Below are positions 1 through 48,143 of a stretch of DNA of 48,143 bases, one piece after another; position 1 is the first letter of the stretch, and every line of letters starts with the position of its first letter. The notes beneath the pieces were generated by a model, which was not told the origin of the DNA, did not search any database, and saw nothing but the letters and a program-made list of their open reading frames with translations. Position numbers and translations under genes: made by a program. Origin of the DNA: an uncultured Clostridia bacterium (GTDB lineage: Bacteria > Bacillota > Clostridia > Oscillospirales > Ruminococcaceae); assembly GCA_947628615.1 (NCBI GenBank), contig CANRAO010000011.1:1-48143 (forward strand), read 5' to 3'.

Positions 1-42
1 ATGCAGTACGGATTGGTAGATAAGGTTATTACAAAGAGATAA
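1..42 (+). CDS. clpP: ClpP protease, C-terminal end (partial)
   Basis: The window opens inside this gene. Thirteen codons ([13 protein letters not shown]) precede a TAA at 40-42. The segment YGLVDKVI matches the conserved C-terminal end of ClpP, where an 'A-x-x-YGLVD-x-V' stretch closes the serine protease subunit. It lies 11 nt before clpX, the usual clpP-clpX operon order; ClpX feeds unfolded substrates into the ClpP barrel. Too little is present to see the catalytic Ser-His-Asp. The identity rests on this short match plus the neighbour. Confidence 0.8.
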
Positions 43-53
43 GGACGGTGCTT

Positions 54-1349
54 ATGCCTAACAAGGACGGTTTGAAAATTTGTAATTTTTGCGGTTTGGC
101 TGAAAATCAGGTAAGAAATTTATTTTCGGCAGGCGATGTGCATATATGCGACAACTGTGTAATGTTCTGTTATGATATTATGGCAGAGCAGGGTGATGTT
201 GCCCGCCGCAATGAGAGAAAAAGCAATTCTGTTAAATCAAAAAGGGATCTAACAGATGAAAAGGATTTTACTCTTACCAAACCTATTGAAATAAAAAATG
301 TTTTGGATCAGTATGTTATAGGTCAAGATGACGCTAAGATTTCTTTAGCAGTGTCTGTTTATAATCATTATAAAAGAATTTTAAACAATAAAGAAAATGA
401 CGATAATGATGTTGAAATACAAAAAAGCAACATACTTCTTTTAGGTCCGACCGGAACAGGAAAAACTCTGTTGGCTCAGACGCTTGCAAGAATTCTCAAT
501 GTACCCTTTGCAATAGCTGACGCAACAACATTGACAGAAGCTGGTTACGTCGGAGACGATGTTGAAAATGTTCTTACAAGGCTTATTCAGGCGGCTGATT
601 ATGATATTGAGGCAGCTCAAAAGGGAATAATTTATATTGATGAGATAGATAAGATAGCCAGAAAAAGCGAAAATACTTCAATAACAAGAGATGTAAGCGG
701 AGAGGGAGTACAGCAGGCTCTTTTGAAGATAATAGAGGGCTGCGTATCTAATGTACCTCCTCAGGGCGGAAGAAAGCATCCGCATCAGGAATTTATACAA
801 ATAGACACAAAGAACATCTTATTTATCTGCGGAGGAGCTTTTGACGGTCTTTCTAAGATCATCAATAAAAGAACAGATAGGTCGTCTCTTGGTTTTGGAA
901 GTGAAATAAAAAAGAGCAATGACAAAACAAACTATAATATTTTTGAGAAGGTTGAACCGCAGGATCTGGTTAAGTACGGTCTGGTTCCCGAGCTTGTCGG
1001 AAGACTGCCTGTTATAACAGTGCTGAATGATTTAGACGAGGACGCTTTGGTAAAAATTCTCACCCAGCCGAAAAACTCACTTATAAAGCAGTTTACAAAG
1101 CTGTTTGATTATGATAACATTGAGCTTGTTTTCACTGAGGAAGCAAAAACTGCAATTGCAAAAAAAGCTATTGCCCAGAAAACAGGTGCAAGAGGACTTC
1201 GTGCTGTTGTTGAGGGAATATTGATGAACGTTATGTTTACAGCGCCGTCTGACGGCGATATAGTTAGCATAGTAATAAATGAAGCTTGTGTAAATGAAGG
1301 TGAAGCACCTGAAATTCACAGAGCTAATAAGGCAAGAAAAATAGGATAA
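54..1349 (+). CDS. clpX: ATP-dependent Clp protease ATP-binding subunit ClpX
   Basis: AAA+ unfoldase that recognises tagged or damaged proteins in the cytoplasm and threads them into ClpP. The N-terminal zinc-binding domain has four cysteines (C10, C13, C32, C35). It is followed by Walker A GPTGTGKT, Walker [10 protein letters not shown], the ClpX-typical [15 protein letters not shown] stretch and the C-terminal small domain ([16 protein letters not shown]). The length of 431 aa is usual for the family. I start at ATG 54 rather than GTG 48: AAGGA at 41-45 sits 8 nt before the ATG but only 2 nt before the GTG. It follows clpP by 11 nt, so the two are cotranscribed. A strong hairpin terminator follows. 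Confidence 0.97.
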
Positions 1350-1353
1350 AATT

Positions 1354-1382
1354 AAGCTCCCGATACTGTCGGGAGCTTTTTG
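1354..1382 (+). terminator. Bidirectional rho-independent terminator between clpX and metA
   Basis: A perfect inverted repeat has arms AAGCTCCCGA (1354-1363) and TCGGGAGCTT (1369-1378), a 5-nt loop and a T-run to 1381. The minus strand also runs into a T-rich stretch (TTAATTTTAT). The converging clpX and metA genes therefore probably share it. Confidence 0.9.
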
Positions 1383-1387
1383 TGTAA

Positions 1388-2311
1388 CTAAATCTTTTCA
1401 AGGTTGTTTAAATCAAAAGGCGTTGCCTGATATACCAGATAGTTAAGCCAGTTAGAAAACATCAAATTTGCATGGCAGACCCAAGAATGAACAGGCTTGT
1501 TATTAGGATCATCATTAGGGAAGTAGTTGTATGGAATGTCTATATTAAGTCCCTTTTCAATATCACGCTTATATTCGTTTGCCAGAGTTCTTTTATCGTA
1601 TTCTGAATGTCCAGTCAAAAAGAACTGCCTGTCCGTTTTATCTGCAACGATATGTACACCGCTTATATCAGATTCAGTTAAAATTGTTAACTCTTTTACC
1701 TTTTCAATATCCTCTTTTCTGACTTCGGTATATCTTGAGTGAGGAACTAAAAAAACGTCGTCAAAACCGTTCAAAAGAGGATGCTTAGGGTGCAGGACCT
1801 TATGCGGAAACACACCGAACATTTTCTTCTCAAGAGGATATTTAGGTATTCCGTAGTGGTAGTAAAGTCCTGCCTGTGCGCCCCAGCAAACGTGTATTGT
1901 TGAATATACGTTTGTCTTTGACCACTCGAATATTTCGCAAAGCTCACTCCAGTAATCAACGTCCTCGTAGTCCATTTGTTCAATCGGTGCGCCGGTAATT
2001 ATCATTCCGTCATATTTATTGTCTTTAATGTCGTCAAAGGTTTTATAGAACGATAGTAAGTGTTCCATCGGCGTGTTCTTTGATTTATGAGAAGCCATCT
2101 GAACAAGCTCTATATTGACCTGCAGAGGAGTATTTGACAACAGCTTTAAAAACTGAGTTTCGGTTTCAATTTTTTTAGGCATTAAATTGACTATAGCAAT
2201 TCCCAAAGGTCGAATGTCTTGATGTTCTGCTCTGTCGTCAGGAATAGCAAATATGTTTTCCTCTTCAAAAACCGAAAAGGCAGGAAGGTTATTTGGTATT
2301 CTTATTGGCAT
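1388..2311 (-). CDS. metA: Homoserine O-acyltransferase (MetA family), predicted acetyl-CoA type
   Basis: Activates L-homoserine for methionine synthesis by O-acylation in the cytoplasm. The 307-aa protein aligns without gaps with the well-known MetA numbering: catalytic Cys142 in VCWGAQAG, and His235 and Glu237 in TGHSEYD. Residue 111 (GAPIE) is Glu. In characterised MetA proteins Gly111 goes with succinyl-CoA use (E. coli) and Glu111 with acetyl-CoA use (Bacillus cereus type), so I predict homoserine O-acetyltransferase despite the family's usual 'succinyltransferase' label. The start at 2311 is set by GGAAGGAG 8 nt upstream; the open frame extends 16 codons further but without a ribosome site. 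It has its own promoter and shares the terminator with clpX. Confidence 0.95.
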
Positions 2312-2349
2312 ATTATTAACTCCTTCCGTAAAATCGTCTATTGCATTAT

Positions 2350-2378
2350 AGTATAGCATAAGTTCCGTATGTTTTCAA
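2350..2378 (-). promoter_or_regulatory. Sigma-A promoter of metA
   Basis: On the minus strand TTGAAA (2373-2378) and TATACT (2350-2355) are separated by 17 bp. This gives a transcript start about 30 nt before the metA ATG. The leader is too short for a SAM riboswitch or a T-box, so any methionine control must act at this promoter or on the enzyme. Confidence 0.75.
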
Positions 2379-2411
2379 GCGTTAAGATTAGATGACTTAA
2401 CATAAAACTTA

Positions 2412-3488
2412 TTACTGAATAATTCCTCCGCCTACAACAATATCATCGTCATATAAAACAACTGCCTGACCTTTTGTTACAGCTCTCTGCGGTTCATCAA
2501 ACTCAATGTTCAAAGTATTATCATCCGGCTGAGTTACTGTTGCCCATTGTTCTGCCTGCCGGTAGCGAACCTTTGCTTTAACCCGTATTGGAACTTTTAT
2601 TTTTTTTGTTGATATAAGGTTGATATTCTTTGCAGTAAGCGTTTTTGTGTATAAATCTTCTTCTCTGCCGAGTGTAACGGTGTTATCCTTCGGATTGACC
2701 GCTAAAACAAAAGTAGGATTGTTAGATAAGGAAACTCCCAGACCCCTGCGCTGACCTATAGTATAGCGAATTATACCTTTATGTCTTCCTATTATATTTC
2801 CGTTTAAGTCGACAAAATCGCCTTCAGGATAGGATTTTCCTGTATACTGTTCAATAAAATCATAGTATTTTTTATCCTGAACAAAACATATATCCTGACT
2901 GTCGTGCTTATCGGCATTTATTAAACCAATGTCTTCGGCAATTTTTCTTACATAAGACTTATTCATTTCGCCCAACGGAAATATGGTGTGTTCAAGCTGC
3001 TTTTGAGTCATGCAATACAAAACATAACTTTGGTCTTTAGACTTGTCTACAGCTTTTTTTAAGAGATAACGGTTTTTCTCCTTGTCAAATTCAATTCGGG
3101 CATAATGACCGGTAACAACATAGTCGAAATCTATTTCCTTTGCACGTTGAAAAAGTTTTTCAAATTTAAGATAGCGGTTGCAGTCTATGCAAGGATTAGG
3201 CGTCATTCCGTTTTCATATGCACATATAAATCTTTCTATTACATTCTCTTTGAAATTATCTGAAAAATTAAAAACATAGTAGGGTATATCAAGCAAATAT
3301 GCAACGCTTCTGGCGTCCTCAACATCCTCCGCTGAACAGCAGGTGTGCTTATTTGAAATACCAATATCATCGTTGCTGTAAAGTTTCATTGTTGCGCCAA
3401 TGCACTCATAACCTTTATTTGTCATTAAATAAGCGGCTACGCTTGAGTCAACGCCGCCGCTCATTGCAATAACAGCTTTATTATTCAT
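2412..3488 (-). CDS. mnmA: tRNA-specific 2-thiouridylase MnmA
   Basis: Transfers sulfur to U34 of tRNA Lys/Glu/Gln to make 2-thiouridine, after ATP activation of the base. The 358-aa protein has the PP-loop SGGVDSS (10-16), the CCSAEDVEDAR segment, NPCIDCNRYLKF with the first catalytic Cys (C103) and SQDICF with the second (C201). The tRNA-binding HDSQDICFVQ region and a C-terminal beta-barrel are also present. C100 is an extra cysteine next to C103. ATG 3488 has AGGGTG 9 nt upstream; an in-frame GTG at 3500 overlaps that ribosome site and is unlikely. It lies 38 nt after the HD-domain gene and probably uses its promoter. Confidence 0.96.
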   Translation of the reverse strand: MNNKAVIAMSGGVDSSVAAYLMTNKGYECIGATMKLYSNDDIGISNKHTCCSAEDVEDARSVAYLLDIPYYVFNFSDNFKENVIERFICAYENGMTPNPCIDCNRYLKFEKLFQRAKEIDFDYVVTGHYARIEFDKEKNRYLLKKAVDKSKDQSYVLYCMTQKQLEHTIFPLGEMNKSYVRKIAEDIGLINADKHDSQDICFVQDKKYYDFIEQYTGKSYPEGDFVDLNGNIIGRHKGIIRYTIGQRRGLGVSLSNNPTFVLAVNPKDNTVTLGREEDLYTKTLTAKNINLISTKKIKVPIRVKAKVRYRQAEQWATVTQPDDNTLNIEFDEPQRAVTKGQAVVLYDDDIVVGGGIIQ

Positions 3489-3526
3489 AATATTCTTCAC
3501 CCTGTAAACAAATGAAATAGTTTATA

Positions 3527-4108
3527 TTATAGTTGAAAGTTCTCATATGTGCTTTCACAGCTTCTCATTGCAAGAATTGTCTGTTCAATCAAATAATCCA
3601 ACTCCCAGCCGAGCATATCAGCACCACGCTGAATAACCTCTCTCGAACAGCCTGCCGCGAATTTTGCGTTTTTGTATTTTTTCTTAACCGATTTAACTTC
3701 CAGATCGCTGACACTTTTTGACGGACGCATGAGCACAACTGCACTTATAAGTCCTGTAAGCTCGTCAACTGCATACAGAACCTTTTCCATTTCGTGCTCA
3801 GGTTTGATGTCAACGGTGAGCATATAACCGTGGCTTGCCACAGCGTGAATTAATTCTTCATCAATTCCTCGTTCACGCATGATTTTCTGTTCTTCAATGC
3901 AATGTTTTTCAGGGAATTGTTCAAAATCCAGATCGTGCAAAAGCCCTACCATACCCCAGAAATCCACTTCGTCGTTATATCCTAATTTTTCTGCAAAATA
4001 GCGCATAACGCCTTCAACGGTAAGAGCGTGTTTTAAGTGAAAATGATCTTTATTATATTCGGTCAGCAGTTCCCAAGCTTCCTGTCTTGTAAATTCTTTA
4101 TTGCTCAA
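3527..4108 (-). CDS. HD-domain phosphohydrolase-like protein
   Basis: A 193-aa cytoplasmic protein of the HD superfamily (HDIG-type relatives are common in Firmicutes). The metal-binding residues are visible: H27 (LKHALTVEG), H58-D59 (GLLHDLDFEQFPEKH) and D115 (YAVDELTGL). Substrate and role cannot be read from sequence; nucleotide or phosphate-ester hydrolysis is a family-level guess. The start is TTG 4108, with AAAGGA about 10 nt upstream, giving the usual N-terminus TRQEAWELLTEYN. The longest open frame begins at TTG 4177, but that codon is the first triplet of the promoter -35 box, so it cannot be in the mRNA. Probably cotranscribed with mnmA. Confidence 0.85.
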   Translation of the reverse strand: MSNKEFTRQEAWELLTEYNKDHFHLKHALTVEGVMRYFAEKLGYNDEVDFWGMVGLLHDLDFEQFPEKHCIEEQKIMRERGIDEELIHAVASHGYMLTVDIKPEHEMEKVLYAVDELTGLISAVVLMRPSKSVSDLEVKSVKKKYKNAKFAAGCSREVIQRGADMLGWELDYLIEQTILAMRSCESTYENFQL

Positions 4109-4148
4109 TTTATACACGTCCTTTATTTTCTTAGAGTGATGATAATTA

Positions 4149-4177
4149 ATTGTAAAATAATATGTGAAATTTGTCAA
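4149..4177 (-). promoter_or_regulatory. Sigma-A promoter of the HD-domain gene and mnmA
   Basis: On the minus strand a perfect TTGACA (4172-4177) is followed after exactly 17 bp by TACAAT (4149-4154). The predicted mRNA has a leader of about 34 nt before TTG 4108. It is divergent from, and close to, the glyA promoter. Confidence 0.8.
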
Positions 4178-4201
4178 GCGACAAAAATAAAATAAAAAAA
4201 C

Positions 4202-4230
4202 TTGAAATAAAATGAAATATAGTATATAAT
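4202..4230 (+). promoter_or_regulatory. Sigma-A promoter of glyA-rarA
   Basis: TTGAAA (4202-4207), 17 bp, then perfect TATAAT (4225-4230). AAGGAG (4248-4253) follows, 9 nt before the glyA ATG. The leader is about 25 nt, so no purine or glycine riboswitch can fit. Confidence 0.85.
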
Positions 4231-4262
4231 ATTTCTATATTATTGATAAGGAGTAAAATTTT

Positions 4263-5507
4263 ATGGAAATGATGGATTCAATCGGCTATGTAAAAAAGTT
4301 TGATAAAGAAGTAGGAGAGGCTATGGACGCTGAGCTTGCACGTCAGAGAAGAAACCTTGAGCTTATCGCAAGTGAGAATATTGTTTCGGGACCTGTTATG
4401 GCTGCAATGGGAAGCGTTTTGACAAATAAATATGCAGAGGGTTATCCGGGAAAAAGATATTACGGAGGATGTCAGTGTGTTGACGTTGTTGAGAATATTG
4501 CTATAGACAGAGCCTGCAAGCTCTTTAACTCTAAGTTTGCAAATGTTCAGCCCCACTCAGGTGCACAGGCAAATACTGCCGTTTACTTTGCACTGGTTAA
4601 TCCGGGCGATACAATTATGGGTATGAGTCTTGCACACGGAGGTCATTTAACTCACGGAAGCCCTGTAAATTTGAGCGGAAAGTATTTTAACTTTGTTTCA
4701 TATGAGCTTGGCGATGATGAGAGAATAGATTACGATGAGATTGAAAGACAGGCTAAGGAATGTCAGCCTAAGTTAATTGTAGCTGGTGCGTCAGCTTACC
4801 CGAGAATTATTGATTTTGAGAGAATTTCAAATATTGCTAAGTCAGTCGGCGCATATTTTATGGTAGATATGGCTCATATTGCAGGTCTTGTTGCTGCAGG
4901 AGAGCATCCTTCGCCAGTTCCGTATGCCGATGTTGTTACAACAACTACTCACAAAACACTTAGAGGCCCTAGAGGAGGACTTATTCTCACAAACGACGAG
5001 GAGCTTGCTAAGAAGTTTAACAAAGCCATTTTTCCTGGAACGCAGGGCGGTCCTTTAGAGCACGTTATCGCCGGTAAGGCAGTATGCTTCGGCGAGGCAT
5101 TAAAGCCTGAATTCAAAGAGTATCAGCATCAGGTCGTTTTAAATGCCAAGGCTTTGGCTGAGGGTCTTGTTAAGAGAGGCTTCAGGCTTGTTTCGGGTGG
5201 AACAGATAACCACTTGGCTCTTGTTGATTTGCAGCCTTTCAATATTACAGGTAAGGAATTAGAAAACAGACTTGACGAAGTTTATATTACTGTCAATAAG
5301 AATGCTATTCCAAACGATCCGCAGAGTCCGTTTATCACAAGCGGTATAAGAGTTGGAACTCCTGCAGTTACAACAAGGGGACTTAAAGAGGACGATATGG
5401 ATATTATAGCAGAGTGTATCTATCTCACTGCAACAGATTTTGAAAACAAAGCAGATGAGATCAGAGAAAGGGTAAATGAGCTTTGTAAGAAATACCCGCT
5501 GTATTAA
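4263..5507 (+). CDS. glyA: Serine hydroxymethyltransferase
   Basis: PLP enzyme that interconverts serine plus tetrahydrofolate and glycine plus 5,10-methylene-THF, the main source of one-carbon units. The 414-aa length is normal. The PLP lysine is K231 in [15 protein letters not shown]; the folate/PLP motifs [16 protein letters not shown] and QPHSGAQAN are also seen. ATG 4263 has AAGGAG at 9 nt. It is the first gene after a strong promoter and is followed 36 nt later by rarA, with no terminator between them. Confidence 0.98.
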
Positions 5508-5543
5508 TGTGATCAGAATAAATATCATAGGAGTTGACCGACA

Positions 5544-6809
5544 GTGAACAAGCCTTTAGCAGATCGAATCAGACCGAAAACGCTTGATGAAGTTGTCGGT
5601 CAATCTCATTTATTGGGTAAAGATAAGCCGCTTAGAAGAATAATCGAAAGCGGTCGGATACCGAATATGATTTTCTACGGGCCTTCCGGAACAGGCAAAA
5701 CAACAGTTGCAAGAATTATTGCCGATAATACAAATCTTAAAATGTATAAACTAAACGGAACATCTGCTTCAATTTCCGATATTAAAGAAATTATTGCAGA
5801 GACCGAGACATTTGAAGGCTTCAACGGTATACTGCTGTATTTAGACGAAATTCAGTATCTTAATAAAAAGCAGCAGCAGTCTTTGCTTGAGTATATAGAA
5901 AACGGAAAGATAACTCTTATTGCATCGACTACAGAAAATCCCTATTTTTATGTATTCAACGCAATTATAAGCCGTTCAACGGTGTTTGAGTTTAAGCAGG
6001 TAAGTTCAAATGATGTAGTTCCAGCTGTTAAGCGTGCTTTTCAGATAATCGCAGATGAAATGGGTGTTAAGTTGCGTCTTGAAAGCGGTGTTGTTGATTA
6101 TATTTCCACAGGCTGCGGAGGAGATGTCAGAAAATCATTGAACACAGTAGAGTTATGTGTTCTTTCGGCAGATAAGAATAACGAGTGCTTGGAGATTTCT
6201 CTTGAAAACGCAAAACTGCTGACTCAGAAAAGCAATATGCGCTATGACAAAGACGGCGATGAGCATTATGATATTCTTTCTGCTTTTCAAAAGTCGATAA
6301 GAGGAAGCGATGAAAATGCGGCTCTTCACTATGCGGCGAGACTTATGACAGCAGGTGATTTTACATCCCTTTGCAGACGTCTGCTTGTAGTGGCGTCAGA
6401 GGATATCGGACTTGCTTATCCTATGGCGGTCTCTATTGTAAAATCTTGTGTAGATAGCGCACTGCAGCTTGGGCTTCCTGAAGCGAGAATTCCTATTGCA
6501 GAGGCTATAATTCTTTTATGTACTTCTCCTAAGTCTAACAGTGCTTATAATGCGATCAACTCGGCAATGGACGATATTCAAAAGGGAATGGTTGGTGCTA
6601 TACCCAGACAGCTTCAGAATATGCACTTTGACGGCGATGATGCAGAAGTTAAGGGGCAAGATTACAAATATCCTCACGACTTTCCTAATCATTATGTTAA
6701 ACAGCAGTATCTTCCTGATAATTTAAAAGACAGAGTTTATTATGAATTCGGAGATAATAAACAAGAGCAAACAGCTTTGCAGTATCGGAAAAAAATCAAA
6801 GATCAGTAA
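5544..6809 (+). CDS. rarA: Replication-associated recombination protein A (RarA/MgsA AAA+ ATPase)
   Basis: AAA+ ATPase related to clamp loaders that acts at stalled or collapsed replication forks. Visible motifs are the N-terminal PLADRIRPKTLDEVVGQ, Walker A GPSGTGKTT, Walker B LLYLDEIQYL and a sensor 1 region IASTTENPYF. The C-terminal helical domain carries EDIGLAYPMA and PRQLQNMHFDG. The 421-aa length fits the family. The GTG start at 5544 has AGGAG 10 nt upstream. It probably forms an operon with glyA and ends at a strong hairpin. Confidence 0.95.
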   Translation: MNKPLADRIRPKTLDEVVGQSHLLGKDKPLRRIIESGRIPNMIFYGPSGTGKTTVARIIADNTNLKMYKLNGTSASISDIKEIIAETETFEGFNGILLYLDEIQYLNKKQQQSLLEYIENGKITLIASTTENPYFYVFNAIISRSTVFEFKQVSSNDVVPAVKRAFQIIADEMGVKLRLESGVVDYISTGCGGDVRKSLNTVELCVLSADKNNECLEISLENAKLLTQKSNMRYDKDGDEHYDILSAFQKSIRGSDENAALHYAARLMTAGDFTSLCRRLLVVASEDIGLAYPMAVSIVKSCVDSALQLGLPEARIPIAEAIILLCTSPKSNSAYNAINSAMDDIQKGMVGAIPRQLQNMHFDGDDAEVKGQDYKYPHDFPNHYVKQQYLPDNLKDRVYYEFGDNKQEQTALQYRKKIKDQ

Positions 6810-6811
6810 AC

Positions 6812-6842
6812 AAAAGCTAAGGAACAAATTCCTTAGCTTTTA
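6812..6842 (+). terminator. Bidirectional terminator between rarA and the S1-domain gene
   Basis: A perfect 13-bp inverted repeat has arms at 6812-6824 and 6829-6841 (AAAAGCTAAGGAA and complement) with a CAAA loop. It has A/T tracts on both sides, so it serves both converging genes. Confidence 0.9.
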
Positions 6843-6844
6843 TT

Positions 6845-7765
6845 TTAAAACTCAGTATAAATTTGCTTGTGACAATTTTCAGTTGAGTAATTCCACTTGT
6901 CAATGTGTCCGTCGGTAATATAGTAATTTATTGACTTGTCATATTCATTGTCTGAAAAAACATCGACAATAATCAGCTTTACCTTCATTTTTTCAGGGAT
7001 AATTGATTTTATGAATACACTTGCAGATTGACCTATATGGACGTTATCCTTCGGCTCGGCAAGACCGGCAAGGTTAGGAGTAAGTTCTATAAAAATTCCA
7101 TAGTCCTCAATTGAACGGATAATTCCTCCAACTGTCTGTCCGACCTCGAATAAATCAGCGTTTTCAGACCAAGTTCCTAAAAGCTCCTTGTGTGTTAGAA
7201 AAATTCTGTCGCCTTCTCTGCCTTTTACAACGGCATAAATATCCTGTCCGTTGTAAAATCTGTCTGAGGGATGAGAAATTCTTGATACGGAAATAGCGTC
7301 TATAGGTATAAGCGAAGAAATGCCGCAGCCTATGTCAACAAAGCAGCCGAATTGCTCTATATGAGTGATCTTTGCAGATATGACATCACCGCTTTTAAGA
7401 AGATTAATATGGTTTTCAACACATTCCTTTTGAGCTGATCTTCTTGAAAGAATAACTATAGTCTCGTCATTTTCATCTTTTACAATATCCGTAACTTTAA
7501 AGCATACTGGTTTATTGACTCTTGACAGCAACGCAATATCCTTTGTTTCGCCGCTGTCTATTCCGATTGCTCCTTCTATTCTTGGGATTATTGCCTTTGT
7601 ACCGGGAATATCAACTATAATATTGTGTTCACAGTCGCACATTAAAGCCTTTGCTTCAAGAATTATGCCTAGATCTTTTGCTTCATTCAAAGCGCTTAGC
7701 GACTTTAAATAGCTTTTGTTGGTGTTGGTATTTATCAGTTTTCCCTCAGGCAAATAGTTTTTCAT
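6845..7765 (-). CDS. S1-domain RNA-binding protein (ribosomal protein S1-like)
   Basis: A 306-aa protein built from S1-type OB folds. The first is divergent (about 32-110). The second is clear (about 122-195, LKSGDVISAKITHIEQFG and GCFVDIG), and the third spans about 205-265 (FEVGQTVGGIIRSIEDYGIF). Clostridia commonly encode such short S1 homologues, often annotated as 30S ribosomal protein S1, with a presumed role in mRNA binding. Whether this one binds the ribosome cannot be told from sequence. AGGAAGGAA lies about 10 nt before ATG 7765. The gene stands alone between a bidirectional terminator and a long intergenic region, and I could not find a convincing promoter. Confidence 0.85.
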   Translation of the reverse strand: MKNYLPEGKLINTNTNKSYLKSLSALNEAKDLGIILEAKALMCDCEHNIIVDIPGTKAIIPRIEGAIGIDSGETKDIALLSRVNKPVCFKVTDIVKDENDETIVILSRRSAQKECVENHINLLKSGDVISAKITHIEQFGCFVDIGCGISSLIPIDAISVSRISHPSDRFYNGQDIYAVVKGREGDRIFLTHKELLGTWSENADLFEVGQTVGGIIRSIEDYGIFIELTPNLAGLAEPKDNVHIGQSASVFIKSIIPEKMKVKLIIVDVFSDNEYDKSINYYITDGHIDKWNYSTENCHKQIYTEF

Positions 7766-7984
7766 ATAATTATCATTCCTTCCTTTGTAATTGAGCTTTT
7801 AATAATCAAGCGCAAAGTAACTGTTTGTTTTTTACTTTTCTGACAATAATGTTTAATATATCGTATAGAAAGTTTTATATCTAATTCTATGAGGACGTTT
7901 ACTTAAATATGCCTTATAGAGGTCTATCAGAATTACAGATGTTTACTGTTCAGAAAAATAATTGTTATTTATAATTACGATTAT
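7766..7984. other. AT-rich intergenic region with no supported gene
   Basis: This is the divergent spacer between the S1-domain gene and DUF951. It should hold the S1 gene promoter on the minus strand, but I see only poor matches (for example a TATATT without a matching -35). I saw no RNA gene, hairpin with T-run or repeat. Confidence 0.5.
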
Positions 7985-8013
7985 TTGCTTTTTTGTTTAG
8001 AATATGATATACT
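7985..8013 (+). promoter_or_regulatory. Extended -10 promoter of DUF951-prfA-tsaC-coaE
   Basis: TTGCTT (7985-7990), 17 bp, then TATACT (8008-8013), directly preceded by TGA, which fits an extended -10 (TGn). It is the only good promoter seen before the run of same-strand genes up to 13030. Confidence 0.65.
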
Positions 8014-8059
8014 AACTTCTTGAGTTAATATATATTAATATGATTGATTTTTCGTTGGA

Positions 8060-8257
8060 GTGATAATTACGGATATAAGGATTAACGACATATTGATTAT
8101 GAAAAAGAAGCATCCGTGCGGTGAGAATAAAATGCTTGTTCTCCGTTCGGGTATGGATTTTAAGCTAAGGTGTGTTGCCTGCGGACGTGAATTTATGATA
8201 GCACGTTCTAAAGCTGAAAAGAACATAAAATCTGTTATTAGAGATGGGGATACCTAG
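8060..8257 (+). CDS. DUF951 family protein
   Basis: A 65-aa protein of unknown function with the DUF951 signature: a short beta segment, MKKKHPCGENKMLVLRSGMD, then LRCVACGREFMIARSKAEK. HPCG and CVACG give three cysteines and a histidine that could bind a metal. The family is widespread in Firmicutes, often beside translation genes; here prfA follows by 52 nt. The start is odd. GTG 8060 overlaps the only ribosome-site-like sequence (GGAG 8057-8060) and also overlaps the TGA of a 7-codon ORF (MIDFSLE, 8040-8063) as GTGA, so translational coupling or a non-canonical ATT at 8066 is possible. The family identity is firm; the exact start is not. Confidence 0.85.
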   Translation: MIITDIRINDILIMKKKHPCGENKMLVLRSGMDFKLRCVACGREFMIARSKAEKNIKSVIRDGDT

Positions 8258-8309
8258 CATTTTTGCAGTATTTATGAAATAAAATAAAAAAATCTATAGG
8301 AGAATTTAT

Positions 8310-9392
8310 ATGTTTGAAAAGCTGAAAGCGCTAGAGGAAAGATTTGAAGAAATTAATAACAAGCTGATGGAGCCTGATGTTGTAAATGATCAGGCGCTTT
8401 ATATGTCGCTTATGAAAGAGTATAAAAGTATTACGCCGATAATTGAAAAGTTCAGAGAGTATAAAAAGTCAAAAGAGTCATTTGACGAGGCTGTAGAGCT
8501 TTTGGAAGCCGGCGGACTTGATAAGGATTTTAAAGAAATGGTACAGCTTCAGTATGAGGAATCCAAGGAACAGGAAGAAACCTTAACTGAAGAGCTTAAA
8601 ATTCTGCTTTTGCCGAAAGACCCTAATGATGATAAGAATGTAATTGTAGAGATCAGAGGAGGAGCAGGCGGAGAGGAGGCATCTCTTTTTGCAAACACGC
8701 TCTACAGAATGTACACTATGTATGCTGAAAGCAAGGGCTGGGGTATTGAGGTTATCTCTGCAAATGAAACAGAGCTAGGCGGATTTAAAGAGGTTTCATT
8801 CAGTATACAGGGAGAGGGAGCATATTCAAGGCTAAAATATGAAAGCGGAGTACACAGAGTACAAAGAGTGCCTGAAACTGAATCGCAGGGCAGAGTTCAT
8901 ACATCTACTGTAACTGTTGCGGTTTTACCTGAAGCTGATGATGTCGAATTTGAAATCAACGAAGCTACTGATTTGAAAATAGATGTTTTCAGAGCGTCAG
9001 GGGCAGGCGGTCAGCATATAAATAAAACAGAATCAGCAGTAAGAATAACCTATCTGCCTACAGGTCTTGTTGTTGAATGTCAGGACGAAAGAAGTCAGCA
9101 TAAAAATAAGGAAAAAGCACTCAAGGTATTGCGTTCAAAGCTGTATGAGGAACAGCAAAGAGCTCAGGAAAATGAAATTGCGGCAGTCAGACGTTCACAG
9201 GTAGGCACAGGAGACCGTTCTGAGAGAATCAGAACCTACAACTATCCTGAGGGAAGAGTTTCAGACCACAGGATCGGGTTGACAATTTATAGATTAGAAC
9301 AATTTCTCAATGGTAATATGGATGAGGTTATTGATGCATTGGCTACTGCTGATCAGGCTGCAAAGCTTGCTATGCAGGATAGTGACAATTAA
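8310..9392 (+). CDS. prfA: Peptide chain release factor 1
   Basis: Recognises UAA/UAG in the ribosomal A site and triggers peptide release. The 360-aa length is typical. The GGQ catalytic motif is at residues 233-235 ([10 protein letters not shown]). The codon-recognition PxT motif reads PET ([10 protein letters not shown]), as in other Firmicutes RF1 proteins, not the PAT of E. coli. AGGAG lies shortly before ATG 8310. The next gene is tsaC, 18 nt downstream. The GGQ methylase gene prmC, which often follows prfA, is not here. Confidence 0.98.
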
Positions 9393-9410
9393 TCGGAAAG
9401 AACGCATTTT

Positions 9411-10427
9411 ATGGAAACTAAAGTTTTAAAACCTACAAAGGAAAATATCCGTTATTGTGCAGAGCTTATAAAAAGCGGAGATGTTGTAGGTATGCCTACA
9501 GAAACAGTATACGGTCTTGCAGCTAATGCTTATGATGAAAGCGCTGTTAAAAAAATTTTTATGGCAAAAAAGCGTCCTGCTGATAATCCGCTTATAGTTC
9601 ACATTGCCGATATAGGTATGCTTAAAGAGCTTACGACAAGTATTCCGAAAATTGCGATTACAGTTTGCGAAAAATTCTGGCCCGGACCTTTGACCGTAGT
9701 TTTGCCTAAGAGTGACAAGATTCCATTGATTACAAGCGGAGGTCTGGACACTGTTGGAATAAGACTGCCATCTAATAAGGTTGCGAGAGAGCTTATTAAA
9801 GAGTGTGGATTACCTCTTGCAGCACCGTCGGCAAATTTATCAGGAAGCCCTAGTCCTACAACGGCGGAACACGTTTTCGACGATTTAAACGGCAGTATTC
9901 CTGCAATACTCGACGGCGGAAGTTGTTCTATAGGCGTTGAATCTACAGTAATTTCTTTTGAAAATGATATAATCAGATTGTTAAGACCTGGCAGAATTTC
10001 TGTTGATGATTTAAAGACAGTTGCGTCTGATGTGATAATTGATAAGGGCGTTTTAGAGATTATTTCAAATGATGCAAAGGTAAAATCACCAGGTATGAAA
10101 TATAAGCATTATTCACCAAAAGCAGATATTACGCTGGTTGACGGTTCAATTGAATTCTTTGAAAATTATGTAAGTGAGCGTAACTCTATTGACACATATG
10201 CTTTGATTTTTGATGATGATAATACTTCCGAAGATATAAAGTCAATTAAATACGGTAATAACAGCGAACAGCAGGCAGAGAGAATATTTGCAGTTTTAAG
10301 AGAAGCTGACAAAATCGGAGCAAAAAGGGTATTTGCAAGATGTCCTTCAAAGGACGGTATAGGGCTTGCCGTATATAACCGAATGCTCCGTGCTTCCGGA
10401 TTTAAAGTAGTTAAAGAGGGTGACTGA
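9411..10427 (+). CDS. L-threonylcarbamoyladenylate synthase (TsaC/Sua5, long form)
   Basis: Makes threonylcarbamoyl-AMP from threonine, bicarbonate and ATP for the universal t6A37 tRNA modification. The YrdC domain covers about residues 12-195, with GMPTETVYGLAANA, the KRPADNPL nucleotide-binding stretch and SANLSGSPSPT. A linker PGMKYKHYSPKA leads into the C-terminal Sua5 domain (about 225-338), so this is the Sua5-type long form rather than short TsaC. A GGAAAG ribosome site precedes the ATG. It abuts coaE exactly (TGA then ATG), indicating one transcript. Confidence 0.95.
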   Translation: METKVLKPTKENIRYCAELIKSGDVVGMPTETVYGLAANAYDESAVKKIFMAKKRPADNPLIVHIADIGMLKELTTSIPKIAITVCEKFWPGPLTVVLPKSDKIPLITSGGLDTVGIRLPSNKVARELIKECGLPLAAPSANLSGSPSPTTAEHVFDDLNGSIPAILDGGSCSIGVESTVISFENDIIRLLRPGRISVDDLKTVASDVIIDKGVLEIISNDAKVKSPGMKYKHYSPKADITLVDGSIEFFENYVSERNSIDTYALIFDDDNTSEDIKSIKYGNNSEQQAERIFAVLREADKIGAKRVFARCPSKDGIGLAVYNRMLRASGFKVVKEGD

Positions 10428-11051
10428 ATGAAGCCTTACATTGTCGGGCTTACGGGTCAAAGCGGTGCGGGAAAAACAACTGTCTGTGACGTTTTTAAGT
10501 CACTGGGATTTCATATTATAAACGCTGATTTGATTTCAAAAGATATAACGGAAAATAAGAAAGCCTGTATAGCAGAGCTTCAGGCGGCTTTCGGAGAAGA
10601 ATATATTGATAACGGAATTTTGAACAGAAGAAAGTTAGGTTCTTTAGTTTTTGATAACAGAGATGAGCTTGATAAATTAATGTCAATCACATTTCCGTAC
10701 ATTTTAGATGATATAAACAGCCGCATATCAAAAATAGGCAGTAACGAGCTTGTTTTAATTGACGCGCCTACTTTGTTTGAAAGTGGATTGAATAAACGCT
10801 GCGATAAAATTGTCAGTGTTATAGCTAATAAGGATTTAAGGCTTGCTAGAATAGTTAAACGAGATAAAATTTCTAAAATAGAAGCAGAAAAAAGATTTTC
10901 GTCTCAGTTTCCTGAGAAATTTTTCAGAGAAAACAGTGACTGTCTGATAGTAAACAACAGCAGTGAGAGTGAGCTTATAGAAAAAGCTGTTTTAACGGCA
11001 AAGAATATTAAGGAGATTTACCATGGCAATAAGGGCAAGACGAAAGAATAG
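10428..11051 (+). CDS. coaE: Dephospho-CoA kinase
   Basis: Phosphorylates the 3'-hydroxyl of dephospho-CoA, the last step of CoA synthesis. Walker A is at the N-terminus (GLTGQSGAGKTT); INADLISKD and the IDAPTLFESGL segment are typical of CoaE. The 207-aa length is normal for the family. It starts immediately after the tsaC stop, and its last 29 nt overlap the lytic transglycosylase gene in another frame. The final codons (GNKGKTKE) therefore share sequence with that gene's start. Confidence 0.95.
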   Translation: MKPYIVGLTGQSGAGKTTVCDVFKSLGFHIINADLISKDITENKKACIAELQAAFGEEYIDNGILNRRKLGSLVFDNRDELDKLMSITFPYILDDINSRISKIGSNELVLIDAPTLFESGLNKRCDKIVSVIANKDLRLARIVKRDKISKIEAEKRFSSQFPEKFFRENSDCLIVNNSSESELIEKAVLTAKNIKEIYHGNKGKTKE

Positions 11052-11610
11052 GGGAACTGTTTTTTTGGTTGTTTTAGTAATTCTTTCAGTAATTGCTTTT
11101 GTAGTATTCAAATCAATACCGGCTTTTTTAAAGAAAAACATTTATCCTAAAAAGTATTCTGAATATGTAAAGCAATACAGTGAAGAATATGATATAGATG
11201 AAAACTTTATATATGCTGTTATCAAAACCGAAAGCGGGTTTGATCCTGATGCTAGATCAAGCGTTGGTGCGGTAGGTCTAATGCAGCTTATGCCTATTGC
11301 TTTTGAAGAAGTAAGTAATAATATTGACGATAACAAAGGTCTTAAATATTCAGATATGTATAATCCTGAATACAACATTATGTACGGCACATGGTATCTG
11401 GATTATCTATACAAGCAATTCGGTTCATATGAGTTGACGATTGCGGCGTATCATGCAGGGATGACGCAGGTACGAGGCTGGTTATATAGCGGGGTTTTAG
11501 ATGAAAACAATTTGAATTTGGATAATATACCAAGTGAATATTCAGATACAAGGCACTACATAAATAAAGTTATAAGCGCATATAAAGAGTATAACAGACT
11601 CTACAGATAA
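11023..11610 (+). CDS. Membrane-anchored lytic transglycosylase (SLT domain)
   Basis: A 195-aa cell-wall enzyme that would cleave the MurNAc-GlcNAc bond in peptidoglycan. A basic N-terminus (RARRKNR) is followed by one transmembrane anchor (about 12-33), putting the rest outside. The SLT domain (about 45-190) shows the catalytic Glu in AVIKTESGFDPDARS, then SVGAVGLMQLMP and AAYHAG. The AAGGAG ribosome site lies inside coaE, so the 29-nt overlap looks like translational coupling. The size and single domain resemble the small SLT proteins found in coaE-linked loci of Clostridia. Confidence 0.93.
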   Translation: MAIRARRKNRGTVFLVVLVILSVIAFVVFKSIPAFLKKNIYPKKYSEYVKQYSEEYDIDENFIYAVIKTESGFDPDARSSVGAVGLMQLMPIAFEEVSNNIDDNKGLKYSDMYNPEYNIMYGTWYLDYLYKQFGSYELTIAAYHAGMTQVRGWLYSGVLDENNLNLDNIPSEYSDTRHYINKVISAYKEYNRLYR

Positions 11611-11629
11611 AACAGAAAGGATGATTTCA

Positions 11630-13030
11630 ATGTCAGAATCAAAGGCTAAAGACTTAAAGAAGGAGTTATTCAGTAAAAAGAAAAATGCAGGTCTTATAAT
11701 GAGTGAAAGTGAGATCAAAAAGGCTGATGATTTTTGCAAAGGATATATGAGATTTTTAGACGCTGCCAAAACTGAACGTGAGGCTGTCCGCGAATCTGTA
11801 AGACTTCTTGAGGAAAACGGTTTTGTAGAATATGATTTCAAAAATGCCCTGAAACCCGGAGACAAGATATATATAAATAATCGAGGCAAGGCAATCATCG
11901 CTGCAATTATCGGAAGCGGAAATGTAACAGAAGGCTTCAGAATCAATGCGGCGCACATTGATTCGCCAAGACTTGATCTAAAGCAGAATCCTGTATATGA
12001 AGACAATGAGATAGGATTTTTCAAAACGCACTATTACGGCGGAATAAAAAAATATCAGTGGACAACTATTCCTTTAGCACTGCACGGAGTTATAATAAAT
12101 TCCAAGAATGAAAAGATAGTGGTCAATATCGGCGAAAGTGAAGATGATCCTGTATTTTGCGTCTGCGATTTGCTTCCTCACCTGGCAACACAGCAGATGA
12201 AAAGAACTCTTTCCGAAGGCGTCAAGGGTGAGGAACTGAATATTCTTATCGGTTCAAGACCATTCAAAGACGATGAAGAATCGGAAATGGTCAAGCTGAA
12301 CATCATAGATATTCTTAACAAAAAGTATGGAATAGTTGAAGATGATTTTATTTCTGCAGAGCTAGAGGCAGTACCTGCATTCAAGGCAAGAGATATTGGG
12401 TTTGACAGAAGTATGATAGGTTCTTACGGTCAGGACGACCGCGTTTGTGCATATACTGCACTGAAAGCACTTCTTGATTGTGATTGTATTCCAAATAAGA
12501 CAGTAATTACAGTGCTTACTGATAAAGAAGAGACTGGAAGCGACGGAAATACTGGTCTTAATAGTTCGTATTTAAAATATTTCATATATGATTTAGCTGA
12601 GAAACTCAGTGGAAATGCGAGACAGGTAATATCCTCCTCCGAATGTTTGTCAGCCGATGTAAATGCCGCATTTGATCCTACATTTCCCGATGTTTTGGAA
12701 ATCAGAAATGCTTCAAAAATAAACTACGGCGTATGCGTAACTAAATTTACCGGCTCCAGAGGAAAATCAGGAACTTCCGACGCTTCTGCTGAATTTGTTG
12801 CAAGGATCAGAAATCTCTTGGATAGCAAAGATGTTATCTGGCAGACTGGCGAGCTTGGGAAAGTCGACTTGGGCGGCGGCGGAACTGTAGCTCAGTATAT
12901 AGCAAATCTCAATATTGACGTGATAGATGTAGGAGTTCCTGTACTTTCAATGCACGCACCTTTTGAAGTAACTTCAAAAATAGATACTTATATGGCTTAT
13001 AAGGCCTTTAAAGTTTTTATTGAGGATTGA
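11630..13030 (+). CDS. M18 family aminopeptidase
   Basis: Zinc metallo-aminopeptidase (466 aa), cytoplasmic. Likely metal ligands and catalytic residues are in AHIDSPRLDLKQNP, YGQDDRVCAYTAL, TDKEETGSDGNTG, SSECLSADVNAAFDP and SMHAPFEV. The family trims N-terminal residues, often acidic or neutral ones; the substrate here is not known. I chose ATG 11630 because GAAAGGA sits 8 nt before it; the in-frame ATG 11621 touches that ribosome site. It starts about 20 nt after the transglycosylase gene and is followed by a terminator. Confidence 0.93.
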   Translation: MSESKAKDLKKELFSKKKNAGLIMSESEIKKADDFCKGYMRFLDAAKTEREAVRESVRLLEENGFVEYDFKNALKPGDKIYINNRGKAIIAAIIGSGNVTEGFRINAAHIDSPRLDLKQNPVYEDNEIGFFKTHYYGGIKKYQWTTIPLALHGVIINSKNEKIVVNIGESEDDPVFCVCDLLPHLATQQMKRTLSEGVKGEELNILIGSRPFKDDEESEMVKLNIIDILNKKYGIVEDDFISAELEAVPAFKARDIGFDRSMIGSYGQDDRVCAYTALKALLDCDCIPNKTVITVLTDKEETGSDGNTGLNSSYLKYFIYDLAEKLSGNARQVISSSECLSADVNAAFDPTFPDVLEIRNASKINYGVCVTKFTGSRGKSGTSDASAEFVARIRNLLDSKDVIWQTGELGKVDLGGGGTVAQYIANLNIDVIDVGVPVLSMHAPFEVTSKIDTYMAYKAFKVFIED

Positions 13031-13044
13031 TTTTCTAGTAAAAT

Positions 13045-13077
13045 ATACACTTGCAATTTTTTGCAGGTGTATTTTTT
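13045..13077 (+). terminator. Rho-independent terminator after the M18 aminopeptidase gene
   Basis: Stem arms ATACACTTGCA (13045-13055) and TGCAGGTGTAT (13062-13072) have one G-T pair and a 6-nt loop, followed by a run of T to 13077. Confidence 0.88.
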
Positions 13078-13087
13078 ATGCTTTAAA

Positions 13088-13121
13088 ATCGACATATTTA
13101 TTAAAAGGCTTGGATTATAAT
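13088..13121 (+). promoter_or_regulatory. Probable spoIIGA-sigE promoter with wide spacing and a 0A-box-like site
   Basis: A perfect TATAAT lies at 13116-13121. There is no good -35 box at 17 bp, but TCGACA (13089-13094, one change from TTGACA) lies 21 bp upstream. The overlapping heptamer at 13088-13094 reads TGTCGAT on the minus strand, one change from the Spo0A box TGTCGAA. In B. subtilis the spoIIG promoter has a 22-bp spacer and is opened by Spo0A-P bound around its -35. The resemblance is inference from sequence. Confidence 0.55.
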
Positions 13122-13147
13122 ATTAGCATAGCGTGAGGTGATACTCG

Positions 13148-13966
13148 TTGAAGTGCATATATGCCGATGTTTTAGTCATAACTAATATTTATTTTACATA
13201 TTTCTTCATTAAAGTATTAAGCCTTGTTTTTCATATTAAAACTAATGCAAAAAGAGTTGCTTTGGCTTCAGTTGCAGGAGGCATTTCGGCGCTTTTAATT
13301 TTGATTCCGATTAATGATTATATAATAATGCTGTTAAAGCTAGCAGTTGTGTTTGTGATAATTCTCATCTGCGGATTTTCAAAAGATAAATATGATGTTA
13401 TAAAGTATTCGTTGGTATTTATTCTTATCAACATAGTTTTTTCAGGTCTTTGCTTTGCATTCTGGAAGCTGTCAGGAGGCAAAATGATATATGTAAAAAA
13501 CTTTACTGTTTATTTTGATACATCCTTGATAATGCTTATACTGATCACAATTTTAGTGTATTTTGTAATGACTATAGCTGATTACTTCCTGATCAATAGA
13601 AAAAACCTTACAGGTTTATATACAGTTTCTTTTAATCTTTTTAACAGAGATTATACTCTAAAAGGTGTAGTTGATACCGGGAACAAGTTATACGACTACT
13701 TTTCCGGACGTTCAGTTGTTATCTGTAAAAGTAATGAGCTTTTTGGGTTATATAACGAGCTTTTAAATCAAAACATAAATTCAGGATTTAGACTTATACC
13801 GTTTAATACGATTTCATCAAATGGTCTTATACCTATAAAGACAATGCAGGGAATAAGAATAACAGACGAGGACGGAAATGCTAAAGAAGTACGAGCGTGT
13901 ATTGGAATTACAAGCAGTGAGGAAAACGAGTCGACTGCAATATTTAACCCTGGTATATTAAGCTAA
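13148..13966 (+). CDS. spoIIGA: Sigma-E processing peptidase SpoIIGA
   Basis: Membrane aspartic protease that removes the pro-sequence of sigma-E in the mother cell after asymmetric division. The 272-aa protein has five hydrophobic segments (about 6-28, 36-55, 58-78, 86-106, 125-147) and then a cytoplasmic domain. That domain carries the half aspartic-protease motif D176-T-G-N (GVVDTGNKLYD) and the conserved LIPFNTISSNG region. It is somewhat shorter than the B. subtilis protein. The start is TTG 13148 with GAGGTGA upstream. It is followed directly by sigE, as in other spore formers. Confidence 0.95.
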   Translation: MKCIYADVLVITNIYFTYFFIKVLSLVFHIKTNAKRVALASVAGGISALLILIPINDYIIMLLKLAVVFVIILICGFSKDKYDVIKYSLVFILINIVFSGLCFAFWKLSGGKMIYVKNFTVYFDTSLIMLILITILVYFVMTIADYFLINRKNLTGLYTVSFNLFNRDYTLKGVVDTGNKLYDYFSGRSVVICKSNELFGLYNELLNQNINSGFRLIPFNTISSNGLIPIKTMQGIRITDEDGNAKEVRACIGITSSEENESTAIFNPGILS

Positions 13967-13996
13967 ACTGAACAAAATAAAAAGATTACATAAAGT

Positions 13997-14034
13997 AGGA
14001 AAGGGGATATGCTCTTAAGGGGCAGGGCAAAATG
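13997..14034 (+). promoter_or_regulatory. sigE leader: distal SD, hairpin and mini-ORF before the start codon
   Basis: AGGAAAGGGG (13997-14006) ends 25 nt before the sigE ATG (14032). Between them lies a small hairpin with arms GCTCT (14011-14015) and GGGGC (14019-14023) and a TAA loop. Its 3' arm contains a second SD-like AAGGGG (14017-14022) 9 nt from the start. An ATG at 14009 opens an 8-codon ORF (MLLRGRAK) whose TGA overlaps the sigE start as ATGA (14032-14035). The same arrangement precedes the genes at 28174 and 42046. Confidence 0.6.
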
Positions 14035-14748
14035 AAATTAAATTTATTTTTTAATAAAGTTCTAAGCAAGATCACTATTTTATTCAACAGAAAGAAGAAG
14101 TATATAGATTATATAAACGGCTCTGAATCACTTCCTCCTCCTCTTTCAGCCGAGGAGGAAGAAAGAGCCTTCGATCAGATAAAAAACAACGATAACAGAG
14201 GAAGAGAGACTCTGATAGTGCATAATTTAAGACTTGTCGTATACATAGCGAAAAAATTTGAATCTACAGGAATTGGAATCGAAGACTTGATTTCAATAGG
14301 AACGATAGGGTTGATTAAAGCGGTAAACACATTTCAGGTCGATAAAAATATAAAGCTTGCAACGTATGCGTCTAGATGCATTGAGAATGAAATACTAATG
14401 TTTCTGAGAAAATCCAATCAATACAAAAACGACATTTCAATTGATGAACCTCTTAATGTAGACTGGGATGGAAATGAGCTTTTGCTTTCAGATATTTTAG
14501 GCACAGATGAGGACGTAGTAATAAGGGGAATAGAAAATGAGGTAGAGCGCGAGCTTGTTTTAATTGAGATTGAAAAATTAAATGACAGAGAAAAACAAAT
14601 TATGAAAATGCGTTTTGGTTTATTAGGTGAAAAGGAAATGACTCAAAAAGAGGTAGCAGATATTGTCGGAATATCTCAGTCATACATATCTCGCCTTGAA
14701 AAGAGAATACTAAAGACAATAAGAGAAAATTTAGAGAAGATATGTTAG
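14032..14748 (+). CDS. sigE: RNA polymerase sporulation sigma factor sigma-E (pro-form)
   Basis: Early mother-cell sigma factor, made as an inactive membrane-associated precursor. The N-terminal 25-29 residues are basic and hydrophobic ([18 protein letters not shown]). They are followed by [13 protein letters not shown], where SpoIIGA cleaves in relatives. Region 2 ([31 protein letters not shown]), the [11 protein letters not shown] stretch typical of sigma-E, and the region 4 helix-turn-helix ([21 protein letters not shown]) are all intact. The 238-aa length matches the family. It lies downstream of spoIIGA on the same transcript. Confidence 0.97.
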
Positions 14749-14766
14749 CACTAAAAATTTTATATG

Positions 14767-14793
14767 CTAGCACTCTTGTCAATAGAGTGCTAA
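14767..14793 (+). promoter_or_regulatory. CIRCE operator (HrcA binding site) of hsp20
   Basis: The inverted repeat CTAGCACTC (14767-14775), 9 nt, GAGTGCTAA (14785-14793) differs from the CIRCE consensus TTAGCACTC-N9-GAGTGCTAA at one base. HrcA represses such sites until heat shock. A further half-site, TTAGCACTA, spans the sigE stop codon at 14745-14753. The cognate promoter could not be pinned down; the AT-rich stretch to 14836 has CATAAT twice without a clear -35. Confidence 0.92.
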
Positions 14794-14939
14794 ATTTCAT
14801 CTTTTCATCACTAAAATTTCACATAATGAACATAATAGGGCATTATTATGTAGATGTCGAAAGGAAAGAAGTGATTCCAATGGATAAGGAATTATAACAA
14901 CAGAAAAAATTTAAAGAAAATTTTAAGGAGGAATTTATT

Positions 14940-15374
14940 ATGTTATACGGATTAACACCATTTGAAAGAAGCACTTACGATTTATTCAATGTTTTTCACG
15001 AGTTTGAAAAGGACTTTTTCAACACTAAGCCATCGCACGACTTGAGATCCTGCAAAACTGATATTTGTGATAAAGGAGACAAATATGTTCTTGAGGCTGA
15101 ACTGCCGGGATTTGCAAAAGAGGATATCAACATTGATATAAACGGAGACTGTCTGACACTGTCTGCTACGCATAAGTCAGAAAAAGAGAATAAAGACAAA
15201 GACGGCAACTATATTTGCAAAGAGCGTACTTTTGGTTCATATGAGAGAAGATATGACATTTCAAATGTAGACGCTGATGCTATAGAAGCTGAGTATAAAA
15301 ACGGAATACTCACTCTTGATTTGCCTAAAAAAGCAAAAACAGAGCCTGAATCAAGAAGACTGGAAATTAAATAA
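14940..15374 (+). CDS. Hsp20/alpha-crystallin small heat shock protein
   Basis: ATP-independent holdase chaperone (144 aa). A variable N-terminal arm is followed by the alpha-crystallin domain (about 38-132): KYVLEAELPGFAKEDINIDI, the LTLSATH strand and YKNGILTLDLPKK with the conserved G-x-L. The C-terminal tail ends ESRRLEIK. AAGGAGG sits 8 nt before the ATG. The leader of about 145 nt from the CIRCE site holds a 5-codon ORF (MDKEL, 14880-14897) with AAGGAAAG before it, of unknown meaning. HrcA control is inferred from CIRCE. The position between sigE and sigG is unusual. Confidence 0.95.
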   Translation: MLYGLTPFERSTYDLFNVFHEFEKDFFNTKPSHDLRSCKTDICDKGDKYVLEAELPGFAKEDINIDINGDCLTLSATHKSEKENKDKDGNYICKERTFGSYERRYDISNVDADAIEAEYKNGILTLDLPKKAKTEPESRRLEIK

Positions 15375-15404
15375 TAGTTCCATTTTAATACTTCCTTTAT
15401 AGAC

Positions 15405-15437
15405 TACCTGCTATGTTTAAACATAGCAGGTATTTTT
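15405..15437 (+). terminator. Rho-independent terminator after hsp20
   Basis: A perfect 28-nt palindrome (15405-15432, arms reading TACCTGCTATGTTT and complement) is followed by TTTTT. It is perfectly complementary to the middle and isolates sigG from hsp20 transcription. Confidence 0.88.
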
Positions 15438-15476
15438 ATTACCAGAAATTGACCATGTGAAAGCCAATGGATTTTT

Positions 15477-15504
15477 GTATATTAAAAAACTCTCAGCCAA
15501 TAAT
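15477..15504 (+). promoter_or_regulatory. Possible forespore-type (sigma-F/G) promoter of sigG
   Basis: GTATA (15477-15481), 16 nt, then CAATAAT (15498-15504) loosely fits the sigma-F/sigma-G pattern (GnATA, then CAnnnTA) seen for sigG in other spore formers. No sigma-A-like pair is present. The match is weak and is an inference from gene identity as much as from sequence. Confidence 0.35.
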
Positions 15505-15535
15505 TATATTAAATTAATTGTTGGAGTAGATTAAT

Positions 15536-16309
15536 ATGCAATTTAATAAGGTAGAAATAAGCGGTGTAAATACTTCTGAGCTTCCAACTTTGAGAGAATC
15601 TGAGAAGCTAGAGCTTTTAAAAAAGGTCAAAGAGGGAAACAAAAAAGCCAGAGAGGAGCTTATTAAAGGAAATCTTCGGCTTGTATTAAGTGTTTTGCAG
15701 ATGTTTGCAGGAAGGGGAGAGTCTCCCGATGACTTATTTCAGGTAGGAGTTGTAGGTCTTATTAAGGCTATTGATAATTTTTCTCTAGACTACGACGTTA
15801 AATTTTCCACTTATGCATTTCCAATGATTTTGGGTGAGATAAGAAGATACCTTAGAGACAATTTTCCTATAAGGGTAAGCCGTTCGCTTCGTGATTTAGC
15901 CTATAAGGCAATGCAAGCAAAAGAAAAATATATCAATGATAATCAAAAAGAGCCAAAAATTGAAGAAATAGCAAAAATAATTGACGCTAAAACTTCTGAT
16001 GTTGTAACTGCACTTGAATCCATCTGTGATCCAATTTCAATATACGAGCCTGTATATTCCGATTCAGGAGACACTTTATTTGTTCTTGATCAGATAGGCG
16101 ACGGAAATAACGATATAAGCTGGCTGAATGAGATCTCCTTGAAAGAAGCCATTTCAAAGCTGATGCCCAGAGAGAAAAATATACTCAGTCTTAGATTTTT
16201 TCAGGGTAAAACACAAGTTGAAGTAGCAAAGAGCATTGGCATTTCGCAGGCTCAAGTTTCAAGGCTCGAAAAGGGTGCATTGGAGCAGATAAAAAAACAG
16301 TTCTGCTGA
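15536..16309 (+). CDS. sigG: RNA polymerase sporulation sigma factor sigma-G
   Basis: Late forespore sigma factor (257 aa). The N-terminus NKVEISGVNTSELP is diagnostic for sigma-G rather than sigma-F or sigma-B. Region 2 (NLRLVLSVLQMF, DDLFQVGVVGLIKAIDNF, KFSTYAFPMILGEIRRYLRD), region 3 (RVSRSLRDLAYKA) and region 4 (FFQGKTQVEVAKSIGISQAQVSRLEKG) are complete. The ribosome site GGAG is about 10 nt before the ATG. In B. subtilis sigG directly follows sigE; here an hsp20 transcription unit with its own terminator lies between. Confidence 0.97.
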   Translation: MQFNKVEISGVNTSELPTLRESEKLELLKKVKEGNKKAREELIKGNLRLVLSVLQMFAGRGESPDDLFQVGVVGLIKAIDNFSLDYDVKFSTYAFPMILGEIRRYLRDNFPIRVSRSLRDLAYKAMQAKEKYINDNQKEPKIEEIAKIIDAKTSDVVTALESICDPISIYEPVYSDSGDTLFVLDQIGDGNNDISWLNEISLKEAISKLMPREKNILSLRFFQGKTQVEVAKSIGISQAQVSRLEKGALEQIKKQFC

Positions 16310-16334
16310 TTTTTGAAATTTAATACTAATTGAG

Positions 16335-16371
16335 AAAGTGCGGTAAGTAATGATAAACGCCGCACTTTTTA
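16335..16371 (+). terminator. Rho-independent terminator after sigG
   Basis: Arms AAAGTGCGG (16335-16343) and CCGCACTTT (16360-16368) are separated by 16 nt and followed by a short T-run. Confidence 0.85.
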
Positions 16372-16396
16372 TAATACATAAATTTGTATATCGGTC

Positions 16397-16425
16397 TTGA
16401 CAATAAGAAATTTATATGTTAATAT
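16397..16425 (+). promoter_or_regulatory. Sigma-A promoter of the tyrS T-box transcript
   Basis: Perfect TTGACA (16397-16402), 17 bp, TAATAT (16420-16425), preceded by TGT as in an extended -10. Transcription would start near 16432, just before the stem I base of the T-box. Confidence 0.85.
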
Positions 16426-16436
16426 ATCAAAAATTA

Positions 16437-16675
16437 AAGGCTGTGATAAGAACAAGTAGCATATCCTTGTTATTTTAAGAGAGCTTTCGGTCGGTGTGAG
16501 AAAGCAATAACGGATTTGTGAATACATCTTTGAGCCGATATTCTGAAATTGCAGTAGGTTTATTCGACTTACGCCCGTTAAAGCGTTATGAGTTCATGGT
16601 GAAGTTTAACGCTGTGATAAATTGAGGTGGTACCACGATTTATTCGTCCTCTGGCTTTTGTCAGGGGATTTTTTT
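16437..16675 (+). ncRNA. T-box leader (tyrosine), with terminator
   Basis: Tyrosyl-tRNA-sensing transcription attenuator. The stem I base GGCT (16439-16442) pairs with AGCC (16533-16536). The specifier TAC (Tyr) is at 16523-16525, followed by A, in GAATACA. The T-box GAGGTGGTACCACG (16624-16637) lies in the antiterminator, closed by TAAAT/ATTTA (16618-16622/16638-16642). The variable base of the TGGN bulge is T, fitting the A73 discriminator of tRNA-Tyr. The terminator stem is TCCTCTG/CAGGGGA (16647-16653/16662-16668) with seven T. Uncharged tRNA-Tyr should stabilise the antiterminator and switch tyrS on. Confidence 0.96.
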
Positions 16676-16702
16676 ATATATATGTATATATATATATATA
16701 TG
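16676..16702 (+). repeat. TA dinucleotide run
   Basis: About 27 bp of nearly pure TA repeats (one TG interruption) begins inside the T-box terminator T-run. It can fold on itself. The run length may vary between strains. Confidence 0.8.
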
Positions 16703-16717
16703 AAAGGGGTGATAACC

Positions 16718-16753
16718 GTGAAATCAGTATTCGATTTCATCGATTATGTGTAA
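16718..16753 (+). CDS. Possible 11-codon leader peptide between T-box and tyrS
   Basis: GTG 16718 opens an ORF coding MKSVFDFIDYV and ends at TAA 16751-16753. It is preceded by GAAAGGGGTGAT, one of the best anti-SD matches in the window, with a 4-5 nt spacer. It lies after the T-box terminator and so is only transcribed when antitermination succeeds. Two Phe and one Tyr in 11 residues are suggestive, but there is no run of Tyr codons as in classical attenuators. No homology can be checked at this length. Confidence 0.4.
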   Translation: MKSVFDFIDYV

Positions 16754-16809
16754 TAAACAATACGTAAATTATCTGTAAAGATTTAAAAAATAAATTCGGA
16801 GGAAGAAAA

Positions 16810-18030
16810 ATGACATTATTTGAAGAACTAAAAAGAAGAGGTCTGTTAGCTCAGCTAACAGACGAAAAGGAAATTGAGGAACTAGTCAACGCAGGAAAAG
16901 CCACATTCTACATCGGTTTTGACCCTACTGCTGACAGTCTGCACGTCGGTCATTTTATGGCTCTTTGCCTTATGAAAAGAATGCAGATGGCAGGAAATAA
17001 GCCAATTGTTCTTATCGGCGGCGGAACAGCTATGATAGGCGACCCATCTGGAAGAACAGATATGAGAAAGATGATGACCAGAGAAACCATTCAGCACAAT
17101 GTTGACTGCTTTAAAAAGCAAATGAGCCGTTTTATTGATTTTTCTAACGACAAAGCAGTTATTGTAAACAATGCCGACTGGCTTATGGACTTGAATTACG
17201 TTGAGGTTTTAAGAGAAATAGGACCGCACTTCAGCGTAAACAGAATGTTATCACACGAGTGCTATAAGCAGAGAATGGAAAGAGGTCTATCTTTCCTTGA
17301 ATTCAACTATATGATAATGCAAAGCTATGACTTCTATGTTCTATATCAGAAATACGGCTGTAATATGCAGTTCGGCGGAGACGATCAATGGGCGAATATG
17401 CTGGGCGGAACCGAGCTTATCAGACGCAAGCTTGGAAAAGACGCTTATGCAATGACGATAACTTTACTGCTCAATTCAGAGGGCAAAAAGATGGGCAAGA
17501 CTGAGAAGGGTGCTGTATGGCTTGACGCAGATAAAACCTCGCCATATGATTTTTACCAGTACTGGAGAAACGTAAATGACGCTGACGTTATAAAGTGCTT
17601 AAAGATGCTCACCTTTGTTCCTATTGAGGAAATCGAGGAAATGGAAAGAACTATGGAGGGCGCAGAACTAAATAAAGCCAAAGAAATATTAGCATATGAA
17701 CTTACAAAGCTAGTTCACGGTGAAGAAGAGGCAGAAAAAGCACAGAATGCCGCCAAATCAGTTTTCGGAAGTGCAGGTGTAAGCGACGATATGCCGACTA
17801 CTAAAATCAGCGCCGATGATTTGAACGAGGACGGCTGTATAGGTCTTCTGACGCTGTTAGTCAAGTGCGGTCTTGCGTCGTCAAACGGTGAAGCTAGGCG
17901 TCTCGTGCAGCAGGGCGGAGTATCAATAAATGATGAAAAGATTTTAGAACCAAAGATGTTCTTAAACCTTGATGAATCTGTAATTATCAAAAAAGGAAAG
18001 AAAGTTTTCCATAAAGCTGAAAAAGAATAA
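16810..18030 (+). CDS. tyrS: Tyrosyl-tRNA synthetase
   Basis: Class I synthetase charging tRNA-Tyr (406 aa). The Rossmann fold shows [16 protein letters not shown] (HIGH equivalent HVGH). The tyrosine-binding [17 protein letters not shown] and the [14 protein letters not shown] region are present, and the KMSKS loop reads KKMGKTEKG. The C-terminal S4 RNA-binding domain (about 340-400) includes [31 protein letters not shown] ribosome site precedes ATG 16810. Controlled by the upstream T-box. A terminator shared with the converging dnaI-like gene follows. Confidence 0.98.
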
Positions 18031-18035
18031 CAAAA

Positions 18036-18067
18036 AAGGTGAAGAGCAATTCTGCTTTTCACCTTAA
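18036..18067 (+). terminator. Bidirectional terminator between tyrS and the dnaI-like gene
   Basis: A 13-bp stem (18036-18048 with 18053-18065, one G-T pair) has an ATTC loop, AAGGTGAAGAGCA on the left arm, and A/T tracts on both sides. Confidence 0.87.
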
Positions 18068-18070
18068 TTT

Positions 18071-19066
18071 TTATTGATCCATCATACGTCTTTTAACTTG
18101 ACGTATATCCGTTCCGAAAAATCTGTATGGGGTAAACATTCCAGTGAGCCTTGATATAATTCTGTCGTCGTATTTTTCGTTTAATTCTGAAAGGGATAAG
18201 TTTGTAGAGACGATTGTAGGGATCTCCATATTTATTCTGGTATTAATGATGTTATACAGAGTAGAATTATTGAAAGGGGTTGAAAACTCAGATCCTAAAT
18301 CATCAAGTATAACCAAATCAGCATCTAGGATTGTTTCAACTGTATTACCGTTGCTTCTTCCGAAGTGGTCATTCTCAGCTTTAATAAGAAAATTATTTAT
18401 AGAATCAAAAACCACGTTAAATCCCTTTTCAATAAGCGACTTTGCAATCATAGAAGATATAAAGGTTTTCCCCAGACCTGTTTTGCCTAAGAAAAATAAT
18501 GAGCAGGAGTCTTTTGAAAAGGTATCAACGTAATTCCTGCACTGATCAAGAATTTCATTCATTCTCTCTCTGGGTATAATGCCCGATTTATCATCGGGGA
18601 GATTAGAGTATAAATTCAAATTGAACTCGTCAAAATCATGCAGTTCAATTTTACAGCTCTCGTTAAGCTCTTCTATAGTATATTTCTTGATCAGCTCGTT
18701 AAAACATTGGCACCTGCTGCCGTTTACATATCCGCTGTCATTGCAAATAGGACAGGTGTATTTAGCTTTTAAATAGTCCTCCGGATAACCAAATTCTTTA
18801 AGCATTATTTTAATCTTGAATTGGTTTTCAAGATTTTTTTCTTTTAGTTCATCAATGATTTTATCAATGTTTTCACTGCGTGAAATTATAGCCTTTGACA
18901 GATTTATGCTTGTCTGCAAAATTCTGTTGTACAAAGAATCAATTTCAGGAGCCTTTTTGCTGATTTCTTCTTTGTGAAGTTCAAGAGTCTGAAAGGCTTT
19001 GGAACGTCTGTTTTCAATTTCCGATGCCGCTTTAGAAAAAGCAGATAGCGATATGTCGTTATTCAT
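18071..19066 (-). CDS. DnaC/DnaI-like helicase loader ATPase
   Basis: AAA+ ATPase (331 aa) likely to load the replicative helicase. A coiled N-terminal half is followed by a zinc knuckle (C105, C108, C119, C121; CPICNDSGYVNGSRCQC) as in Firmicutes DnaI. Walker A is GKTGLGKT (194-201), Walker B VILDDLGSEF, and sensor 1 TIVSTNLSLSEL. The arginine finger region is DRIISRL. Its start overlaps the end of the dnaD-like gene by 8 nt, so the two are translated together, a pairing also found in other Firmicutes (DnaD/DnaB with DnaI). The plasmid or phage DnaC alternative is less likely in this core setting. Confidence 0.92.
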   Translation of the reverse strand: MNNDISLSAFSKAASEIENRRSKAFQTLELHKEEISKKAPEIDSLYNRILQTSINLSKAIISRSENIDKIIDELKEKNLENQFKIKIMLKEFGYPEDYLKAKYTCPICNDSGYVNGSRCQCFNELIKKYTIEELNESCKIELHDFDEFNLNLYSNLPDDKSGIIPRERMNEILDQCRNYVDTFSKDSCSLFFLGKTGLGKTFISSMIAKSLIEKGFNVVFDSINNFLIKAENDHFGRSNGNTVETILDADLVILDDLGSEFSTPFNNSTLYNIINTRINMEIPTIVSTNLSLSELNEKYDDRIISRLTGMFTPYRFFGTDIRQVKRRMMDQ

Positions 19067-20126
19067 TATTGTTATTTTTATCCTTTCCTTTTATTTTAGG
19101 AACGTGATTCAATGTAAATTCATAGAACTCATCAAGATCGTATGAATGTTCATTTTCTTTACATTTTTTCTTGGAATTATTCTTTTTTGATTTTGCATCA
19201 TGTATATTTACTTCATCAATAGTAAAAATATTCTCTTTCGACCAGCTTATTATAATTTTATTTATATAAGGGAAGGACAGCTTGTTTATCTGGTCAACAC
19301 ATTTTTCGTATGCAAGCTGAATCATTTCAGTATTATACCCAAGTACTGTCCAAGAGTTAATATATTCCTTTTGCTTTTTAGTGAGATTTGTTGTTATACC
19401 GAATATTTTAGCAACTTTATTTTCAATTTTGTGCGACTTCATCATTTTTATGATCTCAGCTTCAACCTGTTGGTATGAAGTAATATCCTGCTCAAACCAG
19501 CTTTCTGCAATGCTTTCAACGTATCTTATACTTGATTTTCCTATGTCCTCGCAGTATTGAACAAGTAAGAGTATCGAGGCAATCGGGAATCCGTAATTTT
19601 CAACAAGATTAATATATCCGCATTGTTCTGTAAAGCGTAATCCTCTCTTTAAAATAATTTCAAGTTGAGAAAACATTTCCTTAATTTCTTTTTGACTGTT
19701 TACAATATCAGCAATATCCTTTGAGGAGTATTTAACGTGGCTCTTTTTCTCAAGCGACCTATCAGTAGGATTTATAGCCGGAACAACTGACTCTTTTTGA
19801 GATTCGGTTTCAGAAGTTTTATCAGAACTATTAGATATATTAGAGGTATTCAAGGTTTGATTTTCAGAATTTTTTAAAACCGTAACATTAAGCACTGAGA
19901 AAACTTCCGCTTGACTCCAGTAAACAACTGCATCGTCGACTATATCGGCAGAAATCTCCGTTGCAATACTTATATCTTCGGAGATTATTTCATTTTTATC
20001 GCTTGATAAAATAAATAACAGTACCTTTAAAAAATCTCCGCTGCACAGCTTTATATGCTCATAAACAACCTTGCTGGGAACGGTAAAGAAACTGCCCCAA
20101 TTTTTTCTCTCTATTTTATATTTCAT
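19059..20126 (-). CDS. DnaD-domain replication initiation protein
   Basis: A 355-aa protein. The N-terminal winged-helix-like part (WGSFFTVPSKVVYEHIKLCSGDFLKVLLFIL) is followed by a Ser/Lys-rich linker (about 105-145). The two DnaD/DnaB2-type domains (about 170-250 and 265-320) include ILLLVQYCEDIGKSSIRYVESIAESWFE, NSWTVLGYNTEMIQLAYEKC and PYINKIIISW. These proteins help load the helicase with DnaI during initiation and restart. I start at ATG 20126 with GAGGTG close upstream. The 17-codon in-frame extension (hydrophobic, MCLSAITFLLIII) has no ribosome site and is probably not translated. The highly basic, Asn-rich C-terminus may bind DNA. Confidence 0.88.
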   Translation of the reverse strand: MKYKIERKNWGSFFTVPSKVVYEHIKLCSGDFLKVLLFILSSDKNEIISEDISIATEISADIVDDAVVYWSQAEVFSVLNVTVLKNSENQTLNTSNISNSSDKTSETESQKESVVPAINPTDRSLEKKSHVKYSSKDIADIVNSQKEIKEMFSQLEIILKRGLRFTEQCGYINLVENYGFPIASILLLVQYCEDIGKSSIRYVESIAESWFEQDITSYQQVEAEIIKMMKSHKIENKVAKIFGITTNLTKKQKEYINSWTVLGYNTEMIQLAYEKCVDQINKLSFPYINKIIISWSKENIFTIDEVNIHDAKSKKNNSKKKCKENEHSYDLDEFYEFTLNHVPKIKGKDKNNNNE

Positions 20127-20221
20127 TTTACACCTCGGAATAATAATCAGCAAAAAGGTAATAGCTGATAAACACAAAATAATACAATATCAATTTTTAT
20201 GCGACATTAAATTTATAAATA

Positions 20222-20250
20222 AGTATACCACAGAAAAAAATCATTTGCAA
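20222..20250 (-). promoter_or_regulatory. Promoter of the dnaD-dnaI pair
   Basis: On the minus strand TTGCAA (20245-20250), 17 bp, TATACT (20222-20227), preceded by TGG as an extended -10. It gives a leader of about 90 nt before ATG 20126, with no recognised structure. Confidence 0.7.
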
Positions 20251-20272
20251 TTCAAATTATTATTAATTTTAC

Positions 20273-20301
20273 TTGAAATAACTGTTATTGTATGTTATAA
20301 T
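20273..20301 (+). promoter_or_regulatory. Sigma-A promoter of miaB and the mismatch-repair run
   Basis: TTGAAA (20273-20278), 17 bp, perfect TATAAT (20296-20301), preceded by TGT (extended -10). It is divergent from the dnaD promoter, with the two -35 boxes only 22 bp apart. Confidence 0.85.
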
Positions 20302-20332
20302 ACACTATATATAATTAAAAGGGAGTTTTATT

Positions 20333-21718
20333 TTGGGAAATAAGACTATATGTTGTATAAATAAAGATTTTTCAATTGATAATTTAAAAAGGTTGATTCT
20401 TGATGTTTACGGGGATAATACTCCGCTTTGTTATTTACATTCTTTTGGCTGTCAGCAGAACGCTACTGACGGCGAAAAGCTGAAAAACTTAATTTCAAAA
20501 ATCGGCTATAAGTTTACATATAGTACAGAAAATGCTTCTCTAATCATCTTGAACACCTGTGCAGTTAGAGAACACGCTGAAGACAGAGTTTTCGGCAATA
20601 TAGGAAGATTTAAGCGTCTGAAGGAGGAAAAACCGAATACTATTGTATGTATATGCGGCTGTATGGCACAGCAAAAGCATATTGCTGAAAGAATTAAACA
20701 AAATTACCGTCAGGTCGATTTAGTATTCGGGACGTTTGCATATAATCAGTTTTACGAAATGCTTTATGAAGTTTTAAATACAAAAAAGCGCATTTTTAAT
20801 ATTTCCGAACAGGAAAGCGATATAAACGAGAATTTAAAACAGCTTAGAGATAGTAAGATAAAGGCGTCAGTGCCTATAATGTATGGCTGCAACAATTTTT
20901 GCACATATTGTATAGTGCCGTATGTAAGGGGCAGAGAGCGTTCGAGAGCGGTCGAGGCGGTTTTTGACGAGGTTTCAGGCTTAGTAAAAGACGGCTATAA
21001 AGAAATAACATTACTGGGTCAGAATGTAAATTCTTATGGCTATGGATTTCCAAAACTTTTGAGAAAGCTGAATAGAATTGACGGTGATTTCAGAATACGC
21101 TTTATGAGTTCTCACCCTAAAGATGCAACACACGAGCTTATTGATACAATACTTGAATGTGATAAGGTATGCAAGCATTTGCATTTGCCTATGCAATCTG
21201 GCTGTAACAGAATTCTCAAAGAAATGAACAGAAATTATACTGTTAAAGAGTATGCAGAAATTATTGATTACGCAAGAAGTAAAAAACCCAATTTTTCATT
21301 TACAAGCGATATAATTGTAGGTTTTCCGGGAGAGACGTATGAGGAATTCTGTGAAACTAAAGAAGCTGTAAAGAGATTTAGATTCGATAATATATATTCA
21401 TTCGTATACTCAAAGAGAAGCGGTACAAAGGCTGCATTAATGGAAGACAATATAAGCAGTAAGCAAAAGGGTTTGTGGCTTAGAGAGCTTTTGCTTGAAC
21501 ACCGTGAAGTAAATGTTGAGTGGATGTCACGGTTTGTCGGCAAAACTTTAAGGATTTTGGTTGATAAAGAGGGCAGGACCTCAGACGAGCATCTTCAGGG
21601 AAGGTCTGATGAAAATATTATTGTCGAGTTTATAGGCGGTAAAGAGCTTATCGGCAGCTTTGTAAATGTCAGGATAAACAAAGCAATGAACTGGGCGCTG
21701 CTTGGGGAAATTGTTTAA
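20333..21718 (+). CDS. miaB: tRNA-2-methylthio-N6-dimethylallyladenosine synthase MiaB
   Basis: Radical-SAM methylthiotransferase that converts i6A37 to ms2i6A37 in tRNA. The N-terminal UPF0004 domain binds one 4Fe-4S cluster through C40, C76 and C110 (SFGCQQN, NTCAVREHAEDRVFG, CGCMAQQ). The radical-SAM cluster is C186, C190, C193 (GCNNFCTYCIVPYVRGRERSR). The C-terminal TRAM domain is about 395-460. The start is TTG 20333 with AAGGGAG 7 nt upstream. Its substrate is made by MiaA, encoded 5 kb downstream in the same run. The 461-aa length is normal. Confidence 0.97.
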   Translation: MGNKTICCINKDFSIDNLKRLILDVYGDNTPLCYLHSFGCQQNATDGEKLKNLISKIGYKFTYSTENASLIILNTCAVREHAEDRVFGNIGRFKRLKEEKPNTIVCICGCMAQQKHIAERIKQNYRQVDLVFGTFAYNQFYEMLYEVLNTKKRIFNISEQESDINENLKQLRDSKIKASVPIMYGCNNFCTYCIVPYVRGRERSRAVEAVFDEVSGLVKDGYKEITLLGQNVNSYGYGFPKLLRKLNRIDGDFRIRFMSSHPKDATHELIDTILECDKVCKHLHLPMQSGCNRILKEMNRNYTVKEYAEIIDYARSKKPNFSFTSDIIVGFPGETYEEFCETKEAVKRFRFDNIYSFVYSKRSGTKAALMEDNISSKQKGLWLRELLLEHREVNVEWMSRFVGKTLRILVDKEGRTSDEHLQGRSDENIIVEFIGGKELIGSFVNVRINKAMNWALLGEIV

Positions 21719-21744
21719 TATATTGATTTTAAAGGAGATTTTTT

Positions 21745-22155
21745 ATGACTGTTATTGAAATGGCAAGAGAGCTTGGAAAGGCTCTTCAAGAAGACGAAAG
21801 ATACAAGAAGTATCAGGAAGCAAAGATCAAAAATGATAAGGACGTTGAGCTTCAGAATATGATAGGTGATTTCAATGTAAAGAGAATGCAGCTCAATCAG
21901 GAGATGCAAAAGAAAGAAAAAGACGCAGACGCTATGAAACGCCTTGACGCTGAGTTAAAAGAAGTTTATAACAAAATTATGGCAAATCCCAATATGGCTG
22001 AATTTACTGCCGCTCAGGAGAAAGTGGAAAAGCTGATAAACTCGGTAAACTTTATTATAAGTATGGCTGCAAACGGTGAAGACCCTATGACCTGTCCTGA
22101 GGAACAGCCTGCAAGCTGCGGAGGAAGCTGTTCCACCTGCGGAAGCTGTCATTAA
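21745..22155 (+). CDS. YlbF/YmcA family protein with cysteine-rich tail
   Basis: A 136-aa, mostly helical protein of the YlbF/YmcA (Com_YlbF) family. Its place between miaB and mutS is the place of ymcA in B. subtilis. In that organism YmcA, YlbF and YaaT form a complex that carries 4Fe-4S clusters and affects Spo0A phosphorylation and RNase Y; no YaaT gene lies in this window. The charged helical body (1-112) is followed by a tail with five cysteines (C117, C125, C129, C132, C135) and a final His, which could bind a cluster or metal. AAGGAG precedes the ATG. Confidence 0.87.
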   Translation: MTVIEMARELGKALQEDERYKKYQEAKIKNDKDVELQNMIGDFNVKRMQLNQEMQKKEKDADAMKRLDAELKEVYNKIMANPNMAEFTAAQEKVEKLINSVNFIISMAANGEDPMTCPEEQPASCGGSCSTCGSCH

Positions 22156-22194
22156 TTTACAAAAAATATGCGGATAAAAGGGAAGTGAGTTCAA

Positions 22195-24807
22195 GTGAAA
22201 TTAGCTGATATTGATGTATCAAAGCTTTCGCCTATGATGCAGAAATATGTAGAAGTCAAGAAGAATTATATGAATCATATAGTTTTTTATAGGCTCGGTG
22301 ATTTCTACGAAATGTTTTTTGATGACGCTATTGTTGTATCTCGTGAACTTGAACTCACCCTGACCGGCCGTGACTGTGGCTTGGAGGAGAGAGCACCTAT
22401 GTGCGGTGTTCCTCACCATGCCTGCGACGTATATTTAAAAAAACTGATCGATAAAGGTTTTATGGTTGCTATCTGTGAGCAGACTGAGGATCCTTCTCAG
22501 GCAAAGGGACTTGTAAAAAGAGAGATCGTAAGAGTTGTTACTCCGGGAACCCTTATTGAAAGCAGTATGCTTGATGAAACGCAAAATAACTACATAAGTG
22601 CGATTTTTTACAATGAGAAAGAAATTTCAATATGTATGACTGATATTTCTACAGGCGAAGTGCATCTTTATTTATTCAGCGGAAAAGATGCAGTTTCAGA
22701 TGCTGTAAATGAGCTTTCAAGATTTGAACCTGTGGAAGTCTTGATGAATGACAGGGTTTTAATGCTCAAAGCAATAACATCTTTTATAAAGGAAAAGTTG
22801 AAAGCAAGCGTAAACATTCTTGACGATTCTGATTTTGATATTACTGCTAACAGAGAAATAGTATGCGAGCAGTTTTCAGTTTCAGATTTATCAGAACTTT
22901 CAATAAATGAGAGCAGTATTGAGGTAAATTCAGTCTGCGGATTATTTAATTACATATATGATACCCAAAAAGCGCTGATAGGCAGATTTACCAAAATAAT
23001 CAAGCATGAAAACGATCCGTTGATGACGTTAGGTGTAACTGCAAGGAGAAATTTAGAGCTTACCGAAACCCTGAGAAACAAAGAAAAGAAAGGCTCACTT
23101 CTTTGGGTGCTGGATAAAAATAAAACCTCTATGGGAAAAAGACTGCTCAAAACATTCATAGATCAGCCGCTAACAAATCCGACTAAGATAATGCAGAGAC
23201 TTGATTCTGTTGAACAGCTTGTTCAAAATCCTGTTGTTTTGGGTAATTTAAGCGAAGCTTTGTCTGGCATTTATGATATTGAACGTCTTATGACAAGGGT
23301 TATGTATAAAACTGCTACCCCGAGAGATTTAAAGGCATTATCTGCAACTGCTGAGAAGCTTCCTGAAATAAAAAGACTTTTATCAAATTTTTCAGCTAAG
23401 CTTTTAACTGCTGAAAATGCTAAGATTTCAACACTGGAGGATGTTGCAAATCTTATTGAAAATTCAATTGTAGACGAGCCTCCTGTCAATACCAAAGACG
23501 GAGGAGTTATAAAAGACGGATTTAATGAAAATCTGGACGAGCTCCGTAATATTATTCACGGAGGAAAAAGCATTATTGATAATATTGCTGAACAGGAAAG
23601 AGAACGCACAGGAATTAAAACCTTGAAGATTGGCTATAACCGTGTTTTTGGCTATTATATCGAAGTAACAAAATCAAACATAGGTTTAGTTCCTGATAGC
23701 TATATAAGAAAGCAAACCCTTACAAATTGCGAAAGATACATAACTGAAGAGCTTAAAAATGCTGAGAACACTATTCTCGGTGCAAATGATAAGGTTATAT
23801 CACTTGAACAGGAAATATTTGTTGAAGTAAGAGATTACATAGCAAAGCAGCTCACAGTTGTTCAGGAAACAGCGTCTGCACTTGCTTTAATTGATGTTTT
23901 AACTTCATTTGCTTCGGTTGCAACTGCTAATAATTACTCTAAGCCTGAAATTGCTATTGACGGGGTTATTGATATAAAAAATGGAAGGCACCCTGTTGTA
24001 GAGCTTATGCAGACGGACGAGATATTTGTTCCAAATGACGCATATCTTGATTTGACTGAAAACAAAATGAATATTATTACAGGTCCGAATATGTCGGGTA
24101 AATCAACATATATGAGGCAGATCGCGCTAATCACGTTGATGGCGCAGATAGGCTCGTTCGTGCCGGCTGAATATGCAAAAATTTCGGTTGTCGACCAGAT
24201 TTTTACTAGAATCGGTGCATCTGATGACCTTACCTCCGGTCAATCGACTTTTATGGTAGAAATGAGCGAGGTTGCAGAAATTGTTAAAAATGCAACAAAA
24301 AACAGTCTTGTGATTTTAGATGAAGTCGGCAGAGGAACTTCTACCTTTGACGGCATTAGTATTGCCAGAAGTGTAGCCGAGTATATAGCTAATGCCAAGA
24401 AGCTGGGATGTAAAACTCTCTTTGCAACACATTATCATGAGTTGATTGAGCTTGAGCAGGAGTTAAGCGGAGTAAAAAATTACAGTGTTGCAGTTAAAAG
24501 AACTAATCAGGGAATTAAATTTCTGCGAAAAATTGTTCGCGGTGGTGTAGACGAAAGCTACGGCATTGAGGTTGCAAAGCTGGCAGGGCTTCCTGCTAAG
24601 ATAATAAGCAGAGCAAATGAACTGCTTGAGGATTTTGAGAAAGAGAATAAAAGTCATGCGTATACATCTGTGCAAAGAGATATGCAGATCGGTATGGACG
24701 ATATCAATGAAAAGATTGCAATTGAAAAGCTGAGAAAAACAAACATTGACGAAATGAATGATGAGGAACTCAGGTTTTATATTAAAGACATATTGAATTA
24801 TATCTGA
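22195..24807 (+). CDS. mutS: DNA mismatch repair protein MutS
   Basis: Binds mismatches and small loops and recruits MutL using ATP (870 aa). The N-terminal domain has the mismatch-wedging Phe-x-Glu in RLGDFYEMFFDDA (about 36-38) and CGVPHHA. The ATPase domain has Walker A GPNMSGKSTY (about residue 630), Walker B LVILDEVGRGTSTFDG and FATHYHEL. The GTG start at 22195 has GGGAAGTGAG upstream. It is followed 28 nt later by mutL. The arrangement miaB-ymcA-like-mutS-mutL matches B. subtilis apart from the missing cotE. Confidence 0.98.
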   Translation: MKLADIDVSKLSPMMQKYVEVKKNYMNHIVFYRLGDFYEMFFDDAIVVSRELELTLTGRDCGLEERAPMCGVPHHACDVYLKKLIDKGFMVAICEQTEDPSQAKGLVKREIVRVVTPGTLIESSMLDETQNNYISAIFYNEKEISICMTDISTGEVHLYLFSGKDAVSDAVNELSRFEPVEVLMNDRVLMLKAITSFIKEKLKASVNILDDSDFDITANREIVCEQFSVSDLSELSINESSIEVNSVCGLFNYIYDTQKALIGRFTKIIKHENDPLMTLGVTARRNLELTETLRNKEKKGSLLWVLDKNKTSMGKRLLKTFIDQPLTNPTKIMQRLDSVEQLVQNPVVLGNLSEALSGIYDIERLMTRVMYKTATPRDLKALSATAEKLPEIKRLLSNFSAKLLTAENAKISTLEDVANLIENSIVDEPPVNTKDGGVIKDGFNENLDELRNIIHGGKSIIDNIAEQERERTGIKTLKIGYNRVFGYYIEVTKSNIGLVPDSYIRKQTLTNCERYITEELKNAENTILGANDKVISLEQEIFVEVRDYIAKQLTVVQETASALALIDVLTSFASVATANNYSKPEIAIDGVIDIKNGRHPVVELMQTDEIFVPNDAYLDLTENKMNIITGPNMSGKSTYMRQIALITLMAQIGSFVPAEYAKISVVDQIFTRIGASDDLTSGQSTFMVEMSEVAEIVKNATKNSLVILDEVGRGTSTFDGISIARSVAEYIANAKKLGCKTLFATHYHELIELEQELSGVKNYSVAVKRTNQGIKFLRKIVRGGVDESYGIEVAKLAGLPAKIISRANELLEDFEKENKSHAYTSVQRDMQIGMDDINEKIAIEKLRKTNIDEMNDEELRFYIKDILNYI

Positions 24808-24835
24808 TAATTATGATTGGAGCGTAGCTGCAGAA

Positions 24836-26800
24836 ATGTCTAAGATAAATGTGTTGTCAAAAGAAGTTTCAGAACTGATAGCGGCAGGAGAAGTAATAGA
24901 GCGTCCGTCATCAGTTATAAAGGAGCTTTTGGAAAATTCAATAGATTCAGGTGCGAATGTTATAACAATTGAAATAAAAAATGGCGGACGCACATATATG
25001 AGAGTCACAGACAACGGCTGCGGAATATCTGCTGAGGATATTCCTACGGCTTTTTTAAGACATGCAACAAGTAAGATTTTTGCTAAAGCTGATTTAGATA
25101 AGATACTGACGCTCGGATTCAGAGGCGAGGCTTTAGCTTCAATTTGTGCTGTTTCTAAAACCGAAGTGCTTTCTAAAGTCATAGATCAAGATTACGGAAC
25201 ACATTATGTTATTGAGGGTTCTGAAGAGAAAATAAATGAAAAATCGGGCTGTCCTGACGGAACAACAATAGTTATTAGAGATATTTTTTACAATGTTCCT
25301 GCAAGACTGAAATTTCTTAAAAAAGATGTTACAGAGGGAAATGCTGTTTCAGGCGTTGTCTCAAAGCTGGCATTGTCGCACCCCGAAATATCTTTTAAGT
25401 TTATCCGTGACAACAAAACTGAGCTTGTAACGGCTGGCGACGGTAAGCTGTTTTCGGCTATATATTCGGTTTTCGGAAAGGCTTTTGCAAATTCTCTTAT
25501 TCCTGTTGATTATTCTTATAACGGAATAACTGTTAAAGGTTACACCGTTAAACCTTTGGAAGCAAAAGCAAAGAGAACATTTCAGAATTTCTTTATCAAT
25601 CACCGATATGTAAAGTCAGTAACCTGTATGGTTTCGCTTGAGGAGGCATATAAAAATCAGATCATGACTGGAAAGTTTCCTGCCTGTGTGCTGTGCCTTG
25701 ATATTCCGCCTAATCTAGTTGACGTTAATGTGCATCCTGCAAAAATTGAAGTAAAATTCTCAAATGAAAAAATGATATATGAAAGTGTTTACTTTGCAGT
25801 TAAAAATGCACTTTTACAGGATTCTTCACCTAAAGAGCTTGAATTTAAAAGCGAAAAGCATTTTAATGAAAATGAGCTTCATCAATTCAGCAGACCTGAC
25901 AGCGGCGTACAAACGGTTATGACCTTCAGTAAAGATAACACATATACAGTTAAAAAAACAGATGAAATTCTAAATAATAATGCGCATATTAAAACATATT
26001 CAAGACCTGCTGATGAATTTAACAAAGTCGAGTGTCCAAAGCCTGAATATTTAACTGAATTTGATAAGCACGATAATAATGATAATGATATATCAAAACT
26101 TAAACCTGAAGAGCCAAAGAATTTAGATGACTATAAATTTATTGACAGTTCTTCTTTTGTAAAGAAAGAGAAAATCTCTAATTTAAGTGAGACTGACCGC
26201 TTAGAGAAAGAAAAGAGTGAGTTTGAAGAGTCAAAACCAAAGGTAATTGGTGAAATTTTCAATACATATATAGTTGTTGAAAAAGATGATGATATGTATA
26301 TATTCGACAAGCATGCTGCTCACGAAAGATATATTTTTGAAAATATAAAAAACGAATCAAGCAATCTTGATTCGCAGATGCTGTTTGAGCCAACAGAGGT
26401 ATTATTATCCTATGAGGAATATGACGCCATTATATCTAACCTCGAAAACGCAAAAAAATTCGGATTTATAATAGAGGACGCTCAGGCACCGAGCGTTAAA
26501 GTTATAGGAGTGCCGGTGGTAATAGAAGACACTGATCCGTCCGATATAATAACTGAGCTTGCTCATAATTTTTTAGAGCATCGACAGGATCCGAATTTAT
26601 CATTATTTGATGAGCTTTACCATTCAATTGCCTGCAAAGCGGCGATCAAAGGAAACATAAAGTCAGACAACATAGAACTTCAGAGCCTTATTGACAGAAT
26701 ATTTGACGATGAAAACATCAGGTATTGTCCGCACGGCAGACCTGTGTTTACAAAGATTTCAAAAAAAGAAATAGAAAAGCAATTCAAGCGTATTGTCTAA
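24836..26800 (+). CDS. mutL: DNA mismatch repair protein MutL (endonuclease-type)
   Basis: GHKL ATPase (654 aa) that links MutS to strand incision. N-terminal motifs are ELLENSIDSGA, VTDNGCGI, FLRHATSKI and LGFRGEALASI. A low-complexity, charged linker covers about 330-470. The C-terminal dimer domain carries the metal-dependent endonuclease motif as DKHAAHERYIFE (about 491-502) with CPHGRPVF near the end. It therefore cuts DNA itself, as expected in an organism without MutH. The ribosome site GGAG is about 13 nt before the ATG, rather far. Confidence 0.97.
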   Translation: MSKINVLSKEVSELIAAGEVIERPSSVIKELLENSIDSGANVITIEIKNGGRTYMRVTDNGCGISAEDIPTAFLRHATSKIFAKADLDKILTLGFRGEALASICAVSKTEVLSKVIDQDYGTHYVIEGSEEKINEKSGCPDGTTIVIRDIFYNVPARLKFLKKDVTEGNAVSGVVSKLALSHPEISFKFIRDNKTELVTAGDGKLFSAIYSVFGKAFANSLIPVDYSYNGITVKGYTVKPLEAKAKRTFQNFFINHRYVKSVTCMVSLEEAYKNQIMTGKFPACVLCLDIPPNLVDVNVHPAKIEVKFSNEKMIYESVYFAVKNALLQDSSPKELEFKSEKHFNENELHQFSRPDSGVQTVMTFSKDNTYTVKKTDEILNNNAHIKTYSRPADEFNKVECPKPEYLTEFDKHDNNDNDISKLKPEEPKNLDDYKFIDSSSFVKKEKISNLSETDRLEKEKSEFEESKPKVIGEIFNTYIVVEKDDDMYIFDKHAAHERYIFENIKNESSNLDSQMLFEPTEVLLSYEEYDAIISNLENAKKFGFIIEDAQAPSVKVIGVPVVIEDTDPSDIITELAHNFLEHRQDPNLSLFDELYHSIACKAAIKGNIKSDNIELQSLIDRIFDDENIRYCPHGRPVFTKISKKEIEKQFKRIV

Positions 26801-26826
26801 CCGTAACATTTGGAGGAGAATTTTAA

Positions 26827-27768
26827 TTGTCTATGCAGCCTATTATTGTTGTTTTGGGACCAACCGCTTCAGGAAAAACTGCGTTGGCTGTTGAACTGGC
26901 TAAGCGGTACAACGGAGAAGTAGTCTCAGCAGACTCTATGCAGATATATAAGGGAATGGATATACTTACTGCAAAGCCCAGTGATGCTGAGATGCAGGAA
27001 ATAAAGCATCACCTTATAGATTTCTTAGAGCCTGATCGTAATTTCAGTGTTGCGGACTATGTAAAACTTGCGAACAGTGCTATTGATGATATTGCAAGCA
27101 GAGGAAAACTGCCTATTCTAGCTGGAGGAACGGGACTTTATATAAGCTCGTTAATTGACAATATTAAGTTTGATGAAACAACAGGGGATAAGGAGTTCAG
27201 AGAAAAACTATTCAATCTGGCAAAGGAAAAGGGAAACCATTATCTATGGGAACAACTTTTAGAAGTAGATGAGACTACTGCTTTGTCTGTGCACGAAAAC
27301 AATTTACCTAGGGTTATAAGGGCATTGGAGGTTTATGAAAAAACGGGAGTAAGGCTTTCCGAGCATAAAAAGACAAGCCGTCTGGAGAAATCAAGGTTTA
27401 AGCCTGCAATGATAGGTCTTACATTCTCAGACAGGAAACTGCTTTACGATAGAATCAATAAAAGAGTTGATGCTATGATTTCAAACGGTTTGTTATCTGA
27501 AGCAGAGGAAATTTATAAAGGAAAGTTGCTTAATACTGCACATCAGGCAATAGGGTATAAAGAGCTTATTCCATATTTTTCAGGTCAGGCTTCTCTTGAA
27601 GATTGCATTGAGAAAATAAAAATGGAAACAAGAAGATATGCAAAGCGTCAGCTTACTTGGTTTAGACGGGATAAGAGGATTTTTTGGATCGAAGTTGATA
27701 AATACAAATATTTAGTAGAAATATTTGAAAAAGTACAAAAATATATAGCCAAATGTATAAATTTGTGA
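26827..27768 (+). CDS. miaA: tRNA dimethylallyltransferase MiaA
   Basis: Transfers a dimethylallyl group to A37 of tRNAs reading UNN codons (313 aa). P-loop GPTASGKTALAVELA, the catalytic Asp in SADSMQIYKGMDI, GGTGLYISSLI, and the tRNA-binding LLNTAHQAIGYKEL and QLTWFRRD are all present. TTG 26827 has GGAGGAG 8 nt upstream and is preferred over ATG 26833. It supplies the substrate of MiaB. It is followed by hfq, a common pairing in Firmicutes and Proteobacteria. Confidence 0.97.
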   Translation: MSMQPIIVVLGPTASGKTALAVELAKRYNGEVVSADSMQIYKGMDILTAKPSDAEMQEIKHHLIDFLEPDRNFSVADYVKLANSAIDDIASRGKLPILAGGTGLYISSLIDNIKFDETTGDKEFREKLFNLAKEKGNHYLWEQLLEVDETTALSVHENNLPRVIRALEVYEKTGVRLSEHKKTSRLEKSRFKPAMIGLTFSDRKLLYDRINKRVDAMISNGLLSEAEEIYKGKLLNTAHQAIGYKELIPYFSGQASLEDCIEKIKMETRRYAKRQLTWFRRDKRIFWIEVDKYKYLVEIFEKVQKYIAKCINL

Positions 27769-27774
27769 TATAAT
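27766..27774 (+). promoter_or_regulatory. Extended -10 promoter element before hfq
   Basis: TGATATAAT: the miaA stop codon TGA (27766-27768) supplies the TG of an extended -10 with perfect TATAAT at 27769-27774. There is no good -35 at 17 bp. It would give hfq an independent transcript with a leader of about 95 nt. Confidence 0.5.
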
Positions 27775-27875
27775 AGTTAATAATCTGTAGACTACTTTCA
27801 CATTTTACTATTGGAATTGCAAGTTGCAGTAAAATTATGTGAATATATTTTTTCAAATAGAAAGGAAGATATTAT

Positions 27876-28112
27876 ATGAACAAAGTAATGAATTTGCAGG
27901 ACGTATTTTTGAATCAGGCAAGAAAAGAGAAAGTACCTGTGACGATTTTTCTGGTTAACGGTTTTCAGTTTAAGGGATTGGTTCACGGGTTTGACAGCTA
28001 CATTGTAATTTTAGAATGTGACGGAAAGCAGAATGTAGTTTATAAACACGCAATTTCTACAATTGTACCTGCTAAGCCTATTAATTTACTTGATTCAAGT
28101 GATGATAAATAA
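27876..28112 (+). CDS. hfq: RNA chaperone Hfq
   Basis: A hexameric Sm-like protein of 78 aa. Sm1 ([21 protein letters not shown], with [19 protein letters not shown]) and Sm2 (YKHAIST, then IVPAKP) are complete, and the short acidic tail ends SSDDK. It pairs small RNAs with mRNAs in Gram-negatives; its role in Clostridia is less defined. AAAGGAAG precedes the ATG. Mini-ORF leaders of other genes in this window raise the question of post-transcriptional targets, but no sRNA gene was found. Confidence 0.97.
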
Positions 28113-28140
28113 GTTAATATTTTATAAATAACCTACGTTA

Positions 28141-28176
28141 AAGGAGGATTGCTCCTTATGGGGCGCAGTAGTAATG
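28141..28176 (+). promoter_or_regulatory. Leader of the HlyD-like gene: distal SD, hairpin and mini-ORF
   Basis: Perfect AAGGAGG (28141-28147) lies 26 nt before ATG 28174. In between is a hairpin with arms GCTCC (28151-28155) and GGGGC (28160-28164) and a TTAT loop; its 3' arm offers a second GGGG 10 nt before the start. An out-of-frame ATG at 28158, 10 nt after the distal SD, opens an 11-codon ORF (MGRSSNEFYYS) that runs 20 nt into the gene. It has the same architecture as the leaders at 13997 and 42014. Confidence 0.6.
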
Positions 28177-29412
28177 AATTCTATTACAGTTAAAGTTCTA
28201 GGTGTTGCTTTATCTGTTTTTATACTGATTATGGTCGGAAGTCAGATTGCCTTTATGATAAATAATTCGCACGATACCGAGGAAGCTGTACTTTATACCG
28301 TTAATGAAAATATAACCTTCAAGGGTATGTTTTTGCGTGATGAAAGAGTTATAAATTACGATAATACCAGCGGCGGAGTTATAAATTATCTCTACGGTGA
28401 CGGATTGAAGGTCGCTGAAAATTCAGCTATTGCCAAGGTTTACAGCAATGGTGATCAAATTTATTATAGAAACAGATTGTCAAGGCTGAAAACTGTTTTA
28501 TCCGATTTAAAAAGAGCTCAGAGTCCGGGTACAACTAATTATGTTCAGGCTGAGTCACTCAGAAGTAAAATTAAAAATGATTATCTGAATGTAACGAATA
28601 TGATTCAGCAAAAGGATTATTCGTCTGTAAGCTCTAAAAGTGACGATTTACTATATACAATGAATATATATAATATTGTCACCGGTTCTGAAGCAAATTT
28701 CAAACCTATGATAAATCAGATAAAATCGGAAATCAATGATTTAAAAACTAAGATAGAAGATCCTGTTGACAGTATCAATACCAACAGTGCAGGTTACTTT
28801 GTTAAATCTGTTGATGGGTATGAATCTTCGGTGTCATATGACGATATAGATAATATGTCGACTGACGAGCTGAAAAAGCTGTTTGATATAAAACCAAAGG
28901 TTACGGATAATACAGTAGGAAAAATTTTAAAAAGTTATGAATGGAAGTTTCTAGGCATAATTAAGAACACAAATAAGTTTCTTATAAACGACGGGTTGTC
29001 GATAAGATTCAATTCATCTAATAAAGTGTATGACGTTACGGTTGACAGTATAAAGCCAATCGACGGCACTAATAATAGCGTTGTAATTCTAAGCTGTAAT
29101 GAAATTGATGAAAATGTGCTGAGCAGCAGATTTGATAATGCTGAACTGATTTTTGATGAATATACCGGTGTTAAAGTACCGAGAGAGGCAATCAGATTTC
29201 AGGGTAAGCAAAAGGGCGCTTATGTAATGCTGGGGCAGCAAATAACTTTTAAGAAAATTGATGTAATATATGAAGGCGACGACTATGTATTATCTAAAAA
29301 TACATCTGACGACAGTTATCTTCTTTTGTACGATCAAATTTTATTAGAGGGGGTCAGCACTGATGAAGTCACCTCAGAAACAACAACCGACTCAGAAACA
29401 AATTCGGGATAA
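28174..29412 (+). CDS. HlyD-like membrane-anchored envelope protein of the division cluster
   Basis: A 412-aa protein with one N-terminal transmembrane helix (about 6-28) and a large outside part. A HlyD/biotinyl-lipoyl-like barrel half (SGGVINYLYGDGLKVAENSAIAKVY) is followed by a helical hairpin (about 95-185) and then the second half with DGLSIRFNSSNKVYDVTV and KVPREAIRF. This is the layout of periplasmic-adaptor (HlyD) proteins, but no transporter gene is adjacent. Similar proteins sit before ylmE-sepF in Clostridia, so a division or envelope role is inferred. The C-terminal 50 nt overlap ylmE, and the tail is Thr/Ser-rich (TSETTTDSETNSG). Confidence 0.7.
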   Translation: MNSITVKVLGVALSVFILIMVGSQIAFMINNSHDTEEAVLYTVNENITFKGMFLRDERVINYDNTSGGVINYLYGDGLKVAENSAIAKVYSNGDQIYYRNRLSRLKTVLSDLKRAQSPGTTNYVQAESLRSKIKNDYLNVTNMIQQKDYSSVSSKSDDLLYTMNIYNIVTGSEANFKPMINQIKSEINDLKTKIEDPVDSINTNSAGYFVKSVDGYESSVSYDDIDNMSTDELKKLFDIKPKVTDNTVGKILKSYEWKFLGIIKNTNKFLINDGLSIRFNSSNKVYDVTVDSIKPIDGTNNSVVILSCNEIDENVLSSRFDNAELIFDEYTGVKVPREAIRFQGKQKGAYVMLGQQITFKKIDVIYEGDDYVLSKNTSDDSYLLLYDQILLEGVSTDEVTSETTTDSETNSG

Positions 29413-30103
29413 AAAATTTGAATATTTGGTTGAAAACTATAAAGAAATATGTTATAATATTAAAGATAGTAAGTCTAAATACAGAGATTCTGATGATAAT
29501 GTGCGAATTATGGCTGTTACCAAGACTGTTGAACCTGATTTAATCAACTTTGCCATAGAGCAAGGCATTGATTTATTAGGTGAAAACAGGGTTCAGGAAT
29601 TTCTTTCAAAAAAGGAATTATACAAGCCGTGTGAAGTGCAGTTTATCGGTCATCTTCAGACAAATAAGGTCAAGTATATTATAGGTGACGTTTCTCAGAT
29701 TCAATCAGTTGACAGCTTTAAGCTTGCCAAGGAGATTGACAGACTTGCTAAGAAAAATGATAAAACTATGGATATTCTTATTGAGGTAAATATTGGTGAT
29801 GAGTTATCGAAAAGCGGTATTTCAAGTTCTGAAGTTTTAGAGCTAGCTAAGAGAATTTCTGAGTTTGAAAATGTAAGGATAAACGGGTTGATGGCTATTC
29901 CGCCGATAAATGCTGATGATAGTATCTACGGTAATCTGCAGGAACTTTATATAGAAATAGGACAAAAGAAATTAAATCGTATCAACATGAATGTGTTATC
30001 AGTTGGTATGTCAGGAGATTACACTAAAGCCGTCAAATACGGTTCTAATCTCGTGAGAATAGGAACAAAGCTCTTTGGGGCTAGAAAATATTTGGAGGTA
30101 TAA
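29363..30103 (+). CDS. ylmE: PLP-binding protein YlmE (YggS/PLPBP family)
   Basis: A fold-type III PLP protein of 246 aa involved in vitamin B6 and amino/keto acid homeostasis; no defined reaction is known. The PLP lysine is in VRIMAVTKTVEPDLI, and LLGENRVQE, FIGHLQTNKVKYI, LIEVNIG and SVGMSGDYTKAVKYGSNLVR are all typical. The start at 29363 has GAGGGGG about 9 nt upstream, inside the preceding gene, giving a 50-nt overlap. The extra N-terminal Gln-rich stretch (SPQKQQPTQKQ) shares codons with that overlap, so a later start is possible. It is part of the classic ylmE-sepF-ylmH-divIVA set. Confidence 0.93.
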   Translation: MKSPQKQQPTQKQIRDKKFEYLVENYKEICYNIKDSKSKYRDSDDNVRIMAVTKTVEPDLINFAIEQGIDLLGENRVQEFLSKKELYKPCEVQFIGHLQTNKVKYIIGDVSQIQSVDSFKLAKEIDRLAKKNDKTMDILIEVNIGDELSKSGISSSEVLELAKRISEFENVRINGLMAIPPINADDSIYGNLQELYIEIGQKKLNRINMNVLSVGMSGDYTKAVKYGSNLVRIGTKLFGARKYLEV

Positions 30104-30105
30104 AA

Positions 30106-30528
30106 ATGAGTGTTATGCAAAGCTTTAAGAATCTTTTTATCGGCAGTGACGAAACCGTTGATGGGTATGATACCATTTACGAGAAAGATCAAATGACTGC
30201 AGATGAAATTAGAGACAGGAGAAACAGAGAAGTGAAAATAGCTGCCACAACAACACTGCAGATTGTTCTTGCAAGACCTACAGATTTTTCTGAGGTTAAG
30301 GCAATTGGCGATGACTTAAACGATCAGAAGACCGTTCTTTTAAACCTTGAAACGGTAAGAAGCGAGGACGCTAAGAGAATTCTTGATTTTTTATCAGGTG
30401 TTGCTTATGCTAACGGCGCTGACATTAAAATGATGGCTCAGAAAACCTTTGCTATTATGCCTAAGAATGTAGGATTCTCAGGTGTTGATTTAATGAGCGA
30501 ATTAGAAAATAACGGATACAGCTTTTAA
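30106..30528 (+). CDS. sepF: Cell division protein SepF
   Basis: An FtsZ-binding protein that bundles FtsZ and tethers it to the membrane (140 aa). A short amphipathic N-terminus (MSVMQSFKNLFIGS) suits membrane binding; a linker (15-48) leads into the SepF domain (about 50-138) with IVLARPTDFSEVKAIGDDL, VLLNLETV, KRILDFLSGVAYA and FAIMPKNV. It starts 2 nt after ylmE and its stop overlaps the ylmH start (TAATG). Confidence 0.96.
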   Translation: MSVMQSFKNLFIGSDETVDGYDTIYEKDQMTADEIRDRRNREVKIAATTTLQIVLARPTDFSEVKAIGDDLNDQKTVLLNLETVRSEDAKRILDFLSGVAYANGADIKMMAQKTFAIMPKNVGFSGVDLMSELENNGYSF

Positions 30529-31313
30529 TGAAAGAGTTTAACAGCTCTTTTTTAAGGAATTTATCGAAGTCGGATCATTTGCTTGTTGATAAAATACTTG
30601 ACTGGGTAAGTATTGCCAACGAGAAATATACTGAAAAATTCTCATTCTTTTTAGATTGCCGTCAATCAAAGATTGCGAAACAGGTACTTGATTCATTGAA
30701 ATTTGATAATTATAAACTTTTCGGCGGGTATGATGAAGCACACCGGCTCATGCTTGGTGTATTTCCGCCTTACAGCGAAATTGATAATAATGATTTTCCT
30801 GTCAAAGGATTGACCTTTACGTATAGAAAATGTGATGTTTTGACGCATCGTGACGTACTTGGAAGTTTAATGTCGTTAAATATTTCAAGAGACTGCATAG
30901 GCGATATAATCATCGGTGAGGGAAAGTCAATTGTATTTTCAGTTGACAAAATACTACCTTTAATTCTTGAAAATGTACATAAAATCGGTAGAATAGGTGT
31001 AAAGACCGAAATCGGTTTTGATTTGTCAGATGTTGCCTTGGAGCAAAAATTTTCTGATATATGCGGTACTGTACAATCTTTAAGAGCCGACAGCGTCATA
31101 GCATTAGCTATAAATAAGAGCAGGGAAAAGACGTCAGCACTTATTAAAACTAACGGAGTTTTTATTGATTATGAGGAAGTTTTTTCTCCGAGTTTTGAAA
31201 TATGTGAAGGTGTTGGCTTTTCCATTCGCGGATACGGAAAATTTTTGTTAAGTTCTGTTGACGGAGTGTCAAGGAAAAATCGTTTACACATAACGATTAA
31301 AAAATATGATTAA
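30528..31313 (+). CDS. ylmH: YlmH family S4-domain RNA-binding protein
   Basis: A 261-aa RNA-binding protein. The N-terminal and middle parts (FLDCRQSKIAKQVLDSLKF, FPPYSEIDNNDFPVKGLTF and THRDVLGSLMSL) match YlmH. The C-terminal S4 domain (about 185-250) includes LRADSVIALAINKSREKTSALIKTNGVFIDYEEV. Relatives have been linked to rescue of stalled 50S subunits as well as to the division cluster. Its ATG overlaps the sepF stop by one base. In B. subtilis ylmG lies between sepF and ylmH; here it does not. Confidence 0.92.
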   Translation: MKEFNSSFLRNLSKSDHLLVDKILDWVSIANEKYTEKFSFFLDCRQSKIAKQVLDSLKFDNYKLFGGYDEAHRLMLGVFPPYSEIDNNDFPVKGLTFTYRKCDVLTHRDVLGSLMSLNISRDCIGDIIIGEGKSIVFSVDKILPLILENVHKIGRIGVKTEIGFDLSDVALEQKFSDICGTVQSLRADSVIALAINKSREKTSALIKTNGVFIDYEEVFSPSFEICEGVGFSIRGYGKFLLSSVDGVSRKNRLHITIKKYD

Positions 31314-31334
31314 TATATCTTAGGAGGCAATAGT

Positions 31335-32075
31335 ATGATTAATCCAAACGATATAGCTGAAAAAACCTTTGAAAAAGCTACATTTGGTTACAAGTCTGAA
31401 GATGTTGATGAATATCTTCTTGGTCTTTCAAAGGCTTTTGCAGATGTAGTTGCTCAGAATCAGGAAAGCGAAGCTAAAATCATAAAACTCGTTGAAAAGA
31501 TTAATGAGTACAGAAGTGATGAAGACGCAATAAAAGAGGCTTTGCTCGGTGCTCAGAAGCAGGGTCATAAGATTATTGCTGATGCCAAGGCTGAAGCTGA
31601 GGCAATACTTAACAAGGCTCGTGAGGAGCAGGAAATTGTTTCTCGTCAGAGTGCAGAAGAGTGTGACAGGATCGTTCGTGAGCACAAGGCTAAGTGCGAG
31701 ACTTTAATCAGGGAAAATACTGAGAAAACTGAGTACAGGATTAAATCATCTAAGATCCAGAGTGAGCAGGAAGCTGAAAACCTTGCTAAATTAAAGGTTG
31801 AGGTTACAAGATTTAAAGCTCAGCTTACAGAACTATATAACAAACAGCTAAGATTGATTATGGAGCTTCCTGAGATTTCTGAGGACGAAGTTGAGCAGAT
31901 TATAGCTGAAAAGGAAGCAAGAGAAAAGAAGCTTGAAGAGAGCAAGGCTATTATCGATAAGGCTCAGGAAATTGCTGCTAAAAACAATACAACTGATGAT
32001 TTCCACTATGAGGGAAATAAATATACTCCAGATGAAGGTCATTACGGCGATTTGAAATTTGGAAAAAACAATTAA
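31335..32075 (+). CDS. divIVA: Cell division protein DivIVA
   Basis: A coiled-coil pole and septum marker (246 aa). The N-terminal lipid-binding domain has the signature MINPNDIAEKTFEKATFGYKSEDVDEYLLGL (1-31), followed by a long coiled coil (about 35-215) rich in Glu, Lys and Ala. The C-terminus (THE ...DDFHYEGNKYTPDEGHYGDLKF) is not coiled. In spore formers DivIVA also positions chromosome origins. GGAGG lies upstream of the ATG. ileS follows after 23 nt with no terminator. Confidence 0.95.
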   Translation: MINPNDIAEKTFEKATFGYKSEDVDEYLLGLSKAFADVVAQNQESEAKIIKLVEKINEYRSDEDAIKEALLGAQKQGHKIIADAKAEAEAILNKAREEQEIVSRQSAEECDRIVREHKAKCETLIRENTEKTEYRIKSSKIQSEQEAENLAKLKVEVTRFKAQLTELYNKQLRLIMELPEISEDEVEQIIAEKEAREKKLEESKAIIDKAQEIAAKNNTTDDFHYEGNKYTPDEGHYGDLKFGKNN

Positions 32076-32098
32076 ACTTTTAAGGAGACTTTTTGTAA

Positions 32099-34894
32099 AT
32101 GCCACAGGACTATAACACTTCTTTAAATTTACCTAAAACTGAATTTCCTATGAGGGGTAACCTTCCTAAGAGAGAGCCTGAGATGCTCAAGAAATGGGAT
32201 GAGGAAAATCTTTATAATGATATAATCAAAAGGAACGAGGGCAAGCCTAATTATACTTTGCATGACGGACCTCCATATGCTAACGGCGATATTCATTTGG
32301 GAACCGCTTTAAATAAGGTTCTTAAAGATATTATAGTTAAGTATAAGAATATGAGCGGCTATCGTTCTCATTATGTTCCGGGTTGGGATACTCACGGACT
32401 TCCTATTGAATTGAAAGCTATGAAATCCATAGGAGTAGAAAACGGTGCTATTCCGCCCCTTGAATTAAGACAGCACTGCAAAGATTTCGCTCTGTCATTT
32501 ATGGAAAATCAGAAGGAGCAGTTTAAAAGACTCGGCGTGTTAGGCGATTTTGAAAATCCTTATCTAACTTTAAAGCCTGAGTTTGAAGCAAGAGAAGTTG
32601 AAGTTTTCGGAGAGTTTGCTAAAAAAGGCTATGTATATAAGGGCTTGAAGCCTGTTTACTGGTGTCCTGAGTGTCAAACTGCTTTGGCTGAAGCCGAAAT
32701 TGAATATTCTGACGATTCATGTCAGTCTATTTATGTAAAGTTCAAGGTATCAGACGATAAGGGACTTTTTACCGAAAAGGGAATAGATATAAATAACACA
32801 TACTTTGTTATTTGGACAACTACTACCTGGACACTTCCTGGAAATTTGGCTATATGTCTTGGACCAAATTACGACTATGTTGTTGTAAGAGCTGAAAACG
32901 GTGAGAATTATGTAATGGCAGAATACCTTGTTCCCGTAACTATGGAGACTGCCGGTATTGAAAAATATGAAGTTATTGCAAAGTTCTTGGGTAGTGATTT
33001 AGAAGGCGTCAAAACTGAGCACCCGTTTATGAACAGACCGTCTCCTATCATTCTTGGTGATCACGTTACCTTAGAAAGCGGAACAGGCTGTGTTCATACG
33101 GCTCCGGGCTACGGTGTTGACGACTTTGAAGTATGTAAAAAGTATGATGATATAGGAATTGTTGTCGGGGTTGACGGTAAGGGAGTTTTAACAATGGACT
33201 CCGGAATGTTTGAGGGTCTGACAACCGATAATGCAAACAAGGTAATTGCCGAGCATTTAAAGGAAACAGGTGCTTTATTCGCAATTGAAGATATTGAACA
33301 CCAGTATCCGCATTGCTGGAGATGTAAGTCTCCTATTCTGTTCAGGGCAACAGAGCAGTGGTTCTGTTCTGTAAAGAACTTTAAGGACGAGACTGTCAAG
33401 GCAATTGAAAATGTTGAATGGATTCCAAAATGGGGCGAGGAAAGAATCAAAGGAATGGTTCAGGATCGCTCTGACTGGTGCATATCAAGACAAAGAACCT
33501 GGGGAGTGCCTATTCCTGTGGTTTACTGCAAGGACTGCGGTAAGCCGATCTGCAATGACGAAACGATAAAAGCAATTTCAGACTTGTTCAGAGCTGAGGG
33601 CTCGGACGCTTGGTATAAAAAGGACGCTAAGGACTTCATTCCTGCAAGCGTAAAATGCGAGTGCGGATGTTCAGATTTTGAAAAGGAAATGGACATCTTA
33701 GACGTTTGGTTTGACAGCGGTGTTACACACAAAGCTGTTTTAGAGGAAAGGGAAGATCTAAACGCTCCTGCAGATTTATATCTCGAGGGAGCAGACCAAT
33801 ACAGAGGCTGGTTCCAGTCGTCATTGCTGACATCAATTGTCTGCAACGGCGAGGCTCCATATAAAACTGTCTGCACACACGGCTGGGTAGTAGACGGTCA
33901 GGGAAAGACAATGCATAAGTCTCTAGGAAACGGAATTGAACCGTCTGAAATCACTAATAAATACGGCTCTGATATTCTAAGATTGTGGGTTGCGTCAAGC
34001 GATTATCACTCGGATATAAGAATTTCAAATGATATACTTGCACAGCTTTCTGACGTTTATAAGAAAATCAGAAACACAGCAAGATTTATTTTAGGTAATT
34101 TGTCAAACGCAGACGGTTTTGATATCGACAAAGACGGCGTTCCAGATAATGAGTTATTTGAACTTGATAAATGGGCATTAGCAAAGCTTGATGAGCTTAT
34201 TGACAAGGTAAACGCTGCTTATAATGCTTTTGATTATCACATAGTATTTCACGCAATTCACAACTTCTGCGTTATTGATATGTCGAACTTCTATCTTGAT
34301 ATTATTAAAGACAGATTGTATTGCGATGATGTTGATTCGGTTTCAAGAAAAGCTGCACAAACTGCAATGTATAGAATACTAAGTGCTATTACACGGCTTA
34401 TTGCACCTATAATGTCATTTACTGCTGATGAGATTTGGAGTTATATACCTTATTCAGCAAGCGATAATCCCAAGAGCGTATTCTTAAATGATATGCCTGA
34501 AAAATCAAACATTAAGTCAGATGCTGATTTTACAGCCAAGTGGGATTTGATTGCCGCACTTAGAGAAGATGTTAAAAAAGCTCTTGAGATAAAGAGAGCA
34601 GACAAGGTTATCGGTAAATCTTTAGAAGCTGACGTTATCTTGTATGCTGACGGAGAAATGAAAGAGTCAATCTCTGGTTTTGTAAGCGAACTTCCTGAAA
34701 TCTTTATTGTTTCAAAGGTTGAACTTAAGGACGGCAATGGTGAATTCAAGGGCGAGTTTGACGGTGTTACAATTGATGTTGTAAAAGCTACGGGTGAAAA
34801 ATGCGAAAGGTGCTGGAAGTTCTCAGAATCTGTTGGTACTCATAATGATCACCCCACACTTTGCGACAGATGTCACAGTGTTATTTCTAAATAA
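32099..34894 (+). CDS. ileS: Isoleucyl-tRNA synthetase
   Basis: Class Ia synthetase with editing domain (931 aa). HIGH motif region GPPYANGDIHLGTALNK; editing (CP1) domain about 190-395 including WTTTTWTLPGNLA and GTGCVHTAPGYG; KMSKS loop GKTMHKSLGNG (about residue 604). A C-terminal zinc knuckle is formed by CERCW and CDRC. This is the bacterial type 1 form. Unlike tyrS here and many Firmicutes ileS genes, it has no T-box of its own: only 23 nt separate it from divIVA, so isoleucine sensing is absent or acts elsewhere. Confidence 0.98.
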   Translation: MPQDYNTSLNLPKTEFPMRGNLPKREPEMLKKWDEENLYNDIIKRNEGKPNYTLHDGPPYANGDIHLGTALNKVLKDIIVKYKNMSGYRSHYVPGWDTHGLPIELKAMKSIGVENGAIPPLELRQHCKDFALSFMENQKEQFKRLGVLGDFENPYLTLKPEFEAREVEVFGEFAKKGYVYKGLKPVYWCPECQTALAEAEIEYSDDSCQSIYVKFKVSDDKGLFTEKGIDINNTYFVIWTTTTWTLPGNLAICLGPNYDYVVVRAENGENYVMAEYLVPVTMETAGIEKYEVIAKFLGSDLEGVKTEHPFMNRPSPIILGDHVTLESGTGCVHTAPGYGVDDFEVCKKYDDIGIVVGVDGKGVLTMDSGMFEGLTTDNANKVIAEHLKETGALFAIEDIEHQYPHCWRCKSPILFRATEQWFCSVKNFKDETVKAIENVEWIPKWGEERIKGMVQDRSDWCISRQRTWGVPIPVVYCKDCGKPICNDETIKAISDLFRAEGSDAWYKKDAKDFIPASVKCECGCSDFEKEMDILDVWFDSGVTHKAVLEEREDLNAPADLYLEGADQYRGWFQSSLLTSIVCNGEAPYKTVCTHGWVVDGQGKTMHKSLGNGIEPSEITNKYGSDILRLWVASSDYHSDIRISNDILAQLSDVYKKIRNTARFILGNLSNADGFDIDKDGVPDNELFELDKWALAKLDELIDKVNAAYNAFDYHIVFHAIHNFCVIDMSNFYLDIIKDRLYCDDVDSVSRKAAQTAMYRILSAITRLIAPIMSFTADEIWSYIPYSASDNPKSVFLNDMPEKSNIKSDADFTAKWDLIAALREDVKKALEIKRADKVIGKSLEADVILYADGEMKESISGFVSELPEIFIVSKVELKDGNGEFKGEFDGVTIDVVKATGEKCERCWKFSESVGTHNDHPTLCDRCHSVISK

Positions 34895-34904
34895 TAATTA
34901 TTAG

Positions 34905-34941
34905 CGTAAGTTGTCAGATTATTTTGACAACTTATGTTTTG
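34905..34941 (+). terminator. Rho-independent terminator after ileS
   Basis: A stem of about 12 bp (CGTAAGTTGTCA 34905-34916 with TGACAACTTATG 34925-34936, one G-T pair) has an 8-nt loop and is followed by TTTTG. It closes the division-ileS run. Confidence 0.85.
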
Positions 34942-34949
34942 TTTATTTA

Positions 34950-34979
34950 TTGATGTTAATTATTACATTTTAATATTAT
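34950..34979 (+). promoter_or_regulatory. Possible promoter of lspA-rluD
   Basis: TTGATG (34950-34955), 18 bp, TATTAT (34974-34979). A second possibility is the extended -10-like TGTTATAAA near 35020. Both are moderate matches; one promoter is expected because a terminator lies directly upstream. Confidence 0.35.
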
Positions 34980-35065
34980 TTATACCAATTATTCCTTAAT
35001 ACTGCAAGTTAATGTCTGTTATAAAAATGTAATCGACTAAATTTGTCTAGGGAAAGGTGAGAAAT

Positions 35066-35662
35066 TTGATTTTTCTATCACTTGTTCTGATTGTTATGCT
35101 TGTTTTGATTGATCAGGGTATTAAATACTTTGTTATTTCAAATATCAATTTGAATGAAACGTTTTATTCTTTCAGTATTGGCGGGCATAATCTGTTCAGT
35201 ATAACGCACGTTAGAAACGACGGTGCTGCCTGGAGTATTTTAGAGGGCAAAACGATTTTTCTGATATTGATTGCAACTATTGCAATTATATTGGTACTTT
35301 TTCTTATAGCGTCAGGACGCTTTAAACTGAAGCTTGAGGTCGTTATGCTTTCATTTATCATAGCAGGGGGATTAGGTAATCTTATAGACAGAATAAGGTA
35401 TAAAGAGGTCATTGACTATATTCGTACTGATTTTATGGATTTTCCTATATTCAATTTTGCTGATATTTGTGTTGTTGTAGGGGCAATTGGATTTTGTGTT
35501 GCTTATTTAATAGTTGAATCAGTTATAAATCGTAAAAAACGCTCAGTCGTTATTGGCTCATTAGGTGATTCTCCTAATGAAGCAGATAATGCTGACGAGA
35601 TTGATATTCTTACTGAGCTGTCAAATAATATTGACAGCAGTACTGAATCAGAGGATAACTAA
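35066..35662 (+). CDS. lspA: Lipoprotein signal peptidase (signal peptidase II)
   Basis: An integral membrane aspartic protease that removes prolipoprotein signal peptides after lipidation. Four transmembrane helices are visible, and the conserved motifs are LIDQGIKYFV, VRNDGAAW, GGLGNLIDR (catalytic Asp) and FNFADICVVVG (catalytic Asp). The acidic C-terminal tail (about 150-198, ending DSSTESEDN) is longer than in most LspA proteins. I prefer TTG 35066, with AAAGGTGA 5 nt upstream; the in-frame GTG 35057 lies inside that ribosome site. The stop is 1 nt before the rluD ATG. Confidence 0.93.
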   Translation: MIFLSLVLIVMLVLIDQGIKYFVISNINLNETFYSFSIGGHNLFSITHVRNDGAAWSILEGKTIFLILIATIAIILVLFLIASGRFKLKLEVVMLSFIIAGGLGNLIDRIRYKEVIDYIRTDFMDFPIFNFADICVVVGAIGFCVAYLIVESVINRKKRSVVIGSLGDSPNEADNADEIDILTELSNNIDSSTESEDN

Positions 35663-35663
35663 A

Positions 35664-36569
35664 ATGAAAAGTCTTAAACTTTATGTTTCAAGTGAAACTG
35701 CAGGGGCAAGAATTGATAAGTGGCTGTCTGATAATATTGATGATTTATCACGTTCTTCAATTCAAAAGTTGCTTAAAGATAAAAATATTCTTATAAATTC
35801 TCAAGCAGTCAGCAAGAATTATAAACTGCAAACAAATGATGTTATTGATATAAATATTCCCGAGCCTAAAGAGCTTGATGTTACACCGCAGAATATACCT
35901 GTTGACATTGTGTACGAAGATGATGACTTGTTGGTTGTGAACAAGCCTAAGGGTATGGTTGTTCATCCTGCGGCGGGTAATCCGGACGGTACTCTTGTAA
36001 ACGCTCTTTTATACCACTGCAAGGGACGCCTTTCAAGTATTAACGGAGTAATAAGACCCGGGATCGTTCATAGAATTGACAAATATACAAGCGGTCTTTT
36101 GATTGTTGCAAAAACCGATAAGGCACATACAAATTTGGCAAAGCAAATTAAAGAGCATTCATTTAAAAGAGAGTATGTGGGCATTGTCTGTGGGAGAATG
36201 AGCGATGAAAACGGTACTGTAAACGCTCCTATCGGACGTCATAAATTAAACAGAAAGAAAATGTGTGTAACCGATAAAAACTCAAAGAATGCAGTTACTC
36301 ACTATGAGGTTTTAGAGACTTTTGACAAATATTCATTGCTTAAATTTAGATTGGAAACAGGCAGAACTCATCAAATAAGAGTACATATGTCATATATAGG
36401 ACACCCTATTTTAGGCGACGACGTTTACGGAAAATCCTTTAAAGGAATAGAAGGTCAATGTCTGCACGCTAAAAAAATAGGGTTTGTTCACCCGGCGACC
36501 GAAGTATATATGGAGTTTGACTGCGAGCTTCCTGAATATTTTGAGAATATACTGAAAAAGGTAAGATAA
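35664..36569 (+). CDS. RluD-type pseudouridine synthase
   Basis: A 301-aa enzyme with an N-terminal S4 domain (about 12-70, ARIDKWLSDNIDDLSRSSIQ) and the RluA-family catalytic domain. The catalytic Asp139 lies in HRIDKYTSGLLIVAK; VNKPKGMVVHPAAGN, KREYVGIVCG and ETGRTHQIRVH are typical. It isomerises uridines in 23S rRNA; the exact site cannot be told from RluA/RluB-like relatives. The start at 35664 is set by AGAGGA 8 nt upstream and the lspA junction. The open frame extends 33 codons upstream inside lspA, which is not coding in this frame. Confidence 0.95.
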   Translation: MKSLKLYVSSETAGARIDKWLSDNIDDLSRSSIQKLLKDKNILINSQAVSKNYKLQTNDVIDINIPEPKELDVTPQNIPVDIVYEDDDLLVVNKPKGMVVHPAAGNPDGTLVNALLYHCKGRLSSINGVIRPGIVHRIDKYTSGLLIVAKTDKAHTNLAKQIKEHSFKREYVGIVCGRMSDENGTVNAPIGRHKLNRKKMCVTDKNSKNAVTHYEVLETFDKYSLLKFRLETGRTHQIRVHMSYIGHPILGDDVYGKSFKGIEGQCLHAKKIGFVHPATEVYMEFDCELPEYFENILKKVR

Positions 36570-36573
36570 ATAT

Positions 36574-37386
36574 ATGTTTGAAGATATATCAAAGGTATTA
36601 TTAATAACTGATATGGACGGAACTTTCCTTCCTACAAATAAAATCCCTTCAAAGGGGAATTTGGACGCAATAAAAAAATTTCAGAATGCCGGCGGAAAGT
36701 TTACCATTGCAACAGGACGTGCTCATCAGGCTACCTCACAATACTTTGAATATTTTAACGTAAATTTTCCAATGATAATGTTCAATGGCGGTATGATTTA
36801 TGATATTGATGCTCAAAAGTCTATATACGATATTTATACACCGCCTATTGCTAAAGAGATTACTATTGATATATTAAATGAATTTCCGAAATTGGGCTGT
36901 GAGATTTTGACCGATAAAGTCAATGTTATAAGAATAAACTCAACTGAGGAAAATCATATTAAAATCTGTAAGGTCATACCTAATTATACCGATATTGATA
37001 ATGTCGATAAAAACTGGTATAAGGTTCTCTTTGCCGATACAAAGGAAAATCTTGATATAGTTGAAGAGTATGTATGCAAGCAAAACTTCTCAGGTGTTGA
37101 CTTTGTAAGAAGCGATATAAACTACTTTGAAATACTTCCTCAGGAAAATTCAAAGGGTTCTGCACTTAAAGCTATGAGAAAGCTGTGCAATATTGATGAT
37201 TATACAATTGTCGCAGTAGGCGACTACAACAATGATATTCAGATGCTGATTGAAGCTGATTTGGGTATTTGCCCTGCAAACGCTGTTGACGCTGTAAAGG
37301 AAGTTGCAGATTTAGTTCTGAATGAATCATGTGATGAAAATGCTATCGCAGCAGTGATAGATTATATATTTTCAAAAGTAAATTAA
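36574..37386 (+). CDS. Cof-type HAD phosphatase
   Basis: A 270-aa haloacid-dehalogenase superfamily hydrolase. Motif I DMDGTF (catalytic Asp near residue 13), motif II TIATGR, motif III region KGSALKAM with the lysine, and motif IV VGDYNNDIQMLIEA are present. A Cof-type C2 cap lies between motifs II and III. Such enzymes dephosphorylate sugar phosphates or flavin intermediates; the substrate is unknown. It is four bases after rluD and 17 nt before the transketolase genes, so it may act on a pentose- or tetrose-phosphate product, but this is only context. Confidence 0.92.
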   Translation: MFEDISKVLLITDMDGTFLPTNKIPSKGNLDAIKKFQNAGGKFTIATGRAHQATSQYFEYFNVNFPMIMFNGGMIYDIDAQKSIYDIYTPPIAKEITIDILNEFPKLGCEILTDKVNVIRINSTEENHIKICKVIPNYTDIDNVDKNWYKVLFADTKENLDIVEEYVCKQNFSGVDFVRSDINYFEILPQENSKGSALKAMRKLCNIDDYTIVAVGDYNNDIQMLIEADLGICPANAVDAVKEVADLVLNESCDENAIAAVIDYIFSKVN

Positions 37387-37403
37387 TCTGGAGGATTGAT
37401 AAA

Positions 37404-38243
37404 ATGGACGCTACTATTAAAAAGCAGCTTGAAATACAAGCCTGCAAAATTCGTATGGGTATAATTGAAGGCGTTTATAATGCAAAATCCGGTCATCCGG
37501 GCGGATCGTTGTCAATTGCAGACACATTGACATATCTTTATTTTGCAAAGATGAATGTTGACCCTAAAAATCCTGATATGGAGGATAGAGACAGACTTGT
37601 TCTGTCAAAGGGACACACCGCTCCTGCGCTTTATTCAACGCTTGCAAATAAGGGCTTTTTTGAGCTTGATGAACTGAAATCATTAAGACACATAGGAGCA
37701 TTGCTTCAGGGCCATCCTTGTATTCATATACCTGGTGTTGATATGTCGTCGGGATCACTGGGGCAGGGAATTTCAGCTGCATGCGGAATGGCTCTTAGCG
37801 GAAAGATCTCAAATGCACCTTATAAGGTTTATGCTATTCTCGGCGACGGTGAAATAGAGGAAGGTCAGGTTTGGGAGGCTGCAATGTTTGCTTCTCACAA
37901 AGAGCTAGATAATCTTGTTGCAATTGTCGATAACAACGGTCTGCAAATTGACGGCGCTATTGAAGACGTGTGCTCGCCATACCCAATCAAAGAAAAATTT
38001 GAGGCGTTCGGCTGGCACGTTATTGAAACAGACGCTCACGATTTCGATAAGCTTGAAGCCGCATTCAATGAGGCTGAAAAAATCGCAAAACAGCCTGTTG
38101 CAATTATTCAAAAAAGTATTAAGGGCAAAGGTGTATCGTTTATGGAAAATCAAGTTTCATGGCACGGTTCTGCTCCGAATACCGAGCAATATAATCAGGC
38201 AATGGAAGAGCTGAATAATACTTTAAAGGCATTGGAGGGTTAA
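37404..38243 (+). CDS. Transketolase, N-terminal (TPP-binding) subunit
   Basis: A 279-aa subunit corresponding to the N-terminal third to half of full-length transketolase. It carries the Pyr/PP-facing TPP motif GDGEIEEGQVWEA ... VDNNGLQIDG, HPGGSLSIAD, SKGHTAPALY and SLGQGIS. With the next gene it makes the heteromeric split transketolase found in many Clostridia and archaea, moving two-carbon units in the nonoxidative pentose phosphate pathway. CTGGAGG precedes the ATG. Confidence 0.95.
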   Translation: MDATIKKQLEIQACKIRMGIIEGVYNAKSGHPGGSLSIADTLTYLYFAKMNVDPKNPDMEDRDRLVLSKGHTAPALYSTLANKGFFELDELKSLRHIGALLQGHPCIHIPGVDMSSGSLGQGISAACGMALSGKISNAPYKVYAILGDGEIEEGQVWEAAMFASHKELDNLVAIVDNNGLQIDGAIEDVCSPYPIKEKFEAFGWHVIETDAHDFDKLEAAFNEAEKIAKQPVAIIQKSIKGKGVSFMENQVSWHGSAPNTEQYNQAMEELNNTLKALEG

Positions 38244-38246
38244 AAT

Positions 38247-39191
38247 ATGAGTGAAGTAGTTAAAAAGGCTACCAGAGAAAGCTATGGAGAAGCATTGGCT
38301 GAACTGGCAGAAAAATATGAAAACTTATATGTTTTTGACGCTGATCTGGCTGCCGCTACAAAAACGGGTATTTTCAAAAAGAAATATCCTGAGAGGTTTT
38401 TTGACTGCGGTATTGCAGAAGCGAATATGATGGGCGTTGCAGCAGGAATGGCAGCAACAGGGAAAATACCTTTTGCGTCGACCTTTGCAATGTTTGCAGC
38501 AGGCAGAGCGTATGAGATAGTAAGAAACACCATTGGCTATCCGCATCTGAATGTTAAAATCGGTGCAACTCATGCCGGAATTTCTGTAGGTGAAGACGGT
38601 GCAACTCACCAGTGCAATGAGGATATTGCTCTTATGAGAACCATTCCAGGAATGACAATTATTAATCCTGCTGATGACGTTGAAGCAAAAGCCGCAGTTG
38701 AAGCCGCAATTCTTCACGAAGGACCTGTATATATGAGATTTGGACGTCTTGCAGCACCAATATTTAATGACAAGGAAACGTACAAGTTTGAGCTTGGCAA
38801 AGGAATTAAGCTGACCGACGGAGACGATATAGCAATTATTGCAACAGGTCTTATGGTATCTGAGGCACTAACTGCCACTGAAGAACTTAAAAAAGACGGA
38901 ATAAACGCAAGAGTTATTAACATCCATACGATCAAACCTATTGATAAGGATATAATTCTTGAAGCTGCTAAAGATACGGGATTAATTATTACTGTTGAGG
39001 AACACAGCGTTATCGGAGGACTTGGCTCGGCTGTATGCGATGTTGTATCTGAAAGTCTTCCTACAAGGGTCATTAAAATCGGAGTAAATGATGAATTTGG
39101 TCATTCTGGACCGGCAGTTGATCTGCTTAAAGAATTCGGCTTGTCATATGATAACATTGTTAAAACGGCTAAAGAGGCTCTCGGAAAATAG
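38247..39191 (+). CDS. Transketolase, C-terminal subunit
   Basis: A 314-aa partner of the preceding gene, 3 nt after it. The central pyrimidine-binding domain (about 5-165) includes DADLAAATKTGIFKKKYPERFFDCGIAEANMMGVAAG and THAGISVGEDGATHQCNEDIALMR. The C-terminal transketolase domain (about 190-310) has INIHTIKPIDKDII and EEHSVIGGLGSAV. Both subunits are full length for the split form, so this is not a broken gene. A terminator follows. Confidence 0.95.
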   Translation: MSEVVKKATRESYGEALAELAEKYENLYVFDADLAAATKTGIFKKKYPERFFDCGIAEANMMGVAAGMAATGKIPFASTFAMFAAGRAYEIVRNTIGYPHLNVKIGATHAGISVGEDGATHQCNEDIALMRTIPGMTIINPADDVEAKAAVEAAILHEGPVYMRFGRLAAPIFNDKETYKFELGKGIKLTDGDDIAIIATGLMVSEALTATEELKKDGINARVINIHTIKPIDKDIILEAAKDTGLIITVEEHSVIGGLGSAVCDVVSESLPTRVIKIGVNDEFGHSGPAVDLLKEFGLSYDNIVKTAKEALGK

Positions 39192-39206
39192 AATATAGCA
39201 GTAATT

Positions 39207-39239
39207 AAAGGCTATCAGATTGATTTCTGATAGCTTTTT
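39207..39239 (+). terminator. Rho-independent terminator after the transketolase genes
   Basis: Arms GCTATCAGA (39211-39219) and TCTGATAGC (39226-39234) with a 6-nt loop, AAAG before and TTTTT after. Confidence 0.88.
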
Positions 39240-39266
39240 CACTCTTTTTACAATACTGAATATAAT
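39238..39266 (+). promoter_or_regulatory. Possible promoter of yunB
   Basis: TTCACT (39238-39243), 17 bp, perfect TATAAT (39261-39266). In B. subtilis yunB is read by sigma-E, but I saw no good sigma-E pair here. The sigma-A-like match is therefore the best that sequence offers. Confidence 0.4.
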
Positions 39267-39309
39267 AGGTTATCACTATTTTATTTAAGTGAAAGGAGTA
39301 AGAAAAAAA

Positions 39310-39948
39310 TTGAGAGCTAAACGCAAAAGAAAAAGGGCAAATAAAAAGCGTAATGCAGTACTTATTATATTTATCTGCATAGGTATTACAATGTTTTTTG
39401 CACTTAATCATGAGCTTAAAACTAAGCTGCGTGATATAGCGGTATACAAGTGCAAGAACAGTGCAACTGAAATGATCAATGACGCTATACAGAATACCTT
39501 ATCAGAATCCGATTATACATATGATGATTTAGTTGAGATAAACAGAAACTCGGATAATGAAATCACTTCTGTATCTTGTACATCATCAAAAATTAACAGT
39601 TTGAAAACTGATATATCTGATCAGATAAACAAGGGCTTTGAAAATAAAGATAAAAACGGATTCAGCATTGCATTAGGTACAATTTCTGGAATTAACCTAT
39701 TGAGTGGAGTAGGTCCTGATGTTACAGTGCATTTTGAAAAGGAGGGAAGCGTTAAAACAAATATTAAAAGCTCATTTTCCAGTGCCGGTATAAATCAGAC
39801 TCTTCATAGAATTTACATAGAGGTTAACTCAGACATAGTTGCCGTTGCGGCGGCTGGGACTTATAAATCAAGCGTGGAAACTGAATTTTTGCTTGCAGAA
39901 ACTGTAATTGTAGGAGAAGCTCCGGAAAGGTATGCTTCAATATCTTAA
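39310..39948 (+). CDS. yunB: Sporulation protein YunB homologue
   Basis: A 212-aa protein with a very basic N-terminus (RAKRKRKRANKKR), one transmembrane helix (about 14-33) and a single outside domain. The YunB features ALGTISGINLLSGVGPDVTVHF and INQTLHRIYIEV, with the C-terminal AAGTYKSSVETEFLLAETVIVGEAP, are clear. In B. subtilis it is a sigma-E regulon member needed for efficient spore formation by an unknown mechanism. The start is TTG 39310 with AAAGGAG 11 nt upstream; the longer frame from GTG 39289 would translate the ribosome site itself. Confidence 0.88.
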   Translation: MRAKRKRKRANKKRNAVLIIFICIGITMFFALNHELKTKLRDIAVYKCKNSATEMINDAIQNTLSESDYTYDDLVEINRNSDNEITSVSCTSSKINSLKTDISDQINKGFENKDKNGFSIALGTISGINLLSGVGPDVTVHFEKEGSVKTNIKSSFSSAGINQTLHRIYIEVNSDIVAVAAAGTYKSSVETEFLLAETVIVGEAPERYASIS

Positions 39949-39995
39949 AAAATTAAGAAATATTGTTAAAATACTAGCTTTATTAACGTAAAATG

Positions 39996-40004
39996 TGGTA
40001 TACT
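39996..40004 (+). promoter_or_regulatory. Extended -10 promoter element of ligA
   Basis: TGGTATACT (39996-40004), an extended -10 with TATACT. There is no good -35 at 17 bp (CTTTAT). It lies 29 nt before ATG 40033, with AGGAG between. Confidence 0.5.
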
Positions 40005-40023
40005 ATAGATGTATATTTTATAG

Positions 40024-42012
<1,989 letters not shown>

Positions 42013-42013
42013 G

Positions 42014-42048
42014 AAGGAGGAGCCCCTAAGGGGTAATGATTAAAAATG
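42014..42048 (+). promoter_or_regulatory. gatC leader: distal SD, hairpin and mini-ORF
   Basis: AAGGAGG (42014-42020) lies 25 nt before ATG 42046. A hairpin CCCC/GGGG with TAA loop (42023-42033) lies between, its 3' arm being another SD-like AAGGGG. An out-of-frame ATG at 42036 opens a 6-codon ORF (MIKNEY, stop at 42054-42056) that overlaps the gatC start. It is the third member of the set with the sigE and HlyD-like leaders. Confidence 0.6.
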
Positions 42049-42318
42049 AATATTGATATTAAACACATTGCAAAATTGGCAAGGCTTCGTATTGAGGACG
42101 AGGAGCTGGAAAAATTCAAAAATGATATGCAGGGAATAGTTGAAATGGTTGAAAATCTCCCTGGTGACATAAAGGACGAGCCTTTGCTTGACCCTGAAAA
42201 TTCAATGATACTAAGGGAAGATATAGTAAGAGAAAATAAATATTCACGAGATGAACTGACAAAAAATGCACCTCATGTTACTGCAGGCTGCCTTGTAGTT
42301 CCAAAAACAGTAGAATAA
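42046..42318 (+). CDS. gatC: Asp/Glu-tRNA amidotransferase subunit C
   Basis: A small 90-aa subunit that stabilises GatA and GatB in the GatCAB complex, which amidates Glu-tRNA(Gln) and Asp-tRNA(Asn). The N-terminal IDIKHIAKLARLRIEDEE and the extended C-terminal part ending VTAGCLVVPKTVE are typical. It is followed 13 nt later by gatA. The leader is unusual, with a distal SD, a hairpin and an overlapping mini-ORF. Confidence 0.94.
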   Translation: MNIDIKHIAKLARLRIEDEELEKFKNDMQGIVEMVENLPGDIKDEPLLDPENSMILREDIVRENKYSRDELTKNAPHVTAGCLVVPKTVE

Positions 42319-42331
42319 GGAGGGCAGACAC

Positions 42332-43789
42332 ATGGAATTATATCAAAAATCTGCGTTTGAGCTTTCTCAGATGCTTAAAAATAAGCAGACAAGCTCTGTT
42401 GAAATAACAAAATCTGTCTTTGGCAGAATAGATTCTGTTGAGGAAAAAGTGGACTCATATGTTACGTTAGATAAGGAAAATGCTTTGAAAAAAGCAGAAG
42501 AAGTTGATAAAAAGATTGTCAACGGTGAAAATCTTTCTCCGCTTGCAGGAATACCAATAGGAATTAAAGACAATATCTCAACTAAGGGACTTAGAACTAC
42601 CTGCTCATCTAAAATGCTTGAGAACTATATTCCGCCTTTTAATGCAACTGTTATAGAGAAAATCAACAACGCTGATATGATAATCACAGGCAAGCTAAAT
42701 ATGGACGAGTTTGCTATGGGTTCTTCAACTGAGACATCATATTTTAAAAAGACAAAAAATCCTTTTGATCTTGAAAGGATACCGGGCGGTTCGTCAGGCG
42801 GTTCTGCTGCATCTGTTGCAGCAGGCGAAGCTGTTGTATCGCTTGGCTCTGATACAGGCGGTTCGATTCGTCAGCCTGCCGCATACTGCGGAGTTGTAGG
42901 ATTAAAGCCTACCTACGGCAGGGTATCACGTTTTGGACTTGTTGCGTTTGCATCGTCGCTTGACCAGATAGGACCCATAGGCCGCACTGTTAAAGACGTT
43001 GCTATGCTTCAGTCTGTTATTTCAGGTCGCGATAGATATGACGCAACATCAGCTAATGTTGAAATTCCTGACTTCTTAACAAATCTTAAATCAGATGTAA
43101 AAGGCTTAAAAATTGGAATTCCAAAAGAATACTTCGGCAGCGGTATTGACAGTAATGTAAAGGACGCTGTTTATAACGCTGTCAAAGTTTTAGAGCAAAA
43201 CGGAGCGTCTGTAAAAGAGATAAGTCTGCCGTCTACTAATTATGCACTGTCAGCATATTACATTATTTCTTCTGCAGAAGCATCATCTAACCTTGCCAGA
43301 TATGACGGAGTTAAATACGGCTACAGAGCAAAGGAATTTGACAGCCTTATTGATATGTATGAGAAAACCCGTTCAGAGGGCTTTGGAGATGAAGTAAAGA
43401 GGAGAATTTTGCTCGGAACATTTGTGTTAAGCTCCGGATTCTTTGACGCTTATTATAAAAAAGCAAAACTAGTTCAAAGAAGAGTATCGGCAGAGTTTAA
43501 CGAGGTTTTCAAAGATGTTGATGTTATCTGCACGCCTACTGTTCCGTCAACAGCATTTAAAATAGGTGAAAATATTGATAATCCGCTGAAAATGTATGCA
43601 ACTGATATTTGCACAGTAACAATCAACATAGCAGGGCTTCCCGCTATGAGCATACCTTGTGGATATGATGATAAAGGACTTCCTATCGGATTACAGCTTG
43701 TAGGAAACAAGTTTTGTGAGCAAACGCTTTTAAACACCGCAAACGCATATGAGAACATAATCGGCGGATTTAAAAGTCCATTGCTTTAA
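42332..43789 (+). CDS. gatA: Asp/Glu-tRNA amidotransferase subunit A
   Basis: The amidase-signature subunit (485 aa) that releases ammonia from glutamine or asparagine. The Ser-cisSer-Lys triad is visible: Lys in GIPIGIKDNIST, and the two serines in GGSSGGSAASVAAG and TGGSIRQPAAYCG. NMDEFAMGSSTE and DQIGPIGRT are also conserved. AAGGAGG is close to the ATG. Ammonia passes through a tunnel to GatB. Confidence 0.97.
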   Translation: MELYQKSAFELSQMLKNKQTSSVEITKSVFGRIDSVEEKVDSYVTLDKENALKKAEEVDKKIVNGENLSPLAGIPIGIKDNISTKGLRTTCSSKMLENYIPPFNATVIEKINNADMIITGKLNMDEFAMGSSTETSYFKKTKNPFDLERIPGGSSGGSAASVAAGEAVVSLGSDTGGSIRQPAAYCGVVGLKPTYGRVSRFGLVAFASSLDQIGPIGRTVKDVAMLQSVISGRDRYDATSANVEIPDFLTNLKSDVKGLKIGIPKEYFGSGIDSNVKDAVYNAVKVLEQNGASVKEISLPSTNYALSAYYIISSAEASSNLARYDGVKYGYRAKEFDSLIDMYEKTRSEGFGDEVKRRILLGTFVLSSGFFDAYYKKAKLVQRRVSAEFNEVFKDVDVICTPTVPSTAFKIGENIDNPLKMYATDICTVTINIAGLPAMSIPCGYDDKGLPIGLQLVGNKFCEQTLLNTANAYENIIGGFKSPLL

Positions 43790-43807
43790 TGATTGGAGGT
43801 AATTAAA

Positions 43808-45244
43808 ATGGTTAAAGGTTATGAAGTTGTGATCGGTCTTGAAGTTCACGCTGAGCTTAATACCGAATCTAAAATATATTGCGACTGTAAAAACGCTTTC
43901 GGATTAGAGGTCAATACTCAGGTTTGCCCGATATGTATGGGTATGCCGGGAGCATTGCCAACCTTGAATGAGAAGGTGGTTGATTATGCAATAAAGATGG
44001 GACATGCACTGAACTGTACAATAAACAATGTCTGCAAGCAGGACAGAAAGAATTATTTCTATCCTGATTTGCCCAAAGCGTATCAAATTTCTCAGGCAGA
44101 AGTGCCCTTATGCGAAAACGGCTACCTTGACATATTGGTAGACGGCGAGGAAAAAAGAATCGGCGTTACTAGAATTCACATTGAGGAGGATGCGGGAAAA
44201 CTTCTTCACTCTGACAAGTTTGACGGCTCGCTTGTAGACCTCAACAGATGCGGTGTTCCGCTTATCGAGATAGTTTCAGAGCCTGATATGAGAAGCTCAG
44301 CAGAGGCTCACGCTTATCTGGAAACTATAAAGTCAATTCTTCAATACTTAAACATAAGCGACTGCAAGATGCAGGAGGGCTCAATTAGATGCGATGTAAA
44401 CGTGTCTGTTCATAAGCCCGGAGAACCTCTTGGAACACGTTCTGAAATGAAAAACGTAAACAGCTTTTCAGCGGCAGTAAGAGGAATAGATTATGAAGTA
44501 AACAGGCAGATCGAAATTCTTGAGGCAGGCGGAGAGATTATTCAGGAAACACGCCGTTGGGACGATACAAAGGGTGAAAGTCTGTCTATGAGAAGTAAAG
44601 AGGACGCACAGGACTACAGATATTTCCCAGAGCCTGATTTGCTAACTATTGTAATTGACAAAGAAAGAATTGAAAAGCTTAAAAGTGAGATCCCTGAATT
44701 GCCGAATAAAAAGCTGGTTCGGTATGTTAAGGAGTTCGGTCTTTCTCAAAAGGACGCGTCATTTATATCGGAGGATATAGAGAAATCCAGTCTTTTCGAC
44801 GAATGTGTTAAGGATAATCCCAAGCTGGCTAAAAGCGTTTCTAACTGGATTTTAAGCGATGTTGCAAAATACTGCAATGAAACAGGCAAGAAAATTTCCG
44901 AAACAAAGCTGACTGCAAGTAAGCTGTTGTATATTATTAAGCTGATTGGCGACGGCAAGATTTCAAACAGTGCAGGAAAGACTATTTTTGAAATTATTAT
45001 TGATGAGGACAAGGATATTGACGAAATAATCAAAGAGAAGTCTCTTGCTCAGGTTTCAGATGTGTCAGCACTAGAGGCTATTGCAGATGAAGTTATCGCT
45101 AATAATGAGAAGTCAGTAAACGATTACAAGAGCGGTAAAACTAACGCTTTGGGCTACTTAGTAGGTCAGTGTATGAAGGCATCAAAGGGCAAGGCTAACC
45201 CGGGAATGATGAAAGAAATTATACTGAAAAAACTTGAGGGGTAA
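43808..45244 (+). CDS. gatB: Asp/Glu-tRNA amidotransferase subunit B
   Basis: The kinase/transamidase subunit (478 aa) that phosphorylates the mischarged aminoacyl-tRNA and transfers ammonia. The N-terminal catalytic cradle has VIGLEVHAELNTESKIYC, CPICMGMPGALP and YFYPDLPKAYQISQ, then the helical and YqeY-like tail domains. The GatC-GatA-GatB order is standard. Translation starts at ATG 43808 (GGAGGT 7 nt upstream); TTG 43793 lacks a ribosome site. It implies that Gln-tRNA or Asn-tRNA is made by the indirect route in this organism. No terminator is visible after the gene. Confidence 0.97.
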   Translation: MVKGYEVVIGLEVHAELNTESKIYCDCKNAFGLEVNTQVCPICMGMPGALPTLNEKVVDYAIKMGHALNCTINNVCKQDRKNYFYPDLPKAYQISQAEVPLCENGYLDILVDGEEKRIGVTRIHIEEDAGKLLHSDKFDGSLVDLNRCGVPLIEIVSEPDMRSSAEAHAYLETIKSILQYLNISDCKMQEGSIRCDVNVSVHKPGEPLGTRSEMKNVNSFSAAVRGIDYEVNRQIEILEAGGEIIQETRRWDDTKGESLSMRSKEDAQDYRYFPEPDLLTIVIDKERIEKLKSEIPELPNKKLVRYVKEFGLSQKDASFISEDIEKSSLFDECVKDNPKLAKSVSNWILSDVAKYCNETGKKISETKLTASKLLYIIKLIGDGKISNSAGKTIFEIIIDEDKDIDEIIKEKSLAQVSDVSALEAIADEVIANNEKSVNDYKSGKTNALGYLVGQCMKASKGKANPGMMKEIILKKLEG

Positions 45245-45404
45245 CAAAGTAATTATTGAAATGGGAAACCTTGAAACACAGGCATTTATCGCAGTTTGAT
45301 TACCTTATCCTTTTATACGATTTCACATAAGTTTCCCCCTGTATTCGCACCTTACAAGGAAAAAACAAGGGAAGAGGTATTTTTATAACAAAGGAGAATA
45401 GAAT
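45245..45404 (+). other. Junction between core and accessory region, no supported gene
   Basis: This is where the ordered core ends. Short open stretches (one reading MGNLETQAFIAV to a TGA at 45297-45299) lack a ribosome site, and no good terminator for gatB was found. The composition looks different from the flanking core. It may hold a recombination junction or a remnant of a lost gene, but nothing decisive can be seen. AAAGGAG before 45405 is the ribosome site of the next gene. Confidence 0.4.
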
Positions 45405-46325
45405 ATGAAAAACATAACTTTTGAAAAAGCCCGCAGATTTATCTACCGCAATGCCAGACCTGTAGACTTGGCGATATTTAAGTATCACTTTGAAAATGGT
45501 TCCCGTGAAAATGTGCTGACCGCATTGTCTGCCTATCAGAATCCTGATGGCGGCTTTGGTTGGGGAATAGAAGCCGACAACTTCAACCCAAATTCGTTGC
45601 CAATGGGAGTCTGGAAAGCGACTGAGTATATCCGTGAGATCGGCGAAATTGATCCGGAACATCCGATCATTCAAGGAATCTTACGCTATCTCGAAAGCGG
45701 TGACGGTTTTGATGAATCCCACAATCAGTGGATGAATACAGTTCCGTCAAACAACGACTACCCATGTGCGTTTTGGTGGAAGTATAACGAAAACGGCAGC
45801 CTATTTGAATACAACCCGACTGCAGCACTTGCAGGATCTATTGTAAGATACGCAAAAAAGTGGAATGCTCTTTATGAAAAAGGGCTTCAAATCGTGAAAG
45901 AAGCTGCAGAATGGTTTATAAAAGATGCTCCGATAGAGCAGCATATTGCAAAGTGCTTTATCACTATGTATAATGACTGCCAAGATGCCGGTGCAATGCC
46001 TTTTGATGATGCTGCGTTTTCGTCAAAACTTAATGAAATTGTTGACAAAAGTATTTGTCGAGATGTTTCACGCTGGGGCGAATATATTCCAAGACCGTCA
46101 ACATTTATTACTTCACGAAATTGCAGGTTTTACAACGAGGGTCTGGAAGAACTATGCCGTGCTGAATGTGATTATATAAAAAACACTCAGCTTGATGACG
46201 GCTCGTTCTATGTACCATGGCAATGGAGCAACTACAAGGAGTGGTACGTAGCAGAAAACTGGTGTAAATCTACTATTACCATTGAGAATATGCTGTTTCT
46301 GCGGGAGTTTGAATCTTCTGTGTGA
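45405..46325 (+). CDS. Stand-alone alpha/alpha-toroid (prenyltransferase/squalene-cyclase repeat-like) protein
   Basis: A 306-aa soluble protein of unknown function with repeats of the prenyltransferase/squalene-hopene-cyclase type: LTALSAYQNPDGGFGWGIEAD (about 38-58, a QW-like motif), a repeat around ILRYLESGDGFDES, one around 130-160, and a last near IKNTQLDDGSFYVPWQW (about 270-286). It has no signal peptide, no transmembrane helix and no DxDD cyclase acid motif. Half the size of a true cyclase, so a one-barrel protein or ligand-binding scaffold is more likely than a terpene cyclase. AAAGGAG precedes the ATG. Similar proteins are annotated as hypothetical in Clostridia. Confidence 0.7.
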   Translation: MKNITFEKARRFIYRNARPVDLAIFKYHFENGSRENVLTALSAYQNPDGGFGWGIEADNFNPNSLPMGVWKATEYIREIGEIDPEHPIIQGILRYLESGDGFDESHNQWMNTVPSNNDYPCAFWWKYNENGSLFEYNPTAALAGSIVRYAKKWNALYEKGLQIVKEAAEWFIKDAPIEQHIAKCFITMYNDCQDAGAMPFDDAAFSSKLNEIVDKSICRDVSRWGEYIPRPSTFITSRNCRFYNEGLEELCRAECDYIKNTQLDDGSFYVPWQWSNYKEWYVAENWCKSTITIENMLFLREFESSV

Positions 46326-46361
46326 TGTTTGCTTAAAACACTATTTTAGGAAGTGGCGAAT

Positions 46362-46832
46362 ATGGATTTAAAGTTAATTCGTGCCGACGTGAAAGATGCT
46401 GAAAACCTTTGGCAAATGCAGGTTGAGGCTTTTATGGAGATGTATAATAAGTATCAGGATACGGAGACAAGCCCAGCCAGTGAACCGTTAGACAAAATGA
46501 TTGAACGGCTGAAGCAGCCCTTTACATATTACTACTACATTCAGGTAAATGACGCAATTGTGGGTGCTATCAGAGTAATTGATATGAAAGAACCGGATAA
46601 AGCGAAAAGGATATCCCCCATTTTCATAATGCCGCCCTATCGGAATAAGGGCATAGCACAAAAAGCGATATTGGAAGCAGAGAGAATACATGGTAATTCA
46701 AATTGGGAGTTAGTTACCATATTTCAAGAAGCAGGCAACTGTCATTTGTATGAAAAGATGGGATATCGTCAGACTGGGAAAACAACGTCAATCAACGACA
46801 AGCTGACGCTGGTATCTTACAAAAAGGATTAA
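46362..46832 (+). CDS. GNAT family N-acetyltransferase
   Basis: A 156-aa acetyl-CoA-dependent acetyltransferase. The core shows IVGAIRV (beta 4), the acetyl-CoA pyrophosphate-binding motif A in FIMPPYRNKGIAQKAILEAE, and the late motif B pattern NCHLYEKMGYRQTG. The substrate cannot be told; it could be a small molecule or a protein N-terminus or lysine. ATG 46362 has AGGAAG 8 nt upstream; GTG 46353 overlaps that site. It is 36 nt after the toroid gene and just before the first direct repeat. Confidence 0.88.
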   Translation: MDLKLIRADVKDAENLWQMQVEAFMEMYNKYQDTETSPASEPLDKMIERLKQPFTYYYYIQVNDAIVGAIRVIDMKEPDKAKRISPIFIMPPYRNKGIAQKAILEAERIHGNSNWELVTIFQEAGNCHLYEKMGYRQTGKTTSINDKLTLVSYKKD

Positions 46833-46860
46833 ACAAAATTTCAGTTTATTGAAATAAGCT

Positions 46861-46935
46861 AACAGAAAAACTCCCCACCGTCGATGTGGTGGTAGAGAGG
46901 GATTTTGTTTGTATCAAAATCAGCATTTACATAGA
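46861..46935 (+). repeat. Direct repeat copy 1 flanking the methyltransferase gene
   Basis: A 75-bp copy that matches 47941-48012 over its length: 62 of 72 aligned bases agree, with one 3-bp gap, and the 3' 42 bp differ at three bases. It contains the inverted repeat CCACC/GGTGG (around 46875-46892). In one reading frame both copies code for a similar peptide (RDF-V/A-CIKIS-I/V-YI), and the 3-bp gap keeps that frame. No start codon or ribosome site supports a real protein. It lies 28 nt after the GNAT gene. Confidence 0.85.
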
Positions 46936-47124
46936 TATAATCTTGCAGAGTTTAATACAAAGCCGAGGAATAATTGAAAAGTGCGCCTTTGCGGTGTAAT
47001 TTTCTTCTTGCGGTGTAAAATCTGTGCCGGGTTAATAGCGGTAGATTTATTCACGATTTTGTGGTACGATTTATTGAGATACAGCCATGGTCGCCCGGTA
47101 AATCGGGATTTGTAAGAGGTAGCT
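46936..47124 (+). other. Leader region of the methyltransferase gene
   Basis: A non-coding stretch with two copies of TTGCGGTGTAA (46989-46999 and 47008-47018), a small inverted repeat CCCG/CGGG (47094-47097/47104-47107), and a ribosome site AGAGG near 47113. No convincing promoter was found. Operator or transposition marks are possible but cannot be told apart from sequence. Confidence 0.5.
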
Positions 47125-47910
47125 ATGAATATCGTAAACAAAAATATAGACGGTGGAAAAGCGTTTGATTGGGGTAAAACATCAAAAGATTATGCCAATT
47201 TTCGCGATATTTATCCACAAGAATTTTACAACAAAATAATAGAACGTAAGCTCTGCGTTGATGGTCAAACAGTTCTTGATATTGGCACGGGGACAGGTGT
47301 GTTACCGAGAAATATGTATCAATATGGTGCGAAATGGATTGGAACGGATATTTCTGAAAAACAGATTAAACAGGCTATAATTCTCTCCAAAGGTATGAAT
47401 ATTGACTATTACACAATGTCAGCAGAAAATTTACAATTCCCCGACAATTCATTTGATGTCATTACTGCTTGTCAATGTTTTTGGTATTTTGATCATGAGC
47501 AGATTATGCCAAAGATTTACCGTATACTTAAACCTAATGGACGAATTCTTGTGTTATACATGGCATGGTTACCTTTTGAAGATAGAATTGCAAATGCAAG
47601 TGAGATGCTTGTGTTAAAATATAGCCCTGATTGGAGCGGTGCAGGAGAGGCAATTCACCCGATATTTATTCCCGAATGTTATAAGGAACAATTTGAGCTT
47701 GTTTACCATGAAGAATATCCTATAAATGTACATTTTACACGAAAAAGCTGGAATGGCAGGATGAAAGCGTGTCGAGGTGTTGGAGCCTCTCTGGCTGAAG
47801 AAGAAATTAAAAAGTGGGAACAAGAGCATATTAAACTGTTATCTGAAATTGCATCTGATGAATTTGATATTTTACATTATGTTGCCATTGCAGAATTAAA
47901 AAAGATATAA
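47125..47910 (+). CDS. Class I SAM-dependent methyltransferase
   Basis: A 261-aa Rossmann-fold methyltransferase. Motif I is VLDIGTGTGVLPRNM (about 50-64), the acidic end of beta 2 is GTDISEKQIKQA, motif II region MSAENLQFPDNSFDVITACQCFWYFD, and motif III RILKPNGRILVLYMAWLP. The pattern fits the UbiE/Methyltransf_11 group. The substrate is unknown. It lies between the two copies of a 75-bp direct repeat, each directly after a gene, which suggests it was inserted or moves as a unit. AGAGG lies 5 nt before the ATG. Confidence 0.9.
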   Translation: MNIVNKNIDGGKAFDWGKTSKDYANFRDIYPQEFYNKIIERKLCVDGQTVLDIGTGTGVLPRNMYQYGAKWIGTDISEKQIKQAIILSKGMNIDYYTMSAENLQFPDNSFDVITACQCFWYFDHEQIMPKIYRILKPNGRILVLYMAWLPFEDRIANASEMLVLKYSPDWSGAGEAIHPIFIPECYKEQFELVYHEEYPINVHFTRKSWNGRMKACRGVGASLAEEEIKKWEQEHIKLLSEIASDEFDILHYVAIAELKKI

Positions 47911-47940
47911 GTACAAATTCCCGTTAACCAAAAATGAACA

Positions 47941-48012
47941 AACAGAAAGATTCTTCACATCCGATGTGGTAGATAGGGATTTTGCTTGTATCAAAATCAG
48001 CGTTTACATAGA
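47941..48012 (+). repeat. Direct repeat copy 2 flanking the methyltransferase gene
   Basis: A 72-bp match to 46861-46935 (62 of 72 aligned bases, one 3-bp gap). The left part differs more than the right part. The variable part contains a perfect 5-bp stem CACAT/ATGTG (47956-47968), where copy 1 has CCACC/GGTGG, so the hairpin is kept with changed bases. Its right end abuts a terminator stem. Confidence 0.85.
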
Positions 48013-48042
48013 ACCTACTTTTTAAGTGGGTTCTTTTCTTTT
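48011..48042 (+). terminator. Rho-independent terminator at the edge of the repeat
   Basis: Arms GAACCTACTT (48011-48020) and AAGTGGGTTC (48024-48033), with one G-T pair and a TTT loop, followed by TTTTCTTTT. It would end transcripts from the methyltransferase gene. The stop codon of the converging gene (48015-48017) lies inside the stem. Confidence 0.8.
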
Positions 48043-48143
48043 GTAAAGATAAGTATGAACATCATTATAACCATAAGTATAGCAGGAAGACAGCTCTTAG
48101 CGTCAGTAAATCCTATAGCTTTACCGCTTATGTATGTTTGAAC
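48015..48143 (-). CDS. Membrane protein, C-terminal end (partial)
   Basis: The window ends inside this gene, which reads leftwards. The last 42 codons have one clear hydrophobic helix (AILMVIMMFILIF) preceded by ISGKAIGFTDAKSC and followed by a short basic tail (TKEKNPLKK) ending at TAG 48015-48017. This is the end of a polytopic transporter or permease, possibly of the major facilitator type, but too little is present to name it. The stop lies inside the terminator stem of the methyltransferase transcript. Confidence 0.6.
   Translation of the reverse strand, partial: VQTYISGKAIGFTDAKSCLPAILMVIMMFILIFTKEKNPLKK

Follow-up and report, generated by a model that had tools for sequence, protein, structure and literature searches.

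Hairpins that are looped out between a Shine-Dalgarno sequence (SD) and a start codon are known from single genes, namely genes 25 and 38 of phage T4. Among the dispersed structured repeats of Firmicutes, BOX of pneumococcus occurs as many short structured copies near gene starts, and we know of no split ribosome binding site (RBS) that forms its end at a start codon. According to the T4 study, folding of the hairpin shortens the distance between SD and start, which drops from 27 to 11 nt in gene 25 and from 22 to 5 nt in gene 38, and destabilising the structure of the split RBS lowers initiation (PMC3014915). At the split RBS of E. coli thrS, the region bound by the ribosome includes a hairpin that is accommodated in its folded state (PMC3936740). 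Unlike the elements described here, thrS is a single autoregulated gene and not a dispersed family. A search of open-licence full texts yielded only these T4 and thrS cases and no prior description of the element reported here.

In the window, i.e., the whole stretch of 48,143 nucleotides under analysis, three leaders on the forward strand have a strong SD far from the start and a hairpin between the two, resembling in this respect T4 genes 25 and 38. The sporulation sigma factor gene sigE (14032-14748, ATG at 14032; NF006158, E = 4.7e-109) is preceded by the distal SD GAAAGGGG at 13999-14006 and the spacer hairpin TGCTCT-TAA-GGGGCA at 14010-14024. Downstream of hfq, the gene of a HlyD_2-domain protein, here called hlyD (28174-29412, ATG at 28174; PF12700, E = 1.4e-35), has the distal SD AAAGGAGG at 28140-28147 and the hairpin TGCTCC-TTAT-GGGGCG at 28150-28165. 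The third gene, gatC, located between ligA and gatA (42046-42318, ATG at 42046; TIGR00135, E = 5.1e-16), carries GAAGGAGG at 42013-42020 and a divergent member of the hairpins, GCCCC-TAA-GGGGT, at 42022-42034. Counted from the last G of the SD, the start codon is 25 nt (sigE), 26 nt (hlyD) and 25 nt (gatC) away, and in each leader the SD is followed after 1-3 nt by a 5-6 bp hairpin, which 7-11 A/T-rich nucleotides separate from the start. The layout put forward in the initial annotation, a distal SD at 25-26 nt with an intervening hairpin, is present as described in all three leaders. Comparison with Rfam gave no gathering-level match of any cis-regulatory family at these leaders. The sole Rfam cis-regulatory match of the window was a T-box leader (16434-16654, forward strand, 135.4 bits) upstream of an ORF at 16810, which, judged by eye, we take to be tRNA synthetase-like.

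The layout was scored by a rule requiring an SD of -8.5 kcal or better that ends 19-30 nt before an ATG and, within 5 nt, a hairpin of at least 5 bp and at most -3 kcal, and 50 rounds of dinucleotide-shuffled leaders served as the null. It was found in 19 of 335 sampled genes of the source genome (448 kb), with about 11 nt between hairpin and ATG, as compared to 0.18 on average and at most 2 per round after shuffling; this is not a genome-wide rate, since the stretches were chosen after model matches were known there and the density is uneven (3/176 genes in C2, 12/109 in C3, 1/11 in C1 and 3/39 in the window). We conclude that the layout exists and is much more frequent than chance would allow; the enrichment over shuffled leaders, whose absence had been named as evidence against it, was obtained. 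By eye, the stems of about 15 of the 19 leaders are of the GCUC type and those of three or four are not, implying that the layout extends beyond the sequence family. Leaders with other stems in the source genome are L269 (8356, minus strand; UUCUCC), L274 (12304; UACCC) and L278 (10313; ACCUUUG). In the sister species G006, the rule selected 3 of 323 genes (0.28 shuffled), and in two of the three cases the ATG is internal to a longer ORF. Samples from other families gave 3/145 (G191), 3/86 (G121) and 1/67 (G032), and the layout was absent from the samples of G018, G016, G022 and G017.

Two covariance models were built, R1 from 12 and R2 from 43 sequences; copy numbers derived from them are lower bounds, with 150 candidates scored per genome and 35 in the family-wide search. 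R1 gave at least 46 matches at E 10 or better in the source genome, at least 25 of them below 0.1, and scored the hlyD hairpin at 40.4 bits, a sequence that belonged to its training set. When 30 of the 46 were read, 29 were found before a long ORF; the remaining one, L119, is a chance match before an ordinary SD start and was left out of the element set. Searching 41 genomes with R2 at E 0.1 and 150 candidates scored each revealed at least 23-38 matches in each of ten genomes of the same genus, hereafter the clade (G000, G002, G003, G004, G005, G007, G009, G010, G012 and G014). Five sister species had 0, 0, 1, 0 and 1 matches, G016 had one and the other 25 genomes had none. The window copy before gatC scored weakly with R2 (19.5 bits, E 0.42), and its orthologues in G003, G010, G012 and G014 reached 39.7-43.2 bits; gatC is the weakest case among the three window leaders, and its probable assignment rests on these orthologues.

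Model matches in five clade genomes yielded 90 distinct elements, and all 90 stand directly before the start codon (89 ATG, 1 TTG) of an ORF of at least 60 codons. The SD lies 23-33 nt from the start with a mode of 29, the stem mostly 8-12 nt from it, and the loop is mostly 4 nt long; the distance from SD to start, given as 25-26 nt for the three window leaders in the initial annotation, is near-fixed. Annotated downstream proteins comprise CdsA, Dxr, AtpF, FtsQ-type POTRA, YebC, HisD, RNase J, CTP synthase, PlsX, PP2C, a histidine kinase and transport proteins, and no common function or regulon is apparent among them. Carriage by phages or plasmids was considered and rejected, as the searches gave no match, and so was a larger mobile unit around the clade copies, whose flanks share no similarity beyond the element. 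An origin confined to the clade had been suggested by the pattern GCTC..GAGC, for which 26 of 29 stretches were from rabbit-gut 'Lapin' MAGs and 3 were single others; this reading was dropped because the pattern allowed 5-6 nt between GCTC and GAGC and missed forms with longer stems.

Pairing of the stem was assessed in 81 distinct rows. Pairing is possible in 95.1% of cells as compared to 91.4% after shuffling, 25 cells are changed on both sides (4.2 shuffled), and the covariation score was reached by 0 of 500 shuffles and was far above that of slid versions of the alignment, which, being fitted to the model, leans toward pairing; the orthologues found via their proteins are independent of the model. 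The stem covariation anticipated in the initial annotation was, thus, found. The pair-type count of the 81-row set (231/500 shuffles), covariation within yebC alone (82/500 shuffles) and most covariation measures of the first 12-sequence set were not significant. G.U cells numbered 41 in the short form versus 6 A.C cells, as expected if RNA and not DNA is under selection, and a DNA palindrome or operator is disfavoured by this count; the contrast is weaker in the long form described below (23 G.U versus 13 A.C). We conclude that the element is structured, that its pairing is conserved by selection and that it belongs to a dispersed family.

Leaders of orthologous genes, which were located through the similarity of their proteins in up to 14 congeneric species, were scored by a fixed rule blind to the stem sequence, and a clade tree was built from nine syntenic proteins. 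Within the clade, the split layout is kept before atpF (10/10), dxr (10/10) and yebC (9/9) with 5-7 distinct stems each, before sigE in 7/10 with 7 distinct stems, and before gatC in 8/10, hlyD in 4/10 and cdsA in 4/10. The sigE leaders retain a purine-rich SD in 10/10 orthologues (by eye), and their stem is weak in G010, G012 and G014. For atpF, the stems UAUGCUC/GAGCAUA, UUGCUCC/GGGGCAA, UUGUCCC/GGGGCAA and CUUGUUCG/CGGGCAAG differ in sequence, with pairing kept. In sister species, the rule found no split layout before gatC (0/5), hlyD (0/5) or yebC (0/4), and none was seen by eye before cdsA, atpF and dxr. Loss of hairpin and spacing from orthologous leaders had been named as evidence against a shared element; sigE, yebC, atpF and dxr keep them, whereas hlyD, gatC and cdsA gain or lose them.

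Gain and loss can be followed at orthologous sites. The gap upstream of cdsA is 0-1 nt (stop to ATG) in five clade genomes and at least 70 nt, ending in the element, in four; in G005 (L302), a 78-nt remnant is devoid of the 5' hairpin arm but still has GGGGC close to the start. Upstream of the gene that begins at 38247, the gap measures 57 and about 125 nt in two genomes versus 2-4 nt in the others read, a comparison that leaves out G014. By parsimony on the clade tree, the gatC hairpin was lost in G002 and G009, leaving a normally spaced SD. In the source genome, cdsA and dxr (L121/L098, contig C3, approximately 78.2-79.1 kb) are adjacent and have a copy of the element each within 1.1 kb.

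These comparisons bear on the possibility that a trans-acting regulator (protein, small RNA or ligand) binds to the hairpin and controls the translation of a scattered set of genes. Such a site would fit the elaborate full element and the conservation of stem and loop beyond pairing, i.e., GCUC in 80 of 81 rows at most positions, a preference built into the R1 and R2 searches, which favour GCUC stems by construction, and a loop biased to U-W-A-M. However, membership turns over between close species, the downstream genes have no obvious function in common, and orthologues and some other leaders have the same layout with different stem sequences. We regard a regulator site as unlikely.

The initial annotation had also counted an overlapping mini-ORF into the layout, and one exists in each of the three window leaders. 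This, together with the 35 of 90 elements in which a mini-ORF opened by an out-of-frame ATG reaches the start region, could speak for a device for translational coupling or re-initiation. Its ATG is, however, found at three different places in the three leaders (5' arm, loop and after the hairpin), the position, start codon and frame of the mini-ORF vary (frames 35, 21 and 17 of 73), and an ATG adjoining the distal SD is only 1-2 nt from it. Orthologues lose it as well: the hlyD mini-ORF is gone in G005 and G009, that of gatC is kept only in G000 and G007 among the 8 genomes with the element, and AAG replaces the ATG of sigE in 4 of 10. A coupling device, which is conserved neither across orthologues nor across the 90 elements, was rejected as very improbable, and the mini-ORF part of the layout looks like chance. 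Of the shared small element proposed earlier, SD, hairpin, near-fixed distance and covariation, hence, persist, and the mini-ORF does not.

Spacing was analysed for 88 elements, leaving out 2 of the 90 in which no core was recognised. With the hairpin closed, 12-13 unpaired nt lie between the distal SD and the start, compared to 7-8 nt for ordinary SDs of the source genome (142 measured) and 11 nt for T4 gene 25. The 90 elements have the SD more than 20 nt from the start and a conserved hairpin between the two, as is characteristic of the T4 type; they differ from T4 genes 25 and 38, which are single phage genes, in that dozens of host genes have a related hairpin and part of the copies a longer upstream structure. 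The predicted probability of stem closing has a median of 0.87 and a 10th percentile of 0.05, and the distal SD is predicted to be 55% unpaired versus 51% for ordinary SDs. Inner length is the same in 76 of 88 hairpins, and a fit of spacing against hairpin length rests on two outliers. The 3' end of the 16S rRNA with the anti-SD was recovered in 0 of 15 genomes, the single match ending near position 902.

Since the 3' arm is itself SD-like (GAG or GGGG), a two-state switch had been suggested, in which the closed hairpin uses the distal SD and the open hairpin frees the proximal SD; the 5' arm CUCC could, moreover, also pair with the distal SD. That the 3' arm is hidden upon folding agrees with prediction (7% unpaired, i.e., 93% paired). 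The same value argues against opening of the hairpin as the normal route, as does the position of this arm 12-13 nt from the start, a spacing matched by 7 of 142 ordinary SDs, and the G005 cdsA leader devoid of the 5' arm is evidence only of the persistence of a remnant and not of a switch. A switch is, thus, improbable, and slightly more so than the regulator site. The probable mechanism, for which anatomy and precedent speak well, is initiation from the distal SD across a closed hairpin, i.e., a split RBS. The last 40 nt of the element would constitute a complete RBS with the hairpin looped out; the 30S subunit would bind the distal SD without opening the hairpin, the 26-29 nt spacer would thereby act as roughly 12-13, and the hairpin would probably be kept looped out at the edge of the mRNA channel.

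Searching 197 genomes of the family with R2 (35 candidates scored each) gave matches at E 0.01 in six, namely three clade genomes, G153 (at least 1), G191 (at least 2) and G206 (at least 5). At E 1, 20 of 21 genomes of the G206 genus had matches, which were mostly weak, with at least 25 in G206 itself. All 25 G206 matches read precede an ORF starting with ATG, and 17 of 19 loci from other members of the genus stand at an ORF start, L363 and L369 being apparently false. The copies there have a long form of approximately 150 nt, consisting of an AT-rich hairpin, a three-way junction closed by GCGAGUUUUGUGC/GCACAAAACAUCGC, the SD AAAGGAGG, a final hairpin of 6-8 bp of the GCUCC/GGAGC type, about 10 nt and the start codon. 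In 16 copies, which are related and whose structure was derived from one of them (L431), 91.0% of cells pair (83.2% shuffled), and changes on both sides affect 19 pairs and 46 cells compared to 9.6 and 13.9 after shuffling (0/500).

Among the families of Rfam, the long form was matched suggestively by TD-2 RNA (RF03162) alone, which likewise has a hairpin, a stem with CGAGUUUUGC/GCAAAACUCG, a linker and a hairpin. The consensus linker of TD-2 lacks GGAGG, the best match, with 35.3 bits, is below the gathering score of 48.7, and in 3 of 3 matches (L425, L428 and L367) the strand is opposite to the leader; membership in TD-2 was rejected on score and strand. No TD-2 match was obtained at E 1 in the clade loci with long copies L138, L139, L124 and L237. 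From these sequence comparisons, TD-2 may be a relative of the long element modelled on the other strand.

A long-form profile (nhmmer) matched clade loci in G014 (L138, 101.8 bits), G002 (L139/L124) and G003 (L237/L196), so that long copies are present in two genera; the search covered a subset of loci, in which 5 of 10 or so copies are expected to be seen by chance. Most clade long copies have the same fold, and L196 folds uncleanly. In G004 (C1, L220/L145), the 3' part of the long element was weakly matched a second time, approximately 1.1 kb from the first match. A near-full element stands before ftsQ and plsX in G002, and in the source genome the two genes have the SD-hairpin module alone, with proteins 85% and 81% identical, respectively; in the source-genome ftsQ leader, AAAACATCGA is still visible. 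The layout of the three window leaders appears to be the 3' end of a longer dispersed element that the initial annotation had not seen. Since nhmmer did not place the full element anywhere in the window, the link is indirect, and the three leaders are probably decayed copies of it.

Convergent hairpin spacers that arose from ordinary leaders, with no dispersed element and with an unrelated long form in other genera, would account for the few split leaders with other stem sequences and for the dissimilarity of the flanks of different copies in one genome beyond the element. Against this, long copies in the clade and in the genus g108 have the SD, the hairpin and the AAAACAUCGA box in common, and several G206 copies before different genes are 90-95% identical over approximately 110 nt, so that we consider convergence improbable, slightly more so than a switch.

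Such near-identical dispersed copies are a feature of MITE- and IS-like elements, and one G206 copy is 97% identical to a copy in G231. Among the 25 downstream protein fragments of G206, the single weak similarity (L415-L424, 24% over 71 aa) implies that the copies did not spread with their genes. Mobility of the long form is likely, and the spread would have occurred by copying; neither a transposase nor a mechanism of insertion came to light. Of 14 long copies, 5 have an SD-like sequence (-7 kcal or better) at most 22 nt upstream of the element, versus 1 of 14 control windows, a count that left out four long copies without a clear first hairpin and others too near a contig end or above the E limit. 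It is conceivable, though rather doubtful as a whole, that a mobile or actively copied element lands between the SD of a gene and its start, bringing a split RBS on which the host gene becomes dependent.

Taken together, we favour, at a probability of roughly 60%, a dispersed structured element that installs a hairpin-split RBS like that of T4 gene 25 and of which older copies keep only the SD-hairpin module. Once a copy is placed before a gene, its upstream domains would decay while SD, fold and distance are kept, as we propose because the gene by then relies on them for its translation.

If a mobile or actively copied element does land between SD and start as considered above, it would be domesticating the start codons of genes throughout a bacterial family, and copies that have worn down would become ordinary-looking leaders. 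The layout stands before dozens of genes in one clade, including sigE, atpF, yebC, dxr, ftsQ and cdsA, and gene-finder spacing rules would miss such starts. With the same gene occurring with and without the layout, and with many compensated stems, natural replicates are at hand that render the limits of ribosome accommodation testable. Should the long element be mobile, it would constitute a repeat that propagates by providing genes with translation starts.
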